Virus record (IMG/VR): IMGVR_UViG_3300009008_000013 | Coordinates: 47,814-111,813 of that record | Strand: one strand, 5' to 3' | DNA from: a virus | Length of the DNA: 64,000 nucleotides | Shown here: in pieces, positions 1 to 64,000 of the stretch | Layout of the letters: every line of letters starts with the position of its first letter | Position numbering within the stretch: the first letter of the stretch is position 1 | The notes under the pieces: generated by a model | Told to the model about the DNA's origin: nothing | Databases searched by the model: none | The model's input: only the letters and a program-made list of their open reading frames with translations | Made by a program: the position numbers and the translations under genes

Positions 1-617
1 ATATATGGTTCTACCATTTCCCAATTTAATTCTTTATTGCCACGTGTATATTCAATCTTTAAGTCTTGCCCATATATGCGATTAAACTCTTTAACCCAAT
101 TACTACTAAACTGCGGGCCACACATTCTACAACTAAAATTACATAAATTATTAAACCGCATATCCCAATATATAATATTCGGATCAGCACTGCCATCTGT
201 TTGTGTGCTATCTATATAATCTACAGCATACGCAAAGTTTCTATTGCTTTCATTACGCAAACTAAAAAAGCCATTGTCCTCTTTCTCATAACATTTTACG
301 CATTGCTCGCTAGGTTTATCTTGTAGCATATTAAGACGCATTTGTCTCATGCTTTCACCGTTCCATACTTCTTCTAAAGTATTGTCGCGTAAATTTCCTA
401 CTGTTTCATTCATCTCTGCCATACAGCAAGGATATGCTTCGCCTTGTGACCAACCGTGTAAATGTATCCACGGCAGCATACAGAAGTGTTTACTATGTGC
501 TAACAGTTCATACTGTAATTGCGTAAAATCACTCTTTTGTAATCGTTGTTTGTTTCTATCAAGTAACAACGTCTTACTATCAAACGGATTATCTTCGTCT
601 AAAAATCCTTTATCCAT
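1..617 (-). CDS. Radical SAM protein with N-terminal SPASM-like cysteines (partial, runs off left edge)
   Basis: The frame opens at an ATG at 617 and leaves the window after 205 codons. The radical SAM [4Fe-4S] motif CNFSCRMC sits at residues 159-166; it binds the cluster that cleaves S-adenosylmethionine to start radical chemistry. Before it is a second cysteine set: C46 (HFCMLPW), C64-C65 (YPCC) and C106/C109 (QCVKC), spaced like a SPASM or twitch auxiliary cluster site but placed N-terminal to the core. The start overlaps the stop of the upstream radical SAM gene by 8 nt, so translation is probably coupled. It is the last visible gene of the operon starting near 8010. Substrate unknown; a peptide or glycan modification is possible. 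The family call is firm, the role is not. Confidence 0.85.
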   Translation of the reverse strand, partial: MDKGFLDEDNPFDSKTLLLDRNKQRLQKSDFTQLQYELLAHSKHFCMLPWIHLHGWSQGEAYPCCMAEMNETVGNLRDNTLEEVWNGESMRQMRLNMLQDKPSEQCVKCYEKEDNGFFSLRNESNRNFAYAVDYIDSTQTDGSADPNIIYWDMRFNNLCNFSCRMCGPQFSSNWVKEFNRIYGQDLKIEYTRGNKELNWEMVEPY

Positions 618-1977
618 TTAAACTATTATACCAATCTGCTAGGCGTGGAAACGTTTCTACAAAATTCTTTCTTCTACGCTCATCATATTGTTTGTAGAAA
701 TGATAAAAATCATTATGCAATGCTGGTTTTTCAAATGTATCGCTGTGCGGTGTTTCTACCACATCTAAATAATCTATTAAACGCTCTACGTGATTGCGTT
801 CCATTTCATGCATCAACTTATTTTTCTTTGCTTTTCTATACCAACCTTGTATATCCCCTCTAAACTCCGCAAGTATTTCTTTCGGCAATACCAACGGAGA
901 TTGGAAACTTGGAAAACGTAAAATATTTAATGTAAATGTTGGAAAGCTCGATCCGTACTCTTCTTTAAATTCCAATTGTTGCTGTAAAAATTGTGGAAGA
1001 GAGTTTAAACACAATGCGTTAATTGTACACATCATATGAAAACCTTCAAGGTTTCCTTCGGTACAGGCTCTGTGGCAATTACTCACCCATCTATTCCACT
1101 CTAATCCATCACGTATATATTCTGCTTGTACGCCCATCGCTTCACAACTTGTATATAAATGCAAGTGCGGAACATGCTGTGCATTTTCAATAAATCTATC
1201 TAATAGTTCGTCTTTGGCACCCAGATTACTGTTAATAGCAAAACGCATATTTGTTTGCCTGTCACTATTTTTAAACCATTCAAATAGTTTCCATATGTCG
1301 TCAGACATCAATGGTTCGCCACCAGTAATACGAAGTTCATCAAGTGTTTCGTGTAATTCCTCATCCCACCACTTCCAGAACGCTTCAACATAAGGATTAG
1401 TTTCATCCTTTTTGTATAATTGAGCAGAAGGGTGGGTATGAGTAAAATGATTACGACCGTCGCTAATTAGATTTTCGTACGGTCCATCTTTTTTGATATC
1501 CTTTACCCAGGAACTACTAAAAGCAGGATTACAGTAAGAACAGCTAAAGTTGCAAGTCCGATCAAAGGCGGTCTCAAGAGTGCGAAGTGCAAAATTTTCT
1601 GTCGGTAATTTGTCTTTGACATAATTAACATCCTCCTCGTCATAAATGACTGATTTATGGACACGATCCGAAATAGCATCGGGCCCAATATCTTCAATCT
1701 TCCAACAATACTCACAGCCAGCAGGACGTTGTCCCATTAGCATATTGTGTCGATCTTTCTTTTTTTGGAATGTGTTATGGATAGCGGCTGGATTGGATTG
1801 AAGTTCTGTTACATCTATTTCGTGGGCAGGCGGGTGATGACAACTTGTTGTCATTCCACTTCCTAACCATATTGTAGCGTTCCTCCATTTTGCCATACAA
1901 AAAGATGGACTTATAGTATTATTTAGCCATTTTTTGACCTCTAAATCGGTCTCTCTACCCGGTTTTCTTAGTGTCAT
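610..1977 (-). CDS. Radical SAM protein with N-terminal twitch-like cysteines, 455 aa
   Basis: The radical SAM motif CNFSCSYC is at residues 142-149, followed by the SAM-binding motif ITGGEPLMSDD about 100 residues later, both diagnostic. N-terminal to the core are conserved cysteines: C27 in FCMAKW, C46 in SCHHPP and C88/C91 in CEYCWKIED; these could ligate an auxiliary Fe-S cluster. The same layout and many identical residues occur in the 480-aa protein at 2994-4436, so the two are paralogues. The C-terminal part ends in a conserved RRRKNFVETFPRLADWY motif also seen in the paralogue. The start abuts the preceding gene with no gap. The reaction is radical-based; substrate and product cannot be read from the sequence. 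Confidence 0.88.
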   Translation of the reverse strand: MTLRKPGRETDLEVKKWLNNTISPSFCMAKWRNATIWLGSGMTTSCHHPPAHEIDVTELQSNPAAIHNTFQKKKDRHNMLMGQRPAGCEYCWKIEDIGPDAISDRVHKSVIYDEEDVNYVKDKLPTENFALRTLETAFDRTCNFSCSYCNPAFSSSWVKDIKKDGPYENLISDGRNHFTHTHPSAQLYKKDETNPYVEAFWKWWDEELHETLDELRITGGEPLMSDDIWKLFEWFKNSDRQTNMRFAINSNLGAKDELLDRFIENAQHVPHLHLYTSCEAMGVQAEYIRDGLEWNRWVSNCHRACTEGNLEGFHMMCTINALCLNSLPQFLQQQLEFKEEYGSSFPTFTLNILRFPSFQSPLVLPKEILAEFRGDIQGWYRKAKKNKLMHEMERNHVERLIDYLDVVETPHSDTFEKPALHNDFYHFYKQYDERRRKNFVETFPRLADWYNSLNG

Positions 1978-2997
1978 TTAAAACCTCATTACTGTTTCTT
2001 TATTAACCTCAGTTGATTTACATTTTAAATTACATATATCCAACTTAGGTATGTTTTCTATAAATTCTTTCCAACAAGGATTGTTTAATACTGATTCTAA
2101 CCCACGTTGTTTTATGTTCTTGTCATGCGTCAACCAGTTTTTATATGCCTCATCATTATATCTATTAATAATCCAGCAACACGGATAAAAATATCCTCTG
2201 CTATCAATGAATAACCCTTTTGTACCTATAAAGCAATAAGGTATTAAATCACCCACCAAAGATTGCTTTTTATATAACTGTACTGCTGTCTTAAAACTAT
2301 CATCGTATATTTTCCTTTTTGTAAGACGTATGGTATTACTTTCGTATCTACCAGATTTACTAATGTAATCTTCTATAGGATCTAAAGAATTATCATAGTG
2401 TTGATAATAAAAATTAAACTTATTACTTTTAGTTTGTCTTATAGCATCAAAATTTAGTTCCTTTGCAAGTGCTATCATATGATCTTCATGTTTATAATTA
2501 AAAGAAAAATATATCATATCCCATACTAATCTAACAGGTTTTTTTCTTAATGCATTTACGCCTTCCATTATACTATTCCAATCACAATTTATTCTATATT
2601 TCTCATTACTTTCTTGATCATAACCATCCAAACTAAAATGCACCTGATCGTATTTGTTTAATACTTTAGCCAATCTTTCCCACCATACTACTGGTTTGTA
2701 ACTACCATTGGTAACAATACTTAACTCTATTTTAGGATTAATAGTTTTAAAATATTCACAAATCTCTATAAATTCTCTATTGTAAATTGGATCACCGTCG
2801 TAGCCACACAATGTAATTCTTTTTATTTGTGTTAAGATATCCTTAGTAAAGTTTTTTGTAAAAAAGCCTAATGTTAAATTATCTCTTTCTAATGTTTGTG
2901 GTTTTTCTGTTCTAGAACATCTAGGACATTTTAACGTACATAAACTACTAAGTTCAATATGCCAATGCCACAGTGGCCAGTTAAATTCATTTTTCAC
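1978..2997 (-). CDS. Radical SAM/SPASM protein, 339 aa
   Basis: The cluster motif CTLKCPRC is at residues 20-27, right at the N-terminus, and is followed by LCGYDGDPIYN and HFSLDGYDQES, which match the SAM-contacting strands of the radical SAM barrel. The C-terminal third has GLFIDSRGYFYPCCWI and a later CNLKC, the usual C-terminal SPASM domain that carries auxiliary Fe-S clusters. This is the canonical domain order, unlike its three neighbours whose extra cysteines are N-terminal. SPASM enzymes commonly modify peptides or act as dehydrogenases; which applies here is unknown. It overlaps the upstream gene by 4 nt (ATGA type), so it is co-translated with the glycosyltransferase/radical SAM operon. 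Confidence 0.87.
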   Translation of the reverse strand: MKNEFNWPLWHWHIELSSLCTLKCPRCSRTEKPQTLERDNLTLGFFTKNFTKDILTQIKRITLCGYDGDPIYNREFIEICEYFKTINPKIELSIVTNGSYKPVVWWERLAKVLNKYDQVHFSLDGYDQESNEKYRINCDWNSIMEGVNALRKKPVRLVWDMIYFSFNYKHEDHMIALAKELNFDAIRQTKSNKFNFYYQHYDNSLDPIEDYISKSGRYESNTIRLTKRKIYDDSFKTAVQLYKKQSLVGDLIPYCFIGTKGLFIDSRGYFYPCCWIINRYNDEAYKNWLTHDKNIKQRGLESVLNNPCWKEFIENIPKLDICNLKCKSTEVNKETVMRF

Positions 2998-4436
2998 GAT
3001 TGCGCCAACCTCTTACATTCTTCCCACCAATCTATCATTTCGGGGAAAGTTTCGAGGAAGTTTGTTCCTCGGCGTTTATCGTGTTCGTTAAAAAACCTAT
3101 AAAAATCTGCTTTACAGTCTTTTACATAGTGCTCGTCTAAATTACTACCTTCTTGCCACCACGCCAAGTCACGTTGCATACGTTGAACTTCATAATCTTT
3201 AAATCCCTTAAAGCGTGTTTTTTCGTCTTCCATATTATCCAACATCCAACAAATGTTGTCGTCATGTATCATTTGGTATGCTTCGGGCAATAATTGTATG
3301 CTTTGCCAACGTGGTTGTCTCAACAGTGGAGTATCAAACCACACTCGTTGGTAAGTCTCGCTATATATTTGTCTTAAACCATGTATAGCGGCTAACAGTT
3401 TATCCATGCCTGTTACACTTAAATTATTATATGTAATAATAAACGTAACGCTGTTTCTATATGGAACTTCTGTTAAAAATCTATTAACGTTGTCCCACAT
3501 TCTATTAAAATCTAATCCATTGCGTATATATTCCGCTTGCTCCATCCACGTGTCAACGCTAACATATTGCATAAAGTGTTCTACTTTTTCATCTAAGCAA
3601 ATAGGTTTAATTGCTTCAATATATTTGTTAAACAGTTTATCCTCTACTGAGAAGTTACTCGTTACGTTAAGATGTAAATCGCTTTTTGGATGCTCATTAA
3701 TGTAATCAAATACTTTGTAAGTATTTTTATCCATCATTGGTTCGCCGCCAGTCATTCTAAAGTGTTTTAAATCTTTATATAAGTCGGGCCACCATTTCCA
3801 AAATGCTTCTACATGTGGATTATAATGACTATGTGGAATACATGCTCTGTCGCCAGTAAAATGTTCAGGTGCGTTATGTGGTGTTTTTGTGGGCCATGCA
3901 CCATACTGCTTCATTTCCTTTTCCCACGATGTGCTAAACTGTGGTGAACAGTAACTACACTTTAGATTGCAATTATGATTAAAGTTAACTTCAACATAGC
4001 GTGGGTTTTTGTCTGCATTCCACGGAGCATTAAGTATAGTTTCAAAGTCCATGTGTGCCCATGGCTCGCCACTTCTATAATGCCTGTCGCTCATATGCCC
4101 AGTATCTTCAATGTTCCAACAATACTGGCATTCTTTTGGACGTTCTCCTTCTAGCATTAACTTACGCATTTGTTTCTTGTGTTGCGTATTATGTAAAGCA
4201 GATGGATTTTGTTTAACTTCTTCTGCGTCTATTTTGTGTAGTGGTGGGTGGTAGCAACTGTTGTTTAATCCAGTTGGTAAATGTAAACTAACTTGATTCC
4301 ATTTAGCAAGGCAAAAGGACGGTGATACAGAGTCTAATTGCTCTGTAATATTTTCTGCGCTTTTGTAAAAGTCCGATTTAAATTTCCCATCTTCAACTTC
4401 TACTTTATCGCCCTTATTGTCCTTGTATAGTTCCAT
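2994..4436 (-). CDS. Radical SAM protein with N-terminal twitch-like cysteines, 480 aa
   Basis: The core motif CNLKCSYC is at residues 156-163 and RMTGGEPMMDKNTY follows, as expected for the radical SAM barrel. N-terminal cysteines are C42 (FCLAKW), one in SCYHPPLHKI and a pair in ECQYCWNIED, matching the 455-aa paralogue at 610-1977 in order and context. The C-terminus holds KRRGTNFLETFPEMIDWW, again shared with the paralogue. The first base of its start codon is the last base of the preceding glycosyltransferase gene (1-nt overlap), so the two are translated together. Compared with ordinary radical SAM peptide modifiers it carries a long insertion between the core and the C-terminus. Substrate unknown. 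Confidence 0.88.
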   Translation of the reverse strand: MELYKDNKGDKVEVEDGKFKSDFYKSAENITEQLDSVSPSFCLAKWNQVSLHLPTGLNNSCYHPPLHKIDAEEVKQNPSALHNTQHKKQMRKLMLEGERPKECQYCWNIEDTGHMSDRHYRSGEPWAHMDFETILNAPWNADKNPRYVEVNFNHNCNLKCSYCSPQFSTSWEKEMKQYGAWPTKTPHNAPEHFTGDRACIPHSHYNPHVEAFWKWWPDLYKDLKHFRMTGGEPMMDKNTYKVFDYINEHPKSDLHLNVTSNFSVEDKLFNKYIEAIKPICLDEKVEHFMQYVSVDTWMEQAEYIRNGLDFNRMWDNVNRFLTEVPYRNSVTFIITYNNLSVTGMDKLLAAIHGLRQIYSETYQRVWFDTPLLRQPRWQSIQLLPEAYQMIHDDNICWMLDNMEDEKTRFKGFKDYEVQRMQRDLAWWQEGSNLDEHYVKDCKADFYRFFNEHDKRRGTNFLETFPEMIDWWEECKRLAQS

Positions 4437-5362
4437 TACCAGCCTTCAATTTGGCGTATTACATCTAACTCCTGGATCATGATATCATAGTTTTTGTGTG
4501 TGCTATAGTGCTCTTTAAAAAACTTACTTGATTCAGCATCCATTTCGCATATAGGCATACCTAATTTGTTTTGTAGTATTTCGCCCAACCTTCTTGCTTC
4601 TGCTTCTGGATCTTTGTCTGCGTGTTCCGCATTAAACAATTCTGTAAGATACTTAAAGTCTCTTACATTTATATAATCCCAATCTGCAAGCATGGTTAAA
4701 AACGTGCCTAAACGTGCTCCATATATTGCCCAAATGCCGTGTTCAACATCGCGTCCTACTGTTTGCCAAATACATAGATTATCGTAATTACGAGCATGTA
4801 TTTGTTTCTCAAATGTATCGAGACTGGGGCGGGATCCTTTATCCAGCACCATCTTGACGCCTTCTCTAAAGCCTGCCCTCCACGCATGAAGTTCGGATCC
4901 ATTTGGATATGTTGTACTGTAGCAGTTATGCATTGCTCTATATTTGTCATCAAAACAAAATTCAACCAATGTTTCATCTCTGCCATCAGTGTTTTCATGT
5001 GATTTCATGTTCATTACAAACTCAACTGGCCAACAACTTAAACCACCATTGCCGTACATTAGTCCGTTTATAACATTACGTCCCTTCCATCTAAAAACGC
5101 AATCTTTTGTATCGTTATCTAATGTAATTTGAAGGTTAAAGAACTCCGGGTCAGGCATATTGTCTCCGTCAATCAAAACAAACCGTTCTGTGTCACTTGC
5201 TTCTGCCGCCGCTTTATGTGCCGCATCAGAACCATAAACACCGTCAACGTGTTTTGCCCACGGAACCATATTAAGTATCTTTGCCCAAAACTCATCCTTT
5301 TGTGGTTCATCGTATGTTAGATATATGCAGTCTAAGTCCGCAATGTCGATGATTTCAGTCAT
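4436..5362 (-). CDS. Putative glycosyltransferase with DxD motif, 308 aa
   Basis: The N-terminal half resembles a GT-A glycosyltransferase: a Rossmann-like first strand (DLDCIYLTYDEP), then ERFVLIDGDNMPDPEFF with the metal- and nucleotide-sugar-binding DxD at D65-G-D67. Proteins of this type transfer a sugar from a nucleotide donor to a glycan, protein or other acceptor in the cytoplasm. The C-terminal 150 residues show no motif I recognise. It overlaps the upstream 75-aa gene by 4 nt and the downstream radical SAM gene by 1 nt, which ties the glycosyltransferases and radical SAM proteins into one translational unit. It differs from the two GT8-like proteins upstream in sequence and is not a recent duplicate of them. 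Confidence 0.7.
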   Translation of the reverse strand: MTEIIDIADLDCIYLTYDEPQKDEFWAKILNMVPWAKHVDGVYGSDAAHKAAAEASDTERFVLIDGDNMPDPEFFNLQITLDNDTKDCVFRWKGRNVINGLMYGNGGLSCWPVEFVMNMKSHENTDGRDETLVEFCFDDKYRAMHNCYSTTYPNGSELHAWRAGFREGVKMVLDKGSRPSLDTFEKQIHARNYDNLCIWQTVGRDVEHGIWAIYGARLGTFLTMLADWDYINVRDFKYLTELFNAEHADKDPEAEARRLGEILQNKLGMPICEMDAESSKFFKEHYSTHKNYDIMIQELDVIRQIEGW

Positions 5363-5586
5363 GAGTTAAAGTGTTCTTCAAATAATGATGCTTCTGTTGG
5401 GCGTTTAAAATCTACCCTTACGCCGTGGGCATAAACTCGGTCGTCGACTTTATATTCACCCTTACAGTTTGATTCACACCATACTTTTACACTTTTATAT
5501 ATTTTAACTGCCTCTTTAAACTCTTGATTTTTAATTACGTCTCCCTTTTCAACTTTCCACGGAAACTTTGCATGTGATGTCACCAT
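5359..5586 (-). CDS. Small unknown protein of the glycosyltransferase/radical SAM operon, 75 aa
   Basis: I do not recognise a family. The product is 75 residues, mixed charge, with two close cysteines (WCESNCKGEY) and no signal peptide or membrane segment. A ribosome-binding-like GGAGG lies just before the ATG. It sits 8 nt after the 129-aa gene and overlaps the next glycosyltransferase by 4 nt. Its place in an unbroken operon makes it a real gene. It could be an accessory subunit or, because radical SAM enzymes often act on small peptides, a substrate; nothing in the sequence proves either. Confidence 0.65.
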   Translation of the reverse strand: MVTSHAKFPWKVEKGDVIKNQEFKEAVKIYKSVKVWCESNCKGEYKVDDRVYAHGVRVDFKRPTEASLFEEHFNS

Positions 5587-5594
5587 TTTTCCTC

Positions 5595-5984
5595 CTATTG
5601 TAATTGGTAATAACTTTCATCTTTAATAAATTTGACTTGGTCTGGATTAATAACACGTTTAATTAACCTATGATCTTTATTAGTAACTAATACAGGACGA
5701 GTATGGTCTAACTCTGAAGCATGTGTTATTTGTTTATATTTTGATATTGCGCTATTATATTTTTCTATAGGCTTTAACTTACCATCTTCAACAGTCCAAT
5801 CTGTAATAAAGTTATCGTTTGGCCAGTTCCATGGAACTTTTATATAACTTAATCCTTCTCGTTCTTCTGTTGATGCTTCGTATATTCTGCCTGAGTCATC
5901 ATAATATAAACAATAATCTGGCTTTTCCTTTTCACTATAGTTAAAGCCTTCTAATGCTTCTAAAAACTCATTAAGTCCTTTCAT
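5595..5984 (-). CDS. Unknown protein, 129 aa
   Basis: No family recognised. The protein is soluble, rich in aromatic and acidic residues, with a KVPWNWPNDNFITDW segment near the middle and a basic C-terminal third (VTNKDHRLIKRVINPDQ). There is no signal peptide or cysteine motif. The start overlaps the end of the GT8-like gene upstream by 14 nt and the stop is 8 nt before the 75-aa gene, so it belongs to the same transcript. Because it lies between sugar transferases and radical SAM enzymes it is probably involved in the same surface or metabolite modification, but this rests on position only. Confidence 0.65.
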   Translation of the reverse strand: MKGLNEFLEALEGFNYSEKEKPDYCLYYDDSGRIYEASTEEREGLSYIKVPWNWPNDNFITDWTVEDGKLKPIEKYNSAISKYKQITHASELDHTRPVLVTNKDHRLIKRVINPDQVKFIKDESYYQLQ

Positions 5985-6834
5985 AGTACTCTATTGTTTT
6001 ATCAGCCAAGTATTCTTTACAATCAGCACCATGTACTGGGTATAACTGTGGCTCAACACCAATAAGTAATCCCACATCATCACTATAACTTATATTAACA
6101 ACATCCTCTATTTTGTGTTGCTCTGGCCATTCTAGAATGCTTGGTTTTAAATGTACAAATGTTGGGTAATCTATAATTTTATTTGTATATGTATATTCTT
6201 GCTCTTGCAATACTAACGCAATAGCTAACGCAACATCTGTTGTGGGTTTATTATCTCTACAGTTTTTAATATTCTCTGTTACTGTATTCCAGTTTTTGTA
6301 AACCCATTTGAGTGTTTTAAACAGTTTTAAACTTTCCTCACCGTAACGAAAATACATAAACCCACTATATACGTTTGGTAAATTATTTTCATCAAATACA
6401 CTTCTATATTTGCGTGATGTGGCAATGTGTCCATTTAATTTACGTACATTCGTCGCAATTAGTATTTCTTGCTCTCGCATAAATGTCCACCAATGGTCAA
6501 CGTTTCTGGTAAACACCATATCACAGTCTAATTTAACTGTTTCTTTAAATGGTGTTATTGCCCACGCCTTCCATTCGTTGCCTAACTTCCAACTATCTTC
6601 TTCGCTATCATCTCCCCACGGTATATCTATAACATAATCAAATACTTTATAATGTTTGTCTTCCAAACATTCTTTAGTTGCTTCGTCTACTGCTATAGCA
6701 AACTTGTTTATGCTTTGTGTTGCCTTTAAACTTAAACCACACGCATACGCAAGTTTTAAATAGTCTGTTGTTTCATTGTTTTGAACAAATGTAAAGTAAC
6801 CTAATTGCTCACTGTGATCATTGATTCGCTTCAT
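5971..6834 (-). CDS. GT8-like glycosyltransferase, 287 aa
   Basis: A GT-A-fold transferase: first strand GYFTFVQNNETTDYLKLA, then ITPFKETVKLDCDMVFTRN with the DxD at D103-C-D105 preceded by the Lys-containing strand typical of GT8-like enzymes, and a later NVYSGFMYFRYGE strand matching the acceptor side. It should transfer a hexose from a nucleotide-sugar. It is a paralogue of the 280-aa protein encoded just upstream (same spacing from N-terminus to DxD, same SGFMYF/ATVLYF strand). Overlaps of 17 nt with the upstream gene and 14 nt with the downstream one show tight packing. The acceptor may be a phage structural protein, host surface glycan or lipid; this cannot be decided here. Confidence 0.75.
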   Translation of the reverse strand: MKRINDHSEQLGYFTFVQNNETTDYLKLAYACGLSLKATQSINKFAIAVDEATKECLEDKHYKVFDYVIDIPWGDDSEEDSWKLGNEWKAWAITPFKETVKLDCDMVFTRNVDHWWTFMREQEILIATNVRKLNGHIATSRKYRSVFDENNLPNVYSGFMYFRYGEESLKLFKTLKWVYKNWNTVTENIKNCRDNKPTTDVALAIALVLQEQEYTYTNKIIDYPTFVHLKPSILEWPEQHKIEDVVNISYSDDVGLLIGVEPQLYPVHGADCKEYLADKTIEYYERT

Positions 6835-7660
6835 GTGCTGTGTGGATTAAAGTAGGTTGTGTTGCGTATCGTATAATATTATTTGCATTTTCTAATATAC
6901 TGTGCTTGTTCATAATGTGTAAATTAGCATTTGTTATTGTTGATAAACAATTATCAAACTCATACACTACCGTACCATCTTCTCTAACATCACTAACAAT
7001 ATATTGAGAAGGTAAGGTAAGGAGGGAGTTGTCGAAGTAACCTTCTAAGCTTAGAAGGTTATATGCAATACTTATAGCATAGTCGTTTCTGTATGGGCCT
7101 TTCTTGAAATTATATAGATTATAATAATACATATAATTTTCTTGTATCATTTTCATTAAATCGAAAAATGCTTTAGCAGTTTCTCCTTTAGTAAAATATA
7201 ATACAGTTGCCCACAGCATCGGTATGCTACTCCAATGCAATAACTTATCATCAATAAAACTATGATTTTCTGTTATATCAAACACATCTTTATGACATAT
7301 TAGTTCTTCTTGTGTTTGAAATATCCCTTGCAACGAATTATTAAACATAAGATAATCTACATCTAATAATAAAGTTTTGTGGAATGGAGAAATATCGTAT
7401 GCTAAGGGTCTAGTTTTATTGTGCCATGTAAGTTCTTCGAGTTCTCCCTCCGGGCCTCTAAATGTTCTTCTTCCGCTGTTCCCAGCGTCAACGTGTATAA
7501 TATGATCGAAGGGGCCATCGACAGGATTGTTAGTAACTAACGCTATTCCTGTTCCTGGTAAGTGTTTGCGTACTAATAAAGCACAAATAATGGCGAGATT
7601 TGTGTAACTTATTGATTCGTTATCATACGCAAATAATAATACGCCTTTTTCATCTGGCAT
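6818..7660 (-). CDS. GT8-like glycosyltransferase, 280 aa
   Basis: The N-terminus GVLLFAYDNESISYTNLAI is the first strand of a GT-A fold; ISPFHKTLLLDVDYLMFNN contains the DxD at D100-V-D102; PMLWATVLYFTKGETAKAFF fits the following core strand. The DxD binds a metal ion and the nucleotide-sugar phosphate. The next gene (287 aa) has the same layout, so this is a tandem paralogous pair. The gene overlaps the upstream 118-aa frame by 1 nt. It is the first enzyme gene of the operon driven by the sigma70-type promoter at 8018-8046, which suggests early expression and an action on the host cell or on precursors rather than only on mature virions. Confidence 0.75.
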   Translation of the reverse strand: MPDEKGVLLFAYDNESISYTNLAIICALLVRKHLPGTGIALVTNNPVDGPFDHIIHVDAGNSGRRTFRGPEGELEELTWHNKTRPLAYDISPFHKTLLLDVDYLMFNNSLQGIFQTQEELICHKDVFDITENHSFIDDKLLHWSSIPMLWATVLYFTKGETAKAFFDLMKMIQENYMYYYNLYNFKKGPYRNDYAISIAYNLLSLEGYFDNSLLTLPSQYIVSDVREDGTVVYEFDNCLSTITNANLHIMNKHSILENANNIIRYATQPTLIHTAHEANQ

Positions 7661-8010
7661 TAAATTTGGTCTGGTTTTCTAATTTGTCGAATTTTTTCTA
7701 GTTCGGCATAGTATTCGTTTGTTACTTCGTAATACCGTTGCCATAACTTCTGTGTAAAATCTACTGGATCCTCAATTAAAATTGGGTTTTCAAATGAATC
7801 TAAAACTACTGTTGGATTTGCATCTAAGTCATTTTGTGTGGCTATTTGGTGTCTTAAAGACATTAATTCACCAAAACTTATTAACTCCTGTGTTACTTTA
7901 AATAAGCCACCGTTATAAGGAAGGGAAAGTAAACCTAGGGTGGTCTCACGCTTTGTTGCATGAGCCACCTTTTGGTTAAACTTTTTCTTTACTACTTCTT
8001 TTGCACTCAT
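7660..8010 (-). CDS. Unknown first gene of the glycosyltransferase/radical SAM operon, about 116 aa
   Basis: No family recognised. The N-terminus is basic (SAKEVVKKKFNQKVAHATKR), the middle is hydrophobic and the C-terminal third (DFTQKLWQRYYEVTNEYYAELEKIR) looks helical. Two in-frame ATGs exist, at 8016 and 8010. I chose 8010 because a perfect sigma70 promoter (-10 at 8018-8023) predicts transcription from about 8011, which would leave the 8016 ATG untranscribed. There is no Shine-Dalgarno before either, so the gene may be read from a leaderless message. It overlaps the next gene by 1 nt. A role in the operon's chemistry or its regulation is possible; a tail-fibre chaperone is an alternative because fibre genes lie upstream. 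Confidence 0.65.
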   Translation of the reverse strand: MSAKEVVKKKFNQKVAHATKRETTLGLLSLPYNGGLFKVTQELISFGELMSLRHQIATQNDLDANPTVVLDSFENPILIEDPVDFTQKLWQRYYEVTNEYYAELEKIRQIRKPDQI

Positions 8011-8017
8011 ATACATT

Positions 8018-8046
8018 ATTATATATTAAATGCTTTTAATTGTCAA
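8018..8046 (-). promoter_or_regulatory. Consensus sigma70 promoter of the glycosyltransferase/radical SAM operon
   Basis: On the minus strand TTGACA (8046-8041) and TATAAT (8023-8018) are separated by exactly 17 nt, a full match to the bacterial housekeeping consensus. A second TTGACA lies just upstream in a direct repeat (TTGACAATT twice, 8041-8060). The predicted start of transcription is near 8011, next to the ATG at 8010. Confidence 0.85.
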
Positions 8047-8060
8047 TTTAAATTGTCAAG

Positions 8061-8972
8061 TTATGATTGTGCGAAACTTGAACTAGCATACGTAGGCGCG
8101 CCAGTCCAACTCGCATTGTTTAATTGAGTTGTGTTTGGTGTTCTATGTGTAACAGTATTAGTTACTGTACCGTCTACTGTATCATCAAAGTCATCTGCGG
8201 CCGCGTCAGCCCAAGTAATAGTAAATGTTAAAACACTACCTTTGTCGCTGTTTGAACCTTGTGTACCATTTGACTTTGCCTGTACAGAAATATAGTTAGA
8301 TGTGTAAGGACTATCGCCTTCATACTGTCTAAATATTAACTGGTTGCTTGTTGACATGTCATGATAACCAATTGTTGTTGCTTCTGTATCTACTGTACCA
8401 GATCCGCCTGACTTGGTTGTGCCTTGTGCGGCAAAAATAACTGTGCCACATGCAGTTGCCAAGTTTGCCCATTCTGTATTTTTTGTATGTGATGTACCGC
8501 CTGATCTACTAAACGTAAGACGGGTGCTACCACCTGCATTATAATAATATCTTGCTTCGTCGCCACTTGACCATGTTAATGTAAACTCGTCAACAGTACT
8601 TGTTGTCCAGCTAGCTGATCCACTACCAGTGCTAGTAGTATCATCATAGTTAGGTGAAGTAATGTTTAACTTGCTTGTATCAATTGTGCCAATGTTTGTT
8701 GATAGAGCGGCGTATGCGCTAATTGTATCACCTGCACTTGGTGTTGAAATAGCGGTAATTGAACTGCCTTGATGGGACGCGGCTGAAGAAATTCTTGCTA
8801 ACAACGTTGCCCACTGGGTTGCTGTTACTGTGTCAGATGCGCTTACGGTTGAAATTACATTACTTTGACCATAACCATCGTCACCACCGCCTGTTCCCCA
8901 GATGGTGTTAACACTAGTCACAAAGCCATTATAGTGTGTAGCGAGAATTGTATCACCGGTTGAATATGCCAT
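8061..8972 (-). CDS. Tail fibre-like virion protein, 303 aa
   Basis: A beta-rich, Thr/Ser/Gly-rich protein with almost no cysteine, typical of phage fibre or appendage proteins. The N-terminus (MAYSTGDTILATHYNGFV) continues into a short repeat of the type SxxDTxxATQWATLL; the rest has alternating short beta strands (SGDEARYYYNAGGSTRLTFSRSGG) resembling a small beta-sandwich head. A good Shine-Dalgarno (AAGGAG) precedes the ATG at 8972. It has its own exact late box at 9079-9086 and follows a stem-loop, so it is a separate late transcription unit from the gene upstream. It is the last virion gene before the early-type operon. Receptor-binding or decoration is plausible, not shown. Confidence 0.65.
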   Translation of the reverse strand: MAYSTGDTILATHYNGFVTSVNTIWGTGGGDDGYGQSNVISTVSASDTVTATQWATLLARISSAASHQGSSITAISTPSAGDTISAYAALSTNIGTIDTSKLNITSPNYDDTTSTGSGSASWTTSTVDEFTLTWSSGDEARYYYNAGGSTRLTFSRSGGTSHTKNTEWANLATACGTVIFAAQGTTKSGGSGTVDTEATTIGYHDMSTSNQLIFRQYEGDSPYTSNYISVQAKSNGTQGSNSDKGSVLTFTITWADAAADDFDDTVDGTVTNTVTHRTPNTTQLNNASWTGAPTYASSSFAQS

Positions 8973-9027
8973 CTTTTTTAATTCTCCTTAAGGATTTTTC
9001 GTTTTTAAACTCGAGTTTTAACTCACT

Positions 9028-9059
9028 ATTCTCCCCCTACTGTTAGGAAGGGAGAGAAT
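9028..9059 (-). terminator. Stem-loop between two fibre genes
   Basis: An 11-position inverted repeat with one mismatch (ATTCTCcCCCT at 9028-9038 with AGGGaGAGAAT at 9049-9059) encloses a 10-nt loop. It lies in the leader of the 303-aa gene, downstream of the late box at 9079-9086. There is no clear T run, so it may be a leader structure rather than a terminator. A further palindrome, AAACTCGAGTTT, lies at 9007-9018. Confidence 0.45.
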
Positions 9060-9078
9060 ATATAGTTATATATATACT

Positions 9079-9086
9079 TATTTATA
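9079..9086 (-). promoter_or_regulatory. T4-type late promoter box
   Basis: The minus strand reads TATAAATA, an exact match to the T4 late -10 box recognised by a gp55-type sigma factor, which is encoded at 35822. The box is about 107 nt upstream of the 303-aa gene start and does not lie in a coding region. Confidence 0.6.
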
Positions 9087-9097
9087 TCGTTTGTAAC

Positions 9098-10639
9098 TTA
9101 GACTGCTCGAACAATACAAAGAACTAACTTTTCATCTTCATCAGAATTGCTTTCAAGGGCCCTTCCAATAACGTTAAATGCAGTCATTTCTTTTCTTGTT
9201 GCCTTTCTAGCAGTTCCGTTGCCAGCGGCCACAATCCTGTCACCTTTTGCAATAGAACCAGTAATTTTAACTGCAACTCTGCCTGCTAATGCTATTTGAA
9301 CACCATCTTCTTGATCACTATTCATCAAGTACGCCGGATATGAACTTACAACGCCCAATACATCTTCAGATGCGCTTGTTTCACACATTGTAACTTCACA
9401 TTCGCCACCAATTTGAACAACAGTACCTGCATCGTAGTCATAGTCTGCTACAAACTTTTCTGCCAAGTCAGCGTATTGTGCTGATGTTGCTAGACCGGTT
9501 AAGGTTCCACAATGAATATTGGCATAACTATCAATTGTTACATCACCTGATGTACTACCTGTTTCTGCTGTAACGACAGCCGCCCATTCAGTACCTGATC
9601 GATCCCAAATAAATCCAACATTTGAAGTAGATCCTCTTTCTACTATTAAGCCTGCGTCCGGATGCGGGCCCGCGCCTGTTACGTTCTTAGAAAGAACAAT
9701 TAACGGATCTTCTACCAACAAGTTGTTAGTATTAATTGTTGTAGTAGTTCCACCAACTGATAAATCGCCCGCGATTGTTACAGCGGTTGTTGAACCATCA
9801 ACAGTAATAGCGTTTGTTGGAGTACCGCCTTGATTAACATTAATGTATACATTACCATTACTTGTATTGTTCTTAAGTGATACATCATCACCTGCTACTG
9901 TTGCGCTAAAATCAGAATCAACACCAACTACTATACCATTGTCATTTAAAATACTAATTGATCCTGATGTAGATTCATTAGTATCTGAACGCATGTAGCT
10001 AGCGGCCGCAACACTTCCTAATTTATCTGAGTTTGTTGCGGTTCCGTGCCATTTAGCACCTGCTACTGTTGTACTTAAATTGTATCCTGGTTCAACTGTT
10101 GCAAAACCAGAAATAGCAACGTTTGGTGTAAAGGACGTATCTTTAGATATAATAGAAACTCTTGAATTTCCTACATACATTGTAATTACAGTATGATCAA
10201 CTGCCAATGTATCAGTAATTGTTTCTATAACGGGTCCCGTTTTAACACCACCTGCATACAATGGACCAACAAGAATCCATGAACCACCGTCGTATGCAAA
10301 TAGTTGATCATTTACTGTATCAAACCACAATTCACCTTCTGAAGGACCGGATGGTGCTGATGCCCTAATTGTTATTCCACCTGCACCTTTCCAATTTGAT
10401 CCAGTGTAAACATTCAATAACGTATTGGCAGTGTCCCACCAAAGTTGACCCGCCACCGGTGAACTTGGTGCTGAAGTATTTGCAAAATTTTCTAGCATAA
10501 AGACAAAATTTTCATTTTGAATCTCGCCATATCCAGCATAATTCTTACCAATAAGCGTCAGGTCGGTTGTTGTATCCAGCGTTGAGTCTGCAACCGTAGT
10601 TAAGACTGAACCGTCTGTTTTATTAACTGTATATGCCAC
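9098..10639 (-). CDS. Tail fibre protein with shared fibre module, 513 aa
   Basis: Translation starts at a GTG (10639-10637) behind GGAG. The N-terminal part has two short repeats of the form SAPSxPxxGxLWWDTxNxxLxVYxGxxW (about residues 57-120), a common phage fibre element. The middle holds a module with TTTINTNNLLVEDPLIVL, then ERG and GFIWD, that recurs in the proteins at 52382 and 60927. The C-terminal 150 residues (YADLAEKFVADYDYDAG ... GRVAVKITGSIAKGDRI ... RALE) look like a compact C-terminal domain seen on other T4-like fibre proteins. Two tandem late boxes lie upstream (10730-10748). Likely a structural fibre or baseplate-attached appendage. Confidence 0.75.
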   Translation of the reverse strand: MAYTVNKTDGSVLTTVADSTLDTTTDLTLIGKNYAGYGEIQNENFVFMLENFANTSAPSSPVAGQLWWDTANTLLNVYTGSNWKGAGGITIRASAPSGPSEGELWFDTVNDQLFAYDGGSWILVGPLYAGGVKTGPVIETITDTLAVDHTVITMYVGNSRVSIISKDTSFTPNVAISGFATVEPGYNLSTTVAGAKWHGTATNSDKLGSVAAASYMRSDTNESTSGSISILNDNGIVVGVDSDFSATVAGDDVSLKNNTSNGNVYINVNQGGTPTNAITVDGSTTAVTIAGDLSVGGTTTTINTNNLLVEDPLIVLSKNVTGAGPHPDAGLIVERGSTSNVGFIWDRSGTEWAAVVTAETGSTSGDVTIDSYANIHCGTLTGLATSAQYADLAEKFVADYDYDAGTVVQIGGECEVTMCETSASEDVLGVVSSYPAYLMNSDQEDGVQIALAGRVAVKITGSIAKGDRIVAAGNGTARKATRKEMTAFNVIGRALESNSDEDEKLVLCIVRAV

Positions 10640-10729
10640 TTTTATTTCTCCATGTATAATCGATTATGTGTTTGCCGCGGCTATTATTGCCGTAATTGAT
10701 TTGGCATTACATATATAATATGCTACTAT

Positions 10730-10748
10730 TATTTATATTCTATTTATA
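10730..10748 (-). promoter_or_regulatory. Tandem T4-type late promoter boxes
   Basis: Two exact minus-strand TATAAATA boxes occur at 10737-10730 and 10748-10741, 11 bp apart, about 95-105 nt upstream of the GTG start of the 513-aa fibre gene. They are followed at once by the recurring sequence TAGTAGCATATTAT (10715-10730). Confidence 0.6.
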
Positions 10749-10792
10749 GTAATGTGGAATAATAGAGCAGAAAAAGTGGTTTTTTAGGGCCC

Positions 10793-11458
10793 TTATGTAG
10801 CAGAACTTAGGTTTGTAAGCGTTTGAATACGTATTGTGTAGTCAATTTGAATCAAACGGTTTAATGACTTCTGTACAGGGTGGAAAACTACGTGTGTAAG
10901 CAAATTGCCTTCACCAATTGTGCCTTCCCAACTCTTTAAGCCTAGTTCGTCAAATACATATGTACCGTCTAGTGAAGCGGAGTTATCAAATGCTTCTTGA
11001 CCTGCAGGTTCACCGTAATCTAACAAACATGTAACTAGGATATCAGAATAAACTGTGCCAGCAGTATGGCCCACTGTCATTTTGTTACGAATTGGATCTG
11101 GATTAGAACTACTTGTATCATCAATAACTTTGTAGTAGGTTTTGTTATATAAATCTGCAGAACTACCTGAGTTATTTGCAGGCAAGTAAGTGATAATACC
11201 AGTAGTTGATACTGAAGTACCGCCGTTGCCAAAATGCATTTCGTGAATAAATCCTGTTGTTTTATTAGCAACACTTTTCGCTAATGCCAAAGAAAAGTTT
11301 TCATAATGAATAGCGTTACGCTTATCTACAAAAACTTCATCTGTTTCAGGATCAAAGATTTTAATGTGGCCTTCGATATGCACATTAGGAATTTCATTAG
11401 GTTGTTTCACTTCCATATCTTTTTGTTCTTCACTGTTGTTGATTTGTTCGTTTTCCAT
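10793..11458 (-). CDS. Putative virion (tail/baseplate-associated) protein, 221 aa
   Basis: After a charged, Asn/Glu-rich N-terminal tail of about 30 residues, the protein is a beta-rich domain with HIEGHIKIFDPETDEVFVDKRNAIHYENFSLALAKS near the start and VFDELGLKS ... LLTHVVFHPVQKSLNRLIQIDYTIRI at the end. No enzymatic motif or membrane segment is visible. It lies between the giant tail protein (18 nt upstream) and the fibre genes, so it is most simply a structural component or adaptor of the tail tip. The final strand-rich block resembles proteins encoded beside baseplate genes in other marine T4-like phages; I cannot name a T4 counterpart. Confidence 0.6.
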   Translation of the reverse strand: MENEQINNSEEQKDMEVKQPNEIPNVHIEGHIKIFDPETDEVFVDKRNAIHYENFSLALAKSVANKTTGFIHEMHFGNGGTSVSTTGIITYLPANNSGSSADLYNKTYYKVIDDTSSSNPDPIRNKMTVGHTAGTVYSDILVTCLLDYGEPAGQEAFDNSASLDGTYVFDELGLKSWEGTIGEGNLLTHVVFHPVQKSLNRLIQIDYTIRIQTLTNLSSAT

Positions 11459-11475
11459 CTTGTATATTTATCCTA

Positions 11476-14400
11476 TTAATATGCCTTTGGAATAGTTAAC
11501 GGCCCTTCTTTTAAGAATTTTACTTGTTGTGTGGTTGCCATTCCCAACCCTAATCCATTTGTTGCTGTGCTTGTTCCTTGGTCATACCATACCTTTGTAT
11601 GTGAGTCTGACCCGCCCGGAACAATTTGTTGCTTACTGCTATCTACTACTTCTGTACCTGACGCATGTGTAGTAACAACACCTGTGCCCCATGTACCTCT
11701 GCGAATTCTTTTTAGTTTGTTGCTATCAATTTCCCAATACTCAATACGTTCACCACCAATGAATATAACACCTGGTATGCCATCACTTGGATTAGGCGTT
11801 AATAATTTAGAAGCGTCTGTTACATGAATTTCTAAATCAGTATATTCAAGTGTATCAGCAAGCGTAGTAATATTGTCTGTTGCAATTCTATAATAAGCAA
11901 TTTGGTCGAACATATCTTTCCAAATTCTAAATCCAATGCTTTGTTCTTGTTCTGCTTCAGCACCGCGCATAGTCGATACTGTAATTTTATCTGTCGCTAG
12001 AATTACTCCAGTGCGAGGAGTCATAACTAAATAACCATCATCTGTAATATAATAATCATGGTTAGCAATCTGATAAACGCCATTTAACCATACCCAAGCA
12101 TAGTTGGTATTATATTCTTCTTGTAATAATCTAATATCATAAACCGGCGTAGCAATGCTAACACTTACATCGCCTGCGTATCCGGAAGTATCATAAATTA
12201 TAGCGTCAAATCTTTCTAATGAAGTAGATGTTGCTATTGACGAACCTTCAATAGTTATGGTTTTCCCTTGGCTATACGTTTGGTTAGCAAATGATTGTAC
12301 AAACACCTTGTCTCCATTAACTGCACCGGCATCCGTTGACAATCCACTACCATTTTCTAATATAACCTGTTGATTGTTTGCAATCCAATATTTTCCGTTT
12401 CTAACTGTAATGGCAACTTCTGCACCATCTGCAGGAGCCGTTACGAATGTTACTTCTGCGCGAGAAGGGGTTCCTGTAAACGTATAATCTGATGTGAGTG
12501 TTTTTAATTCACCAGCAACATGCACTTGTATATCTGCATCTGTGGCTGAAGCATAATTAACCGTTGGATTAGTTGGACTTGCATATACTGTTGTTGTGCC
12601 ATCACCGGTGTAGTATTCTGTATCGGGCGGAATTAAACGTGTGCCATTTAGATAAACAAATGCTTTGGCCATATCTGGGCCCTGTTCCTCAAATAAACTC
12701 GGATAAGTAATAGTATAATCACTTGGCCATGATGGTGAGCCTGGCAATGAAAGTGTAAATTCCTCCGAGTCAATTCTAATATATGGAGATGGTACAGCAA
12801 TTTTATCATCATATACTTGCGCGGTTGCTGTTGCTGTGACTCCTGAAGCAGGAGGAGCAATAGTAACTGTTGGTGCTGTCGTATATCCTGTTCCTAAGTT
12901 TGTAATAATAAAGCCTTCTACTTCGCCATTATCATTAACTATAGCATCGGCGGCCGCGTTTGATCCTACTCCCGTAATAGTCACAGTTGGTGGACTTGCT
13001 TTACTATATCCTGATCCTGGGTTAACCAATGTTAATCCAGACATATTAAACGTATGCACTCTTATTCTACTATTAGCGCCGGGCGCGGATGAAAATGTAA
13101 CTTTTGTCTTTTTGTAATAACTAGATGCTGTATATGTAGCATCCCCACCGTTGACTGTTACATACAAATTTTGTGCATATTGATAAGGAATATTAACAAT
13201 AAATTGAGTTGTTGACCCGTCACCTGTAAAGTCTTGTTTAAAGGCGCTAATATTTTCGCCACCTGTTTCAACAAGAACAACGTGTACTAATTGCCCCGGG
13301 TTTGCAGGAGTGTTCAAGTTAACTGTGTTTATCTCATAATTTAATGTAAAATCAGTACCACGTATTTTTAAAACATTATCAATATACACTTCTGCACCAT
13401 AGTCTGTTGTAGGCAATCCACCTACACTACTGAAATCATAACTAGTAGTTGAACCGTTACCATAGTAAGTATATTTTTTAACCGTTACTCCCGAATTCCT
13501 AGGTGAAGGCATTTCATATACTTTCATATCTAATGTATCAAACATTCTGCCAGGAATCTGTTCTTCCGGAGCGTGTGATGTATATACGGTTACAAAGCCA
13601 TCGCCATCTACTACAACATTAGCAGGATCAATACCTCCTGATGTACTAAAATCACCACCACTTAAATCAGTGTCGACACTTGCTATAACTCTAATACCTT
13701 CTTCTGTTACAGCATAATCATCAAAAGCGTTTTTAGCATACGCCGCTCTGTCATAACCGGGTTCTAAACTAAATTCTGCACCTAACACTTTATTTGCTTT
13801 GTATTCTAAACCAGATTCTGAAATAATTGATTCATAATTGGGCAAATCTATTAATTCATTTTTCCAATTCTTATTACTATTTGTGCCTGTTTGCCCGCCT
13901 GCATAATAAAGAGTTAATCTATCACTATGTTTTTTACTTGTTAATTCATGATCAGGCTCTAATCTATTATAAGATGAATACGTAACTGTTGCTGTTGCTG
14001 TAGCACTACTACCACCTCCTCCACTAATAACAACGGTAGGAGCCGTTTGATATCCTTTACCCTGCTCAGTTACTGTAATACTTGTTACTGCTCCCCCTGA
14101 GATGGATGCTATAGCCTGTGCTCCGTTACCCCCCAATCCTGTGTTTATTGCTGATGCATGTGCCTTTTTTGTTGGATTAGGATCTGCAGGACTATTTTTA
14201 ATAAATTGTACAAATGGTTTATTAATATATCCACTGCCTTGTTCTGTTATAGTAACAGAAGCAATTGAACCATCTACATCTAGTGTTAATGATGCGGTTG
14301 CTTGTGTACCATTTAACTCATCTGGCGCAGAAATAAGCACTTTTGGCGCTACTGTATATCCTAAACCTTTTTCAGTTATCGTGATAGTATCAACGACGCC

Positions 14401-17400
14401 GGCCAATGATATATTTGGTATAGAAGTATACCCGGAACCACCGTCAGTTACTGCAACTGTTTCTACATGTCGAGGGCCATCAACACGGTCAAACTTAATT
14501 GTTTCTAAAATATCTCTCACTTTAAAGTTTTCTAGATTAGCATATGCTATAGCGCCAGTACCTGCACCACCTTCTATTATTACTTTTGGTGTAGTTACAT
14601 ATCCTGTACCACCGTTGGTAACTGTAATAGACGCTACTGAATCTAAACCAGGTGTGGTCATTACAGGAACAGCGGTTGCGCCTGAACCATCTCTATGTGT
14701 TCCATCTTCTAGTGCAGAGAATCTAAAGACCCCTCTTGTGGCGTTACTTGCATCTGTTTGTGTAAAGGTATATGTTGAACCTCTATACAATATTAAATTA
14801 GGACGCTCTACACCATCAATATAAAAATCTGGATTGCCTTCGCCATCAACTACTACAGTAACAGCAAATGTTTTTGATTCTGGAGTATTTAATGCTGGTT
14901 TTATTCTCACTTTCCAACCCATGTCTTTTATGTCACTACTATAATACCATAGCGTATCTGGACTATGTTCTGGAACCACAAGAACTGCTTGTGCGCCTGC
15001 TTCGCCTGGGTCGGTGTCGCTAGTATAACTATAGCCAAGTTCCCATTGTGCTCCGCTTTCAATAAAGACAACCGGAGGCGTTGTTGATACGGCTGCCCCA
15101 TCATATTTTGTGGTATCATATGCAGATTCTGCATATTCATCAATATCACTATTACCATAACCACTGCCACCTTCAGTAACTGTAATAGATTCTACGTGTT
15201 TTGTATAATGGTTAAACCAGTTAACCCATGGCCCTGTTTGCATACGCTGATCATCATCTGCCTCGTATACATTTGGTGAGCGGAATATCTGTTGTGTCTC
15301 GTCCCAATAACCTGGTAAATCAAAATCTGTTACTGCATTGTGAGATATTTCAAGATATGGATATCTATAGATATATTCTCTTAAATTTGTTCTATATGGC
15401 TTTGCTTCTTCAATGTAACTTTCTATACTATCCTGAACATCATAACTATAATTAACAATTTCAGAAAGTTCTCTTACTGTTTGATTTACTCCTACGAAAC
15501 TAGTTTTAAACGCCCAATCGACCTGTAAATTTTGATCAACTAATGCATATTGGACCAATTGAAACCAGATTTTATTAAAATGTTCTTCTAATGAATTAAT
15601 AAACAAATCATCTTTTAATGCATCAATAATATATCTTATTTCTTCTAATGGCCCAGGTAAAGTATATAATTCTGTTTTTAAAGATATACTTGCGTTTTCT
15701 TCACCTATTAATTCGTAAGGGTTTGTTTTTTCATAAAGTTCCCAACGACCTTGCCCATTGTCAAGAACTTTGACAATATCACCCGTGCTGGTAGTTAATT
15801 TATCTAAATCATTTCTAGTGGCAACAGTATAATTAATAACAGTGTTAACACTATATCCGGTCTTATACCAATCACTATAATCCCAATATTTAGATGTATC
15901 ATATTTTTGTTTTTTATCAAAAGCCCAAAGTTGTGTAGCTGTTGACCAAGAGTATTGTGTCCAATAATTACCTCTTGTTTCATCTTTTTTAACTACCACT
16001 GTATATCCATTAGAAATTGTTGCGGTGTTTATATAAGTTAATTCAGCATATGTTTCTACAACTTCATCAAAGCCATCTATTGGCAATGCTTCTGCAGTCT
16101 GTAGTTTACTTAAACTATATTCTATTGCCATTCTGTTTTCAACAAATACTGAATTACTATAATTAACTAAGACTTTAATAGCATCGTTTTTGTTGACAAA
16201 CATTGTTTGCCTTGGATAGTTTAAAATACCATATTTTGATCCTGGTTGTAATGTAGGATCCGGTACGGATCGATTTTTAGAATCAAGACCCACTAAACTA
16301 TCTGCTAGTTTAGTTACTAGGTATTGGTTTGGTTTTGATAATTTATTATTCTTTTGCACCAATTGCCATTCAGTATGCAATGGTATATTATTTTTCTTAG
16401 TATCATAATTAATACTAAGTACAATGTTATCGTTAACCAAATTTTTATTTAGATTATATCCAACAATAGCATTTTGATCTACTAATCCAATATATTTTAA
16501 CCCATAACCTGCAGGATCTTTAATAATATTTGCTACTGTGTCAGCCGGAAGTTTTCTTGTTGCGGCCGGAATAAAACTATTCAACTCAATTTCTTTACCT
16601 CGCGATGTAAATCTAATTTGGCCAGCTGCATTCAAATATGTTCTAGGTATAGGCGGCACAGTAGTTTTATTAGCAACCCAATAATAGTATACTGGTTCTA
16701 ATAGTCCAGTTGCTTCATCTTTTCTAACATATTCAACATATGCACTATCATCAACAAATTTAGGATTCCCATCACCTAACAATGATACATAATTTGATGG
16801 TAACGTATCACTCTCAACCCATTCATAAATATTGATTTGTGTTCCTGGAAATAGCTTACCCCAATTATTTTTTCTATATTCCAGATCACCCTGCTCATAA
16901 TCAACATATTTTGTATTTGTTAAATCCCACCACAATGTGCCAACTTCGTTTGGCCCCCAATGGTGTTTAGAATTAGTTGTCACTAGTAGGTTTGAAGCAG
17001 TATTATAAACAGCAGGATCATAAAACGTTTTGAAACTAATTTCTTGATCTGCTATTCCTGGTATCTTTCCTTTAACAGGATCTAAAACTTCCACATACTC
17101 TATAAACTTATTATTTTTATGATCATATGTAAACACTTGGTTAATGTTATCAATATCAATTTTATTAGTTTCTTGTCGTTTAATAGTCCAAGCGTCCTTG
17201 TCTCCCGTGTTTATTGCTTCTATAACTGACCCTGTATTAGATGTATACTTGTAAATTTTAATGGTGTATGCAACTGGAGCAGTATCAAATGTAATAGTAC
17301 TGTTAGGTGAAGCGTTGTCACTAGTAAAGCCTGTTAGAATTTTTTTATTATTAATAAAAATTTCAATTTTATCTGTACTATATTGACCGGTAATTGCAAA

Positions 17401-20400
17401 CGCTGTAGTTACTCCATCGCCGGTCTTTTCTTCAATTTCAAAATAATCATCGCCAGGAGCACCTATAAAAGCTGTATTATTTGTTAGACCAATACCTGTG
17501 CCATATTTGTCATATTGTCTACGTTCTTTCCAATCTAATCGTTGCAATAGTGAATACGACATATCACTATTAATATCATATATTAACGCAGATCCTGATT
17601 CTAATTGTTCATCACTTATAAGTGTATTTCCTTGGTCAAACGTTGTTAAAGAATTGTCCATATTAAGATCAACAATTGAATTTGATACAGGACTACTAAT
17701 TAAAATATTAGAGGCGTCTTCATTAAATTTAATTCGCTCACCATAAAATGCATTCTGAAAACCATCAGGATGAACTAACGATGCTTTAAATTCATAAGGT
17801 GTAATTCCTAGTGCTGTAAACACTGCTACACCATTTGTATTACCTACTGTAACAGCAAGTTTATTATTTGTAGTGGTGCTGGTGCTAGTAATTTTTAATT
17901 TATTATCTGATGTGCTTTCCGCAGTAACAAAATACATACCAGCATCATTAATATCTTGCACTACATCGGCCAACGCAGTGCCTGTAAATGTAACTTGTGT
18001 TCCATTTATAACAATTTGATCGCCTATACTAACCGTTGGATTAGCCACAGTGCCGGTAAGTGTGCCGGACACTCTAGCATAATCAATAAAGTAATCTACT
18101 TCACCTGTGTTAACAGCAAGTTTAGCTGTTTCATTTATATATGCATAATCAGCGCCGGTAGCACCAACAGCAACAATATGCCCGAATGCGCCTGCTTCTA
18201 CTTGTTTTCCAAAAAATTCAAGTTCAGATGTTACGCCACTGGTCAATTCTTGGACTTCATTAAATGAATCATTCGGTGACTTTCCGTATACCTTAGTAGA
18301 ACCTACTTGCAAGTTTCCGCTTTTCTCTATATTTGGTTGGCCAACAAATACGTATGCGCCATCATCAGTTATAGCAACACTTCTACCAAAGTCTGTTCCG
18401 CTAACACCCGATAATGTTTGTATCAAATTATAGTAATTTCCCTTACGCATTTCTACATTGTTAGAACCAATTGGCGGGAATCCACTTATAAAAGTAATAC
18501 TGCCAGGTGCTAATGTGTAATCCAAACCTTGAATTTTAATATGGCCATCCACATAAACAGTGATTTCTTTATCGTCACCATATGATATTGTTGTAGCAAA
18601 TGTAGGTGTGGCGCCTGTACCGTTAAAGAACTCACTAGAAGAAGTTATTCCTGTTACTAATTTGTAAACATAGGATTTTAATTCTCCCGGCGCACCAACT
18701 ACTAGATATCCATTATTACTAATAGAAACATCATATCCAAAAAAGCCGCTAGTTGTAGGCGACGGTGATCGCAATACGTCAAACGCTTCATATGTTTTAT
18801 CATCTTTTTGTTTTAAGATAATCGCATAGCCTTCTTTAGAATTACTACCTGGTGCAGAAGTAACTAAGTAATCATGTTCTTTCGTGTTGTCAAACTGCCA
18901 CCCCAACAAACCACTGTTATAAAGTTTAGTGCCATCTACTATATTACTATCAAAAGTAAAGTTGGTAGGTGCAATATTAATTGTTTGTGTGTTACTTCCT
19001 CCTGGATCACTAGGCACTGTGTCTGTTTCTAAAACAGGTTGTTCTTTAAATGTAGGTCCTACGATATAAGGATATACAGGAGTTCCGTCTACTTTTATAG
19101 TTAAAAAGTATGCATAGGTGCCATCAGGATAATCAGGGGTTACACAATAACGACCATTGTGTTTGTCTAAAGTTCCGACACCATCTAAATAATAATGATC
19201 TTCTATAAATGAACCAACAGGATAAACTGTATAATTGTATCCTCTTTCACTTAACGGTGATGAGTGTGTACGATAAGAAGATGTCATACGTACAGGTGTT
19301 GTTGTAGAATTTCCAGGAGTTTGGTAACCGAATGGTCCATAAATTGGATAACCGTCGTATGCGTAGCCTATAATCTTAGAGTGTCCATCTGCATGTCTCC
19401 AATGGTCTCCGCTGTAATTCGTGTTATTATAATAATTATTTTCTGTATAGACTCCGCTATTCCATTGGCTTAAAAACTTACCACTATGGTAATGATACTC
19501 ACCATCTTCTTGTGGGTGGCCGTCACTCGCGTCTAATCCCAAATTTGTTCTGTTTACTATCGCGTTCCATTTCCAATTGCCTGGTGCTACGCCTTTTGCT
19601 GGCCCTGTGTCGTTTGTCAAATTCCCGTCAATAATTGGACTTACAAAAGTTACACCATTGGCTGCAATGCCAATGCCGCCTAGACCAATTTCTTTTGGGG
19701 AGCTTGTAGTAGTATTTGTACCAACACGTATATTAAACGTATGTTCAAAAGTTTTACTATTAATTCTATTAGGATTAGCATCACTAGGAAATACACCAAA
19801 TGGTGCAGGCTTAGGTAAACCATCTGTATTAATTGTTAATAAAAATCCTGATTCACTTAAATGTCCTGATGTTAGTGAGCCATCTCCACTTACAAAAATA
19901 CTTGTTACATCAAAGACTGTTTTAATAGTTCTTGTCCATTGTTCAATATTACCGGCTGACGTGCCGTCATGTACAGATCCAACCAACAGCGTAGATGTAT
20001 CCTTGTTGGTTGAGATAGCCTGACCAAATCCAGTATTAGCCGGCTTGCCGGTAGGATAAAGTTGTTCTCTCAACGTAAATGGATTCTTCTTTTCAAGTAC
20101 TGCCCATTTTCCTGTATCGTTATAGTCATCAATCCAAGCCAAATCCCCATCTAACCATCCATATCTAGGTCCGGCATCGCTATATAAATCACTAGAACTA
20201 GCATAACGAGAATTTGTTAATAATAAAATTTCACCGCGAGTCGGAGTCGGTGCTAAAGAATCTCCCAACCCGTTTAACGGTCCCACAGACGTGTTTGCGT
20301 GTAATTTTAAAGTATATGTTCTAGAAGAAAGTAAATTTTCTTTAACTTTATAAACACCACTGAAGTCAATTGACTGGTCTGCTGTGTTATAAAATTTTCT

Positions 20401-23400
20401 TAGAATAATATAATCACCTTCAAGAATTTTTCCAATTGGGTATGTAAATGTGACAGTTAATTCATTATTATTATCTTTAGCCACTGCTATAGGTGAATTA
20501 TTTGCATTAGTAATCCTATACATTGCCCAATCTTTTGAATCTTCTTCAAATTGTGGCGGGTAACTATCAGCATTTGCTACCCAAATTTTGTCACCAATTT
20601 TTAAAGAATTTAAAAATTCTGTTTTTTCGGTAAGTTGTATTGATTCGCCTACACCGGATACTACAAAATTCTTACCTTTATAACTAGACGGCGTAATCTG
20701 TGAACTACTAAAGAATACTACGGAACCATTATATAATTGTACAGAATCATTAGTTGTATAGCTTTTTCTTCCGAGTAGTTCTGTTTGTATATCGATAGAT
20801 TCTGTTATTGTTATTATGTTAGATGAAACCCAATCAGAAAGTGTTAATACAGAGTGCTCGGAGTCATCAGTTCTTACATGGCCCGCTGTAGGCAATGTTA
20901 GTCTGTTACTAATATTATCTGTTTTATGTTTAAATATATTTTTGCTATAATATAAAGGTTCTTGTGGTCGTTGATGCAAATCTTCAGGACGAACAGTGAT
21001 GTGAATATCTTTATATTGCTCATCTGAGTTAATGAGTTCAATTAAATCAGGACTTTCTTTAAATTTATTTTCTTCTAAATATAGATCAATTGTCTGTGTA
21101 CTGTCTACTGAACCATATTCACCAATTCTAAATGCCCATTCTTCATATAAGTCAATTGTTGTATCTAAAGCAGGAACTTTTGCTCTTAATAGTTTATTAA
21201 CTACAGAACTTGTACCTTTTTCTTTAAGAAAACCTTGGTAAAATTTCTTTTGCGCCGTGTCGTCAATTTGTAAGTTTTCTAAATATCTTCTACTTTGATA
21301 TCCTATTAGATTAGTGGATAACTTGTCTAGACTAGACATTCTAGCATCTTCTTCAACTTCATAAAAGCTTCTAAATTGGTCTGCTTTAGTATCTAAGTTA
21401 GGCAGTAGTCCTGTTTCTACTTTATCTAAAAGTTTCCATTTGCTAAAATCAAACTTACCCAATTCTGTTAGATCTGTAGGAGAATGACTTACGTTAGTGG
21501 CGTAAAATTTATTTTTAAATTTTATAATATCTCCTATCTGATAAGAATAATTAACATTCCAAACTTCTACGCTATCGTCTAGTAATATATAACCCGGTAA
21601 TTGCTGTGTACCATCCCACAATCTTGTTTTATATCCAACTAACTTAATTCTGTTCTGTCTACTGCCTGTTGTTAAATTCCAAATAACATCCTTGAATACT
21701 GTTTCATTTTCAAGAATTAATAAATGTTCTGTTTGTATTGGATTTAAAGTACAAGCAAATATGCCATCCACTTCTTCACTTGAACTTAGTTGGAACATGT
21801 TATCTTCTCTATAATAGAAAAGATCTTGTATTGCTATTCTTTGTTTATTTTGGTTAATGACAGAAGAAGGTAAAATATTACTTACTAAATTGCTAACTTG
21901 TGTTTGGTTTAAGTTAAATTTGAAAGTATTACTACCAGCACTCATTGTTATTAATGACCCTGGACCAAAGTTGGCCTGAGTCCAGAATAAGAATTCCCTT
22001 GCTGAATTGTCCCAGTCTTCAATTTGGCCAAAATCATCGCTAACATTATCAAATACTAGGCCAACAGATTCTAAATATCTTCCATAACTTATAATGAAAT
22101 CATATACATCTTGTATAGTGTTATATTCTGTTTTATAAGGTACTTTTGTAGTGGTGCTTTGAAAATCATCATGATGAAGTACAGTGATTCCTCCTTGTGT
22201 AGGAACTGTTGGTGTACTAGTTAAATATTGTCTATCATCATCAAAATTATTTGTTGCTGTAAACTCAGCGTTAACAATATAGAAAGTATTTTGACCTACT
22301 TCCACAACTTGACCAATAGCATATTCTTTACCTAGTTCATATGGAATTGAATCAAGTTGTATTCCTCCAACAGATACCTGTCTTGTATTACCAGATGTAG
22401 TAATACTTTTTAATATATTAAAATAAGGAGTATCAACTGAATAACCGTCAATAATGTATCCGGTGTGTGTTCTTTCAATTAACAAGCCTGAATAATTTAT
22501 TTTTGCTAAGGGTTTGCCTTCAAGCAAGTATAAAGAATAATCTTCTTGTGGCACAAAAATGTCATTAGAAGATCTAGTAGGTGAAATTTGTTCTAATATA
22601 ATTTTTAATTTTTCTTTATCTGTGAATCCGGCTATCTTATAAGCCAAATTAAGACTTAAAGTATTTAAATTTGTGTTAAGTTTTACAGTATCACTACTTA
22701 AATATTTTGCATGATCAACTAACCAGTTGCCATAACCAAGAGTATAATCAATTGATTTATCTGTATTAACAAACCCGTTTGTCTTTACGGAATTGGGAAC
22801 AAGGAATAACCCTGTATCTTTGTCTACATAGTGCCCAACTAAATTTTTTGTTACGTTAGATACATCATACATCAATTCAAAATATTTTGCAGGTTTAGTT
22901 AATGCAAATAGTTTTTGCACTGCAAAGGGATAACTACTAGATCTCTTCCACGCAGTTTCAGCCGGGCCATCGTCCCCCGCTTTCCAATCACTAGTGGTAT
23001 CTGTATCAATTACACCTGTAAGGCCTATCTCACGTGGATTTAATAGCGCGCCTGATGAATCTACTGGAATATAATTTGCAACCATTCCGGTGCGTTTATA
23101 TTTGTCATAAGTGCCGGCATCAGGACCACTTACAATTTTACCATCTTCTAAATCTTGCCACAATATTAGGTTGTCTTTTGTATACGGTGCTGGCCCATAC
23201 TCTTTCTCCCACCAACTCGGTTTCTCAAAAAAACCAAGCATTTCCCACGGATGAGAATGTGGGCGATCTGTATCATAAAAGTATTTGTAAATACCTCTCC
23301 AAGAACCTGGCAAAAATTCAGACGAGTTAAGTTTATTTTTTACTAAACTGTAATTCCACGTATAAGGATTTGATGAGTCATAATGTGTATTATCAGTATA

Positions 23401-26286
23401 GTTAACATTATTGCGGTATGCCCACTGTGACAAAAACGCAGATGTAATAATATTAATATCGTCTAATGTGAATGGCAGTTTTCTTATATGACCTGGTATG
23501 ATTTCAAATTTACTAAGTAAATCTTTATTATATGTAGCCTTAATATTATTATAAATTTTCTTTTCTAATTCTAATAAAACGTCATCTTTGTAGTCCCCAT
23601 ACGCTGGAATAATAGAGCCATCGTGTCCTTGAATTGCCGATATCGATGTTACATAGGAATTATCTGTGTATTTTTTAGGAGTATATTTTGGATATAATCC
23701 TAACTTAGTTGGCGTTGGTGGTATGAAATTGCCAAGTGTCGTATTATATTCTACTAATTTAATCTTATCATTCGCTACCAAAGTAACAGAATCTGTCAAT
23801 GTTACAAATGGTGTTGTTGTAGAAAAAGTGTAATCTTGATCTTTAATTAATAGTACATCATTGTGATAAATTAAAACAGCTGTTTGGCCTGGTGTAGTGT
23901 CGTTATATGTTCTTTTAAGTTCAAACTTTTTATTATCAATATCAAAAACAACATAAGTTGTTTCTGTATTATCTGTTGAAAATGGTACCATATCACTATC
24001 GTAATAAGGCATTGTACTATTTTTACCAGCAAACATTGTAATTAAGATTAAATCAACAAATGTTGCTGGATTGTCATTATATTGCAATTTGTCAGCTGTT
24101 TGAAGGAATAAATTCTTAAATTTATTATATTCTATTTCTGCGTGATCTATAGAAGCAAAGAAGTCATATTCGTTATTTGTTAAGATATAACCCGCCTTGG
24201 CCAAACTAGCAGAGTTTTGAATAATTTTTACTCCTAACGTATTAATATCACCGATGTCACGCAAATTATTATAACCAAAAAACACTCCGTCAAAATCCAA
24301 ACTATTTTCAACACATGTTCCTACATGGTCTCTAATCTGGCCAAGCGTAAATGTAGTTGTTGTATCTAAATTATTAAGTGGGTTATTGTTTAGGTTAATC
24401 GGAATAGTATATGTTTCTCCGTCTACTAAAGTTTCAATTAAATCATCTGTATAAGATTTTATTACGACAATGTCTTCTTTAACTAGATCTCTAGTAAAGT
24501 TTATAAACTGTACGCCATCATTTACTACAATATAAAAATCTTTTGTAGTTTCAGAGTTATCACCTTTTACTTGTAATTTTCCATTAACCGTTACTATTAA
24601 ATTTTTTGCAATTGTTTCTGCTTTTGGTGTTGTTGTAACTTTAAACTGCTTCAATTCAGTTCCGACAGAAATTGTTTGTTGGACAAATTGTCTACTTTCA
24701 AAAGGCGCCTTTGTCCAATTGTTAAGCACGTTATATTGTGTAATACTGGTTGACTTATGCAAGAATCCCTTTGCCAATCTTATATTAGCAGAAATATTAT
24801 TCAAAACATCTGATGTATACACAAAACTATCTTTAATAATGTTATCGTGGAAAACAATATCTCCGATGTTATTAAAATTTCTATATGTTAACCCAAACCC
24901 TAACTCTGTATCCGCAACACCTGCCGAATTTATAGCGTAACTAAAAACAGTTGTTCCAGCAAATTTACTATTAGTATATGTAGAAAAACTATTACCAGCA
25001 TTATCAAACATATCAAACAATGGGGCTTGGTTTAATTTTGACTTTATTTGTCCTTTTATCCATGCGTTGTTTTTATAATACCATTGGCTCCCGGCATTAT
25101 TGCCCAATTTAGCAATTAACGTATTCCCTTCAACAGGGTCAGCCACTGTGGTAATTTTCTCTAAATGAATAGTTTCAACGCCGCCGATAGTTACGATTTG
25201 TATTTCATATATAAAACCATTAACAAATGAATCTTCATCTTTTGTGAAAACAATTTTTTGGCCTGCTTCAACAGCAACGCCATCAATAAAGGTGCCTGCT
25301 TTAGCCGAACCTTCTAAATTAGAAAACGCATCTGTAAAAAGAGTGTCAACAAGATCAACATTTGTTAACTTAGATACACCAAAATTATATAATTTTAGAT
25401 CTTTATCAAATTCTATAATAGGGCGTTTTGCTCTTAAGGCTGAATTATACACTGGAACCGTTTTGTTATATTCCGCTGTTTTGGCAATGATATCTTCATG
25501 GAACCAGCGATTATTGTTACTCCACTGGTTTCCGTCAATTGATCCAGGTTTAATTGTGATATAATCCTTGCCTAAAGAATAGACATTACTTTCTGGTGTA
25601 ATTAAACTATTCCATTCAATGAGTTCAATACTTTTACCTACATTTGCAACTATATATTCTTTATTATAATAAGTTGTGGGCTGGGTGTCTGCATGAGTAA
25701 ATTTAACTTTCAACCCGTTAGTAAATTTTATATTTCCAGTGGTAGTAGTAAAGTTCTTTTTACCTAACACTTCTGAATCAATATTTAATTTATCTGTAAT
25801 TTCAACAACATCAGGGCCGTCCTGTAACCAAAAATATCTTGCGTAACTAGTAATTTTATCTAAGTCAATTGGAGGGGTCCAGACATAATATTCACTAGAA
25901 AATATTTTATCATGATCAAAACTATTGCCGCCTCTTGATTTTACTGCATTGATTAAATCAATATATGTTGCGGCGTAGTCATATGCAGATTGTCCAAGAA
26001 CGTGACTAGTTCCGGAGTGCAATCGGTCCGTAAATCGAAGATTAGCTGCATCCTTTTTAATGGTAAATGCAGGTTCTAACTGATAATTTGTTCTATCAGC
26101 AGTTGATTCTAATAAGTAACTGTCAGTAGTTTTAAAATTATCAACATCACGTCTACCAACGAATCCATTAACGATATCCAATGTTCCCGGAGACAGTAAT
26201 TGATCCAAGGTTGAATTTAAAAATTTCTTATTAACTTCAGTTTGAAACTGATTTGGTAATAGATTAACAGTTTTTCTTATTGCCAT
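11476..26286 (-). CDS. Giant baseplate/tail appendage protein, 4936 aa
   Basis: One uninterrupted frame of 14.8 kb immediately downstream of gp6 (8 nt gap), where T4 has the wedge gene 7. The N-terminal 2000 residues are mosaic beta/helix without obvious repeats. About residues 2080-2950 contain scattered blades like FG-GAP/beta-propeller repeats (GYDVSISNNGYLVVGAPG, FGRSVAITDDGAYVFVGQP, YGTGIGLTNNTAFIGAPG). A YHYH-type domain lies near 2263-2323 (EYHYHSGKF, GYAYDGYPIYGPFGY). Residues about 3700-4480 carry repeated GGSGYxxxPxVxIxG units. The C-terminus has IPGVIFIGGERIEYW and IRRGTWGT. It is probably a virion protein of the baseplate or fibre network. Whether the N-terminal part stands in for gp7 is inference. 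Confidence 0.75.
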   Translation of the reverse strand: MAIRKTVNLLPNQFQTEVNKKFLNSTLDQLLSPGTLDIVNGFVGRRDVDNFKTTDSYLLESTADRTNYQLEPAFTIKKDAANLRFTDRLHSGTSHVLGQSAYDYAATYIDLINAVKSRGGNSFDHDKIFSSEYYVWTPPIDLDKITSYARYFWLQDGPDVVEITDKLNIDSEVLGKKNFTTTTGNIKFTNGLKVKFTHADTQPTTYYNKEYIVANVGKSIELIEWNSLITPESNVYSLGKDYITIKPGSIDGNQWSNNNRWFHEDIIAKTAEYNKTVPVYNSALRAKRPIIEFDKDLKLYNFGVSKLTNVDLVDTLFTDAFSNLEGSAKAGTFIDGVAVEAGQKIVFTKDEDSFVNGFIYEIQIVTIGGVETIHLEKITTVADPVEGNTLIAKLGNNAGSQWYYKNNAWIKGQIKSKLNQAPLFDMFDNAGNSFSTYTNSKFAGTTVFSYAINSAGVADTELGFGLTYRNFNNIGDIVFHDNIIKDSFVYTSDVLNNISANIRLAKGFLHKSTSITQYNVLNNWTKAPFESRQFVQQTISVGTELKQFKVTTTPKAETIAKNLIVTVNGKLQVKGDNSETTKDFYIVVNDGVQFINFTRDLVKEDIVVIKSYTDDLIETLVDGETYTIPINLNNNPLNNLDTTTTFTLGQIRDHVGTCVENSLDFDGVFFGYNNLRDIGDINTLGVKIIQNSASLAKAGYILTNNEYDFFASIDHAEIEYNKFKNLFLQTADKLQYNDNPATFVDLILITMFAGKNSTMPYYDSDMVPFSTDNTETTYVVFDIDNKKFELKRTYNDTTPGQTAVLIYHNDVLLIKDQDYTFSTTTPFVTLTDSVTLVANDKIKLVEYNTTLGNFIPPTPTKLGLYPKYTPKKYTDNSYVTSISAIQGHDGSIIPAYGDYKDDVLLELEKKIYNNIKATYNKDLLSKFEIIPGHIRKLPFTLDDINIITSAFLSQWAYRNNVNYTDNTHYDSSNPYTWNYSLVKNKLNSSEFLPGSWRGIYKYFYDTDRPHSHPWEMLGFFEKPSWWEKEYGPAPYTKDNLILWQDLEDGKIVSGPDAGTYDKYKRTGMVANYIPVDSSGALLNPREIGLTGVIDTDTTSDWKAGDDGPAETAWKRSSSYPFAVQKLFALTKPAKYFELMYDVSNVTKNLVGHYVDKDTGLFLVPNSVKTNGFVNTDKSIDYTLGYGNWLVDHAKYLSSDTVKLNTNLNTLSLNLAYKIAGFTDKEKLKIILEQISPTRSSNDIFVPQEDYSLYLLEGKPLAKINYSGLLIERTHTGYIIDGYSVDTPYFNILKSITTSGNTRQVSVGGIQLDSIPYELGKEYAIGQVVEVGQNTFYIVNAEFTATNNFDDDRQYLTSTPTVPTQGGITVLHHDDFQSTTTKVPYKTEYNTIQDVYDFIISYGRYLESVGLVFDNVSDDFGQIEDWDNSAREFLFWTQANFGPGSLITMSAGSNTFKFNLNQTQVSNLVSNILPSSVINQNKQRIAIQDLFYYREDNMFQLSSSEEVDGIFACTLNPIQTEHLLILENETVFKDVIWNLTTGSRQNRIKLVGYKTRLWDGTQQLPGYILLDDSVEVWNVNYSYQIGDIIKFKNKFYATNVSHSPTDLTELGKFDFSKWKLLDKVETGLLPNLDTKADQFRSFYEVEEDARMSSLDKLSTNLIGYQSRRYLENLQIDDTAQKKFYQGFLKEKGTSSVVNKLLRAKVPALDTTIDLYEEWAFRIGEYGSVDSTQTIDLYLEENKFKESPDLIELINSDEQYKDIHITVRPEDLHQRPQEPLYYSKNIFKHKTDNISNRLTLPTAGHVRTDDSEHSVLTLSDWVSSNIITITESIDIQTELLGRKSYTTNDSVQLYNGSVVFFSSSQITPSSYKGKNFVVSGVGESIQLTEKTEFLNSLKIGDKIWVANADSYPPQFEEDSKDWAMYRITNANNSPIAVAKDNNNELTVTFTYPIGKILEGDYIILRKFYNTADQSIDFSGVYKVKENLLSSRTYTLKLHANTSVGPLNGLGDSLAPTPTRGEILLLTNSRYASSSDLYSDAGPRYGWLDGDLAWIDDYNDTGKWAVLEKKNPFTLREQLYPTGKPANTGFGQAISTNKDTSTLLVGSVHDGTSAGNIEQWTRTIKTVFDVTSIFVSGDGSLTSGHLSESGFLLTINTDGLPKPAPFGVFPSDANPNRINSKTFEHTFNIRVGTNTTTSSPKEIGLGGIGIAANGVTFVSPIIDGNLTNDTGPAKGVAPGNWKWNAIVNRTNLGLDASDGHPQEDGEYHYHSGKFLSQWNSGVYTENNYYNNTNYSGDHWRHADGHSKIIGYAYDGYPIYGPFGYQTPGNSTTTPVRMTSSYRTHSSPLSERGYNYTVYPVGSFIEDHYYLDGVGTLDKHNGRYCVTPDYPDGTYAYFLTIKVDGTPVYPYIVGPTFKEQPVLETDTVPSDPGGSNTQTINIAPTNFTFDSNIVDGTKLYNSGLLGWQFDNTKEHDYLVTSAPGSNSKEGYAIILKQKDDKTYEAFDVLRSPSPTTSGFFGYDVSISNNGYLVVGAPGELKSYVYKLVTGITSSSEFFNGTGATPTFATTISYGDDKEITVYVDGHIKIQGLDYTLAPGSITFISGFPPIGSNNVEMRKGNYYNLIQTLSGVSGTDFGRSVAITDDGAYVFVGQPNIEKSGNLQVGSTKVYGKSPNDSFNEVQELTSGVTSELEFFGKQVEAGAFGHIVAVGATGADYAYINETAKLAVNTGEVDYFIDYARVSGTLTGTVANPTVSIGDQIVINGTQVTFTGTALADVVQDINDAGMYFVTAESTSDNKLKITSTSTTTNNKLAVTVGNTNGVAVFTALGITPYEFKASLVHPDGFQNAFYGERIKFNEDASNILISSPVSNSIVDLNMDNSLTTFDQGNTLISDEQLESGSALIYDINSDMSYSLLQRLDWKERRQYDKYGTGIGLTNNTAFIGAPGDDYFEIEEKTGDGVTTAFAITGQYSTDKIEIFINNKKILTGFTSDNASPNSTITFDTAPVAYTIKIYKYTSNTGSVIEAINTGDKDAWTIKRQETNKIDIDNINQVFTYDHKNNKFIEYVEVLDPVKGKIPGIADQEISFKTFYDPAVYNTASNLLVTTNSKHHWGPNEVGTLWWDLTNTKYVDYEQGDLEYRKNNWGKLFPGTQINIYEWVESDTLPSNYVSLLGDGNPKFVDDSAYVEYVRKDEATGLLEPVYYYWVANKTTVPPIPRTYLNAAGQIRFTSRGKEIELNSFIPAATRKLPADTVANIIKDPAGYGLKYIGLVDQNAIVGYNLNKNLVNDNIVLSINYDTKKNNIPLHTEWQLVQKNNKLSKPNQYLVTKLADSLVGLDSKNRSVPDPTLQPGSKYGILNYPRQTMFVNKNDAIKVLVNYSNSVFVENRMAIEYSLSKLQTAEALPIDGFDEVVETYAELTYINTATISNGYTVVVKKDETRGNYWTQYSWSTATQLWAFDKKQKYDTSKYWDYSDWYKTGYSVNTVINYTVATRNDLDKLTTSTGDIVKVLDNGQGRWELYEKTNPYELIGEENASISLKTELYTLPGPLEEIRYIIDALKDDLFINSLEEHFNKIWFQLVQYALVDQNLQVDWAFKTSFVGVNQTVRELSEIVNYSYDVQDSIESYIEEAKPYRTNLREYIYRYPYLEISHNAVTDFDLPGYWDETQQIFRSPNVYEADDDQRMQTGPWVNWFNHYTKHVESITVTEGGSGYGNSDIDEYAESAYDTTKYDGAAVSTTPPVVFIESGAQWELGYSYTSDTDPGEAGAQAVLVVPEHSPDTLWYYSSDIKDMGWKVRIKPALNTPESKTFAVTVVVDGEGNPDFYIDGVERPNLILYRGSTYTFTQTDASNATRGVFRFSALEDGTHRDGSGATAVPVMTTPGLDSVASITVTNGGTGYVTTPKVIIEGGAGTGAIAYANLENFKVRDILETIKFDRVDGPRHVETVAVTDGGSGYTSIPNISLAGVVDTITITEKGLGYTVAPKVLISAPDELNGTQATASLTLDVDGSIASVTITEQGSGYINKPFVQFIKNSPADPNPTKKAHASAINTGLGGNGAQAIASISGGAVTSITVTEQGKGYQTAPTVVISGGGGSSATATATVTYSSYNRLEPDHELTSKKHSDRLTLYYAGGQTGTNSNKNWKNELIDLPNYESIISESGLEYKANKVLGAEFSLEPGYDRAAYAKNAFDDYAVTEEGIRVIASVDTDLSGGDFSTSGGIDPANVVVDGDGFVTVYTSHAPEEQIPGRMFDTLDMKVYEMPSPRNSGVTVKKYTYYGNGSTTSYDFSSVGGLPTTDYGAEVYIDNVLKIRGTDFTLNYEINTVNLNTPANPGQLVHVVLVETGGENISAFKQDFTGDGSTTQFIVNIPYQYAQNLYVTVNGGDATYTASSYYKKTKVTFSSAPGANSRIRVHTFNMSGLTLVNPGSGYSKASPPTVTITGVGSNAAADAIVNDNGEVEGFIITNLGTGYTTAPTVTIAPPASGVTATATAQVYDDKIAVPSPYIRIDSEEFTLSLPGSPSWPSDYTITYPSLFEEQGPDMAKAFVYLNGTRLIPPDTEYYTGDGTTTVYASPTNPTVNYASATDADIQVHVAGELKTLTSDYTFTGTPSRAEVTFVTAPADGAEVAITVRNGKYWIANNQQVILENGSGLSTDAGAVNGDKVFVQSFANQTYSQGKTITIEGSSIATSTSLERFDAIIYDTSGYAGDVSVSIATPVYDIRLLQEEYNTNYAWVWLNGVYQIANHDYYITDDGYLVMTPRTGVILATDKITVSTMRGAEAEQEQSIGFRIWKDMFDQIAYYRIATDNITTLADTLEYTDLEIHVTDASKLLTPNPSDGIPGVIFIGGERIEYWEIDSNKLKRIRRGTWGTGVVTTHASGTEVVDSSKQQIVPGGSDSHTKVWYDQGTSTATNGLGLGMATTQQVKFLKEGPLTIPKAY

Positions 26287-26294
26287 GGTATTTC

Positions 26295-29200
26295 CTATGC
26301 ACTTGTTACAATTGTGCCACTTGCTCTAATCTTAGATGCAGTGACAGCATCTATAATCTCAATATTATCTACTTTTACATCACTTATAAAAATTTCATCA
26401 CTAGCACATTCAACTTCAAATAAACTACCAAAATTTTGGTTTGTGCCAGTAGGTACAATTAAAATGGTCGCTACGTGCGGCGCTAATTCATGATGAACAA
26501 ACGCTGATAATTCTGTAAAATAAAAAGTATCTCCAAAATCCCAATTTTCGTCTTCAAAATAATCAATGAATGCGTCTACAGTTCTTGTTTTTAATTCAGA
26601 ATCAGTAATTGGAGAATTTGGATTTTTTACTATTTTAAATTGTGCTTGTAAATTAGCATCTGCTTTACTACCAAATAATACCTTATATTTTACCGGATGA
26701 AAAATAATTTCATCACTCAACATTTTATATTCTAATAAACTACCAAATTGTGTTGCCAATTCTGTTGTAGTACTTGTTTCTGGTTTAGTAACAACACCTG
26801 TATTATCTTGAATATACCGCACAAACTGATCATTATATGATTGTGTTAAAATGTATAAATCAATAATATTACTCAGTCCTGGATTAATTCTTCTATCACT
26901 TGGTGAGTTGTGTTTATAATTAAAGTATAAGTCTTTTCTACCTACATATGTTAGATAATCTGTACTGTCTAAAAGAGTACTATCAGATGAATTATTAACT
27001 TTAAACTTCTTATCTAACGTCAAATATATAACTTCACCATCTTTAAAAATTGATGTGTCGGATGGTAAATTTGTTTCTAAATCATAATCTAAATTAATTG
27101 TTTTTTTAGTTAATCTATATTGTTGGCCACCGTCTGCTTCTGTAAATTTTTCAAAAAATACTAGTTTGTTATTTGGATTAACACTAGGATCAACAATAGA
27201 TGTAAACTGATCAGGATTATCAGGTATACCGTCGTCGTCACTATCTAAGAAAGTAACTAGAACTCTGCGTGTATTAGTATTGCCTGTAAATTCTGTATCC
27301 AGCCCATAAATTTGCCAGATGTAATCTTCTTCTAATGCGTCATTTGCATCAGGCTTACTGTTCATTTTAAATACATTAACATAATCTATTACTGTTTGTC
27401 CTGTACGAGAATCATAAATTTTAAGTGAGTCATCAAAATAAAATCTTGTTTCTAAATCACTTTCAAAACTATAGTTTAATCCTCTATAAGTTGCTGTATA
27501 CATCACGCCAGTACTTTTAAAACGAATCATCCAACTTGCGTCCTTACGCAATCCCGACGTGTCACCGGCATATCCAAATCCAAAGTTATCAGAAACGTTT
27601 AAATTTTCTGCTAATACAATATACCATTCTCTGTCGTTAAGATCAAAACGTAAACCAAATTCTTCGTGATTAAAGATTTTGTTTAACATTGCTGTTTCAA
27701 TTGATGAAGACAAATCAGTGTCAAACTGTGGAATAATCTCTGCGACTTCTGCACCATCACCAATTTTCTCTGTTAACGTTACCGGGCCACTGCCATTTGA
27801 CAAATTACCTACGCCACCATTCATACCGTCGCCTACAACATTTTTAATCATTGCCCATATAGAGCTAAATGTTCCTGGCGCGCTAACTGAGCCTGTATGC
27901 AAACTACCATCTGCTTTAAAGTATTTTCCAGATGGTGCATTAAACTTAACTAGTGAGTTATTTGTTAACCATTTTCTTGCATCAGGTGCTGATGACCCCA
28001 ATGGCACAGGTGATCCAATATTATTTTTAAAATAACCTGTACTTAAATTGGTGCCGGTTGTTGATTGCTCCCACGTCGTGGTTGCAACTGTTATTCTAGA
28101 ATATTTTTTATAATAGTATTGTTTACTACCAACGTCACGTAAGATGGGTTCTATTCTATCACGAATAATTCGCAATATGTCCATCTCGTTTACAAACTCA
28201 AAATCAAAGTTATTAGTAAATATTTCTTCAAATAATATTCCATCTTCACAAAATACATTTGTAGATGAATATTTTGCAGACGGATCTACAACATCCAAAT
28301 AACGTGATATACCGCTGGATGTTCTGTTAACCGCTTTTGCTTTTATGATTTCATTTGTTGCCGTGACTGGGAATATATTATAATCTTCACCATTTACCAT
28401 ACGATTTTGTGTGTAATAGGCCTGCGGTGCATTTGTTCTAATATCTTCAATTGTTTCTCTTTCTGCCGCATTGTAAATCTGCTGTTGTAAATCAAATACC
28501 ATGGTTAAGGTATGTGTTATATTATACTTGTTTAAATAAGTGACACTTAACGTAACACCTTGCATATCATCTGTATTAATATCATATGTTAATCCGTTAC
28601 TTTGTCTAAAATAAGATCTAAAACCTCCCCGAGGCATATCTGAGAAGATACCATCTCCAAATATATATGAAATTTGATCCGCTTCGCGTGACGTTACACT
28701 GTATAATGTTCTTATATCTTTGGCCAAACTATTATATATTACATTATTGCCGACCACACTAGGAACTTGTGTCCATAATCTATACAAATCATTATTGGAA
28801 TCTAATTCATATAGCCATACATCATTATTATTAACGTTACTGGTATTAATTAAAACTTGTCTATTAGGAATTGCTTGGTCAATATTGAAATCAGATGATC
28901 GTAGCGTACCTTGTTTGAAGTACGCAAAAAATCCCGTATTGTCACTGCCATTGCCCTTGCCATCACTCCTATATAGAAAACCAAAAGGCGCAACATTGCT
29001 AGGTGCTTTTTCATATATAAAATCTGCATTTTGAAAAGTGGCACTAACTATTTCAAAATCTATGTTTACTCCATCAATATTAGTTGTGAATGGAAACACA
29101 GGGATAGTTCCAGATGGTATATTAATTTCATATTCTTCTGTTAATATGCCGTTCAATGTTTTAGAACTGTTAGGGTTTCCTATTCTCTGAGAATTTACCA

Positions 29201-29690
29201 TTGCGGCATTAAGTATTAAATTAATTTGTTCAGTATAATCTACATTGTTGGGGTCATTCCATTCAATTCTACTATTTGCTAGATTTTCACCATTGGAATC
29301 ATAAACATCTTCTGTTGTAGAAATGCTTGATAATTTTAATAATCCACTAGCATTTATACTACGCTTTGCGTTATAACTTACTAGTCTAGCAAGTCTTAAA
29401 ATACTTTCTCTGCGACTTGCAGTTGCTAGGAAATTTTCTCTAGCATTTAAATCTACTCTGTAACTAATGTTTTGTGTTACATACGCAAGTAAGTCAATTA
29501 ATGCTATAAATTCTGAACTTTCAATATAATCATTAAAATCTTCAGGATGATATGTTTTGATATAATCAATCATTGACTTACGCAATGTTTGGAAATCATA
29601 ACTTTCAAAATCAGCATTAATAAAAGATTGGTATAACACTTGCCAATCTTCTGCGCTATATATATTATTTTGTCGTGTTGTTAGTGCCAT
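26295..29690 (-). CDS. gp6: Baseplate wedge protein gp6-like, 1131 aa
   Basis: gp6 forms the inner ring of the T4 baseplate, joining wedges around the hub. The N-terminus (EDWQVLYQSFINADFESYDFQTLRKS, then SSEFIALIDLLAYVTQNISYRVDLNARENFL) is the conserved gp6/J-like wedge signature, and RESILRLARLVSYNAKRS follows as expected. At 1131 residues it is much longer than T4 gp6 (660), with insertions in the central part (residues about 480-800). The C-terminus includes VDAFIDYFEDENWDFGDTFYFTELSAFVHHEL, which resembles the dimerising end of wedge proteins. It overlaps gp25 by 1 nt, as wedge genes often do, and precedes the giant tail gene. Confidence 0.9.
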   Translation of the reverse strand: MALTTRQNNIYSAEDWQVLYQSFINADFESYDFQTLRKSMIDYIKTYHPEDFNDYIESSEFIALIDLLAYVTQNISYRVDLNARENFLATASRRESILRLARLVSYNAKRSINASGLLKLSSISTTEDVYDSNGENLANSRIEWNDPNNVDYTEQINLILNAAMVNSQRIGNPNSSKTLNGILTEEYEINIPSGTIPVFPFTTNIDGVNIDFEIVSATFQNADFIYEKAPSNVAPFGFLYRSDGKGNGSDNTGFFAYFKQGTLRSSDFNIDQAIPNRQVLINTSNVNNNDVWLYELDSNNDLYRLWTQVPSVVGNNVIYNSLAKDIRTLYSVTSREADQISYIFGDGIFSDMPRGGFRSYFRQSNGLTYDINTDDMQGVTLSVTYLNKYNITHTLTMVFDLQQQIYNAAERETIEDIRTNAPQAYYTQNRMVNGEDYNIFPVTATNEIIKAKAVNRTSSGISRYLDVVDPSAKYSSTNVFCEDGILFEEIFTNNFDFEFVNEMDILRIIRDRIEPILRDVGSKQYYYKKYSRITVATTTWEQSTTGTNLSTGYFKNNIGSPVPLGSSAPDARKWLTNNSLVKFNAPSGKYFKADGSLHTGSVSAPGTFSSIWAMIKNVVGDGMNGGVGNLSNGSGPVTLTEKIGDGAEVAEIIPQFDTDLSSSIETAMLNKIFNHEEFGLRFDLNDREWYIVLAENLNVSDNFGFGYAGDTSGLRKDASWMIRFKSTGVMYTATYRGLNYSFESDLETRFYFDDSLKIYDSRTGQTVIDYVNVFKMNSKPDANDALEEDYIWQIYGLDTEFTGNTNTRRVLVTFLDSDDDGIPDNPDQFTSIVDPSVNPNNKLVFFEKFTEADGGQQYRLTKKTINLDYDLETNLPSDTSIFKDGEVIYLTLDKKFKVNNSSDSTLLDSTDYLTYVGRKDLYFNYKHNSPSDRRINPGLSNIIDLYILTQSYNDQFVRYIQDNTGVVTKPETSTTTELATQFGSLLEYKMLSDEIIFHPVKYKVLFGSKADANLQAQFKIVKNPNSPITDSELKTRTVDAFIDYFEDENWDFGDTFYFTELSAFVHHELAPHVATILIVPTGTNQNFGSLFEVECASDEIFISDVKVDNIEIIDAVTASKIRASGTIVTSA

Positions 29691-30079
29691 TATACTGTAC
29701 TCAATGTAGCTCGGGTTGTTTCTGTATCAAACTCTATTAACAAATGTTCTATTATTTGGTCCGGAATAAATGTCAAATTTAATTCTATTATTAAACCCTG
29801 TTCAACTTGTCTGACTACAATATCATTTCCTTCTATTCTTGGATCATATGCCAGAATCGTTTGTATATCCTGTCTAATTGTTTCAATTGTAGTCTCATTC
29901 AAAGGCTCATAAATCATATCCCAAACTATAGAGCCGAAATCAGGTAACTGTAATTTCTCTCCCTTTCTTATATTAAAATGGTTTGTAAGATCCTGTTTAG
30001 CAATATCAAACCCGGTTAATGTGAAAGAATTAGAGAACTTTTTACCTTGTGTATTGAAGCCTTTGTATGTAATCGCCAT
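29690..30079 (-). CDS. gp25: Baseplate wedge protein gp25-like, 129 aa
   Basis: A small single-domain protein of the gp25/GpW family, which joins gp6 and gp53 in the wedge core and caps the sheath. The matching features are NHFNIRKGEKLQLPDFGSIVWDMIYEPLN, then RQDIQTILAYDPRIEGNDI, where the Arg-rich and Asp-Pro-Arg segments are family hallmarks. Length is normal for the family. The ATG at 30079 has no clear Shine-Dalgarno; the 48 nt upstream hold the recurring TAGTAGCATATTAT motif. Its stop overlaps the gp6 start by 1 nt. Confidence 0.93.
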   Translation of the reverse strand: MAITYKGFNTQGKKFSNSFTLTGFDIAKQDLTNHFNIRKGEKLQLPDFGSIVWDMIYEPLNETTIETIRQDIQTILAYDPRIEGNDIVVRQVEQGLIIELNLTFIPDQIIEHLLIEFDTETTRATLSTV

Positions 30080-30127
30080 GCTAATATTTAGTGTTTTTAA
30101 TAATATGCTACTATTAACCTAGGTAGA

Positions 30128-31678
30128 TTAATTACTACTATCAGCAATATGTGAGGTGGTTCCTGCTTTAGGTTCCTTTTTCTTTGATTGGTTAATTCTT
30201 GGATCTGGCTCGTGCATCGGAACACGTTGCATTGCGGTATAATAAGAGTAACTACCATCAACAGCATAGCGTTTACCGCCGTGTGTGTTGGATTCTCCCT
30301 TGTTTACCCAGTTATTTTCATATACAGGTACCTTGGTTGGTTCTTCAGCAACGTTGCCTGCTTCTGTGTTGAGTTTTATAGGGTACTTAGCACCGCCGCC
30401 ACTTTTAACATAGATACATGCTGTACTTGTAACACTGATTGCTTCTTTGCATGTAATGTTAAACCAACCTGTCGACGACATGTTAAATGTGCCGGCCGCA
30501 TATGTTTTCATGTTACCATTGACATATATATGTGCGTGGCCCTTGCCTTCAACCCCGGCCGGATTTGTTTCAATTTTAAAATTATGGCCTGCTAAAATAT
30601 TAACATCTTCACCTGCTTGTATATTAACATCAACATCTGCTAACATATTAACATTTCCTTCTGCGTGAACGCTAATATCTCTAGCACTAAACACATCTAC
30701 TGAGCCATCATTTCTTAATTCTGCCCAAGCACTGCCACTTGCAGTTCCTAAGTAAATTGTTCCACCGTCATCACTTAGTAAAACTTGGTGTCCTGTTCCT
30801 GTGCGTAGTCTAATAAGTTGGCTAAGGCCTTGTTGATCACCGTCGTCCATAACAAATGTATGTCCAGACTTTCTATTATAAGGCCAATCATATCCTGTAC
30901 TATTTTCAGTAATTAAACCTTGTTTAATGGATCCATAATCATAGTCCAATGGTCCAGGTGTTGAAATACCAAATACGTTAGAAGGACTTTCACGCTGGGC
31001 ACTTGACGTACTAATGCCTCTGACATAATCTGCCTCCAATCCTTGTGCAAGCAATGTATCAAAAAGAGGATGCACCGGCTTTTCAACATTCTTCCAAGCA
31101 GTGGATTTATCAAAACTTTTTACTTGTAACTTATTATACTCTGCAACAGGTACTTCAAAATTTGGTGATGTGATGCCTGCGTTCGTTGTAGACTTAGACT
31201 TTGCAAATGCCGGGGAGGCTGCTATACCTGGCACCATATGTAACATCAATGCATCAGGTATATAAGAAATAATATATCCATTTTCAAGTATTCCTTCTGC
31301 AAAGACCACCATAACTTGTGTATCAATATCAGGAGTAGGCAACCACATACCATAAGATTTAGTGGTTGTTTCATATTGGCCTGCAGATCCTACATCTAAA
31401 TTATTTGTTCTTCCGTAAAACGGCAAGGCTAATGAACATAATATTACATTACTTTCTTGTTCTGTTTTATCGTATTTAGAGTGGGGATTTGACGTCCGTT
31501 GTTCGGCCAATGCTGGAATATAAACACCAATACGATTCATACCACTGTCGTCGCCATAGCCTTTTACTATTCCTATATAAGGACCTGGATCTACTTTTGC
31601 AGAATAATCACGAGAACTCGTTGGAAGGCCGGGTGTTGGCTTTTTTGGTTTATTATTATAATCTGATTGACCAGGCAT
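30128..31678 (-). CDS. gp5: Baseplate central spike, gp5-like without lysozyme domain, 516 aa
   Basis: The N-terminal 170 residues carry an OB-fold-like domain (YIGIVKGYGDDSGMNRIGVYIP, then VMVVFAEGILENGYII) as in gp5/VgrG spike proteins. Residues about 290-420 form a beta-helix-type repeat region (GSVDVFSARDISVHAEGNVNMLADVDVNIQAGEDVNIL), the needle that leads membrane puncture. T4 gp5 has a lysozyme domain between these; no glycosidase catalytic pattern is visible, so cell-wall digestion must come from elsewhere. The gene lies 15 nt after the hub protein gene and before gp25, the expected baseplate context. The C-terminal 100 residues are polar and have no match I recognise. Confidence 0.82.
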   Translation of the reverse strand: MPGQSDYNNKPKKPTPGLPTSSRDYSAKVDPGPYIGIVKGYGDDSGMNRIGVYIPALAEQRTSNPHSKYDKTEQESNVILCSLALPFYGRTNNLDVGSAGQYETTTKSYGMWLPTPDIDTQVMVVFAEGILENGYIISYIPDALMLHMVPGIAASPAFAKSKSTTNAGITSPNFEVPVAEYNKLQVKSFDKSTAWKNVEKPVHPLFDTLLAQGLEADYVRGISTSSAQRESPSNVFGISTPGPLDYDYGSIKQGLITENSTGYDWPYNRKSGHTFVMDDGDQQGLSQLIRLRTGTGHQVLLSDDGGTIYLGTASGSAWAELRNDGSVDVFSARDISVHAEGNVNMLADVDVNIQAGEDVNILAGHNFKIETNPAGVEGKGHAHIYVNGNMKTYAAGTFNMSSTGWFNITCKEAISVTSTACIYVKSGGGAKYPIKLNTEAGNVAEEPTKVPVYENNWVNKGESNTHGGKRYAVDGSYSYYTAMQRVPMHEPDPRINQSKKKEPKAGTTSHIADSSN

Positions 31679-31693
31679 TGTGTTTTCCTGTTA

Positions 31694-34600
31694 TTAGAAT
31701 CCGCCACCACCGCCGGTAGTCGTAGATTCTTTTTCTGAAATAATATCTAATAAGTAGCCAGTTTTTTTCCAACTTGGTACATTATTTCCATATTTATTGT
31801 GTATAACCTCATTTTTTTCACTTGCTGAGTTTCCGCGTTCCCAGGCGTGTGCCAATTGTGTGCCGCTTAGTACGGCGGCTGCGGCCGCAACACCTGCTCT
31901 AATAATTCTACCAGCCGGATGTAACGATGCAACGGCAAGAACCCCTGCTCCGGCGGCAAGGCCTGCATTAATGATTGTTTGTCTTTCTACACCCATTATT
32001 GTATCATTGTTTGCTACAGTAGTTTGATCCGATGTTTCATATGTACTAATATTAGGATGTCTATCTAATGCCACTGTTCCTACGGGATTTCCTTGAGGAG
32101 TCGGTAATACCGTGCCACCAGTGGTGGTCACAAAGGACGGCGATGATCTATATTGTTCAACCGGTCCGCCAGCACTAAAGGATGGCGATGATCTATATGG
32201 TTCAGCAGGTGAACTATTACTAAATGTGACAGGGCCAGAGGCATCTGCGGGATTAGGTCTAATTGGTGTTAATTCACTACCAGTAGTAGACAATTCTGAT
32301 GCAAGTGTTCCTGATGATTGTGCTATGCTGGGAGATCCAAATCTACTTGCTTCAGATGCTCTAAATTCTGCCGCGGTTTGCGGCCTATTTTGTAACGCCG
32401 CTGTATTAAAATCTGCGTGGGGATTTACAAAGTTTTTGCTAGAACTTGTTTCTGTAACTGGAAATGGGCCTTCAATTCCCGCAAATTCATTGTTTACTTC
32501 TATTGCTTCTGCAGTTAATTGCCTATTCTTCATTTCTTCTTTTACTGTCAATGGAGTTCCTGCAAACTCATCTGCATCCATTGGTGTCGGTGCTACTCCA
32601 GTGCCGCCAAATGCATCTAAGCCTACGGCGGCTTCATTAGCAACTTCTGCAGAACCAGGTGTTATTAACTGATTAGCAGCTGCTTTAGCATCTTCAAAAT
32701 CATAATTGTTTGCTTCATCATTAGACATTAATTCTGTATTCTTTTCAGGATTATCAATATTTTCACGCCATTGATTATAAATTCTTGTTGCTTCAATAGT
32801 TTGTGTAAATTCTCCACCTTGGAAAACACTGTTAACCTCCCATACTCTATAATAACCAGATAACGTACTACCGCCGGCACTGCTACTAAAGTCTGCTAAT
32901 CCGGTCGCTTCATCATAATCTCTAGGTGTTTTGAATAACAAATAAAAATGTGCATCATCTAAGTCACATAATATTGCACCATTCTTTGGATCATGGCCGT
33001 TTGTACCGCCTCCTGCTCCAGTTTTATTAGGAGTTGCCATTGACAATACACCATCCTGTTGAATATATCCCGGATCCCCTACTATTTCCATAGTTACCGA
33101 CATCATGTCCGATCCTGGTGTTCTATATAAGTTTTCCATTAAGGTTGCGCCGGTTCTTTGTTTACTTGTTGCGTGTGGATCTTGAATAAACTTTTTAGAC
33201 TTCGGTTTAATGTTTTGGCCACCTGCTACTTTTGATTGTTGGTCTTGCCTATTCCCCGCATCTGGTGCAACATTCGACTCCTCCTCTGGTATTATAGCCT
33301 GATCAGCGGATGCATTGCCTGTTGCAACCCCTGCCATAGCTAATATAAAAGAATTATTAAAGGTTAAATCTAAATTTCTAATATCTAAATTTTGGCCACT
33401 GTAAATATAATCATAACTTCTTGCAACATTGCGTACTCCATTTTGTCCTGGCTTAGCCTTGCCTCCGGTGACTTCTGGATCTACTACCTTATAGGGATCA
33501 ATTTGTATAAGGGTGTGTCTAGCATATTTGTTACGTATGTTATCGAATTCTTTTAATATTTTAACATATGTAATCTTAAACCAATCTAATCCTTTGTTGG
33601 GATCCTTTAAAACTTCTTTTGCTTCAGATACTTTTCCTAATGGTTTATTATCTGCAAGTTGGTCGGTAATATATGTACTATCACGTATTACTTTTTCTAC
33701 TAATGATAGCATAGATTGTCCTGGGGCAGATATTTCTATTTTATAATCCGATCTTTCACCATAATATCGTAACGCAGAATCGTTCTTAAATTTTTCTTTT
33801 GGAGGCGTTTGCCTTCCCCTCTCGCCACGTGCGACTGTTTCATGACCGCTTGGAACCACTTTAAGTAACGTCTGCTTTGCTACATTAGGAGATATTTTTG
33901 CAGATTTTAATCTGTTAGCGGCCGGGCCGCCTCCTGTTCCTATTCTAAATTCTATACTGTCAGCAAACTCCTGTGTTTTAGGAGCCCAAGTTCCTGCTTC
34001 ATTTGGTTTTATTCCTGCGGTAAAACTGCCGGTAGTTCTATCTGTTTGTTCTCTATTAAACTCTTTTTCTAGATGTTTAAAAATATCTTGAATTTGTTTT
34101 CCTTTTATTGTTTTTAAATTAAGACTTTGTGTTATCGGATTATTATCTGCTTCCAAAACCGCCATCATAATAAATTCAAGTGAATAATTTGTGCCTTCTG
34201 CAGTAATATTAAAATCTAAATTTGCTATTCTAACAGGAATCCAACGTGTAGCAGGTTTTATACGTACATTTTTGCCTTCCTCATCATAACCTAAAAAATC
34301 AATCTGAACTAACAACGGCTTTTCTGTCCAATTCCCTCCATCTTCAGTTAACACTTCATGAAATCTATCTAACAGTGTGGTTCCGGTTGGTTCAACTACA
34401 GCCATACTTAGATCCATAAGGTTAGTTGCTCTAGAATTAGAGTTCATACCCATTAATCCAGAAGTTGTCATTGATTCAATGTAAAAATCTAATTCAAACT
34501 TAGGATGCCTTGCCGGCAGAATTTCTGAACCATCATTAAGTATACCACCTGAGGAAAATAATGTATAGCATATTTTAGGTATATTTGCATGTGCCCAGTC

Positions 34601-34759
34601 CCAACTGCCTTTCTCTGCTAAATCATTATAATTCTGCACAGTTTTGAAACTTAATAAACTTATTTTATAAGTGTAGTTTGTAAACTGGTGTAAAATATTG
34701 TCAGGTGCTGGTACAGGTTTATCTGCTACAACTTGTAGATTAGGATCACCATTTGTCAT
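31694..34759 (-). CDS. Baseplate hub protein candidate (gp27 position), 1021 aa
   Basis: Not named with certainty. The N-terminal 450 residues look like a hub: a beta-rich start (NYTYKISLLSFKTVQNYNDL), a FHEVLTEDGGNWTEKPLLVQIDFLGYD segment, then domain boundaries typical of tail-hub folds. A second well-folded block covers about residues 540-700 (DPHATSKQRTGATLMENLYRT, FYLLFKTPRDYDEA). Residues 740-960 are low-complexity Ser/Pro/Thr/Ala with two copies of SSPSF, and an Ala-rich hydrophobic segment (RAGVAAAAAVLSG) lies near the C-terminus. It precedes the spike gene by 15 nt and follows gp53 by 4 nt, where the spike-bearing hub would be expected. A gp27-like hub with a long linker is the best reading. 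Confidence 0.6.
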   Translation of the reverse strand: MTNGDPNLQVVADKPVPAPDNILHQFTNYTYKISLLSFKTVQNYNDLAEKGSWDWAHANIPKICYTLFSSGGILNDGSEILPARHPKFELDFYIESMTTSGLMGMNSNSRATNLMDLSMAVVEPTGTTLLDRFHEVLTEDGGNWTEKPLLVQIDFLGYDEEGKNVRIKPATRWIPVRIANLDFNITAEGTNYSLEFIMMAVLEADNNPITQSLNLKTIKGKQIQDIFKHLEKEFNREQTDRTTGSFTAGIKPNEAGTWAPKTQEFADSIEFRIGTGGGPAANRLKSAKISPNVAKQTLLKVVPSGHETVARGERGRQTPPKEKFKNDSALRYYGERSDYKIEISAPGQSMLSLVEKVIRDSTYITDQLADNKPLGKVSEAKEVLKDPNKGLDWFKITYVKILKEFDNIRNKYARHTLIQIDPYKVVDPEVTGGKAKPGQNGVRNVARSYDYIYSGQNLDIRNLDLTFNNSFILAMAGVATGNASADQAIIPEEESNVAPDAGNRQDQQSKVAGGQNIKPKSKKFIQDPHATSKQRTGATLMENLYRTPGSDMMSVTMEIVGDPGYIQQDGVLSMATPNKTGAGGGTNGHDPKNGAILCDLDDAHFYLLFKTPRDYDEATGLADFSSSAGGSTLSGYYRVWEVNSVFQGGEFTQTIEATRIYNQWRENIDNPEKNTELMSNDEANNYDFEDAKAAANQLITPGSAEVANEAAVGLDAFGGTGVAPTPMDADEFAGTPLTVKEEMKNRQLTAEAIEVNNEFAGIEGPFPVTETSSSKNFVNPHADFNTAALQNRPQTAAEFRASEASRFGSPSIAQSSGTLASELSTTGSELTPIRPNPADASGPVTFSNSSPAEPYRSSPSFSAGGPVEQYRSSPSFVTTTGGTVLPTPQGNPVGTVALDRHPNISTYETSDQTTVANNDTIMGVERQTIINAGLAAGAGVLAVASLHPAGRIIRAGVAAAAAVLSGTQLAHAWERGNSASEKNEVIHNKYGNNVPSWKKTGYLLDIISEKESTTTGGGGGF

Positions 34760-34763
34760 GGTA

Positions 34764-35069
34764 TTATAACTCCAATGATCTTCGCAACGTGGTTATTTTT
34801 GGAACAATAATAGTTACCCCTGCAATAAAATCAAAAACTGGGTCAATTAGTGTATCTGGATTTCTTACTGCAAATACCCACCATAAGTTGGCATTATTAT
34901 AAATTTCATGCGCCAACAAATCGGGTCTATTAGCATACTTCTCTTCAATTCTATATTCTAAATCATCATCTTCAAAAGGAAAAGATCGCTTTCTCATTAT
35001 TCCTAATTTATTATTAAATGATGTTGTTAGATAGTAAGGACTTTCTGACAAATAATTAACTTTTGGCAT
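34764..35069 (-). CDS. gp53: Baseplate wedge protein gp53-like, 101 aa
   Basis: gp53 clamps adjoining wedge subunits in the T4 baseplate. The defining stretch is present: RPDLLAHEIYNNANLWW followed by VFAVRNPDTLIDPVFDFIAG, matching the family pattern in which a short helix is followed by NP/RD and a DP-F-D-F turn, and the LysM-like end TIIVPKITTLRR. The protein is about half the length of T4 gp53 (196 aa), as in other marine T4-like phages. It overlaps the upstream gene by 1 nt and ends 4 nt before the hub gene. Confidence 0.87.
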   Translation of the reverse strand: MPKVNYLSESPYYLTTSFNNKLGIMRKRSFPFEDDDLEYRIEEKYANRPDLLAHEIYNNANLWWVFAVRNPDTLIDPVFDFIAGVTIIVPKITTLRRSLEL

Positions 35070-35740
35070 TATATAAATCCTCCTTCACTATCACTTCCAA
35101 GTAGATCGCCGTTGGCAAAGCTCTTCAATCCGAAACGTCGAGAAGTAGCTTTTCTTGTATATGTGGGTTTGGCTGTAATTGTTACAGTAGTACTAGCAGG
35201 CATCATTGTTTTACCATCTGTTGTTCTAATATAATCAATTGTACCAGGTAGTTCCATTGTAAATGTCTCTATTACCACAGGAACGTTTGAAAATGCATAA
35301 TCCCCAAATCCATTTAATTTCACAACTGGCGGTGGTGTGCCCGCAATTGGATCTTTATCTTGGCCAAAAAACATTTTAGTAACGGTTCTTAAAAAATGTA
35401 ACACAGCTCTAAGATAGTCAGCTTCTGCTGAACTATTAGCTGTAAATTGTCCTGTAATTTGGATAGATCCAACTTGGTGGCTATCAAACGTAGGATGATC
35501 ATAATTAGAATGTGTTAGTCCGGCCGCACCGTACGAAGCATTATGCTGAACAAATACCGTAGGTGTATATGGAAATATTATTCCTTTAGACGATTGTAGG
35601 GGACCCAAAACTGGTCCGCCTAATAACTCAATACCAATAGTTATTTTTGTTCTCCAATCTTCTTTAGGGGAACTGTCGAAACCTACCTTAGGAAGAGTTG
35701 AACTACCAAATAACACGCCACCAAATGGAATTGTTGCCAT
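35069..35740 (-). CDS. Baseplate/tail-tube junction protein candidate (gp48/gp54-like), 223 aa
   Basis: A beta-rich protein with IIFPYTPTVFVQHNASYGAAGL near residue 50 and QITGQFTANSSAEADYLRAVLHFLRTVTKMFFG about residues 95-125, the latter a pattern found in tube-initiator and tube-like proteins. It ends with a Lys/Arg-rich segment. The gene begins the minus-strand baseplate operon, is divergent from gp55, and overlaps gp53 by 1 nt. Position and strand pattern fit the T4 gp48/gp54 group, which connects the baseplate to the tail tube; I cannot choose between them from sequence alone. Confidence 0.5.
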   Translation of the reverse strand: MATIPFGGVLFGSSTLPKVGFDSSPKEDWRTKITIGIELLGGPVLGPLQSSKGIIFPYTPTVFVQHNASYGAAGLTHSNYDHPTFDSHQVGSIQITGQFTANSSAEADYLRAVLHFLRTVTKMFFGQDKDPIAGTPPPVVKLNGFGDYAFSNVPVVIETFTMELPGTIDYIRTTDGKTMMPASTTVTITAKPTYTRKATSRRFGLKSFANGDLLGSDSEGGFI

Positions 35741-35772
35741 AAAAATATTTCCTATTATATCTTTCTATTTAT

Positions 35773-35801
35773 TTGACTTTTTAATATGCGTGTATTATAA
35801 T
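35773..35801 (+). promoter_or_regulatory. Sigma70-type promoter of gp55
   Basis: TTGACT (35773-35778) and TATAAT (35796-35801) are 17 nt apart, five of six and six of six matches to the housekeeping consensus. The predicted start near 35808 gives a 14-nt leader containing GGAG before the ATG at 35822. An AATAAATA late-like box overlaps the -10, so the region could also fire late. Confidence 0.72.
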
Positions 35802-35821
35802 AAATATATTATGGAGCATTT

Positions 35822-36622
35822 ATGACAAATACTAGAAACGTATACCTAAGAAACAAAGATATTTTAGAAGAAATACACAAATCAAAAAATAGTTATAGTA
35901 GTTACGTAACACCTGAAGATGCAGATTACGATATTATCGTACTAGATATTAAAAAAATAAACATACGATCAGCCGCACAAGCAAAACGTAATAAAGCATC
36001 TAAAATTGCAAAAGAAAACCATGCAAAAGCAGTAGAAGAAAACACTACTCGTAAAAAACCTCGATTAATCGACTTTACTGTCAACTGGAAAAAGATTGCT
36101 AAGGAAGATCTCGTATTTAGAGTCATGACCTTTGATCATATTCCTTTACAACATGGTAGAGTTAAAACACCCAAAACGGTAGCAGACCATTATGAAAAAC
36201 TTACATTCCCTCCATATCAACACTTTCGTTATGATGAAACAGGCGAACTTGTCTGTGTGGGCAAAAGTCACTGGATTGGTGATCTAGAGAATGGTAAGTT
36301 TAGTAAGGACCATGGGCAAATGACTGATAATCTTGGCCGCATGTTTATAAAACTTTGTGATCGCTATGGCACAAGATCTAACTGGCGAGGATACACATAT
36401 AATGATGAAATGCGTGGCGCGGCTGTTTTACAACTAATTCAAGTTGGATTACAGTTTGACGAGTGCAAAAGTCAAAATCCATTTGCATATTATACTGCGG
36501 TTATAACAAATTCATTTACTAAAATTCTCAATATGGAAAAGCGTAATCAAAACATACGTGATGATATTTTAGAGATGAATGATATGAATCCAAGTTATAC
36601 AAGACAGAACGCAAGATCTTGA
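35822..36622 (+). CDS. gp55: Late-transcription sigma factor gp55-like, 266 aa
   Basis: gp55 is the small sigma subunit that directs host RNA polymerase to TATAAATA late promoters. The C-terminal half holds the conserved part: KSHWIGDLENGKFSKDHGQMTDNLGRMFIKLCDRYG, MRGAAVLQLIQVGLQFDE and NPFAYYTAVITNSFTKILNMEKRN, corresponding to sigma region 2 (core binding and -10 recognition). It is longer than T4 gp55 (185 aa) because of a basic N-terminal extension of about 100 residues. Exact TATAAATA boxes at several sites in this window are its likely targets. It is followed by gp47 on the same strand. Confidence 0.9.
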   Translation: MTNTRNVYLRNKDILEEIHKSKNSYSSYVTPEDADYDIIVLDIKKINIRSAAQAKRNKASKIAKENHAKAVEENTTRKKPRLIDFTVNWKKIAKEDLVFRVMTFDHIPLQHGRVKTPKTVADHYEKLTFPPYQHFRYDETGELVCVGKSHWIGDLENGKFSKDHGQMTDNLGRMFIKLCDRYGTRSNWRGYTYNDEMRGAAVLQLIQVGLQFDECKSQNPFAYYTAVITNSFTKILNMEKRNQNIRDDILEMNDMNPSYTRQNARS

Positions 36623-36647
36623 CAAATTACTTTAAGTTTAGTATACT
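36619..36647 (+). promoter_or_regulatory. Sigma70-type promoter of gp47/gp46
   Basis: TTGACA (36619-36624) and TATACT (36642-36647) are 17 nt apart, eleven of twelve consensus positions. The -35 overlaps the gp55 stop codon. The predicted start near 36654 is only about 5 nt before the gp47 ATG at 36659, so the message would be almost leaderless. Confidence 0.75.
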
Positions 36648-36658
36648 AATAAGAATGT

Positions 36659-37684
36659 ATGAGTAACGAAAATCTATTTAAAAAAGTAGCAGTTTGTACA
36701 GATATACACTTCGGAAATAAAAGCAATTCAACTATACACAATCAAGATTGTGAGGATTTTGTTGACTGGTTTATAGACACGGCGCATAAGAACGACTGCG
36801 AGACTTGCCTATTCTTAGGCGATTGGCATCATCAACGAGCAAGTATTAACGTCCATACGTTAAACTATAGCCTACGTAGTTTGGAAAAGTTAGGCAAGTC
36901 TTTTGAGAAGTTTTATTTTATTACAGGCAATCATGATCTGTACTACAGAGATCGTCGTGATCTAAACAGTGTTGAATTTGCTAGTAGATTTCCTGGAATT
37001 TCCATCGTAAATCAAACAATTAACGAGGGCAATGTTGCTATTGTTCCGTGGTTAGTGGGCGATGACTTTAAGAAAATTAAAAAACTTAAAGCAAAATATA
37101 TCTTTGGACACTTTGAACTGCCACACTTTTATATGAACGCTATGGTACAAATGCCAGACCATGGCGAACTTTATGCTGACGACATGTCGCAAGCAGAGTA
37201 TGTGTTTAGTGGACACTTCCATAAGAGGCAACAACAAAAGAACGTAATTTACATTGGTAACTGCTTTCCACACAACTATGCTGATGCTTGGGACGATGAG
37301 CGTGGTATGATGATGTTAGAATGGAATGGTGAACCAGAGTTTGTAAGTTGGCCCAATGCTCCTTCATATAAAACATTAAAACTATCGCAACTGTTGGAAA
37401 ATCCCACACAGTATTTAGACAATAAAACATACGCAAGAGTAACAATGGACATTGATATTAGTTATGAAGAGGCAAACTTTATTAAAGAAACATTTACTAG
37501 AGATCACAATGTTCGTGAGTTAAGTTTATTGCCAAACAAAGAGAAGCAGGACCTTGATATTATTGACGAGGATATTGAACTTAACTTTGATAGTATTGAC
37601 TCTATTGTTATTGATCAATTATCAAACATTGAAAGCGAATATTATAATCCACAAACGTTGTTAGAAATTTATAGGAACATTTAG
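36659..37684 (+). CDS. gp47: Recombination endonuclease subunit gp47-like (Mre11 family), 341 aa
   Basis: A calcineurin-type phosphoesterase that with gp46 resects DNA ends for recombination-dependent replication. The metal-binding motifs are all visible: TDIHFG (D15, H17), LGDWHH (D55, H57), ITGNHDL, FGHFELPH and SGHFHKRQ. Size and motif order match T4 gp47 (339 aa). The gp46 GTG begins 1 nt after its stop, so the two subunits are translated together in the usual T4 order. No Shine-Dalgarno precedes the ATG; the nearby sigma70 promoter predicts a very short leader. Confidence 0.95.
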   Translation: MSNENLFKKVAVCTDIHFGNKSNSTIHNQDCEDFVDWFIDTAHKNDCETCLFLGDWHHQRASINVHTLNYSLRSLEKLGKSFEKFYFITGNHDLYYRDRRDLNSVEFASRFPGISIVNQTINEGNVAIVPWLVGDDFKKIKKLKAKYIFGHFELPHFYMNAMVQMPDHGELYADDMSQAEYVFSGHFHKRQQQKNVIYIGNCFPHNYADAWDDERGMMMLEWNGEPEFVSWPNAPSYKTLKLSQLLENPTQYLDNKTYARVTMDIDISYEEANFIKETFTRDHNVRELSLLPNKEKQDLDIIDEDIELNFDSIDSIVIDQLSNIESEYYNPQTLLEIYRNI

Positions 37685-37685
37685 T

Positions 37686-39446
37686 GTGTTAAAACTGACT
37701 TCCCTAACAGTAAAGAATTTTATGAGTGTGGGTAACCAAACTCAAGCGGTTGCTTTGGACAGACAAGACCTCACACTTGTTTTGGGTGAAAACTTAGACT
37801 TGGGTGGTGATGACGCAGGTGCTCGTAATGGCACGGGTAAAACTACTATTGTAAATGCTTTGAGTTATGTGCTGTATGGGCAAGCACTAACTAATATTCG
37901 CAAAGATAATTTGATAAACAAAACAAATGCCAAAGGTATGTTAGTCACTATTGAGTTTGAAAAAGATGGTATGCGTCATCGTATTGAGCGTGGTAGAAAG
38001 CCAGGCGTGTTAAAATATTATACGAATGATGACGACGACAACTTAGCACAAGGCGAGAATAAAGAAACGCAAGAAGCAATAGAGAAAGCAATTGGTATGT
38101 CGCATACAATGTTTAAGCACGTTGTGGCACTTAACACATATACTGAACCGTTTCTTGCTATGCGTGTTTCGGATCAGCGTGAAGTTATTGAGCAGTTACT
38201 TGGTATTACATTACTATCCGAAAAAGCAGAAAGACTTAAAGAGATCGTAAAGCAGACTAAAGATTTTATTACTGAAGAAGAATACGCAATTAAGGGTAAA
38301 CAGCAAGCAAACGAGAATATTGAAAATACTATTAAAAGTTTGCGTATGAAACAAAAAGCGTGGGTAAAATCTCGCAACAAAGATGTTGAAAAACTAGACA
38401 ACGCTGTTAAGGAACTTGAATCAGTTAATATCGAAGAGGAAATAGCACTACACACTAAAAAATCAAATGTAGAGCAGTTAGAGTCTAAATTACGTGGCTA
38501 CAATAGAGAAAAATCCACCTCTGAAAACTTATTATCCAAATATAACAAAGAGTTAGCACGTTTTGAAAGTAATATATCCAAGACAGAAGATAAAAAATGC
38601 CATACTTGCGGGCAGGCGTTGCATGATGAAATACATCAAAAAATGCTTGCAGATTTGGAAGAACAAATAAATGAACATAAAGAATCTATCAAAAGCGAAG
38701 AAGGTAACTTAGCAACTATAAACAAAAAGATAGAAGACATTGGCGATATTGATACTATCGCTGATACTTTCTACGAGGATATTGCTAGTGCTTATAAGCA
38801 TGATAGTAGTTTAGAACATTTGCGTAATACTTTAGTAGAGAAAGCAGACGAGGATGATCCTTACGAATCCCAAATTGAGGATTTACAAAATTCTGTTTTG
38901 CAAGAGATTAATTATGATAAATTAAATGATCTAGTGTCTCTTAAAGAACACCAAGAGTTTTTAACAAGATTGCTTGTTAATAAGGATTCATTTATACGCA
39001 AAAGAATTATAGATCAAAACTTAGCCTTCTTAAATAAGAGACTGAGTTACTATCTAGATAAAATTGGATTGCCTCATACTGTAATGTTTTTAAACGATTT
39101 AAGCGTCGAAATTACAGAGTATGGGCGTGATCTAGACTTTGATAATCTCAGCAGAGGCGAACGAAATAGACTTATTTTAAGTCTATCTTGGGCGTTCAGG
39201 GATGTCTGGGAACACTTATATGATAACATAAGCCTACTAGTTATTGACGAATTAGTAGATAGTGGCATGGATGCACTAGGTTTAGAAGGTAGTATAAGTA
39301 TACTCAAGAAGTTTTGTAGAGATAGAGGCAAAAGTGTGTTTCTTATCTCTCATAAGGACGAACTGGTCGGGCGTGTACATAGCGTCCTCACAGTTACAAA
39401 GGAAAATGGTTTCACAAATTATAGTGACGATATAGAAATCATGTAA
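37686..39446 (+). CDS. gp46: Recombination endonuclease subunit gp46-like (Rad50 family), 586 aa
   Basis: An SMC-type ATPase partner of gp47. It starts at a GTG one base after the gp47 stop. Visible parts are Walker A (ARNGTGKTT, residues 46-54), a coiled coil of about 400 residues with a zinc hook CHTC (C305, C308), the ABC signature (LSRGERNRLILSLSWAF), Walker B (LLVIDE, D521-E522), and the H-loop LISHKDE. Every catalytic element is intact, and length is close to T4 gp46 (560 aa). It should bind DNA ends and drive ATP-dependent resection. The stop lies inside a perfect 18-bp palindrome (39441-39458). Confidence 0.95.
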   Translation: MLKLTSLTVKNFMSVGNQTQAVALDRQDLTLVLGENLDLGGDDAGARNGTGKTTIVNALSYVLYGQALTNIRKDNLINKTNAKGMLVTIEFEKDGMRHRIERGRKPGVLKYYTNDDDDNLAQGENKETQEAIEKAIGMSHTMFKHVVALNTYTEPFLAMRVSDQREVIEQLLGITLLSEKAERLKEIVKQTKDFITEEEYAIKGKQQANENIENTIKSLRMKQKAWVKSRNKDVEKLDNAVKELESVNIEEEIALHTKKSNVEQLESKLRGYNREKSTSENLLSKYNKELARFESNISKTEDKKCHTCGQALHDEIHQKMLADLEEQINEHKESIKSEEGNLATINKKIEDIGDIDTIADTFYEDIASAYKHDSSLEHLRNTLVEKADEDDPYESQIEDLQNSVLQEINYDKLNDLVSLKEHQEFLTRLLVNKDSFIRKRIIDQNLAFLNKRLSYYLDKIGLPHTVMFLNDLSVEITEYGRDLDFDNLSRGERNRLILSLSWAFRDVWEHLYDNISLLVIDELVDSGMDALGLEGSISILKKFCRDRGKSVFLISHKDELVGRVHSVLTVTKENGFTNYSDDIEIM

Positions 39447-39458
39447 ATATATTTACAT
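39441..39458. repeat. Perfect 18-bp palindrome across the gp46 stop codon
   Basis: Positions 39441-39458 read the same on both strands (ATGTAAATA then TATTTACAT). The first six bases contain the last ATG codon and the TAA stop of gp46. A hairpin here sits just upstream of the AAGGAG of the next gene. It could separate gp46 from the histone-like gene or stabilise the message end. Confidence 0.55.
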
Positions 39459-39475
39459 ATTAAGGAGTAATAAAA

Positions 39476-39655
39476 ATGTCAACAATTCATGAGCAAATCT
39501 TAGAGCGAGTCGAAACATATGTCAGCGAATCTTCAAAGTTCGAAGATAAAGGCGTAAAAGCGGCGGCCGCTCGCGCTCGTAAAGCGTTAGGCGAAATTGG
39601 CAAATTAGCCAAATCACGCAGGGCAGAGATTCAAGACAAAAAGAACGCAATGTAA
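39476..39655 (+). CDS. Small basic histone-like protein, 59 aa
   Basis: Too short for usual ORF cut-offs, but it has an AAGGAG ribosome-binding site 8 nt before the ATG and stops 3 nt before the next gene. The sequence has a helical acidic N-terminus (STIHEQILERVETYVSES) and a basic Ala/Lys/Arg-rich middle (KGVKAAAARARKALGEIGKL), ending KSRRAEIQDKK. This resembles the short histone H1/Hc1-like proteins of bacteria and phages that bind DNA without sequence specificity. A role in nucleoid or phage DNA packing, or as a helper for the recombination genes beside it, is plausible. Confidence 0.65.
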   Translation: MSTIHEQILERVETYVSESSKFEDKGVKAAAARARKALGEIGKLAKSRRAEIQDKKNAM

Positions 39656-39658
39656 TTA

Positions 39659-40192
39659 ATGCCTAGCAAGCAGAAAATAAAAGGCTCCACGTGGGAGCGC
39701 GATGTTGCTAAACATTTAACCGAAATATACGGCGAAACGTTTATTCGTGTTCCGCACAGTGGTTCCTATATTGGGGGGTCTAATAAAGCGAGAAAGGAAT
39801 ATCTTCATGAAGGACAAATAAGATCTTTCAAGGGAGATATAGTACCAGGTCCAAGTTTCCCTTTACTTAATATTGAGTGTAAGGCATACGGCGACTTTCC
39901 ATTCCATCATTTATTTTCACAGGATGTGAATAAGTTAGATCAATGGATAGAGCAATTATTAGAACCTGCAGACGAAAACGACTTTAACATACTAATAATA
40001 AAAATCAATAGAAAAGGCAAATACGTAGCAATTGAAAACAAATACCCACCATTTAAATTTGACAGGCACATTAATTACAAAGGTTGGATTTTTTGCGACT
40101 ATGATATGTTTTGGAGCAAAAATGCTGACCGTGTTAAAACATTCTCAAGTAACCCAACCACATATAAATCAAGACTATCATCTAAAAATTAA
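39659..40192 (+). CDS. PD-(D/E)XK nuclease, Holliday junction resolvase-like, 177 aa
   Basis: The fold signature is clear: an N-terminal helix with GSTWERDVAKHL (E13), then FKGDIV (D60) and LNIECKAYG (E73-C-K75), the metal-binding D...ExK set of the restriction-endonuclease-like superfamily. The start GSxWERxVAKxL and the size fit archaeal-type Holliday junction resolvases, though a structure-specific or RecB-like nuclease is also possible. It follows the histone-like gene by 3 nt and gp46/gp47, so it probably resolves branched DNA made during recombination. The ATG overlaps nothing and no other start is better. Confidence 0.75.
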   Translation: MPSKQKIKGSTWERDVAKHLTEIYGETFIRVPHSGSYIGGSNKARKEYLHEGQIRSFKGDIVPGPSFPLLNIECKAYGDFPFHHLFSQDVNKLDQWIEQLLEPADENDFNILIIKINRKGKYVAIENKYPPFKFDRHINYKGWIFCDYDMFWSKNADRVKTFSSNPTTYKSRLSSKN

Positions 40193-40632
40193 AGGCAACA
40201 CACAGGCACACATAATATCCACAATGCGGCTAAGACCCGCTCTCCTTGACGGTGTAGCAAAGGCACATTGAGATTCCGGAGATGATACAAACCACTATAG
40301 CATGGGCTAAAAAGACGAGGGTAAGAACCTCGCGTCTATTATTTGTTGAAACTGTAGCATTTAGTAGATACCGTTTGTTGGCGTGATAGCCAGGAGACTG
40401 TGGTAGGGAGTACAGGACAACCGCTTCCACGTCGTTAGATAATCCACAACAGTTTATAGGACAAGACCGAAGGAAAAAGTCAAATCCACACTTCACCCAG
40501 TCGGGTGGAGTGTGAGCAAAACTTCAGGAAAAAATTAAATAAAAATAACAATGTTAAATATAAAAAAGACTTTTCAAATTATACCTAGTTCGAGCGAAAG
40601 CGAAGAACTAGATGAACGTAGTTCATCTCATA
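40193..40632 (+). ncRNA. Gene-free stretch with strong stem-loops; candidate structured RNA or leader
   Basis: About 440 nt with no convincing coding frame. Stems visible by eye are GACGAGG with CCTCgCGTC (40314-40336), GTGGtAG with CTtCCAC (about 40399-40430), ACTGTGG with CCAC(3-nt bulge)AGT across 40396-40452, CACTTCACCC with GGGTGGAGTG (about 40488-40512), and two tandem hairpins at 40585-40627. GC content is higher than in the flanking spacers. This fits a structured non-coding RNA or a long regulated leader of the gene at 40633. I found no tRNA, tmRNA or RNase P signature. A -10/-35 promoter is not obvious, so it could be part of a longer transcript. Confidence 0.4.
40585..40627 (+). 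repeat. Two tandem perfect hairpins before the ATE-like gene
   Basis: Hairpin 1 pairs CTAGTTC (40585-40591) with GAACTAG (40605-40611) and has an inner GC-GAAA-GC tetraloop. Hairpin 2 pairs GATGAAC (40611-40617) with GTTCATC (40621-40627) around a GTA loop. The two share base 40611. The upstream ATG at 40612 lies within the stem of hairpin 2; the likely start at 40633 is six bases downstream. Confidence 0.75.
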
Positions 40633-41319
40633 ATGCAAATAAAAATATCAACTTACTTCGGTAAACAAGAAACTCGTGATGTAATAATAAACAATATATT
40701 CCTTGATAATGTCGAGCTATGGGAGGAGAGTCAGGCGTTACAAGACGGATTTTCTCTTTATATTGAAAATGGAAAAGAGCATTGGTTCATGTCACGTAAT
40801 ACTCGAATCTGTCTAGAAAAAACCAATTATAATTCGATAGATTTAGAATGGAAAATTGTCGATAAAAAACCGAAAGTAATTAAAAAAATTCTAAACGCAT
40901 ATCTGCAAAGAAATAATTATAAAGATTTATATTCTATAGACGAGGACTGTGATCGATTCAAATATATTCTTTATAAAGATAACGGAAAAATAGTTGCTAT
41001 TACAAAGTTACTCAATTACAGTAATGATGTAGAAACACATTTCTTTATTTGGAATTACCATAATCCTGATTTACATTTAGGTACTATTAGTTTAGAGCAT
41101 GAAATATGGTGGGCAAAACATAACGGATACAAGTATCTATACACTGGCCCGGGATATGAACAGAGCAGTATTTACAAATCCCAATTTCCTGGATTCGAAT
41201 GGTGGACTGGTATGGAATGGAGCGACGATGTTGAAATGTATATTAAGTTATGTAAACGCGACAGTAAAATAAGAAGTTTTAAGGCGTTAACTTCTTTAGA
41301 TCCTCAGGAACTTCCTTAA
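40633..41319 (+). CDS. Arginyltransferase (ATE C-terminal domain)-like acyltransferase, 228 aa
   Basis: The C-terminal 110 residues look like the aminoacyl-tRNA-protein transferase C-terminal (ATE/Bpt) domain of GNAT fold: GKIVAITKLL, then WNYHNPDLHLGTISLEHEIWW and AKHNGYKYLYTGPGYEQSSIYKSQFPG. In that family the LGT and the surface YLYLGYW-type strand bind the acceptor and the aminoacyl end of tRNA. The N-terminal cysteine-rich zinc/Fe-S part of true ATE1 is absent. The enzyme could add an amino acid or acyl group to protein N-termini, marking them for degradation. I use the ATG at 40633 because an upstream in-frame ATG (40612) is in a hairpin stem; neither has a strong ribosome site. Confidence 0.6.
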   Translation: MQIKISTYFGKQETRDVIINNIFLDNVELWEESQALQDGFSLYIENGKEHWFMSRNTRICLEKTNYNSIDLEWKIVDKKPKVIKKILNAYLQRNNYKDLYSIDEDCDRFKYILYKDNGKIVAITKLLNYSNDVETHFFIWNYHNPDLHLGTISLEHEIWWAKHNGYKYLYTGPGYEQSSIYKSQFPGFEWWTGMEWSDDVEMYIKLCKRDSKIRSFKALTSLDPQELP

Positions 41320-41429
41320 AACGCCAAAGCGTAACCCACTCTAAGTAATCTGCGAATGCTTGTCAGAGAGCGCAATTTTATTACTCGGAATAAGTGTATA
41401 AAATGGGTTCATAGTTTTATATCTGCCTC

Positions 41430-41451
41430 ATAAATAGTTAAAACTATTTAT
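41430..41451. repeat. Inverted repeat holding divergent late-promoter boxes
   Basis: ATAAATAGTT (41430-41439), AA, then AACTATTTAT (41442-41451) is a perfect 10-bp inverted repeat. A third copy, ATAAATAGTT, follows at 41458-41467. The minus strand reads TATAAATA at 41452-41445, so an antisense late promoter pointing into the ATE-like gene is possible. Confidence 0.65.
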
Positions 41452-41456
41452 AATGA

Positions 41457-41464
41457 TATAAATA
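41457..41464 (+). promoter_or_regulatory. T4-type late promoter box
   Basis: Exact TATAAATA on the plus strand, 80 nt before the ATG of the 189-aa gene at 41545. The transcript would begin with the structured leader of 41472-41533. Confidence 0.6.
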
Positions 41465-41471
41465 GTTTTAT

Positions 41472-41538
41472 ATAACCTTTTCGGACGGCAGGTTATTTCA
41501 AAAGAAAGTCCAAATTTCGTTTAACAAATGAAAGGAGG
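41472..41538 (+). promoter_or_regulatory. Structured 5' leader with pseudoknot potential
   Basis: ATAACC (41472-41477) pairs with GGTTAT (41491-41496); its loop holds GGAC (41483-41486), which can pair with GTCC (41508-41511), giving an H-type pseudoknot. A separate hairpin, TTTCGTTT (41515-41522) with AAATGAAA (41526-41533), abuts the AGGAGG Shine-Dalgarno (41533-41538). Translation of the next gene may be regulated by this fold. Confidence 0.45.
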
Positions 41539-41544
41539 ATTATT

Positions 41545-42114
41545 ATGAACGAAACCGATTGGACCCCGGCAGAAGCCGTAGAAAAAATAGAAGAACTAAA
41601 ACATTGGATTAGAACTTTTATTGTCAAAGAATTTCCCGAGTTAGATAACTTACCAGTATGTCCATATGCACCCCCTGCATTGGAAAATGACACAGTACGA
41701 ATAAAAGTAGTCAATGACAATCTTTTAGAAAAATTAAAAGAATATGTTGACAACTGGACAGATCGTGATGACCGTGGTAATGTTGAAGTATTAGCGGTTA
41801 TAACACCCACTGACAGGTATACGGTTGAAGAATATCAAGACATTTCAGAAAAAATTAATGAATATGCAAATCCATTAAATTTAGCGATACTTGATGACCA
41901 TCCGGGACATATAGAACAAATTGGTGATTTAATGTTTAATTTTGGCAAATCTGCATTAGTGTTAATGGCACGATTAGATGTATTAAATAACGCATCAGTG
42001 CAATTGGCAAAAAATACAAACTATTATAAAAATTGGCCTAAAGAATATTTAGAATGGGTTACACTTTGGCGATTTGATGAAGTTCCAGAAGAATTTAAAA
42101 AATATGTCGAGTAA
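41545..42114 (+). CDS. Unknown protein, 189 aa
   Basis: No family recognised. The protein is acidic and mostly helical, with charged N-terminal (EAVEKIEELKHWIRTFIVKEFPELDNLP) and C-terminal parts and no membrane segment or catalytic motif. It begins 6 nt after a perfect AGGAGG and follows a structured leader with a late box at 41457-41464, so it seems to be strongly and late expressed. It lies in a strand-switch zone between recombination genes and the tail chaperone; a virion or assembly role is possible but unsupported by sequence. Confidence 0.6.
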   Translation: MNETDWTPAEAVEKIEELKHWIRTFIVKEFPELDNLPVCPYAPPALENDTVRIKVVNDNLLEKLKEYVDNWTDRDDRGNVEVLAVITPTDRYTVEEYQDISEKINEYANPLNLAILDDHPGHIEQIGDLMFNFGKSALVLMARLDVLNNASVQLAKNTNYYKNWPKEYLEWVTLWRFDEVPEEFKKYVE

Positions 42115-42146
42115 CCAAGCAAGAAATAATTCACAAGGAGAATAAA

Positions 42147-42260
42147 ATGAGCTCATTTTTAATCTGGCATATACTAGCCATTTGTACAGTGATAGCAATA
42201 TCATTTGGAATAGGTTACAACGTAGGCAAAAAAACTAAAATGCATATAAAAGTCATTTAG
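42147..42260 (+). CDS. Small single-pass membrane protein, 37 aa
   Basis: A tiny gene with AAGGAG 8 nt before the ATG. The product is one hydrophobic helix (FLIWHILAICTVIAISFGIGY, residues 4-24) followed by a basic tail NVGKKTKMHIKVI. It should insert in the inner membrane with the basic end in the cytoplasm. Similar size and a similar GY-x-x-GKK end occur in the minus-strand protein at 42315-42431. Function unknown; small lysis-related or signalling roles are only a guess. It ends 13 nt before the stem-loop at 42274-42290. Confidence 0.55.
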   Translation: MSSFLIWHILAICTVIAISFGIGYNVGKKTKMHIKVI

Positions 42261-42273
42261 TTTTTAATCCGAC

Positions 42274-42290
42274 ACCAGGCGACGCCTGGT
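42274..42290. terminator. Stem-loop between two convergent small genes
   Basis: ACCAGGC (42274-42280) pairs with GCCTGGT (42284-42290) around a GAC loop. It lies between convergent genes at 42260 and 42315. AT-rich rather than T-only flanks suit a bidirectional terminator, weak on each side. Confidence 0.6.
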
Positions 42291-42314
42291 ATATTAATAC
42301 TTACGTTAAATTAT

Positions 42315-42431
42315 TTAAATGCAGGGCCATTTACCAGCTTTCTTGCCTGCTTTGTAGCCGATGAATAGACTGAATATTGCCCCAAGTAATCCTAAGCCTT
42401 CATTCTGCTTTTTTTCGTTCTCTTGTTCCAT
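42315..42431 (-). CDS. Small membrane-anchored protein, 38 aa
   Basis: An ATG at 42431 overlaps the stop of the frameshift extension by one base, showing coupling. The product has a charged N-terminus (EQENEKKQNEG), a short hydrophobic helix (LGLLGAIFSLFIGY, residues 13-26) and a basic end (KAGKKAGKWPCI). It resembles the 37-aa plus-strand protein in size and in the GYxxGKK end, though orientation of charges differs. It is probably the last gene of the tail-chaperone transcript. A tiny tail-assembly or membrane accessory function cannot be excluded. Confidence 0.55.
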   Translation of the reverse strand: MEQENEKKQNEGLGLLGAIFSLFIGYKAGKKAGKWPCI

Positions 42432-42670
42432 TAGAAATATGGTAAACCTGATTGTTTTGTTGTTTTCATATGTTCTTCAATAATGTCAGAAAGTACTTTT
42501 CTTTCCTTTGCGGAAGTGTTGAACATCTCATTGATAGTAAATCCACCTCGCATATGCCATGCAAAACTGTATATTTCTTTTTTTATGGCTTCTACCTGAT
42601 TTTCGTAATTAGTAATTAACTCTAATATTTCTTCGTATTTTAATGATAGAAGCCTTAGGCGAAAAAATTT
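42431..42670 (-). CDS. gp51: Tail chaperone -1 frameshift extension (gp51-like), 79 codons without a start
   Basis: The frame runs from the slippery site of gp26 to a TAA at 42433-42431 and has no ATG, GTG or TTG before residue 40, and an in-frame stop (TGA) above it. Its sequence has helices (KYEEILELITNYENQVEAIKKE) and the AWHMRGGFTINEMFNTSAKERK signature of tape-measure chaperone extensions: a Trp-x-MRGG-type motif near a coil. It corresponds to T4 gp51 by position beside gp26. The slippage site A AAT TTT TTC makes in-frame fusion possible, giving a 354-residue gp26-gp51-like protein in a minority of translations. Confidence 0.75.
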   Translation of the reverse strand, partial: KFFRLRLLSLKYEEILELITNYENQVEAIKKEIYSFAWHMRGGFTINEMFNTSAKERKVLSDIIEEHMKTTKQSGLPYF

Positions 42671-43494
42671 GCGTAATCAAAAATTATAGGACTAGTAAAC
42701 TCATGGGAACATTCAGGGCATTTTACATCAATAGGGTCTAATACTGTTTTGTCTTTAATTTCTTGAATAGCGCCTGTAATTTTTTTGAATAATCTTACAC
42801 TAGAATTATTAACAAAATTAATAATTTCTTCTTGATCATCAACCATAGTGCCATCTGGAAGTTCAATTGCTTTAACACCTGAAGAAATAGCGTTGATGTT
42901 TATATCGGTCATTGTATTTAGTATTTCATTATACATTTCTTGCTTTTCTTCTTCTGTTTTTTCCTCCATTGAACCCACTGCCTCAATTGCACGTTGTTCT
43001 TCGAATGTGCGTCTTTGAATTAACGACAAATCCAAATAATTTAATGGTTTAATATGTATTTTAACTTGGCCATAAGGAATTAAGATTTGTTCAGGTTCAA
43101 AGGATATATCACCTAGTTTATTAATATAATATTCTAAACCTATTTGATAATCAAATTTTTCTTCACATTTAGGACATGAAAAATTCAATTCCATGTCATT
43201 ACCATAAGACGCAATTCGAATTGCTACTAAAATGAAATCAATATCAGTAGCAGGTACTTGCCATGGATCTTTAATAGCAGGAACACAACTTTTTATAACT
43301 TGTGCAATTGCTTCACCTGATATCAAAGCATCAGGCGTTTTAAGTACAATGTCATCCTTGGCTGTCATAGCAAAAACAGGAATCTCGCCGGATTCGGAAA
43401 TTTCTATAGATCCTGCAGGATAAAATTTACCTTCGTTAGGTAATGAGATATAAATCTCAGGTTGGCGATAATATTGTTCTAATAAACTACTCAT
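42655..43494 (-). CDS. gp26: gp26-like baseplate hub assembly protein (tail chaperone), 279 aa
   Basis: Starts MSSLLEQYYRQPEIYISLPNEGKFY, the conserved opening of gp26-like proteins in T4-like marine phages. Two CPxC pairs (C107/C110 and C259/C262) form a likely zinc ribbon. The end ANFFA is read GCA AAT TTT TTC GCC TAA; the run A AAT TTT TTC contains two overlapping X XXY YYZ slippery sites in frame, with a stop two codons on. A -1 slip joins the frame encoding gp51-like residues. The gene is divergent from the tape measure at 43568, so the chaperone and its client are neighbours. In T4 gp26 and gp51 are made from separate starts. Confidence 0.85.
   Translation of the reverse strand: MSSLLEQYYRQPEIYISLPNEGKFYPAGSIEISESGEIPVFAMTAKDDIVLKTPDALISGEAIAQVIKSCVPAIKDPWQVPATDIDFILVAIRIASYGNDMELNFSCPKCEEKFDYQIGLEYYINKLGDISFEPEQILIPYGQVKIHIKPLNYLDLSLIQRRTFEEQRAIEAVGSMEEKTEEEKQEMYNEILNTMTDININAISSGVKAIELPDGTMVDDQEEIINFVNNSSVRLFKKITGAIQEIKDKTVLDPIDVKCPECSHEFTSPIIFDYANFFA
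42661..42670 (-). promoter_or_regulatory. Programmed -1 ribosomal frameshift site
   Basis: Minus-strand reading, gp26 frame: GCA AAT TTT TTC GCC TAA. Both AAATTTT and TTTTTTC match the X XXY YYZ slippery heptamer in the correct phase. The 0-frame stop follows two codons later, and the -1 frame stays open for 79 codons. A short GCC/GGC hairpin spans the stop; no large downstream stem is evident by eye. Confidence 0.75.
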
Positions 43495-43516
43495 TTGAAA
43501 TCCTCAAAATTTGATG

Positions 43517-43524
43517 TATAAATA
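43517..43524 (+). promoter_or_regulatory. T4-type late promoter box of the tape measure gene
   Basis: Exact TATAAATA, 51 nt upstream of the ATG at 43568. The following ATATAGCGATATT is similar to the sequence after the late box at 10730. Confidence 0.6.
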
Positions 43525-43567
43525 ATATAGCGATATTTACCTTATTTTATAATATACGCATATTATT

Positions 43568-45880
43568 ATGGCAGACGACGACGCAATTTTACGAGAAACC
43601 AAACGATCTATAGATGCGCTATTTAGAAGTGTCTCTGACTCTGCGGATCGTGCGTCTACAGAGTTAAATTACATTTCGCGAGTTGCGAGGGTTTCTGGAA
43701 AACAAATATCCTATGCTGGTGATAGTGCAGAGGCATTTGGAGAAGCATTAAACGGATTGACCAAATCTCTCGGCGGTGCCGCTGTAGAAATAACCAAGGC
43801 CGGCATGACCTTTTCCGCAAGCGCCGGAGCAATGGTCATTGCGATGGGCAATATAGATAAAATTGTTAAAGATGGAAAACTAACTAAGCCAGATTCAGAT
43901 GGAGATGACAAAGATAAGGATGACGATCAAGGTGGTATTATGTCTGCGATCGCGGGAGTCTTTAAGTCGATTCTTGCCAAGGTTCCTTTTATGGCCGCCG
44001 GCGCTGGGTTGGGCGGTGCCGCGGGAGCTAGATTCGGCAGCGCCGGTGCGATGGTAGGTTCTGTTGTGGGCGGCGCCGGCGGCGCGGCGCTCGGAATTGC
44101 TGAAGAAGTGTACGGCGGATATTTAGATGGACTAAACGAGATAACCACAGCAGGTATACCTTTTGGTAGAAGTCTAGAAACGTATGCGAAGGCCATCACA
44201 ACAACAACTTTGACACAAACAGAATTTAATGCTTTAATGAAAAGAAATTCTGAAACATTGTCTATGTTTGGAGGAACAGCACAACTAGGTGCTGAAAGAT
44301 TAGTTACTTTAGGTGGCGTACTTTCAGACGTTGGCCGACGTCATACAACATCCGGAATGTCGTTTAGACGCACAATAGAATTGATGGGTATGGATGTAGA
44401 AGATGCATTAGAGTTATCGGCAACCATGCTGAATAATGCTTCTCTGGCTGATAGCACTCGTTCGTTATCTGCTCAAGAGCAAGCAGATATGACCGGTGAT
44501 TATATATACCAATTATCACAGTTAGAAGTACTCACTGGTAAGAGTAAAGATCGGCTAGCGAAAGAACAACAAAAATTGGCATCTGACGCGCAATTCCAGG
44601 CGGCTATTATGAACATGGGCCCAGAACAACAGGCTGCAATGACAGACGGGCTCAAGAAGGCAATGGAAACAGGCGGCCCGGCGGCCGCTGAGATCTTTAA
44701 AGCCAGAGTTGCAGGTGTTGTTCCGAAAGGTAAAGAGGCTAGAATGATGATGGCTACTCCGATGGGACAAATGTATAACGATCTAGCCTCAGATATGTTA
44801 TCTGCTGGTGATGGCGCCGGCGAGATTTTTAACGCAAGTCTAGGCAAATTAGAAGACGCCATAGAAAAAACAAGAGATACTTTTGCTCCTTTAGCCGCGG
44901 CTGGCCAACCGATCGGGTTAGCATTGTTCGAAGCTGCACAGGCAACCACTACAAAATTTAATGCAATTCAAGACGCATATGCCAAACATGCCGGGATAGT
45001 TGATACAGAATCAGTAAACTTTTCGACAGCATTTGAACATTTTTATGATCAAGCAATGGGTATTGACGCAGAAATTGTCGACGGGAAACTCGTAGGAACG
45101 ATTGGTGATGCAGCTACCCAACTAACAACTGATATCAGAGTTCTGAAAGACGAGATAGCAGTTGGCGCCAGGGAATTGTTTTTGGATACTATCTTTAACG
45201 CTGATGATGGACTGATCAATTGGGTCCAGGGACAATTAAAAACCTATAAAGAAAAAACGGGGTTTGATGAAGAACTTTCAGCTGAGATAATAAAACTACA
45301 AGACGAAGGACTTGTATCTTACAGAACTATTCCAAGAATGGCAGGTACATTAGGTGACAAAATTACAGGTTTTATGAAAACATCTATAGATCTAATTCAA
45401 GAACAGTATGACACAATGCATGAAATGTTTGGCGGGACTGGAGATCGCGTCGACATAAGGAAGGATGTGCTGGGTGGTACTTCGGAAGCAAAACCTACAG
45501 CAGTAGTAAAACCAAATACTCCACCACCTGGTACACCAGTAGCAAAACCAAAAGTAGCAACATCAAGTGCAGATGCGCGCCATGCAGGACTTTCCACAAA
45601 GATATCAGCCTTGGCCGAGGCAGGCATAGCACAAACAGGTGAATCTGCTACTGGGGCAACTGAAGCATCTAAAAGCTTGTCAGATACCGCTAATGAAAAC
45701 TTACAAGAAGTGAAAAAGCAAACTCAACAATTGGATAAACTCGTTGATCTTACTGAAAAACAATTGCAAGCACAGAAAAATAATCAGGTTAATGTTAATA
45801 TTGATAATGGAAACAAGAACGCAAGATCTCCGCACGGATTAGCAAATGAAGCAGGGCAAGATGGGACGACATACGGGTAG
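43568..45880 (+). CDS. Tail tape measure protein candidate (gp29 position), 770 aa
   Basis: The N-terminus is a helical stretch (ILRETKRSIDALFRSVSDSADRASTEL). Residues about 130-185 are Gly/Ala-rich and hydrophobic (MAAGAGLGGAAGARFGS, VGGAGGAALGI), a segment that in tape measures may cross the membrane at injection. The following 400 residues are long helices without catalytic motifs. Residues 640-690 are a Pro-rich linker and the last 60 residues a coiled coil (NLQEVKKQTQQLDKLVDL). Length, composition and the divergent gp26/gp51-like chaperone support a tape measure, which sets tail length and nucleates the tube. T4's gp29 (590 aa) is shorter, in line with a different tail length. Confidence 0.75.
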   Translation: MADDDAILRETKRSIDALFRSVSDSADRASTELNYISRVARVSGKQISYAGDSAEAFGEALNGLTKSLGGAAVEITKAGMTFSASAGAMVIAMGNIDKIVKDGKLTKPDSDGDDKDKDDDQGGIMSAIAGVFKSILAKVPFMAAGAGLGGAAGARFGSAGAMVGSVVGGAGGAALGIAEEVYGGYLDGLNEITTAGIPFGRSLETYAKAITTTTLTQTEFNALMKRNSETLSMFGGTAQLGAERLVTLGGVLSDVGRRHTTSGMSFRRTIELMGMDVEDALELSATMLNNASLADSTRSLSAQEQADMTGDYIYQLSQLEVLTGKSKDRLAKEQQKLASDAQFQAAIMNMGPEQQAAMTDGLKKAMETGGPAAAEIFKARVAGVVPKGKEARMMMATPMGQMYNDLASDMLSAGDGAGEIFNASLGKLEDAIEKTRDTFAPLAAAGQPIGLALFEAAQATTTKFNAIQDAYAKHAGIVDTESVNFSTAFEHFYDQAMGIDAEIVDGKLVGTIGDAATQLTTDIRVLKDEIAVGARELFLDTIFNADDGLINWVQGQLKTYKEKTGFDEELSAEIIKLQDEGLVSYRTIPRMAGTLGDKITGFMKTSIDLIQEQYDTMHEMFGGTGDRVDIRKDVLGGTSEAKPTAVVKPNTPPPGTPVAKPKVATSSADARHAGLSTKISALAEAGIAQTGESATGATEASKSLSDTANENLQEVKKQTQQLDKLVDLTEKQLQAQKNNQVNVNIDNGNKNARSPHGLANEAGQDGTTYG

Positions 45881-45956
45881 TGCAGTTCCCTAGTCACAAT
45901 ACAACAAATATATTATAAAATAGGGTAAATAGTAGTATAAAACAAAGATTATAATT

Positions 45957-47627
45957 ATGACTTGGAAAAAATATTTCACACAACCAAACAATGTAGTTCC
46001 AATGAGAAATGGAACTCCTGACGTTGGCTTTAAAAATTATAGTTCAGTATTGCCTGAAGTTTACTCTGGGCATCCTAATCGTATTGAGCGTTATATTCAA
46101 TACGATGCAATGGACCAAGACAGTGAAGTAAATTCAGCACTTGATATTTTAGCAGAATTCTGTACACAACAAAATACAGAATCAGGCATTGCATTCCAAG
46201 TTCATTACCATGATGACGCGACAGCAACAGAAATGGAAATTTTAAATACACAATTAAAACACTGGTATAATCTACAAAGTTTTGATCGTAAAATTTTTAA
46301 ACTTTTCCGCAACACACTAAAATACGGTGACCAACTTTTTATTCGTGATCCAGAAACACAAAAGTGGCACTTTGTTGATTGTGCCAAAGTTGAAAAGATT
46401 GTTGTTGATGAAAGTGCCGGTAAAGAAATTGAACAATATATTGTTCGTGATTTAGCAATTAATTTTGATACTCTACAAACAACAGAAAAGGAGACAGGTG
46501 GTACAACTATTCCTAATCTAATGAGTAGAACAGGATCACAAACACAAGAGAATATGGCAAATGCTTCCAAATACACATATGGTAAAAAAGCCGTTGCTAT
46601 TGATGCTAATTATATTGTTCATATTAGTTTAACAGAAGAGATGGATGGCACCTGGCCATTTGGTAATAGTATTTTAGAGAATATCTTTAAAACATATAAA
46701 CAAAAAGAATTATTAGAAGATGCTATTATTATCTACCGCGTACAACGTGCTCCGGAACGCCGTGTATTTTACATTGACGTAGGTAATATGCCATCACACA
46801 TGGCTATGGGTTTTGTTGAGCGTGTTAAGAATGAAATTCACCAACGTAGAATTCCAACTACAACAGGTGGTGGATCCAAAATGATGGATTCAACATATAA
46901 TCCACTATCTATTATGGAAGATTATTTCTTTCCACAAACGGGCGAAGGAAGAGGCAGTAAAGTCGAAACATTACCAGGAGGTGAAAATCTAGGACAAATT
47001 GACGATTTAAGATATTTTACAAATAAATTATATCGTGCATTGCGTATTCCGGCAAGTTATTTGCCAACCGGACCTGATGAAGGTGTCGCCGCTTATAATG
47101 ATGGTAGAGTAGGCACAGCATTAATTCAAGAATTTAGATTCAACGAATACTGCAAACGTTTACAAACAATTATTTCTGGTACAGTTGATACAGAATTTAA
47201 ACTATTTTTAAAGACACGTGGTGTTAATATTGACAATAGTATTTTTGAAATTAAGTTTAATGAGCCGCAGAACTTTGCATCATATAGACAAGCAGAGTTG
47301 GATAACACAAAGATTTCTGCATTTACGCAGTTAGAACAATTGCCATATATGAGTAAACGCTTCTTGCTAACACGTTACTTAGGTCTAACAGAGCAAGAAC
47401 TAATTGAAAACACAGAAAAGTGGGAAGAGGAAACAGGCAACAATCAAGCATCCCAAGTATATGGTTCAGATATGCGTAATGTTGGTATTACACCAGGTGG
47501 ATTAGACTCTGATATGTCTATGGCAGAGGAACCTGAACTTCCGGAAGGTGATGAAGCGCCTATAGAGGGTGAAGCACCTATAGAAGGTGGCGAAGCACCT
47601 GAGTTAGAACCAGCACCAACAACATAA
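45957..47627 (+). CDS. gp20: Portal vertex protein gp20-like, 556 aa
   Basis: The portal forms the ring through which DNA is packaged and ejected. Conserved stretches are present: RIERYIQYDAMDQDSEVNSALDILAEFCTQQN (residues about 41-73), KVEKIVVDES, ILENIFKTYKQKELLEDAIIIYRVQRAPERRVFYIDVGNMP, and RALRIPASYLPTGPDEGVAAYNDGRVGTALIQEFRFNEY, all typical of gp20. The C-terminal 60 residues are acidic (EEPELPEGDEAPIEGEAPIEGG). It ends 8 nt before the next small gene. Length is close to T4 gp20 (524 aa). No exact TATAAATA is upstream, only a near-match (TATAAAATA). Confidence 0.95.
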   Translation: MTWKKYFTQPNNVVPMRNGTPDVGFKNYSSVLPEVYSGHPNRIERYIQYDAMDQDSEVNSALDILAEFCTQQNTESGIAFQVHYHDDATATEMEILNTQLKHWYNLQSFDRKIFKLFRNTLKYGDQLFIRDPETQKWHFVDCAKVEKIVVDESAGKEIEQYIVRDLAINFDTLQTTEKETGGTTIPNLMSRTGSQTQENMANASKYTYGKKAVAIDANYIVHISLTEEMDGTWPFGNSILENIFKTYKQKELLEDAIIIYRVQRAPERRVFYIDVGNMPSHMAMGFVERVKNEIHQRRIPTTTGGGSKMMDSTYNPLSIMEDYFFPQTGEGRGSKVETLPGGENLGQIDDLRYFTNKLYRALRIPASYLPTGPDEGVAAYNDGRVGTALIQEFRFNEYCKRLQTIISGTVDTEFKLFLKTRGVNIDNSIFEIKFNEPQNFASYRQAELDNTKISAFTQLEQLPYMSKRFLLTRYLGLTEQELIENTEKWEEETGNNQASQVYGSDMRNVGITPGGLDSDMSMAEEPELPEGDEAPIEGEAPIEGGEAPELEPAPTT

Positions 47628-47635
47628 ATAGTATT

Positions 47636-47875
47636 ATGATTTTACTAGAACTTTTTGGACAATTGGAAGAAAAAGAGGATAACGGTCGCTATGATTCGGA
47701 CTCTGATCAGACTATTGTTAAAAAAGAGAATACTCGTAAAACAAGACTAACACTAGAACAAATTAATAAGCTTAGAAAGGTTTCAGAACTAAGAACTGCA
47801 GAAAAAATTAAAGACGCAGAGAAATATAAGTTACAATACGGCGCGGCGCCAGCTGGCGCAGACGTCCCAATGTAA
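47636..47875 (+). CDS. Small prohead-region protein (gp67 position), 79 aa
   Basis: A charged, helical 79-residue protein: an acidic N-terminus (MILLELFGQLEEKEDNGRYDSDSDQ) and a basic coil RKTRLTLEQINKLRKVSELRTAEKIKDAEKYKL, ending in a short Gly/Ala/Pro tail (YGAAPAGADVPM). It lies 8 nt after gp20 and before the acidic core protein, where T4 has gene 67 for the prohead core. Marine T4-like phages have a similar small protein at this spot. The exact function is inferred from position. The C-terminal tail has no obvious (I/L)xE cleavage site. Confidence 0.65.
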   Translation: MILLELFGQLEEKEDNGRYDSDSDQTIVKKENTRKTRLTLEQINKLRKVSELRTAEKIKDAEKYKLQYGAAPAGADVPM

Positions 47876-47994
47876 TTTTGCCCTTTTCTGCCGTTTTCAT
47901 ACCATTTTGGTACTATTTGAGTGCCTTTATATCCCCTTTAACTTAAATATATTTGATATTTTGTAACTTTTTATATAAAAGGAGTGATTTCGCT

Positions 47995-48723
47995 ATGAGT
48001 GATAAATTTAATCAGTTGCTTGACTATATTATCAATGAAGAGCAAGATAAAGCTCGTGAACTTTTCCATGAAATTGTTGTTGAAAAGTCACGTGACATTT
48101 ATGAAGGCTTGATTGACGAACAAGATCTTGATGCAATCGAAGAAGAGATTGAAGAAGTTGAAGAAGCAATCTCAGATGAAGAGGTTGAAGATTTTGTTAA
48201 TGATATTGAAGGCGACGAAGAAGGTATGTCCCTAGAGGATGCAAGTGAAGAACTTGAAGATGCTATGGATGCCGAAGAAGAAGAAGGTGACGACGAAGGC
48301 GAAGAAGCCGACGAAGAAGCCGATGAAAGAATTAGTGATCTAGAAGCTGCATTTGACGAACTTCAAGCAGAATTCGACAAGTTAATGGCTGAAGTTGGCG
48401 ACGACGAAGGCGAAGAAGCCGACGAAGAAGGCGACTACATGGAGCCAGAAATGGAAGAATCCGTTGAAGAGTCAGCTGAAGAAGCAGAAGAAGATCTAGA
48501 AGAGTCAGAAGAAGATGTAGTTGCCGAAGGCGCTGAACTAAAGGCAGTTCCTGCACCTAAGGGTGGCGCTGGCGAAGGTTCATCACCTGTTGCCAAAGGT
48601 GGTAAGCCACAAGGTGACGCAAACGAACCAGGTGCAATGTCATCAGGAGAAGGTTCAAGTTCAGCAGACCCATCATCATCAGATATGGGCATGTCAACTG
48701 AACCAGACATGAAGAAAGTATAA
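47995..48723 (+). CDS. Acidic prohead core protein candidate (gp68-like), 242 aa
   Basis: I chose the ATG at 47995 because an AAAAGGAG lies 10 nt upstream; an alternative frame opening at 47953 lacks a ribosome site. The N-terminus is helical (SDKFNQLLDYIINEEQDKARELFHEIVVEKSRDIYEGLIDEQDL), the centre is extremely acidic with repeats such as GDDEGEEADEEADE, and the end is Ser/Gly/Pro-rich. Core proteins of T4 proheads are acidic and later cleaved by gp21. The location between the portal and the gp21 protease fits. The 119 nt before it are pyrimidine-rich and hold a TACCA/TGGTA hairpin. Confidence 0.65.
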   Translation: MSDKFNQLLDYIINEEQDKARELFHEIVVEKSRDIYEGLIDEQDLDAIEEEIEEVEEAISDEEVEDFVNDIEGDEEGMSLEDASEELEDAMDAEEEEGDDEGEEADEEADERISDLEAAFDELQAEFDKLMAEVGDDEGEEADEEGDYMEPEMEESVEESAEEAEEDLEESEEDVVAEGAELKAVPAPKGGAGEGSSPVAKGGKPQGDANEPGAMSSGEGSSSADPSSSDMGMSTEPDMKKV

Positions 48724-48735
48724 CGGATAAAAAAC

Positions 48736-49359
48736 ATGACTTATCTAAGAGAACACTTGACATTTGACCAAGCTCGCATGGTAACTGAGACTGATTCAGA
48801 AGGCAAGAATCTATACATGAAGGGTATTTGCATTCAAGGTGGTGTAAAGAATGCAAATCAGCGTGTATATCCTGTCTCTGAAATTCAAACCGCAGTATCA
48901 ACATTAAATGAGCAAATCAATCAAGGAAACTCAGTACTAGGCGAAGTTGATCATCCAGACGATCTTAAGATTAACTTAGATCGTGTATCCCACATGGTTA
49001 CAGAAATGTGGATGGATGGACCCAACGGTTATGGTAAGATGAAAGTACTACCAACACCAATGGGTAACTTAGTCAAAACTATGCTTGAGTCAGGTGTTAA
49101 ATTAGGAGTTTCATCCAGAGGTAGCGGCAATGTCCGTGAATCTTCTGGCGATGTTTCAGAATTTGAAATTGTCACTATTGACGTAGTGGCGCAACCAAGT
49201 GCTCCAGAAGCATATCCAACAGCAATTTATGAAGGCCTTTTAAACATGAGAGGCGGTCATAGAGTGCTTGAGATGGCGGCTGAAGTACGTGAGAATCAAA
49301 AGGCGCAAAAATATCTCAAAGAGAGTATTTTGCGTCTCATAAAGGACCTAAAAATTTAG
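48736..49359 (+). CDS. gp21: Prohead maturation protease gp21-like, 207 aa
   Basis: This serine protease, related to herpesvirus assemblins, digests the scaffold and trims capsid proteins. The key elements are the catalytic His in GEVDHPDD (H73) and the serine in GVSSRGSG (S126/S127), in the spacing typical of family S80. The stretch GGVKNANQRVYP near residue 35 and IVTIDVVAQPSAPEAYP near the end are also characteristic. Length equals T4 gp21 within five residues. It follows the acidic core gene by 12 nt and precedes gp22 by 9 nt. All catalytic residues seem intact. Confidence 0.94.
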   Translation: MTYLREHLTFDQARMVTETDSEGKNLYMKGICIQGGVKNANQRVYPVSEIQTAVSTLNEQINQGNSVLGEVDHPDDLKINLDRVSHMVTEMWMDGPNGYGKMKVLPTPMGNLVKTMLESGVKLGVSSRGSGNVRESSGDVSEFEIVTIDVVAQPSAPEAYPTAIYEGLLNMRGGHRVLEMAAEVRENQKAQKYLKESILRLIKDLKI

Positions 49360-49368
49360 GAGAGCATT

Positions 49369-50469
49369 ATGTTAGACGTATTCAAACCACTTATCGAAAA
49401 CAATATTATCTCCGAGGAAGTTCAAGTTGAACTCCAGGAAGCTTGGGATGCAAAGTTGGTAGAAGCCACTGAGCAAAACAAGGCCGAGTTACGCGAAGAA
49501 TTTGCAAAGAGATATGAGCACGATAAGGAGGCGATTGTCGAAGCCCTAGATACAATGGTTACAGATTCTCTAAAACAAGAAATCAACGAGTTTGTAGAAG
49601 ACAAGCAAGCACTACTAGCTGAGCGAGTAGCATACAAGACAGCAGTAACAGAGCATGCCGATCTTCTAAGCAAGTTCGTAACAGAAAATCTAGCAACTGA
49701 AATGAATGAGTTCCGTGCTGATAGAGGCACACAGGCTCAAACAATGCAGAAACTAGAAGATTTCGTAATCAAAGCATTAAGCGAAGAGATTGTTGAATTC
49801 AACGAAGACAAGAAAGACGTAGTTGAAACAAAAGTTAAGTTAGTTGCTGAAGCAAAAACAAAACTAGCCGAACTTAAGAAAACATTTATCGAGCGTAGTG
49901 CTAAGATGGTTGAAGAGACTGTCACTAAAACTATTAAGGGTGAGATGTCACAACTTAAAGAAGATATTCAAAGTGCTCGTGAGAATAACTTTGGACGTCA
50001 ATTATTTGAAGCTTTTGCCGCAGAGTATGCACATTCATATTTGAATGAGAATACTGAAGTTGCAAAACTCAACAAGCAACTTTCAGAAATGGAAGGTGTA
50101 TTGGCAGAAGCCAATAAAACAATTGAAGAAAAGGATGCACTCGTAGAGACAAAAATGAGTGAAATCAACGTTATTAATGACCAAGCAAACCGTAAAGAAA
50201 CACTCTCTCAACTTCTTTCACCATTGGCGAAAGAGAAGAAAGAGGTTATGGAAAGTTTACTTGAGTCAGTACAAACTGATAAACTTAAAGCATCTTTTGA
50301 CAAATACCTGCCAGCAGTTATTAATGGCGATGGCACTGGTATTAAACGCAAACTTACTGAGTCAGTAAAGAAAGAAGTAACTGGTGATCGCCAACCTGTT
50401 GAAAAGCAAGTTGAAGAAACACCAAACACTTCCAACATTGTTGATATCAAGAAGTTAGCAGGATTATAA
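49369..50469 (+). CDS. gp22: Major prohead scaffold gp22-like, 366 aa
   Basis: An almost entirely helical, charged protein with long coiled-coil runs (RSAKMVEETVTKTIKGEMSQ, NTEVAKLNKQLSEMEGVLAEANK) as expected of a scaffold core. The C-terminus (EETPNTSNIVDIKKLAGL) is short and may bind the capsid protein. It follows gp21 (9 nt, AGGAG before the ATG) and precedes gp23 with a 31-nt gap. The scaffold is degraded by gp21 as the head matures. T4 gp22 is 269 aa; this form is about a hundred residues longer. Confidence 0.88.
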   Translation: MLDVFKPLIENNIISEEVQVELQEAWDAKLVEATEQNKAELREEFAKRYEHDKEAIVEALDTMVTDSLKQEINEFVEDKQALLAERVAYKTAVTEHADLLSKFVTENLATEMNEFRADRGTQAQTMQKLEDFVIKALSEEIVEFNEDKKDVVETKVKLVAEAKTKLAELKKTFIERSAKMVEETVTKTIKGEMSQLKEDIQSARENNFGRQLFEAFAAEYAHSYLNENTEVAKLNKQLSEMEGVLAEANKTIEEKDALVETKMSEINVINDQANRKETLSQLLSPLAKEKKEVMESLLESVQTDKLKASFDKYLPAVINGDGTGIKRKLTESVKKEVTGDRQPVEKQVEETPNTSNIVDIKKLAGL

Positions 50470-50500
50470 ATTTATAATTAAGGAGTTTAGGAGACTAAAA

Positions 50501-51673
50501 ATGTCAGAACTATTAAATGAAAACTGGAGTGAAACTAAAGACGCACTATTAGAAGGTCTTTCAGGTTCAACTCGTAGTACAATGGCAGTAACTCTAGAGA
50601 ATACAAAAGGCTATTTGACAGAGGCTGCTACAGCCGGCGCATCAACATCAGGTAATGTTGCTACACTTAACCGCGTAATTTTACCAGTAATCCGCCGCGT
50701 AATGCCATCAGTAATTGCTAACGAAATCGTTGGTGTTCAACCAATGGCAGGTCCAGTAGGACAAATTCACACATTGAGAGTACGTTACGCTGATGCATTC
50801 ACAGGTAACGCAGGTGGTAACACAACAGCAGGCGAAGAAGCATTAAGCCCATTCAAAGTTGCTGAAGGTTACTCAGGTAACGTTGCATCTGCTGATACAG
50901 CAGGTTCAACATCTGCTAACGAAGGCACAGGCGGTAACCGTCTAAGCATCCAAATCTTGAAGCAACCAGTTGAAGCAAAGACACGTAAGCTATCAGCACG
51001 TTGGACTTTCGAAGCTGCTCAAGATGCTAACTCAATGCACGGTATTGACATGGAAGCAGAAATCATGTCAGCACTAGCACAAGAAATTACTGCAGAAATT
51101 GATCAAGAGATCCTACGTTCACTACGTAGTATCGCAACAGCAGGTGATCCATATGATCAAAACGCAGTATCAGGTACAGCAACATACGTTGGTGACGAGC
51201 ACGCCGCTCTAGCAGTTCTAATGAACCGCGCAGCCAACACAATTGCACAACGCACACGTCGTGGTGCAGGTAACTGGGCAGTCGTTTCACCACAAGCACT
51301 AACAGTTATCCAATCCGCTTCAACAAGTGCATTTGCACGTACAACAGAAGGTTCATTCGAAGCACCAGTTAACCAAAAGATGGTTGGCACACTAAATGGT
51401 ACAATGAAGATCTATGTTGATACATACGCAGCTGATGATACAGCAGTACTAGTAGGCTACAAGGGTTCAAGCGAAGCAGACGCAGCTGCTTTCTACTGCC
51501 CATACATTCCTCTAATGTCATCTGGTACAGTACTAGATCCAGATACATTCGAGCCAGTCGTAGGCTTCATGACACGTTATGGTTATGTTGCACTAACAAA
51601 CACAGCATCATCACTAGGTAATGCTGGCGACTACCTACAAACAATTGCAGTATCAAACCTATCATTTGCATAA
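50501..51673 (+). CDS. gp23: Major capsid protein gp23-like, 390 aa
   Basis: The HK97-fold capsid subunit. Signature segments are NRVILPVIRRVMPSVIANEIVGVQPMAGPVGQI and the P-domain region QPVEAKTRKLSARWTFEAAQD, MEAEIMSALAQEITAEIDQEILRSL, then RTRRGAGNWAVVSP. A likely gp21 cleavage site LTE|A lies at residues 39-42 (GYLTEAATAG), giving a mature form of about 349 residues; T4 gp23 is cut at an Ile/Leu-x-Glu site after residue 65. AAGGAG precedes the ATG. A rho-independent terminator follows, so it ends the head operon. Confidence 0.95.
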   Translation: MSELLNENWSETKDALLEGLSGSTRSTMAVTLENTKGYLTEAATAGASTSGNVATLNRVILPVIRRVMPSVIANEIVGVQPMAGPVGQIHTLRVRYADAFTGNAGGNTTAGEEALSPFKVAEGYSGNVASADTAGSTSANEGTGGNRLSIQILKQPVEAKTRKLSARWTFEAAQDANSMHGIDMEAEIMSALAQEITAEIDQEILRSLRSIATAGDPYDQNAVSGTATYVGDEHAALAVLMNRAANTIAQRTRRGAGNWAVVSPQALTVIQSASTSAFARTTEGSFEAPVNQKMVGTLNGTMKIYVDTYAADDTAVLVGYKGSSEADAAAFYCPYIPLMSSGTVLDPDTFEPVVGFMTRYGYVALTNTASSLGNAGDYLQTIAVSNLSFA

Positions 51674-51696
51674 GGTTTAGAATTTTTTGTAAAGAT

Positions 51697-51722
51697 AACC
51701 CCCCATTATTTGGGGGGTTTTT
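51697..51722 (+). terminator. Rho-independent terminator after gp23
   Basis: AACCCCCC (51697-51704) pairs with GGGGGGTT (51712-51719) around a seven-base loop and is followed by a short T run. It sits 24 nt after the gp23 stop. Confidence 0.92.
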
Positions 51723-51825
51723 CTTGACTAAATAGTAATGCTTACTAATGGGTAGTAAGTTTATGGGGATTAACCTTCCTCGTAGCGGTTAAAACCCGCA
51801 ACGGACTTCTAAAAGGAGAAATAAA

Positions 51826-52287
51826 ATGGGTAGACCACTTAATAAAAGATACTTCGGTGTCGCGGGCGTAGGCCCAACAGCCGGCGGTAACGAAATCAAA
51901 GTTAACTTTAACAGCGGCGGCGGTGTTAAAGAAGGTTATATTGTTAAACAAAAAGCAAGTAAACGTTTTGTTGTTGAAGAAATCGAAACAGCAGGATTAC
52001 ATACTTGTACTTTAACTTGGGATGATTTACCAGCAAACCTAGCATCAGGTGAGATGTCAATTTCATTTAAAATGGATGATGGTGAAACATACCTAGCAAG
52101 TAAAATTTCTGGCCGTACAGCAACATTAGCAGCTCCGACTGCTACAGGTTCAAACGCATATGATGGCAGTAAAGTTCCATGGAACTTCACAGTAGATCTA
52201 ACAGACGGTGCGGCACAAGTCGAGGAAGCAGGCGACGACAATACACTAGTCGGTGTAGACGACGACGATTGGACAGAAGACGCTTAA
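51826..52287 (+). CDS. Putative virion protein following gp23, 153 aa
   Basis: Begins MGRPLNKRYFGVAGVGPTAGGNEIKVNFNSGGG, then a beta-rich domain (YIVKQKASKRFVVEEIETAGL, CTLTWDDLP) with an acidic C-terminal tail (DDDDWTEDA). No enzymatic motif. It has its own AAAAGGAG and ends before a strong terminator (52313-52333), so it is a monocistronic late gene beside gp23. Capsid decoration or a head-associated structural protein is most likely from position and composition; I do not recognise a named T4 homologue. The 150-nt leader carries hairpins CTTACT/AGTAAG (51741-51759) and a GCGGTT/AACCcGC pair. Confidence 0.55.
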   Translation: MGRPLNKRYFGVAGVGPTAGGNEIKVNFNSGGGVKEGYIVKQKASKRFVVEEIETAGLHTCTLTWDDLPANLASGEMSISFKMDDGETYLASKISGRTATLAAPTATGSNAYDGSKVPWNFTVDLTDGAAQVEEAGDDNTLVGVDDDDWTEDA

Positions 52288-52312
52288 TTGATATTCTTAC
52301 GATCAATACAGG

Positions 52313-52338
52313 AAAGGGGCCATCGGCCCCTTTTCTAT
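52313..52338 (+). terminator. Rho-independent terminator after the 153-aa gene
   Basis: AAAGGGGCC (52313-52321) pairs with GGCCCCTTT (52325-52333) around an ATC loop, followed by TCTATT. The TATAAATA late box of the next unit begins 17 nt later. Confidence 0.92.
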
Positions 52339-52349
52339 TCTAAAATTTG

Positions 52350-52357
52350 TATAAATA
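52350..52357 (+). promoter_or_regulatory. T4-type late promoter box
   Basis: Exact TATAAATA, 32 nt before the ATG of the 293-aa fibre gene at 52382, and directly after a terminator. This is the cleanest late-promoter context in the window. Confidence 0.7.
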
Positions 52358-52381
52358 ATATAACATTGGAAATCACGAAAT

Positions 52382-53263
52382 ATGGCAAAGGAATTAAGAG
52401 TTAACAGCGATTATAATATCAACGTTGGTTCAAATGATGTTAATATTACAGCAGATGCATTTCAAGTAACAGGCAATTTAGTTGTTACTGGAACTACTAC
52501 CACGGTTAATACAACAGATTTAGACATTCAAGATAATACAATTGTATTAAACAAGAATGAATCAGGAGCAGGTGTTACGCTTGGAACAGCAGGTGTTGTA
52601 ATTGAAAGAGGCACTTCTGACGATACATCATTGATTTGGAATGAAACTACAGACAAATGGAGTTTTAAACTCGGCTCGGGATTAGCAGACTTAGAAGCAC
52701 TTTCTGTTACAACAACAGGTGATTTAACTGTTAATGGTGTTACTATTAGCGACATATTAGATGAAGATAATATGGCAAGTGATAGTGCTACTGCTTTAGC
52801 AACACAACAATCTATCAAAGCATATGTAGATACTGCGGCAGGGTCACCAACCCCAGGTGGTGCTAATACTAATATTCAATATAATAATAGTGGAACTCTT
52901 GCTGGTAGTTCAAACATTGTATTTGATAATGGAACAAATGCTGTTACTATAACAGGTGAACTTAGTGTAGATAATATTAATATTAATGCAAATGATATTA
53001 TTTCATCTAACACAAATGGTAATATTACTCTTACGCCAAATGGAACGGGTAATATTGTATTATCCAAAGCGGCCAGCGTTTCAGTACAGTTAGATTTTAC
53101 TGATCAAGGCGGTGATCCAGGTGCTACAGTATCTGTTAATAAAATTTATTCCAAAACACCAAGCGGTGGTGGCACAGGACTATATTTCGTAAATAACACA
53201 ACAAGTGGAGAAATGATAAGTAAGAGTAAAGCAATTGCTTATGCTTTAGTATTTGGTGGATAA
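52382..53263 (+). CDS. Tail fibre-like protein with shared fibre module, 293 aa
   Basis: The first 100 residues hold the module that also occurs in the fibre proteins at 9098 and 60927: TTTVNTTDLDIQDNTIVLNK, then VVIERGTSDDTSLIWNE. Next comes ATALATQQSIKAYVD, a motif of phage fibre proteins, and a C-terminal part rich in NGNITLTPNGTGNIVLS repeats. The final YALVFGG end is shared in style with short adhesins. It is beta-rich and should be a fibre or appendage. The gene is 3 nt from the next one, so the fibre genes at 52382-54101 form one late operon. Confidence 0.72.
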   Translation: MAKELRVNSDYNINVGSNDVNITADAFQVTGNLVVTGTTTTVNTTDLDIQDNTIVLNKNESGAGVTLGTAGVVIERGTSDDTSLIWNETTDKWSFKLGSGLADLEALSVTTTGDLTVNGVTISDILDEDNMASDSATALATQQSIKAYVDTAAGSPTPGGANTNIQYNNSGTLAGSSNIVFDNGTNAVTITGELSVDNININANDIISSNTNGNITLTPNGTGNIVLSKAASVSVQLDFTDQGGDPGATVSVNKIYSKTPSGGGTGLYFVNNTTSGEMISKSKAIAYALVFGG

Positions 53264-53266
53264 TTT

Positions 53267-53665
53267 ATGGCAGTCACAATAACAAATGTAACAAACAATT
53301 CTTCAACAGCAATTTTTACTGCATCAGGCAATGTTGCTGTTACAGATATAATTATTTTTAATACGGATAGTCACGCCGACTCATTTTTTAATTGGGCATT
53401 GAATTTAGTTCCCAGCGGTGACTCTGTAACAGTTAATAATTTATTATATGATTCATCCAAAGCGGGAGGTTTTGCAGTTCCTATCTCTACTGGATCAAAT
53501 TTACATGTAAACACTATAACAGGATTTACTGCCAATAAGTGGCTATTAACAAATGGTGATAAATTTTATATTGATTTAGATGATGCAAGTAACTCATCTA
53601 CCAATTGGTCTGGTTCGCCGGCGACAGTACCTGTAAATGTTTTTGTTAACTATATGAGTTTATAA
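53267..53665 (+). CDS. Putative structural protein, 132 aa
   Basis: A small beta-rich protein with hydrophobic strands and Thr/Asn/Ser-rich turns (VTNNSSTAIFTASGNVAVTDIIIF), no catalytic motif and no membrane segment. It begins 3 nt after the 293-aa fibre gene and ends 4 nt before the 143-aa gene, so all three are in one operon. It is probably a virion accessory or a fibre cap. I do not recognise a family; the call relies on composition and context. Confidence 0.55.
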   Translation: MAVTITNVTNNSSTAIFTASGNVAVTDIIIFNTDSHADSFFNWALNLVPSGDSVTVNNLLYDSSKAGGFAVPISTGSNLHVNTITGFTANKWLLTNGDKFYIDLDDASNSSTNWSGSPATVPVNVFVNYMSL

Positions 53666-53669
53666 TATT

Positions 53670-54101
53670 ATGCCATTTGATCGTACAAATCCAGAATACT
53701 TTACTCAGGAATTATTCAATCTTGGTGGAACAAATGCCATACGAATTCCTATAGGAACTACGAATCAACGACCAGGATCTGCTATAGCAGACTCTGGGAT
53801 GGTTAGATTTAATGTCACAACAGGTGGATTAGAAACATATCATTTAGGCACTTGGAATCAAATAAGAATTAACGGCACTACGACTATTACTAAAGATACA
53901 GACACTGGCGATGGCTCAACAACGGCATTTAATATGTTATCCTCTGCGCCTGCTGACGAAAACAATATTCTTATTTTTATTAATAACATTTTCCAAGAAC
54001 CAGATTCTGCTTACACAGTATCAGGAACAACTATTACATTTACATCTGCCCCGCCTAACAGTCATGTTATTGTAGCATTAAGCGGATTCGACACAGTTTA
54101 A
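53670..54101 (+). CDS. Putative fibre/tail accessory protein, 143 aa
   Basis: Residues 27-62 read RPGSAIADSGMVRFNVTTGGLETYHLGTWNQI, a short fold seen in several phage fibre proteins, and the second half contains DTGDGSTTAFNM ... IFINNIFQEPDSAYTVSGTTITF, a beta-hairpin module repeated in the proteins at 57600 and in the giant protein at 11476. Thus it is a stand-alone two-module member of this fibre set. It lies at the end of the fibre operon. The late box at 54115-54122 follows 14 nt after its stop. Confidence 0.6.
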   Translation: MPFDRTNPEYFTQELFNLGGTNAIRIPIGTTNQRPGSAIADSGMVRFNVTTGGLETYHLGTWNQIRINGTTTITKDTDTGDGSTTAFNMLSSAPADENNILIFINNIFQEPDSAYTVSGTTITFTSAPPNSHVIVALSGFDTV

Positions 54102-54114
54102 TAATTAAACTCTA

Positions 54115-54122
54115 TATAAATA
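54115..54122 (+). promoter_or_regulatory. T4-type late promoter box
   Basis: Exact TATAAATA, 32 nt upstream of the ATG at 54154. The distance equals that at 52350, supporting a common late-promoter arrangement. Confidence 0.65.
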
Positions 54123-54153
54123 CGGTATAAAGTATTTTTAAACGGAGAATAAT

Positions 54154-57100
54154 ATGGCTATAGGTCGCGTCTCGGGACCAATGTTACAACCAAATCTAGT
54201 CAGACAAGGCACTGACTTGGCATTTGAAACAGACTTATTATATCTAGATGTAACTAACTCACGTATTGGTATTAACGAAGCTGCCCCGGGGTACTCGTTG
54301 GATATTGCCGGCGATCTACAAGTTGGTAACATTGAAATTGATACCAATACAATCACTACAACAAATACAAATGGTAATTTAATACTAAATGCTAACGGCA
54401 CGGGTATTATTTCTGTTTCTAGTAAAGTAGTTGAAGATGTAGCAACTCCGGTAGCAGGTACAGATGCGGCAAACAAAGCATATGTAGATACTCAAATAGC
54501 AGGCCTAGGCGGTGGCACACTTACATTAGGTACACCAACAGATGGCAGCTTAACAACGTGCAGTGCGTATTTAGATTGGACATCGTCTACATTAGTTGTA
54601 GATGCTATTGATGATTTAAACGAAGTTGTTGAAAACATTCGTAATAGTACTTTTGTTAAGGAAGTAGACTTTACTGCTGACCAAACAGTAGGTGGTGCAG
54701 GACTTGTTGTAACACTAACTATTACTGCCACAGGAAACGCAAATAGATACACTATTGATTGGGGCGATGGTAACACAACAACAGGAACAACAGACAGTAC
54801 TCCAACACATACATATAGTTCTAACGTAGGATCACCATTTGATGTAGAGGTCACTGCATATAACAATAGTGGCTGTGGAACAGGAAGCACCGCAACTAAA
54901 TTAAGAGCGGGATATATTATTATCTATACTGCTAACCCGGTTGTTAGTTTTGCCGCATATGCCGCTTCATCAGGCGGTAGTCCAATTACATATTGGGATG
55001 ACGGTGACCAAGTTTACTTTGATAATAATACAACAAACATTGGCGGTGCTACAATTCAATACACTTGGGATTGGGACGATGGTAGTAGCGACAATGTTAT
55101 TTCAAGTGATAGTGCCGCAGGTGGTTCTGCCGGCGCAAGACTTGACCATACGTTTACGGAAATTTCAGAACAAGAAATAACAAGAACAGTTATACTAACA
55201 CTAGACAGTCATAATACTGCTGATCCATCAGTAATACCAACTAGTGACAATGTCGCATATAAAATTTATGACACACATACTCCTGAAGTATCATTAAGTG
55301 CGACAACAGGTATTAACGAAGAAAGTACTAGTGGATTACCGATTACCTTTACTAATAATACTGAAGCAACAATTGGCAGTTATGCAACATATGGTATTCA
55401 ATATGAATACCAATGGGGCGATGGAACTTCAGATACAACAGTAAATGTTGGTACAGGCGGAAGTGGTGACACTGGTAACACTATTAGTCACACGTTTGCG
55501 TTGAGTCCAAGCGACCAAGCATCAGGAACAGCAAGAAATTATACTGGTAACTTGAGAGTTATTAGTAATCATACAAGTAGTCCATTTATTAGTTCTAACT
55601 TTACAGTTCACGTTGAACCAGATGTTAGAGCAAACATTGCGGCCACAGCAGTAACAACAAGTGATAGATCTGGTGACAATCAATATGACATTTATGATTA
55701 CACAGACTACAATGGAAATAATAGAGCATTAGTAAGAGCAACAAACACATCACAAAACGCAGATGATTATGTATATAATTGGGGTGATGGTAGTACAAAC
55801 GACACTCCTACTGAAGATGGTGTAAGTGCTGGTTCTATAGGCGCAACATTAGATCATGATTATGCAGGTGAATCAGCAGGCAATTACACATTAGCCTTTA
55901 CAGCAAACGGAACTCCTGATTTAACATTACAGTCAGATTCAGATTCAAGTATTGTGTTCCAAATGAATGCAACGCCATCTGCACCAGCGAATTTGAGTAC
56001 TAAATCGCTAACGTTGAGTGATTCATACCAAGGCTCAAGTCCAAAACTTTGTGCTGGATTTGCAGATAACAGTACGAGTAATCCATTGGTTGCGGGCGCG
56101 GCGTTGACTACAACTACAGCAAGACGATATACAAGTGGCACAATTGACACAAATGTTATTGCTAATGCTTACAATGGTTTGAGTGGAACACTAACTGCAA
56201 CTGTTAACGGCGTTGATAAAGGTAATAAAACATTTACAACAGCATTGAACGAGAATGGAACATTTACCTCGCTTGTTGTAAGTGACCAACGTGATGCTAA
56301 CGACACAATTAGTTCAGCAACTTATCCAACAGGATTTTATCAAACGTTTGATGCCAAAATTACGCAAGCACTTGCAAGTTATACAGTAGGTGTAAATGAC
56401 GAAAGATTAGAACACAGTGCAACAGGTAATACAAACTATGTTTCTGTTGTATATGATGATATAACAGCAACGCCTACTATAGATGATTCTGGCACATTGT
56501 CTGAAGGAACTGGCGGCACAAAAAGATATGTTTCTGGTATACCATATTATAACACAGGAAGTCCAACACTTACTTTAACTGGTGTACAGGTTAGTGATTT
56601 AACAGGACAAGCCTACCGAGATACGTCATCAGTCGTTGAAGTAGATAACGGAACAAACCAAGAAAGTACAAGTAGCGCGGCAACTACTAATTCAAACTAT
56701 ACTTACGCACAAATTGATGGTGCAAGTTCAATGCTAACAGGCGGTATACCAAATGCTGATACTGGCGTTGCGTCTGCATACACGATAGGATCTCTTTCAG
56801 TACCTATTACAACAAGTAGCGTAAGAACAGTTGACAGAGTAAAAGTAAGAGCATCCAACTGTAACGGAACAAGTAGTTATGTTGAAAACACAACTAATAT
56901 TCAAGTACACAGATCATCACAGAGTGGTATTGTTGAACAGACCATTGCTGTAGCAGATAGTTTAGGCAACGGCACGTATACAGATGATGGCAAACGTGTA
57001 TTTGATTTTAATGCCGACACAACAAACACACCTAGTTTTAACGGTGCAACAAATTTTTATACTAACGATTTATATTCTGAAAATAGTGATCCAGGTGTTA

Positions 57101-57600
57101 GTGGAACAAAAGAAGCAACAATTAGACTTGGTGTTTTAAAATACGATGTAACAGATTATAGTTCAGGCTTCCTACCAGTAGGACCTGATCGTAGTGCTGA
57201 TACGGGAACACAATACTTTACATTTGCTTTCCGTAGACAAGTTGTTGCTAACTTTGATATTAACATTACATCAAGTTCAGGCATAAGTGGATTATGGATT
57301 GCCGCACCAGGCACTGCAATTGATAGTGCTAGTGGACTAAATGGATGGATAGATTCAAGTACAACATATGGTGGTAGTGGTGTTCCGGGCAGTGATACAG
57401 GCAATGGCGGTAACGGCAGTAATGGCTGTGCGTTTACATCAGGTGACAGAATTGCAACAGGCACATCACTAAGTGGTGGCTATACAATGACACTTGGCTC
57501 AGAGAATATGTCCAATGCTACAGGCAATGTCGTATTGGTAAGAATAGCACTAGCAAGCGGTGAATCAGTGACTGCGATAAGCATAGGGGAGGCTTCATAA
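54154..57600 (+). CDS. PKD-repeat tail adhesin/fibre protein, 1148 aa
   Basis: The N-terminal 180 residues resemble fibre proteins (GPMLQPNLVRQGTDLAFETDLLYLDVTNSRIGI, VAGTDAANKAYVDTQI). Then four PKD-like Ig domains are marked by the WGDG/WDDG motif: about residues 199 (YTIDWGDGNTT), 305 (YTWDWDDGSSDN), 418 (YEYQWGDGTSDTT) and 540 (YVYNWGDGSTND), each followed by a HxY/HTF end strand. The C-terminal 500 residues are Ser/Thr/Gly/Asn-rich with beta-rich repeats. PKD domains commonly bind glycans or other proteins, so this is a good receptor-binding candidate. Its stop overlaps the next ATG by one base (TAATG). Confidence 0.75.
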   Translation: MAIGRVSGPMLQPNLVRQGTDLAFETDLLYLDVTNSRIGINEAAPGYSLDIAGDLQVGNIEIDTNTITTTNTNGNLILNANGTGIISVSSKVVEDVATPVAGTDAANKAYVDTQIAGLGGGTLTLGTPTDGSLTTCSAYLDWTSSTLVVDAIDDLNEVVENIRNSTFVKEVDFTADQTVGGAGLVVTLTITATGNANRYTIDWGDGNTTTGTTDSTPTHTYSSNVGSPFDVEVTAYNNSGCGTGSTATKLRAGYIIIYTANPVVSFAAYAASSGGSPITYWDDGDQVYFDNNTTNIGGATIQYTWDWDDGSSDNVISSDSAAGGSAGARLDHTFTEISEQEITRTVILTLDSHNTADPSVIPTSDNVAYKIYDTHTPEVSLSATTGINEESTSGLPITFTNNTEATIGSYATYGIQYEYQWGDGTSDTTVNVGTGGSGDTGNTISHTFALSPSDQASGTARNYTGNLRVISNHTSSPFISSNFTVHVEPDVRANIAATAVTTSDRSGDNQYDIYDYTDYNGNNRALVRATNTSQNADDYVYNWGDGSTNDTPTEDGVSAGSIGATLDHDYAGESAGNYTLAFTANGTPDLTLQSDSDSSIVFQMNATPSAPANLSTKSLTLSDSYQGSSPKLCAGFADNSTSNPLVAGAALTTTTARRYTSGTIDTNVIANAYNGLSGTLTATVNGVDKGNKTFTTALNENGTFTSLVVSDQRDANDTISSATYPTGFYQTFDAKITQALASYTVGVNDERLEHSATGNTNYVSVVYDDITATPTIDDSGTLSEGTGGTKRYVSGIPYYNTGSPTLTLTGVQVSDLTGQAYRDTSSVVEVDNGTNQESTSSAATTNSNYTYAQIDGASSMLTGGIPNADTGVASAYTIGSLSVPITTSSVRTVDRVKVRASNCNGTSSYVENTTNIQVHRSSQSGIVEQTIAVADSLGNGTYTDDGKRVFDFNADTTNTPSFNGATNFYTNDLYSENSDPGVSGTKEATIRLGVLKYDVTDYSSGFLPVGPDRSADTGTQYFTFAFRRQVVANFDINITSSSGISGLWIAAPGTAIDSASGLNGWIDSSTTYGGSGVPGSDTGNGGNGSNGCAFTSGDRIATGTSLSGGYTMTLGSENMSNATGNVVLVRIALASGESVTAISIGEAS

Positions 57601-58877
57601 TGGCCATTTCAGATAGCCAAAAAATTGACTACCTATGGAAAAAACTAGGTTACGGTGCTACCAAAACAGATACAAACGCACTTAAAAAGGCGCCTAACGA
57701 AGCGATTTCAAGTTCGTTGTTGCTACGTGGCGACAAAGTTTGGAAGGAGGCTTCAAGTATTCCTAGCACAATACCAGGATCAAGCTCCGAGGTTGTAACT
57801 GTATACACGACAAGTGCCCCACAAGAATGCACAGAAGATATTACATCAACAGCGAATAGAACTTGGAAAACAGGACTAACAGATTGGATATCACCTGAAA
57901 TTGGTTCAACATACCAAGTAAAAGCTTATATACACACTAGCAGTAGTGCTGGATCTGCCGCGTCTGGAGGCACACAGGTATTTGCTACAGGTTCTGGTAA
58001 TAACGACGAATGGTTTTTTGATTATCAAAGTGGCGTATTACACTTTATTAGTACAAACTTGCCTAATGGCGTAAGTTTTACAGGCAAGAGTGTTTATATT
58101 AGTGGTGCGAGATACACAGGTGACTTTGGCGTAGGCGGTGACTTGGGAGATTTTACATTCTCAACAAATGTAATGTCAACAAGCACAACAAACGGTAATA
58201 TACAAATTGATCCAGATGGAACAGGACAATTACAAATTGTAGGCACAAATTCTATAGCAATGCCAAATGGCACCACAGCACAACGACCAGGATCACCATC
58301 AGCGGGCGATTTTCGTTATAACAGCACTAGTAATAAAATGGAATACTATAATGGTACTTCTTGGGTTGATTTAGAAGCAAGTAATTATGCATTAGTATCA
58401 AGTGACTCATTTACTGGCGACGGTACAACAACTGCATTTACACTGAGTTCGTCAGCAACAACAAACGGTACTATCGTTAATATTAACGGTGCTTTACAAC
58501 AACCTACATCAGCATATAGTGTAAGTGGCACAACGCTTACAATGGTAGAAGCACCACACACTGATGACATTGTAGAAGTAAGAATTTTTAGTACTTCATT
58601 AATTAGTACACAAAATTTAATTGCGGATGCTGATAATGATACAAGAATAAGAGTAGAAGCAAGTACTGACGAAGATACAATTCGTTTTGCGACAGCCGGT
58701 ACCGAAGTTGCTACGATGACTACTGGTGCAACAGTTTTTGCTAATGCGGTACAATTAGCAAGCATGACAACAACACAAAGAAACTCATTATCGGCTGCCA
58801 ACGGTATGATTATTTACAATACTACAGATAACAAATTCCAAGGCTATGAAAATGGATCTTGGGCAGACTTAATATAA
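57600..58877 (+). CDS. Tail fibre-like virion protein, 425 aa
   Basis: The N-terminus MAISDSQKIDYLWKKLGYGATKTDTNALKKAPNEAISSS is a conserved opening of a virion protein in T4-like marine phages. The middle has the MVFATGSGNN/GVLHF type strands; after residue 210 come NGNIQIDPDGTGQLQI and RPGSPSAGDFRYNSTSNKMEYYNGTSWVDL, then TGDGTTTAFTL ... VNINGALQQPTSAYSVSG, and at the end MIIYNTTDNKFQGYENGSWADL. These modules are shared with the other fibre proteins here. It overlaps the PKD adhesin gene by one base and is followed 25 nt later by the oxygenase gene. Confidence 0.68.
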   Translation: MAISDSQKIDYLWKKLGYGATKTDTNALKKAPNEAISSSLLLRGDKVWKEASSIPSTIPGSSSEVVTVYTTSAPQECTEDITSTANRTWKTGLTDWISPEIGSTYQVKAYIHTSSSAGSAASGGTQVFATGSGNNDEWFFDYQSGVLHFISTNLPNGVSFTGKSVYISGARYTGDFGVGGDLGDFTFSTNVMSTSTTNGNIQIDPDGTGQLQIVGTNSIAMPNGTTAQRPGSPSAGDFRYNSTSNKMEYYNGTSWVDLEASNYALVSSDSFTGDGTTTAFTLSSSATTNGTIVNINGALQQPTSAYSVSGTTLTMVEAPHTDDIVEVRIFSTSLISTQNLIADADNDTRIRVEASTDEDTIRFATAGTEVATMTTGATVFANAVQLASMTTTQRNSLSAANGMIIYNTTDNKFQGYENGSWADLI

Positions 58878-58902
58878 GTTAATAAAAATATTTAAATGTT
58901 CT

Positions 58903-59586
58903 ATGATAAAAGAATTCTACTTACAAAATAAAGACAAAGTATGGAATTACGAACCGATTCCAAGTGACAAAGATCCTGTCAATTGGGTTAATTGGGAATG
59001 TAAATATCCATGGTTAAAACTACAAATAGATGCCCCGTTTAAAGAAATGCTTGAAGAAGCAAAGAACATAAAACATATGTTTGTAGAACATCGCGATGAT
59101 CAGTCACAAGGCTGGAAAAGTATTTGTTTACACGGAATTGATGATCACATAACTGGACCACCGCAAGATCATGGCTATAGCAACGACACTCTTAGAGTGT
59201 GGACAAACGCATCTAATCATTGTCCTATAACAACAAATTATTTTAAAAATACATTTCCTTTTAGTGCATATGATAGATTAAGAATTATGTTACTTGAGCC
59301 CGGCGGATATGTTGATGTGCATTATGACGGACTTAGAGAAGATAATCCTAGTAGAGCAGTTAACTTCAGCCTTAATCACCCAAAAGACTGTCATCTAATT
59401 ACAGAAAATGGAATAGTTCCATTTGAAAACACAGGCAGTATAATTCATTTTAACATTGCATATGACCATTGTGTTATAAACAATAGTAGTGAAGATAGAT
59501 ATCATATTATTGTACATGGTGCAGAAACAGATCAATTTAATAATATTGTTTTAACCAGTTATGAAAGTCAAATTAATATTGCTTAG
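58903..59586 (+). CDS. Fe(II)/2-oxoglutarate oxygenase, aspartyl/asparaginyl hydroxylase-like, 227 aa
   Basis: The HxD...H...R pattern of the aspartyl/asparaginyl beta-hydroxylase family is visible: H140-Y-D142 in VDVHYDGLRED, H189 in YDHCVINNSSEDRYHIIVHG and R199. H140, D142 and H189 would bind iron and R199 would bind 2-oxoglutarate. Such enzymes hydroxylate Asp, Asn or Pro residues, or sugars. The gene lies between fibre genes and a following unknown gene, so the substrate may be a virion or host-surface protein. It overlaps the next frame by 26 nt. It could alternatively act on small molecules. Confidence 0.75.
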   Translation: MIKEFYLQNKDKVWNYEPIPSDKDPVNWVNWECKYPWLKLQIDAPFKEMLEEAKNIKHMFVEHRDDQSQGWKSICLHGIDDHITGPPQDHGYSNDTLRVWTNASNHCPITTNYFKNTFPFSAYDRLRIMLLEPGGYVDVHYDGLREDNPSRAVNFSLNHPKDCHLITENGIVPFENTGSIIHFNIAYDHCVINNSSEDRYHIIVHGAETDQFNNIVLTSYESQINIA

Positions 59587-60628
59587 AATTACAGATAAAA
59601 ATTGTAAAAATATAGCAGACAGATTATGTGATTTTACAGAATTTTGTGTTCAGCAGAGATATCCTATACACTTGCAAAATGATACAGACCCTATTGTTAA
59701 AGCAGATGAAGATTATATTTTTGTTATAAAAGCAGGGCATGTGTTTTGGGATAGATCAATTTTTGACCAATGCATTGACGAATCAAACGAAGCAGTAATA
59801 GGAAATGAAAATTGGTTTTTAATTAATTGTAAACTACTCGAAACTGATAAAGAAGCGTATATACCAACAAAAACATTTTCTAATAAAATAGAAATATTAA
59901 AAGCATATTGCTACCCAGAAAACTACTACAGTGATATAAAAAGGTTAATGGAAAATTTAGATAATCCAATGCCTCAAGAAGTAGAACCATTCGCATTTGA
60001 ATTACGTGAAGCTGTGAGAAATTTAACAGATGGATACTACATTATAAACACAGAAGAAGTTAATATATCACATAAGTTTGCATATAAGTTTGACAATTAT
60101 ATAGGCGTATGTGGTGGATTAAAAACTTATATTTTGTTAGGACAGGATTATTTTACAGACAACACAAATGTTTTAATGTTTGATATTAGTCCTGCCGCAA
60201 TAAAGTGGCAACAATATCTAAAAAATAACTGGGATGGTGAAATAGAATCCTTTAAACTTTTAACAAATAAATTCGTAAAGGCAAATCCAAATTTAGTAGG
60301 AATTCAAGACGGCGATCGCACAATTGAAAAATATATTAGTGAAAACAATATTACATCATTAGAACTAAAACAATACTGGAATAAGTTTTTAAAGTTAAAT
60401 GTAGTATATAAACAATTAGATCTTTTTAATAATGAACACATTGAGGAACTTTTGGAACATACAAAAAACAAACATAATACATATTTTTGGCTTAGTAATT
60501 GTTTTCAAATGGAACGGTTAATATTTCAATACGGTTCACATATTAATTTACAATCTGAGTTTATAAAGAGTTTTAGAAATCGTTCTAGTTCAACATGCGC
60601 CTTCGATATATCATCTGATTTATATTAA
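59561..60628 (+). CDS. Unknown protein, possible nucleotide- or SAM-binding fold, 355 aa
   Basis: The gene starts at an ATG 26 nt inside the oxygenase gene in another frame, so the pair is co-expressed. I do not recognise a family. One stretch (YIGVCGGLKTYILLGQDYFTDNTNVLMFDISPAAIKWQQYL) resembles a Rossmann motif: a Gly-rich loop followed by an acidic strand end and a helix, as in SAM-dependent methyltransferases. The rest is mixed helix and strand, without signal peptide. Possible roles include modifying the oxygenase's target, or a nucleotide-sugar function. Stop at 60628 precedes a 298-nt spacer rich in palindromes. Confidence 0.55.
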   Translation: MKVKLILLRITDKNCKNIADRLCDFTEFCVQQRYPIHLQNDTDPIVKADEDYIFVIKAGHVFWDRSIFDQCIDESNEAVIGNENWFLINCKLLETDKEAYIPTKTFSNKIEILKAYCYPENYYSDIKRLMENLDNPMPQEVEPFAFELREAVRNLTDGYYIINTEEVNISHKFAYKFDNYIGVCGGLKTYILLGQDYFTDNTNVLMFDISPAAIKWQQYLKNNWDGEIESFKLLTNKFVKANPNLVGIQDGDRTIEKYISENNITSLELKQYWNKFLKLNVVYKQLDLFNNEHIEELLEHTKNKHNTYFWLSNCFQMERLIFQYGSHINLQSEFIKSFRNRSSSTCAFDISSDLY

Positions 60629-60773
60629 AATAACTCTAGTCTTGCACGTAAAATGAAAATAATATGCTACTATAATAGTTATATGCTACTAAAATCGTTA
60701 ATTTAAACGCCTTAGTTAGTATATATGTGCTAACACTATTTCTCCATAAATCCATTTAAATATAGGCATACTG

Positions 60774-60791
60774 TATATGCTCGAGCATATA
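60774..60791. repeat. 18-bp perfect palindrome in the terminal fibre leader
   Basis: TATATGCTCGAGCATATA is its own reverse complement. It is the first of three palindromes between 60774 and 60902. The central CTCGAG also forms the centre of a 12-bp palindrome at 9007-9018. Confidence 0.7.
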
Positions 60792-60831
60792 GATGACCTT
60801 TATATCTCTCAATAACGTTAGATTTAAAGGA

Positions 60832-60853
60832 TCTGTCTGCAATTGCAGACAGA
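60832..60853. repeat. 22-bp perfect palindrome in the terminal fibre leader
   Basis: Positions 60832-60853 form a perfect inverted repeat whose half is TCTGTCTGCAA. As RNA it folds into a strong hairpin. It is the longest perfect palindrome I found in the window. Confidence 0.75.
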
Positions 60854-60884
60854 ATCATTCCATAATATGTATATATGGTATATT

Positions 60885-60906
60885 AAGTCTTATATAAGAC
60901 TTTTTT
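60885..60906 (+). terminator. Palindrome plus T-run before the fibre gene
   Basis: AAGTCTTAT with ATAAGACTT (60885-60902) is followed by a run of T, giving a factor-independent terminator shape. It lies only 21 nt upstream of the ATG at 60927, so it may attenuate, or end transcripts from upstream before a late promoter restarts. No exact TATAAATA lies between it and the gene. Confidence 0.55.
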
Positions 60907-60926
60907 ATAGGAATGGAGAAAAATAA

Positions 60927-63900
60927 ATGGCTTTAACTAGAATAGATACAGATCAGATTACGGATGGTGCCGTTAGTAATGCCAAAATCGCAGCTTCTGC
61001 CGCTATCGCTGGTAGTAAGTTAGAAGATGACATGACTTACGGATCAAACCTAACTGTTTCTGGCAACCTTGTTGTTAATGGTACAACAACAACTGTTGAC
61101 ACTACAAATATGTCTATTGAAGATCCTCTATTAGTATTCAGTGCAAACGCTTCTGGCTCAGGCGCAGTTGACTCAGGTTTTGTTGTAGAACGTGGTGACG
61201 ATACCAACGTAGGTTTAATTTGGGACGAATCCGCAGATAAATTTAACTTTATCACAACAACAGAAACTGGTAGTACCGCAGGTAACATATCCGTTGCAGG
61301 TCAAGCAAACATTATTGCTGGCAATATTGAAGGTACTATTACAACAGCGGCTCAAAATACTATTTCATCTGCTACATCACTAGCATCTGTAGGTACAATT
61401 ACCACAGGTGTTTGGTCAGCAACTGACGTTGCTGTGGCAGCTGGTGGTACAGGCGCATCAACAGCTTCTGACGCACGTACAAACCTAGGCCTAGCAATTG
61501 GCTCAGATGTACAAGCCTATGACGCACAATTAGCAGATGTCGCAGGTCTTGCTGTAACAGACGGTGGCATTATTGTTGGCGACGGTTCTAATTTCGTATT
61601 AGAAACGGGTGCAACAGCAAGAGCATCATTAGGTTTAACAATTGGTACACATGTACAGGCATATGACGCACAATTAGCAGATGTCGCAGGTCTTGCAGTA
61701 ACAGATGGCGGCATTATCGTTGGTGATGGTTCTAACTTCACATTAGAAACAGGTGCAACAGCACGAACATCACTAGGCCTAGCAATTGGTACAGACGTAC
61801 AGGCATACGATGTAGAACTAGCAGCTCTTGCTGGTTTAGCATCAGCGGCCGACAAGGGTATCCAATTTACAGGCTCAGGTACAGCCGCTACTTACGACTT
61901 AACAGCCGCAGGTAAGGCGCTACTTGATGATGCTAACGCAGCCGCTCAATTAGTAACACTTGGCTTAACAGCAACCGCAGCTGAACTTAATACTTTAGAT
62001 GATATCACATCAACAACCGCAGAGTTGAATATCGTAGACGGCGACACAGCCGCAACAGCAACAACACTTGAATTGTTTGATCGTGTAGTTGTTAACGATG
62101 ACGGTACTATGGTACAAGTTGCCCTAACAGATTTCGAAACATATTTCGAAAGCGCACTAGATACATTAAATAATGTAACTTCCGCTTCATCACTAGCCAC
62201 AGTTGGTACAATTGGTACAGGCGTATGGAACGGCACAGCAATTGCTGATGCATACGTTGACAATGACCTAACTATTAGTGGTGGAACAGTAAATGACTCA
62301 GTAATTGGTGGATCAACACCAGCAGCTGGTACGTTTACAACACTAACAGCCAACGATCAGTTGGTAGTAGCCGCCGGTGCAACAATCACTGGTGATACAA
62401 CAGACGAGATTACACTAGCAGTTAAAGGTGTAGGCTCACAAACAGCAAACCTAATAACTGTTGAAATTTCCGACGGTACAGATAAATTTACTATCGCTTC
62501 CGACGGTTCAGTAGTAATTAGCGAAGACTTAACACTTGCTTCAGGTGCTACAGTGTCATCAATCTTAGATGAGGACGCAATGGGTAGTGACAGTGCAACA
62601 GCACTTGCTACACAACAATCAATTAAAGCATATGTTGATTCACAAGTTGGTTCAGCCACATTAACAGTTGCCGCTGATTCAGGTTCAGATGATAGTGTAA
62701 CAGTTGGTACAGATACACTAACCTTTACTGGTGGTAATAACATTACTACAACAGTATCTGATAATGATATTAGTGTCGCATTAGACGCAACAGTATCAGG
62801 CCTAACAGCACTAAGTTCAGGTCAGTTGAATGCTGATAACATCCGTATTGATGGAAACGTTATTAGTTCAACAGACACAAATGGTAACATTACACTTACA
62901 CCAGATGGTACAGGTGACGTTGTTATTTCCGGTGACTTAACAGTTAACGGTACAACAACAACTGTAAACTCCACAGTTACAACACTAGATGATCCAATTA
63001 TGACATTAGGTGGTGATACTGCTCCTGGTTCAGATGATGACAAGGACCGTGGTATTGAGTTTAGATGGCACAATGGTTCAACCGCTAAAGTTGGTTTCTT
63101 CGGTTACGACGATTCCGTAAGCAAGTTTACATTTATCCCTGACGCAACAATCTCAGGCGAGGTTGCTTCTGGTACAGTAGGTAATGTAATCTTTGGTAAC
63201 GTCGAAGGTACAATTACAACAGCCGCACAAAACAGTATTACATCTGCAACAAGTCTAGCATCCGTTGGTACAATTGGTACAGGTACATGGGAAGGCACAG
63301 ACGTAGGTGTAGCACACGGTGGTACAGGTGCTTCAACAGCATCCGACGCACGTACAAACCTAGGTGTTGCTATTGGTTCTGATGTACAGGCATATGATGC
63401 AGAACTAGCTGCTATTGCTGGTTTAACATCAGCCGCTGATAAAGGTATTCAGTTCACAGGTAGTGGTACAGCCGCAGTATATGACTTGACTTCCGCAGGT
63501 AAAGCGTTGTTGGATGACGCTGACGCCGCGGCTCAACGTACAACATTGGGTCTAGTAATTGGTACAGATGTACAAGCATATGACGCTGAATTGGCGGCCA
63601 TTGCTGGTTTAACATCTGCAGCCGATAAAGGTATCCAATTTACTGGTTCAGGCACTGCTTCAACATATGACCTAACATCAGCTGGTAAAGCATTGTTAGA
63701 CGATGCTGATGCCGCCGCCCAACGTACAACCATGGGCGTAGCAATTGGTTCAGATGTACAAGCATATGACGCAGGTCTTGCAGACATTGCTGGCTTGGCT
63801 GTAACAGACGGTAACATCATCGTAGGTGATGGCTCCAATTGGACAGCAGAAACAGGCGCAACTGCTCGTGCTTCACTAGGCTTAACAATTGGTACACATG

Positions 63901-64000
63901 TACAGGCATATGACGCAGAACTAGCCGCAATCGCAGGTCTAACTTCCGCAGCTGATAAAGGTATCCAGTTTACTGGTTCCGGCACAGCCGCAGTATATGA
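60927..64000 (+). CDS. Large repetitive tail fibre protein (partial, runs off right edge)
   Basis: Starts MALTRIDTDQITDGAVSNAKIAASAAIAGSKLEDDM and stays open for 1024 codons. It holds the shared fibre module twice: TTTVDTTNMSIEDPLLVF ... VVERG ... GLIWDE near residues 55-105, and TTTVNSTVTTLDDPIMTLGG near 680-700. Two types of repeat follow. Type B is 48 residues (144 nt), tandem at 61521, 61665 and 61809; type A is 62 residues (186 nt), at 63396, 63582 and 63768. Each unit starts VQAYDAELAAIAGL or a variant; type A includes AADKGIQFTGSGTA and GKALLDDADAAA. The GGTGAST and ATALATQQSIKAYVD motifs are also typical fibre elements. GGAG precedes the ATG. It is probably a long tail fibre or adhesin. 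Confidence 0.8.
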   Translation, partial: MALTRIDTDQITDGAVSNAKIAASAAIAGSKLEDDMTYGSNLTVSGNLVVNGTTTTVDTTNMSIEDPLLVFSANASGSGAVDSGFVVERGDDTNVGLIWDESADKFNFITTTETGSTAGNISVAGQANIIAGNIEGTITTAAQNTISSATSLASVGTITTGVWSATDVAVAAGGTGASTASDARTNLGLAIGSDVQAYDAQLADVAGLAVTDGGIIVGDGSNFVLETGATARASLGLTIGTHVQAYDAQLADVAGLAVTDGGIIVGDGSNFTLETGATARTSLGLAIGTDVQAYDVELAALAGLASAADKGIQFTGSGTAATYDLTAAGKALLDDANAAAQLVTLGLTATAAELNTLDDITSTTAELNIVDGDTAATATTLELFDRVVVNDDGTMVQVALTDFETYFESALDTLNNVTSASSLATVGTIGTGVWNGTAIADAYVDNDLTISGGTVNDSVIGGSTPAAGTFTTLTANDQLVVAAGATITGDTTDEITLAVKGVGSQTANLITVEISDGTDKFTIASDGSVVISEDLTLASGATVSSILDEDAMGSDSATALATQQSIKAYVDSQVGSATLTVAADSGSDDSVTVGTDTLTFTGGNNITTTVSDNDISVALDATVSGLTALSSGQLNADNIRIDGNVISSTDTNGNITLTPDGTGDVVISGDLTVNGTTTTVNSTVTTLDDPIMTLGGDTAPGSDDDKDRGIEFRWHNGSTAKVGFFGYDDSVSKFTFIPDATISGEVASGTVGNVIFGNVEGTITTAAQNSITSATSLASVGTIGTGTWEGTDVGVAHGGTGASTASDARTNLGVAIGSDVQAYDAELAAIAGLTSAADKGIQFTGSGTAAVYDLTSAGKALLDDADAAAQRTTLGLVIGTDVQAYDAELAAIAGLTSAADKGIQFTGSGTASTYDLTSAGKALLDDADAAAQRTTMGVAIGSDVQAYDAGLADIAGLAVTDGNIIVGDGSNWTAETGATARASLGLTIGTHVQAYDAELAAIAGLTSAADKGIQFTGSGTAAVY

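Follow-up and report, generated by a model that had tools for sequence, protein, structure and literature searches.

A conserved slip site in a T4 gp26-type phage gene, and the programmed −1 frameshift that very probably makes its gp51-like long form

Introduction

Among the closest described systems to the locus studied here are the G/GT genes of phage lambda, whose −1 frameshift arrangement is set out in the relevant section of PMC5009743, and genes 26 and 51 of phage T4. PMC3004832 counts the two T4 products among the hub assembly chaperones, and it also calls the conclusions drawn on the T4 hub contradictory and cites genetic support for gp26 being in the hub; a passage of PMC9024508 describes them as proposed chaperones or cofactors. 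PRFect (PMC10885494), in the lines that cite Vladimirov, Gautam and Davidson 2022, states that in some T4-like phages the two chaperone forms come from one short gene and one long, fused gene, and an excerpt of PMC12846349 credits the same 2022 study with poly-T slips in T4-like chaperone genes. From these citations and from the paralogy of gp26 and gp51, we read its two chaperone genes as gp26 and gp51. In the excerpts and citing texts covered by our literature search, we found no account of a gp26 frameshift in cyanophages or jumbo phages.

Here we analyse a gp26-type gene in a stretch of 64,000 nucleotides (the window) from the virus record IMGVR_UViG_3300009008_000013, positions 47,814 to 111,813. 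A first-pass annotation made from the letters of the window had proposed that this gene encodes a gp26/gp51-type tail chaperone in two forms through a −1 shift. The proposal is borne out in that the heptamer is kept among relatives, the extension is coding and corresponds to the C-terminus of gp51, while we infer the function and the efficiency of the shift. Taken together, the evidence makes it very probable that a tail assembly chaperone of the T4 gp26/gp51 type owes its long form to a programmed −1 frameshift. The trick is known from other phages, and the window gene is a well-supported new case.

The slip site and its conservation

The gene and the elements around it are collected in Table 1. 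Its product matches the Pfam family PF12322, T4_baseplate (1.5e-18 in a profile search, with 67.8 bits where 24.5 is the cut-off), and the PHROGs baseplate hub family phrog_150 (2.1e-19, or 6.2e-21 in a search of the whole record). The 3′ end reads GAT TAC GCA AAT TTT TTC GCC TAA on the minus strand, and the two overlapping in-phase heptamers that the first-pass annotation had pointed out there, A AAT TTT and T TTT TTC, are both present. As it had also reported, the −1 frame is closed by an in-frame stop just 5′ of the slip site and open for 79 codons from the point where its count began; measured from stop to stop, the frame runs over 81 codons from 42676 to the stop at 42433-42431. The layout is that of lambda G/GT: a short ORF carries an X XXY YYZ heptamer in phase close to its end and is overlapped there by an ORF in the −1 frame. 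The 1,064 nt of the locus are identical in four other IMG/VR contigs, which makes a read error in the six-T run, the technical doubt raised at first pass, very unlikely.

Table 1. Features of the gp26-type locus in the window (positions of the window; strand given as + or −).
Feature	Position	Strand	Product or role	Basis
gp26-type gene, zero frame, 279 aa	42655..43494	−	short-form tail assembly chaperone (putative), T4 gp26 equivalent	
Slippery heptamer T TTT TTC, in phase	42661..42667	−		sequence
A AAT TTT, in phase, overlapping T TTT TTC, not conserved	42664..42670	−		sequence; 12 of 71 representatives
Zero-frame stop TAA, one codon past the slip	42655..42657	−		sequence
−1-frame extension, 76 codons and stop	42431..42661	−	would complete the 354-aa long form, T4 gp51 equivalent	
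5′ arm of putative stem, GGCTTCTATC, starting 6 nt past the heptamer	42645..42654	−		recoding, shuffling, covariation
3′ arm of putative stem, GGTAGAAGCC	42587..42596	−		recoding, shuffling, covariation
Divergent neighbour, 770 aa	43568..45880	+	candidate tape measure protein	family profile

According to the mechanism we propose, one gene would give two tail assembly chaperones. The majority of ribosomes would stop at the TAA of gp26 and release the short form, and a minority would slip back by one base on U UUU UUC, with tRNA-Phe in the P and A sites, and read 76 more codons. The slip would join 278 residues to these 76 and yield a predicted fusion of 354 residues that continues N-F-F-R-L-R-L-L across the junction, in agreement with the fusion of roughly that length through NFFRLRLL expected at first pass.

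A search with the window gp26 gave 49 IMG/VR loci; in every one of them T TTT TTC is in phase and the −1 frame is open and conserved, and the same heptamer is in phase in 82 of 82 further IMG/VR loci taken from queries with the gp26 proteins of S-PM2 (80 of 284 S-PM2-type loci taken in) and KVP40 (two loci). Among 18 named phage records examined, out of 64 that matched, T TTT TTC is found in 13; in XacN1 and RAS14 a −1 extension follows T TTT TTT, in LR756511 the −1 extension comes with no slip site of this kind, and in LIS04 and LR756508 the extension is read in the +1 or −2 frame. The heptamer, whose conservation the first-pass annotation had proposed to check, is kept in near and far relatives. 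The resulting set of 146 loci (49 + 82 + 15), reduced to 71 representatives at 90% identity, consists of related sequences, so that locus counts are not independent events. LR756511, LR756508 and LIS04 were left out of it as having no −1 slip of the T TTT TTC type; 10 T4-type IMG/VR loci (obtained with T4 gp51 as query), two LIS04-like and 18 Vi01-like loci, and the named records HTVC008M, phiW-14, Vi01 and RM378 also stand outside it. In this outer group phiW-14 has T TTT TTC and HTVC008M has T TTT TTT.

Of the 71 representatives, 69 have TTTTTTC as the slip site and two have TTTTTTT; the codon before the Phe pair is always NNT (nine codons for eight amino acids), and the base after the heptamer is G in 66. 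As a control, TTT TTC is preceded by T in one of 44 other Phe-Phe pairs of the same genes. Conservation of the slip site goes far beyond chance. The overlapping A AAT TTT, found in 12 of the 71, is not conserved and is ruled out as the working heptamer, so that one of the two heptamers first put forward stands. A chance overlap or an assembly error is refuted by this conservation over the 146-locus set and by the four identical contigs, and we give it practically no weight.

Deeper relatives show other arrangements. In Vi01 and seven relatives, examined from some 18-19 loci of this type, an open −1 extension follows and no standard heptamer was seen; all eight end in GAR ATT TTC ATY TAA, and their −1 extension is conserved. 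The extension lies in the +1/−2 frame in LIS04 (L067, 1486-2428), two LIS04-like contigs, RM378 and LR756508, and in the three LIS04-like loci it comes after GAR TTT TTT. Judged from these sequences, the LIS04-like, RM378 and LR756508 relatives seem to have changed to a shift in another direction.

The downstream stem

Downstream of the slip site of the window, the two arms in Table 1 can form a stem of 10 bp. An equally good stem is reached by 1 of 2000 synonymous recodings and by 2 of 200 shuffles (z = −2.69), and the rhizobial phages Atu_ph07 and Phosso keep all ten pairs at the same place. Over four chosen sequences the pairing is 100%, with five of the ten pairs changed on both sides; these four were picked for an equal span of their best stem, which makes the control optimistic. 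A second subgroup of nine sequences has a shorter stem with 88.9% of cells paired, against 25-53% when the alignment is slid, and one of its pairs occurs in four types. The two both-side changes in this subgroup were reached by 186 of 500 shuffles, and its share of paired cells and its covariation score were unmatched by shuffles.

The statistics over the 71 representatives concern sequences that were not picked by stem span. Stems with the 5′ arm 4-10 nt past the heptamer have mean scores of 15-18, compared with 8-9 after shuffling and 10-11 after synonymous recoding; against the latter p ≤ 0.05 in 34 of 71 representatives, and in the other 37 of 71 the stem is no better than recoding at this threshold. 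Relative to the synonymous null, stem scores are higher by 4.1 at offsets 0-6 and by 5.4 at offsets 7-13, and in the eight more distant offset bins the excess lies between −1.8 and +2.5. Folding of the 60 nt downstream missed the window stem (z = +1.3 for L002, one of the contigs identical at this locus) because its 3′ arm is located 58-67 nt past the start of the 5′ arm. By analogy with known frameshift sites, the stem, 6 nt downstream of the heptamer, probably slows slipping ribosomes and would in this way stimulate frameshifting.

The position of the stem also bears on the idea that RNA polymerase, and not the ribosome, slips on the six T's, an extra U in some transcripts then giving the same fusion. 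The T6 run as such would permit this. Polymerase slippage usually needs longer runs, and here the run is always in the same phase relative to the codons, has C at its end in 69 of 71 representatives and is followed by a covarying stem at ribosomal spacing, all of which leaves the transcriptional route very improbable.

Among the cyanophage/KVP40-type loci, 33 of 37 representatives have a Shine-Dalgarno-like 4-mer 5-20 nt 5′ of the heptamer, and the 60 nt downstream have a mean folding z of −2.0, compared with −0.44 elsewhere in the genes. Together with the heptamer this set presumably resembles the three-part dnaX signal. The 4-mer is found in none of 20 window-type and none of 14 jumbo representatives (7.1 of 71 expected), and it was rejected as a part of the window element. 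In the cyanophages it may only mirror a conserved protein motif (EGLQSFF in S-PM2).

The extension and its relation to T4 gp51

Differences between aligned extensions at −1 codon positions 1, 2 and 3 number 3125, 1810 and 5321, a pattern which indicates that the extension evolves as a −1-frame protein under protein-level selection. The consensus of 17 aligned sequences is RxRLL...IKK...WYMRGG...ER...NLExTKxSxLPFF, the cyanophage/KVP40-type extensions in this alignment being shorter than the others, and the extension is modelled as a hairpin of helices (pLDDT 85). Immediately after FF, ahead of any start codon, 17 of 17 aligned extensions have R, and a few others (e.g., L120, L153 and PA5oct) have a different residue.

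Where translation of this frame could begin independently is relevant to a second alternative, in which ribosomes re-initiate after the gp26 stop and make the extension as a separate small protein, the cyanophage "gp51", with no fusion. In the window the first ATG, GTG or TTG of the −1 frame encodes residue 40 of 79, the M in AWHMRGG, so the first-pass statement that no start precedes the middle of the frame is accurate there. It does not generalize to the family: the first half of the extension is free of such codons in one of 71 representatives, 40 of 71 have a start codon no more than 12 codons past the slip, in 27 of them an ATG, and the lack of a start whose conservation was to be checked is thus not general. 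Near ATGs are concentrated in the cyanophage/KVP40-type (22 of 37), where the gp26 stop of KVP40 overlaps an ATG of the right frame in TAATG, and where in S-PM2 an in-frame ATG follows the first base of the stop by five bases. The short "gp51" annotated in S-PM2, HTVC008M and KVP40 is the downstream frame, so that these records present the tail of the extension as a separate protein, named either "gp51" or "baseplate hub assembly catalyst". Re-initiation is nevertheless hard to reconcile with the rest of the evidence. Just one of the 20 window-type representatives has a near ATG, as do 4 of the 14 jumbo ones, a Shine-Dalgarno-like 4-mer precedes 2 of the 40 near starts (ATG, GTG or TTG), phages with an early ATG still carry the heptamer (82 of 82), the R after FF is encoded before any start, and T4 gp51 holds both parts in one protein. 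We consider separate synthesis highly unlikely and retain the fusion by frameshifting.

None of 18 annotated stretches draws the fusion as one gene; the extension carries no annotation or appears as a short hypothetical protein or as "gp51", and parts of it fall in PHROGs families such as phrog_634 and phrog_18291 (unknown function). For the named records examined, the present analysis corrects an annotation in which the extension is missed or is called a separate hypothetical protein or "gp51".

T4 gp26 and gp51 are paralogues (2e-6 in a one-to-one blastp comparison), and gp51 is a complete gp26 paralogue plus the extension. Over the 282 positions of phrog_150, gp26 reaches position 235-236 and gp51 position 280-281. 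Searched separately, the −1 extensions of S-PM2 and HTVC008M match positions 227-281 (1.4e-8) and 206-282 (2.0e-6), respectively. Four of four fused proteins scanned whole gave no match past position 244 of 282, and a direct profile comparison of the extension with the gp51 C-terminus aligned at the right place and weakly (E = 0.0022, probability 13%). Because the S-PM2 and HTVC008M extensions match the end of phrog_150, we take the extension to be the counterpart of the T4 gp51 C-terminus, a link supported through this cyanophage/pelagiphage bridge.

T4 has two phrog_150 genes, 26 and 51, which are divergent, with gene 25 coming after 26; each of the 25 other records searched has one. A single match was found in each of 10 related IMG/VR contigs and in the window record, which at 111.8 kb may be a fragment, and in which the two-gene arrangement of the T4-type is absent on this count. 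The heptamer is absent from the T4-type gp26 genes (10 of 10 seen), which keep a related 3′ end.

In a tree of 55 rows, T4-type gp26 and gp51 are sisters (91/82), and this T4-type group falls with the frameshifting genes of KVP40-like phages and cyanophages/pelagiphages (80/72, an open fork), the window-type and jumbo genes standing across the midpoint (99/98). The root is the midpoint, inner forks are unresolved, and one T4-type gp51 (L172) was omitted as too short. Since this midpoint-rooted tree nests the T4 duplication among frameshifting lineages, the frameshift is probably ancestral. The first-pass annotation had taken the separate T4 genes for a derived state in which the downstream frame acquired its own start; the tree agrees with the first part, and the second is wrong, gp51 being a full paralogue.

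A joint reading that we regard as reasonably likely is that a −1 shift on T TTT TTC with a stem at ~6 nt is ancestral in the T4-like/jumbo assemblage, that 26 and 51 arose from one later duplication, and that the extension of the LIS04-like and RM378 phages moved to the +1/−2 frame. T4 would then probably have swapped the frameshift for paralogues, 26 as the short form with the heptamer lost and 51 as the long form frozen by in-frame fusion. If this is true, T4, the textbook case, is the exception, and gene duplication probably replaced programmed frameshifting; for specialists this may be the most useful part of the analysis.

Neighbouring genes and probable function

The 770-aa neighbour of the gp26-type gene was compared, as a family profile, with nine proteins, and the E-values refer to those nine and to sequences of strong composition bias. 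It matches proteins of CBB (3.9e-19), RaK2 (ORF088, 1.2e-15), PA5oct (2.8e-13) and PBECO4 (3.1e-12), all of which adjoin gp26 and one of which, RaK2 ORF088, is annotated as similar to a tape measure. Lower down are the putative tape measure of HTVC008M (2.3e-5), T4 gp29 (0.041) and the LIS04 protein (0.48), and among the nine the neighbours in KVP40 and S-PM2 are unmatched. On these matches the 770-aa protein is a probable tape measure protein. The tape measure gene reported next door at first pass thus has an adjacent candidate, though on the opposite strand and divergent from gp26.

Two further ORFs of the window lie on the plus strand. The one at 40612-41319 has a weak match to PF04377, the C-terminal domain of arginyl-tRNA-protein transferase (2e-5, 25.6 bits, the cut-off being 25), which is odd in a phage, and the 189-aa ORF at 41545-42114 comes just under the cut-offs of DUF6875 and DUF1415 (3.8e-5 and 1.1e-4), domains of unknown function.

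The AlphaFold2 model of gp26 has a pLDDT of 91. A Foldseek search of the PDB with it returned no match at E ≤ 0.001, and the best hit of the gp26 profile among sequences of solved structures was an unrelated protein (E = 0.13). In a second structural alignment, the HK97 chaperone (PDB: 2ob9) is at rank 33 with 98 of 107 residues aligned, an RMSD of 4.4 and Z = 5.8, a value in the range that this tool commonly gives for unrelated helical models; most of the rows listed cover the long helix region alone. A likeness of the gp26 model to the HK97 chaperone fold is suggestive only.

These comparisons matter for a third alternative, in which the frameshift is real and its product is a structural protein of the baseplate hub, not a tape measure chaperone. 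The annotation as baseplate hub, the lack of a clear relative in Foldseek and the contradictory hub literature with its genetic support for gp26 (PMC3004832) speak in its favour. Gene order in relatives leans the other way: HTVC008M has tail tube, gp26, gp51, one small ORF and putative tape measure; LIS04 has tail tube, gp26-like gene and tape measure; and in KVP40 the tail tube is followed by gp26, a short gp51 and an unnamed 656-aa ORF. So do the logic of a short and a long form, the HK97 chaperone alignment with its low Z, and the published identification of T4-like chaperone genes, as conveyed by the title of the 2022 study and the papers citing it. A hub role for the frameshift product is, in our estimate, improbable. 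If the chaperone pair works like lambda G and GT, the tape measure protein would be coated by the short form, and the helical C-terminal part of the long form would recruit the tail tube protein.

Comparison with known systems

With its covarying stem, the locus offers a slip site ready for a reporter. The likeness to lambda G/GT includes the short ORF, the slip near its end, the −1 extension and a tape measure candidate alongside; it is a likeness of layout, and the window differs in its heptamer, T TTT TTC, and in the divergent orientation of the candidate tape measure gene. Compared with the HK97 tail assembly chaperone, the window gp26 is more than twice as long. The chaperone of phage Adele, of the Vandenendeviridae/Andersonviridae, likewise has a −1 shift at poly-T and a conserved extension, according to PMC12846349, which places it in other myovirus families and gives GTTTTT as its slip. 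The T4 pair gp26/gp51 belongs to the same family (PF12322/phrog_150), has a homologous N-domain and ends, in gp51, with what appears to be the counterpart of the extension; T4 keeps its two forms as separate divergent genes without a slip site, whereas in the window record a single gene, slip site included, was found.
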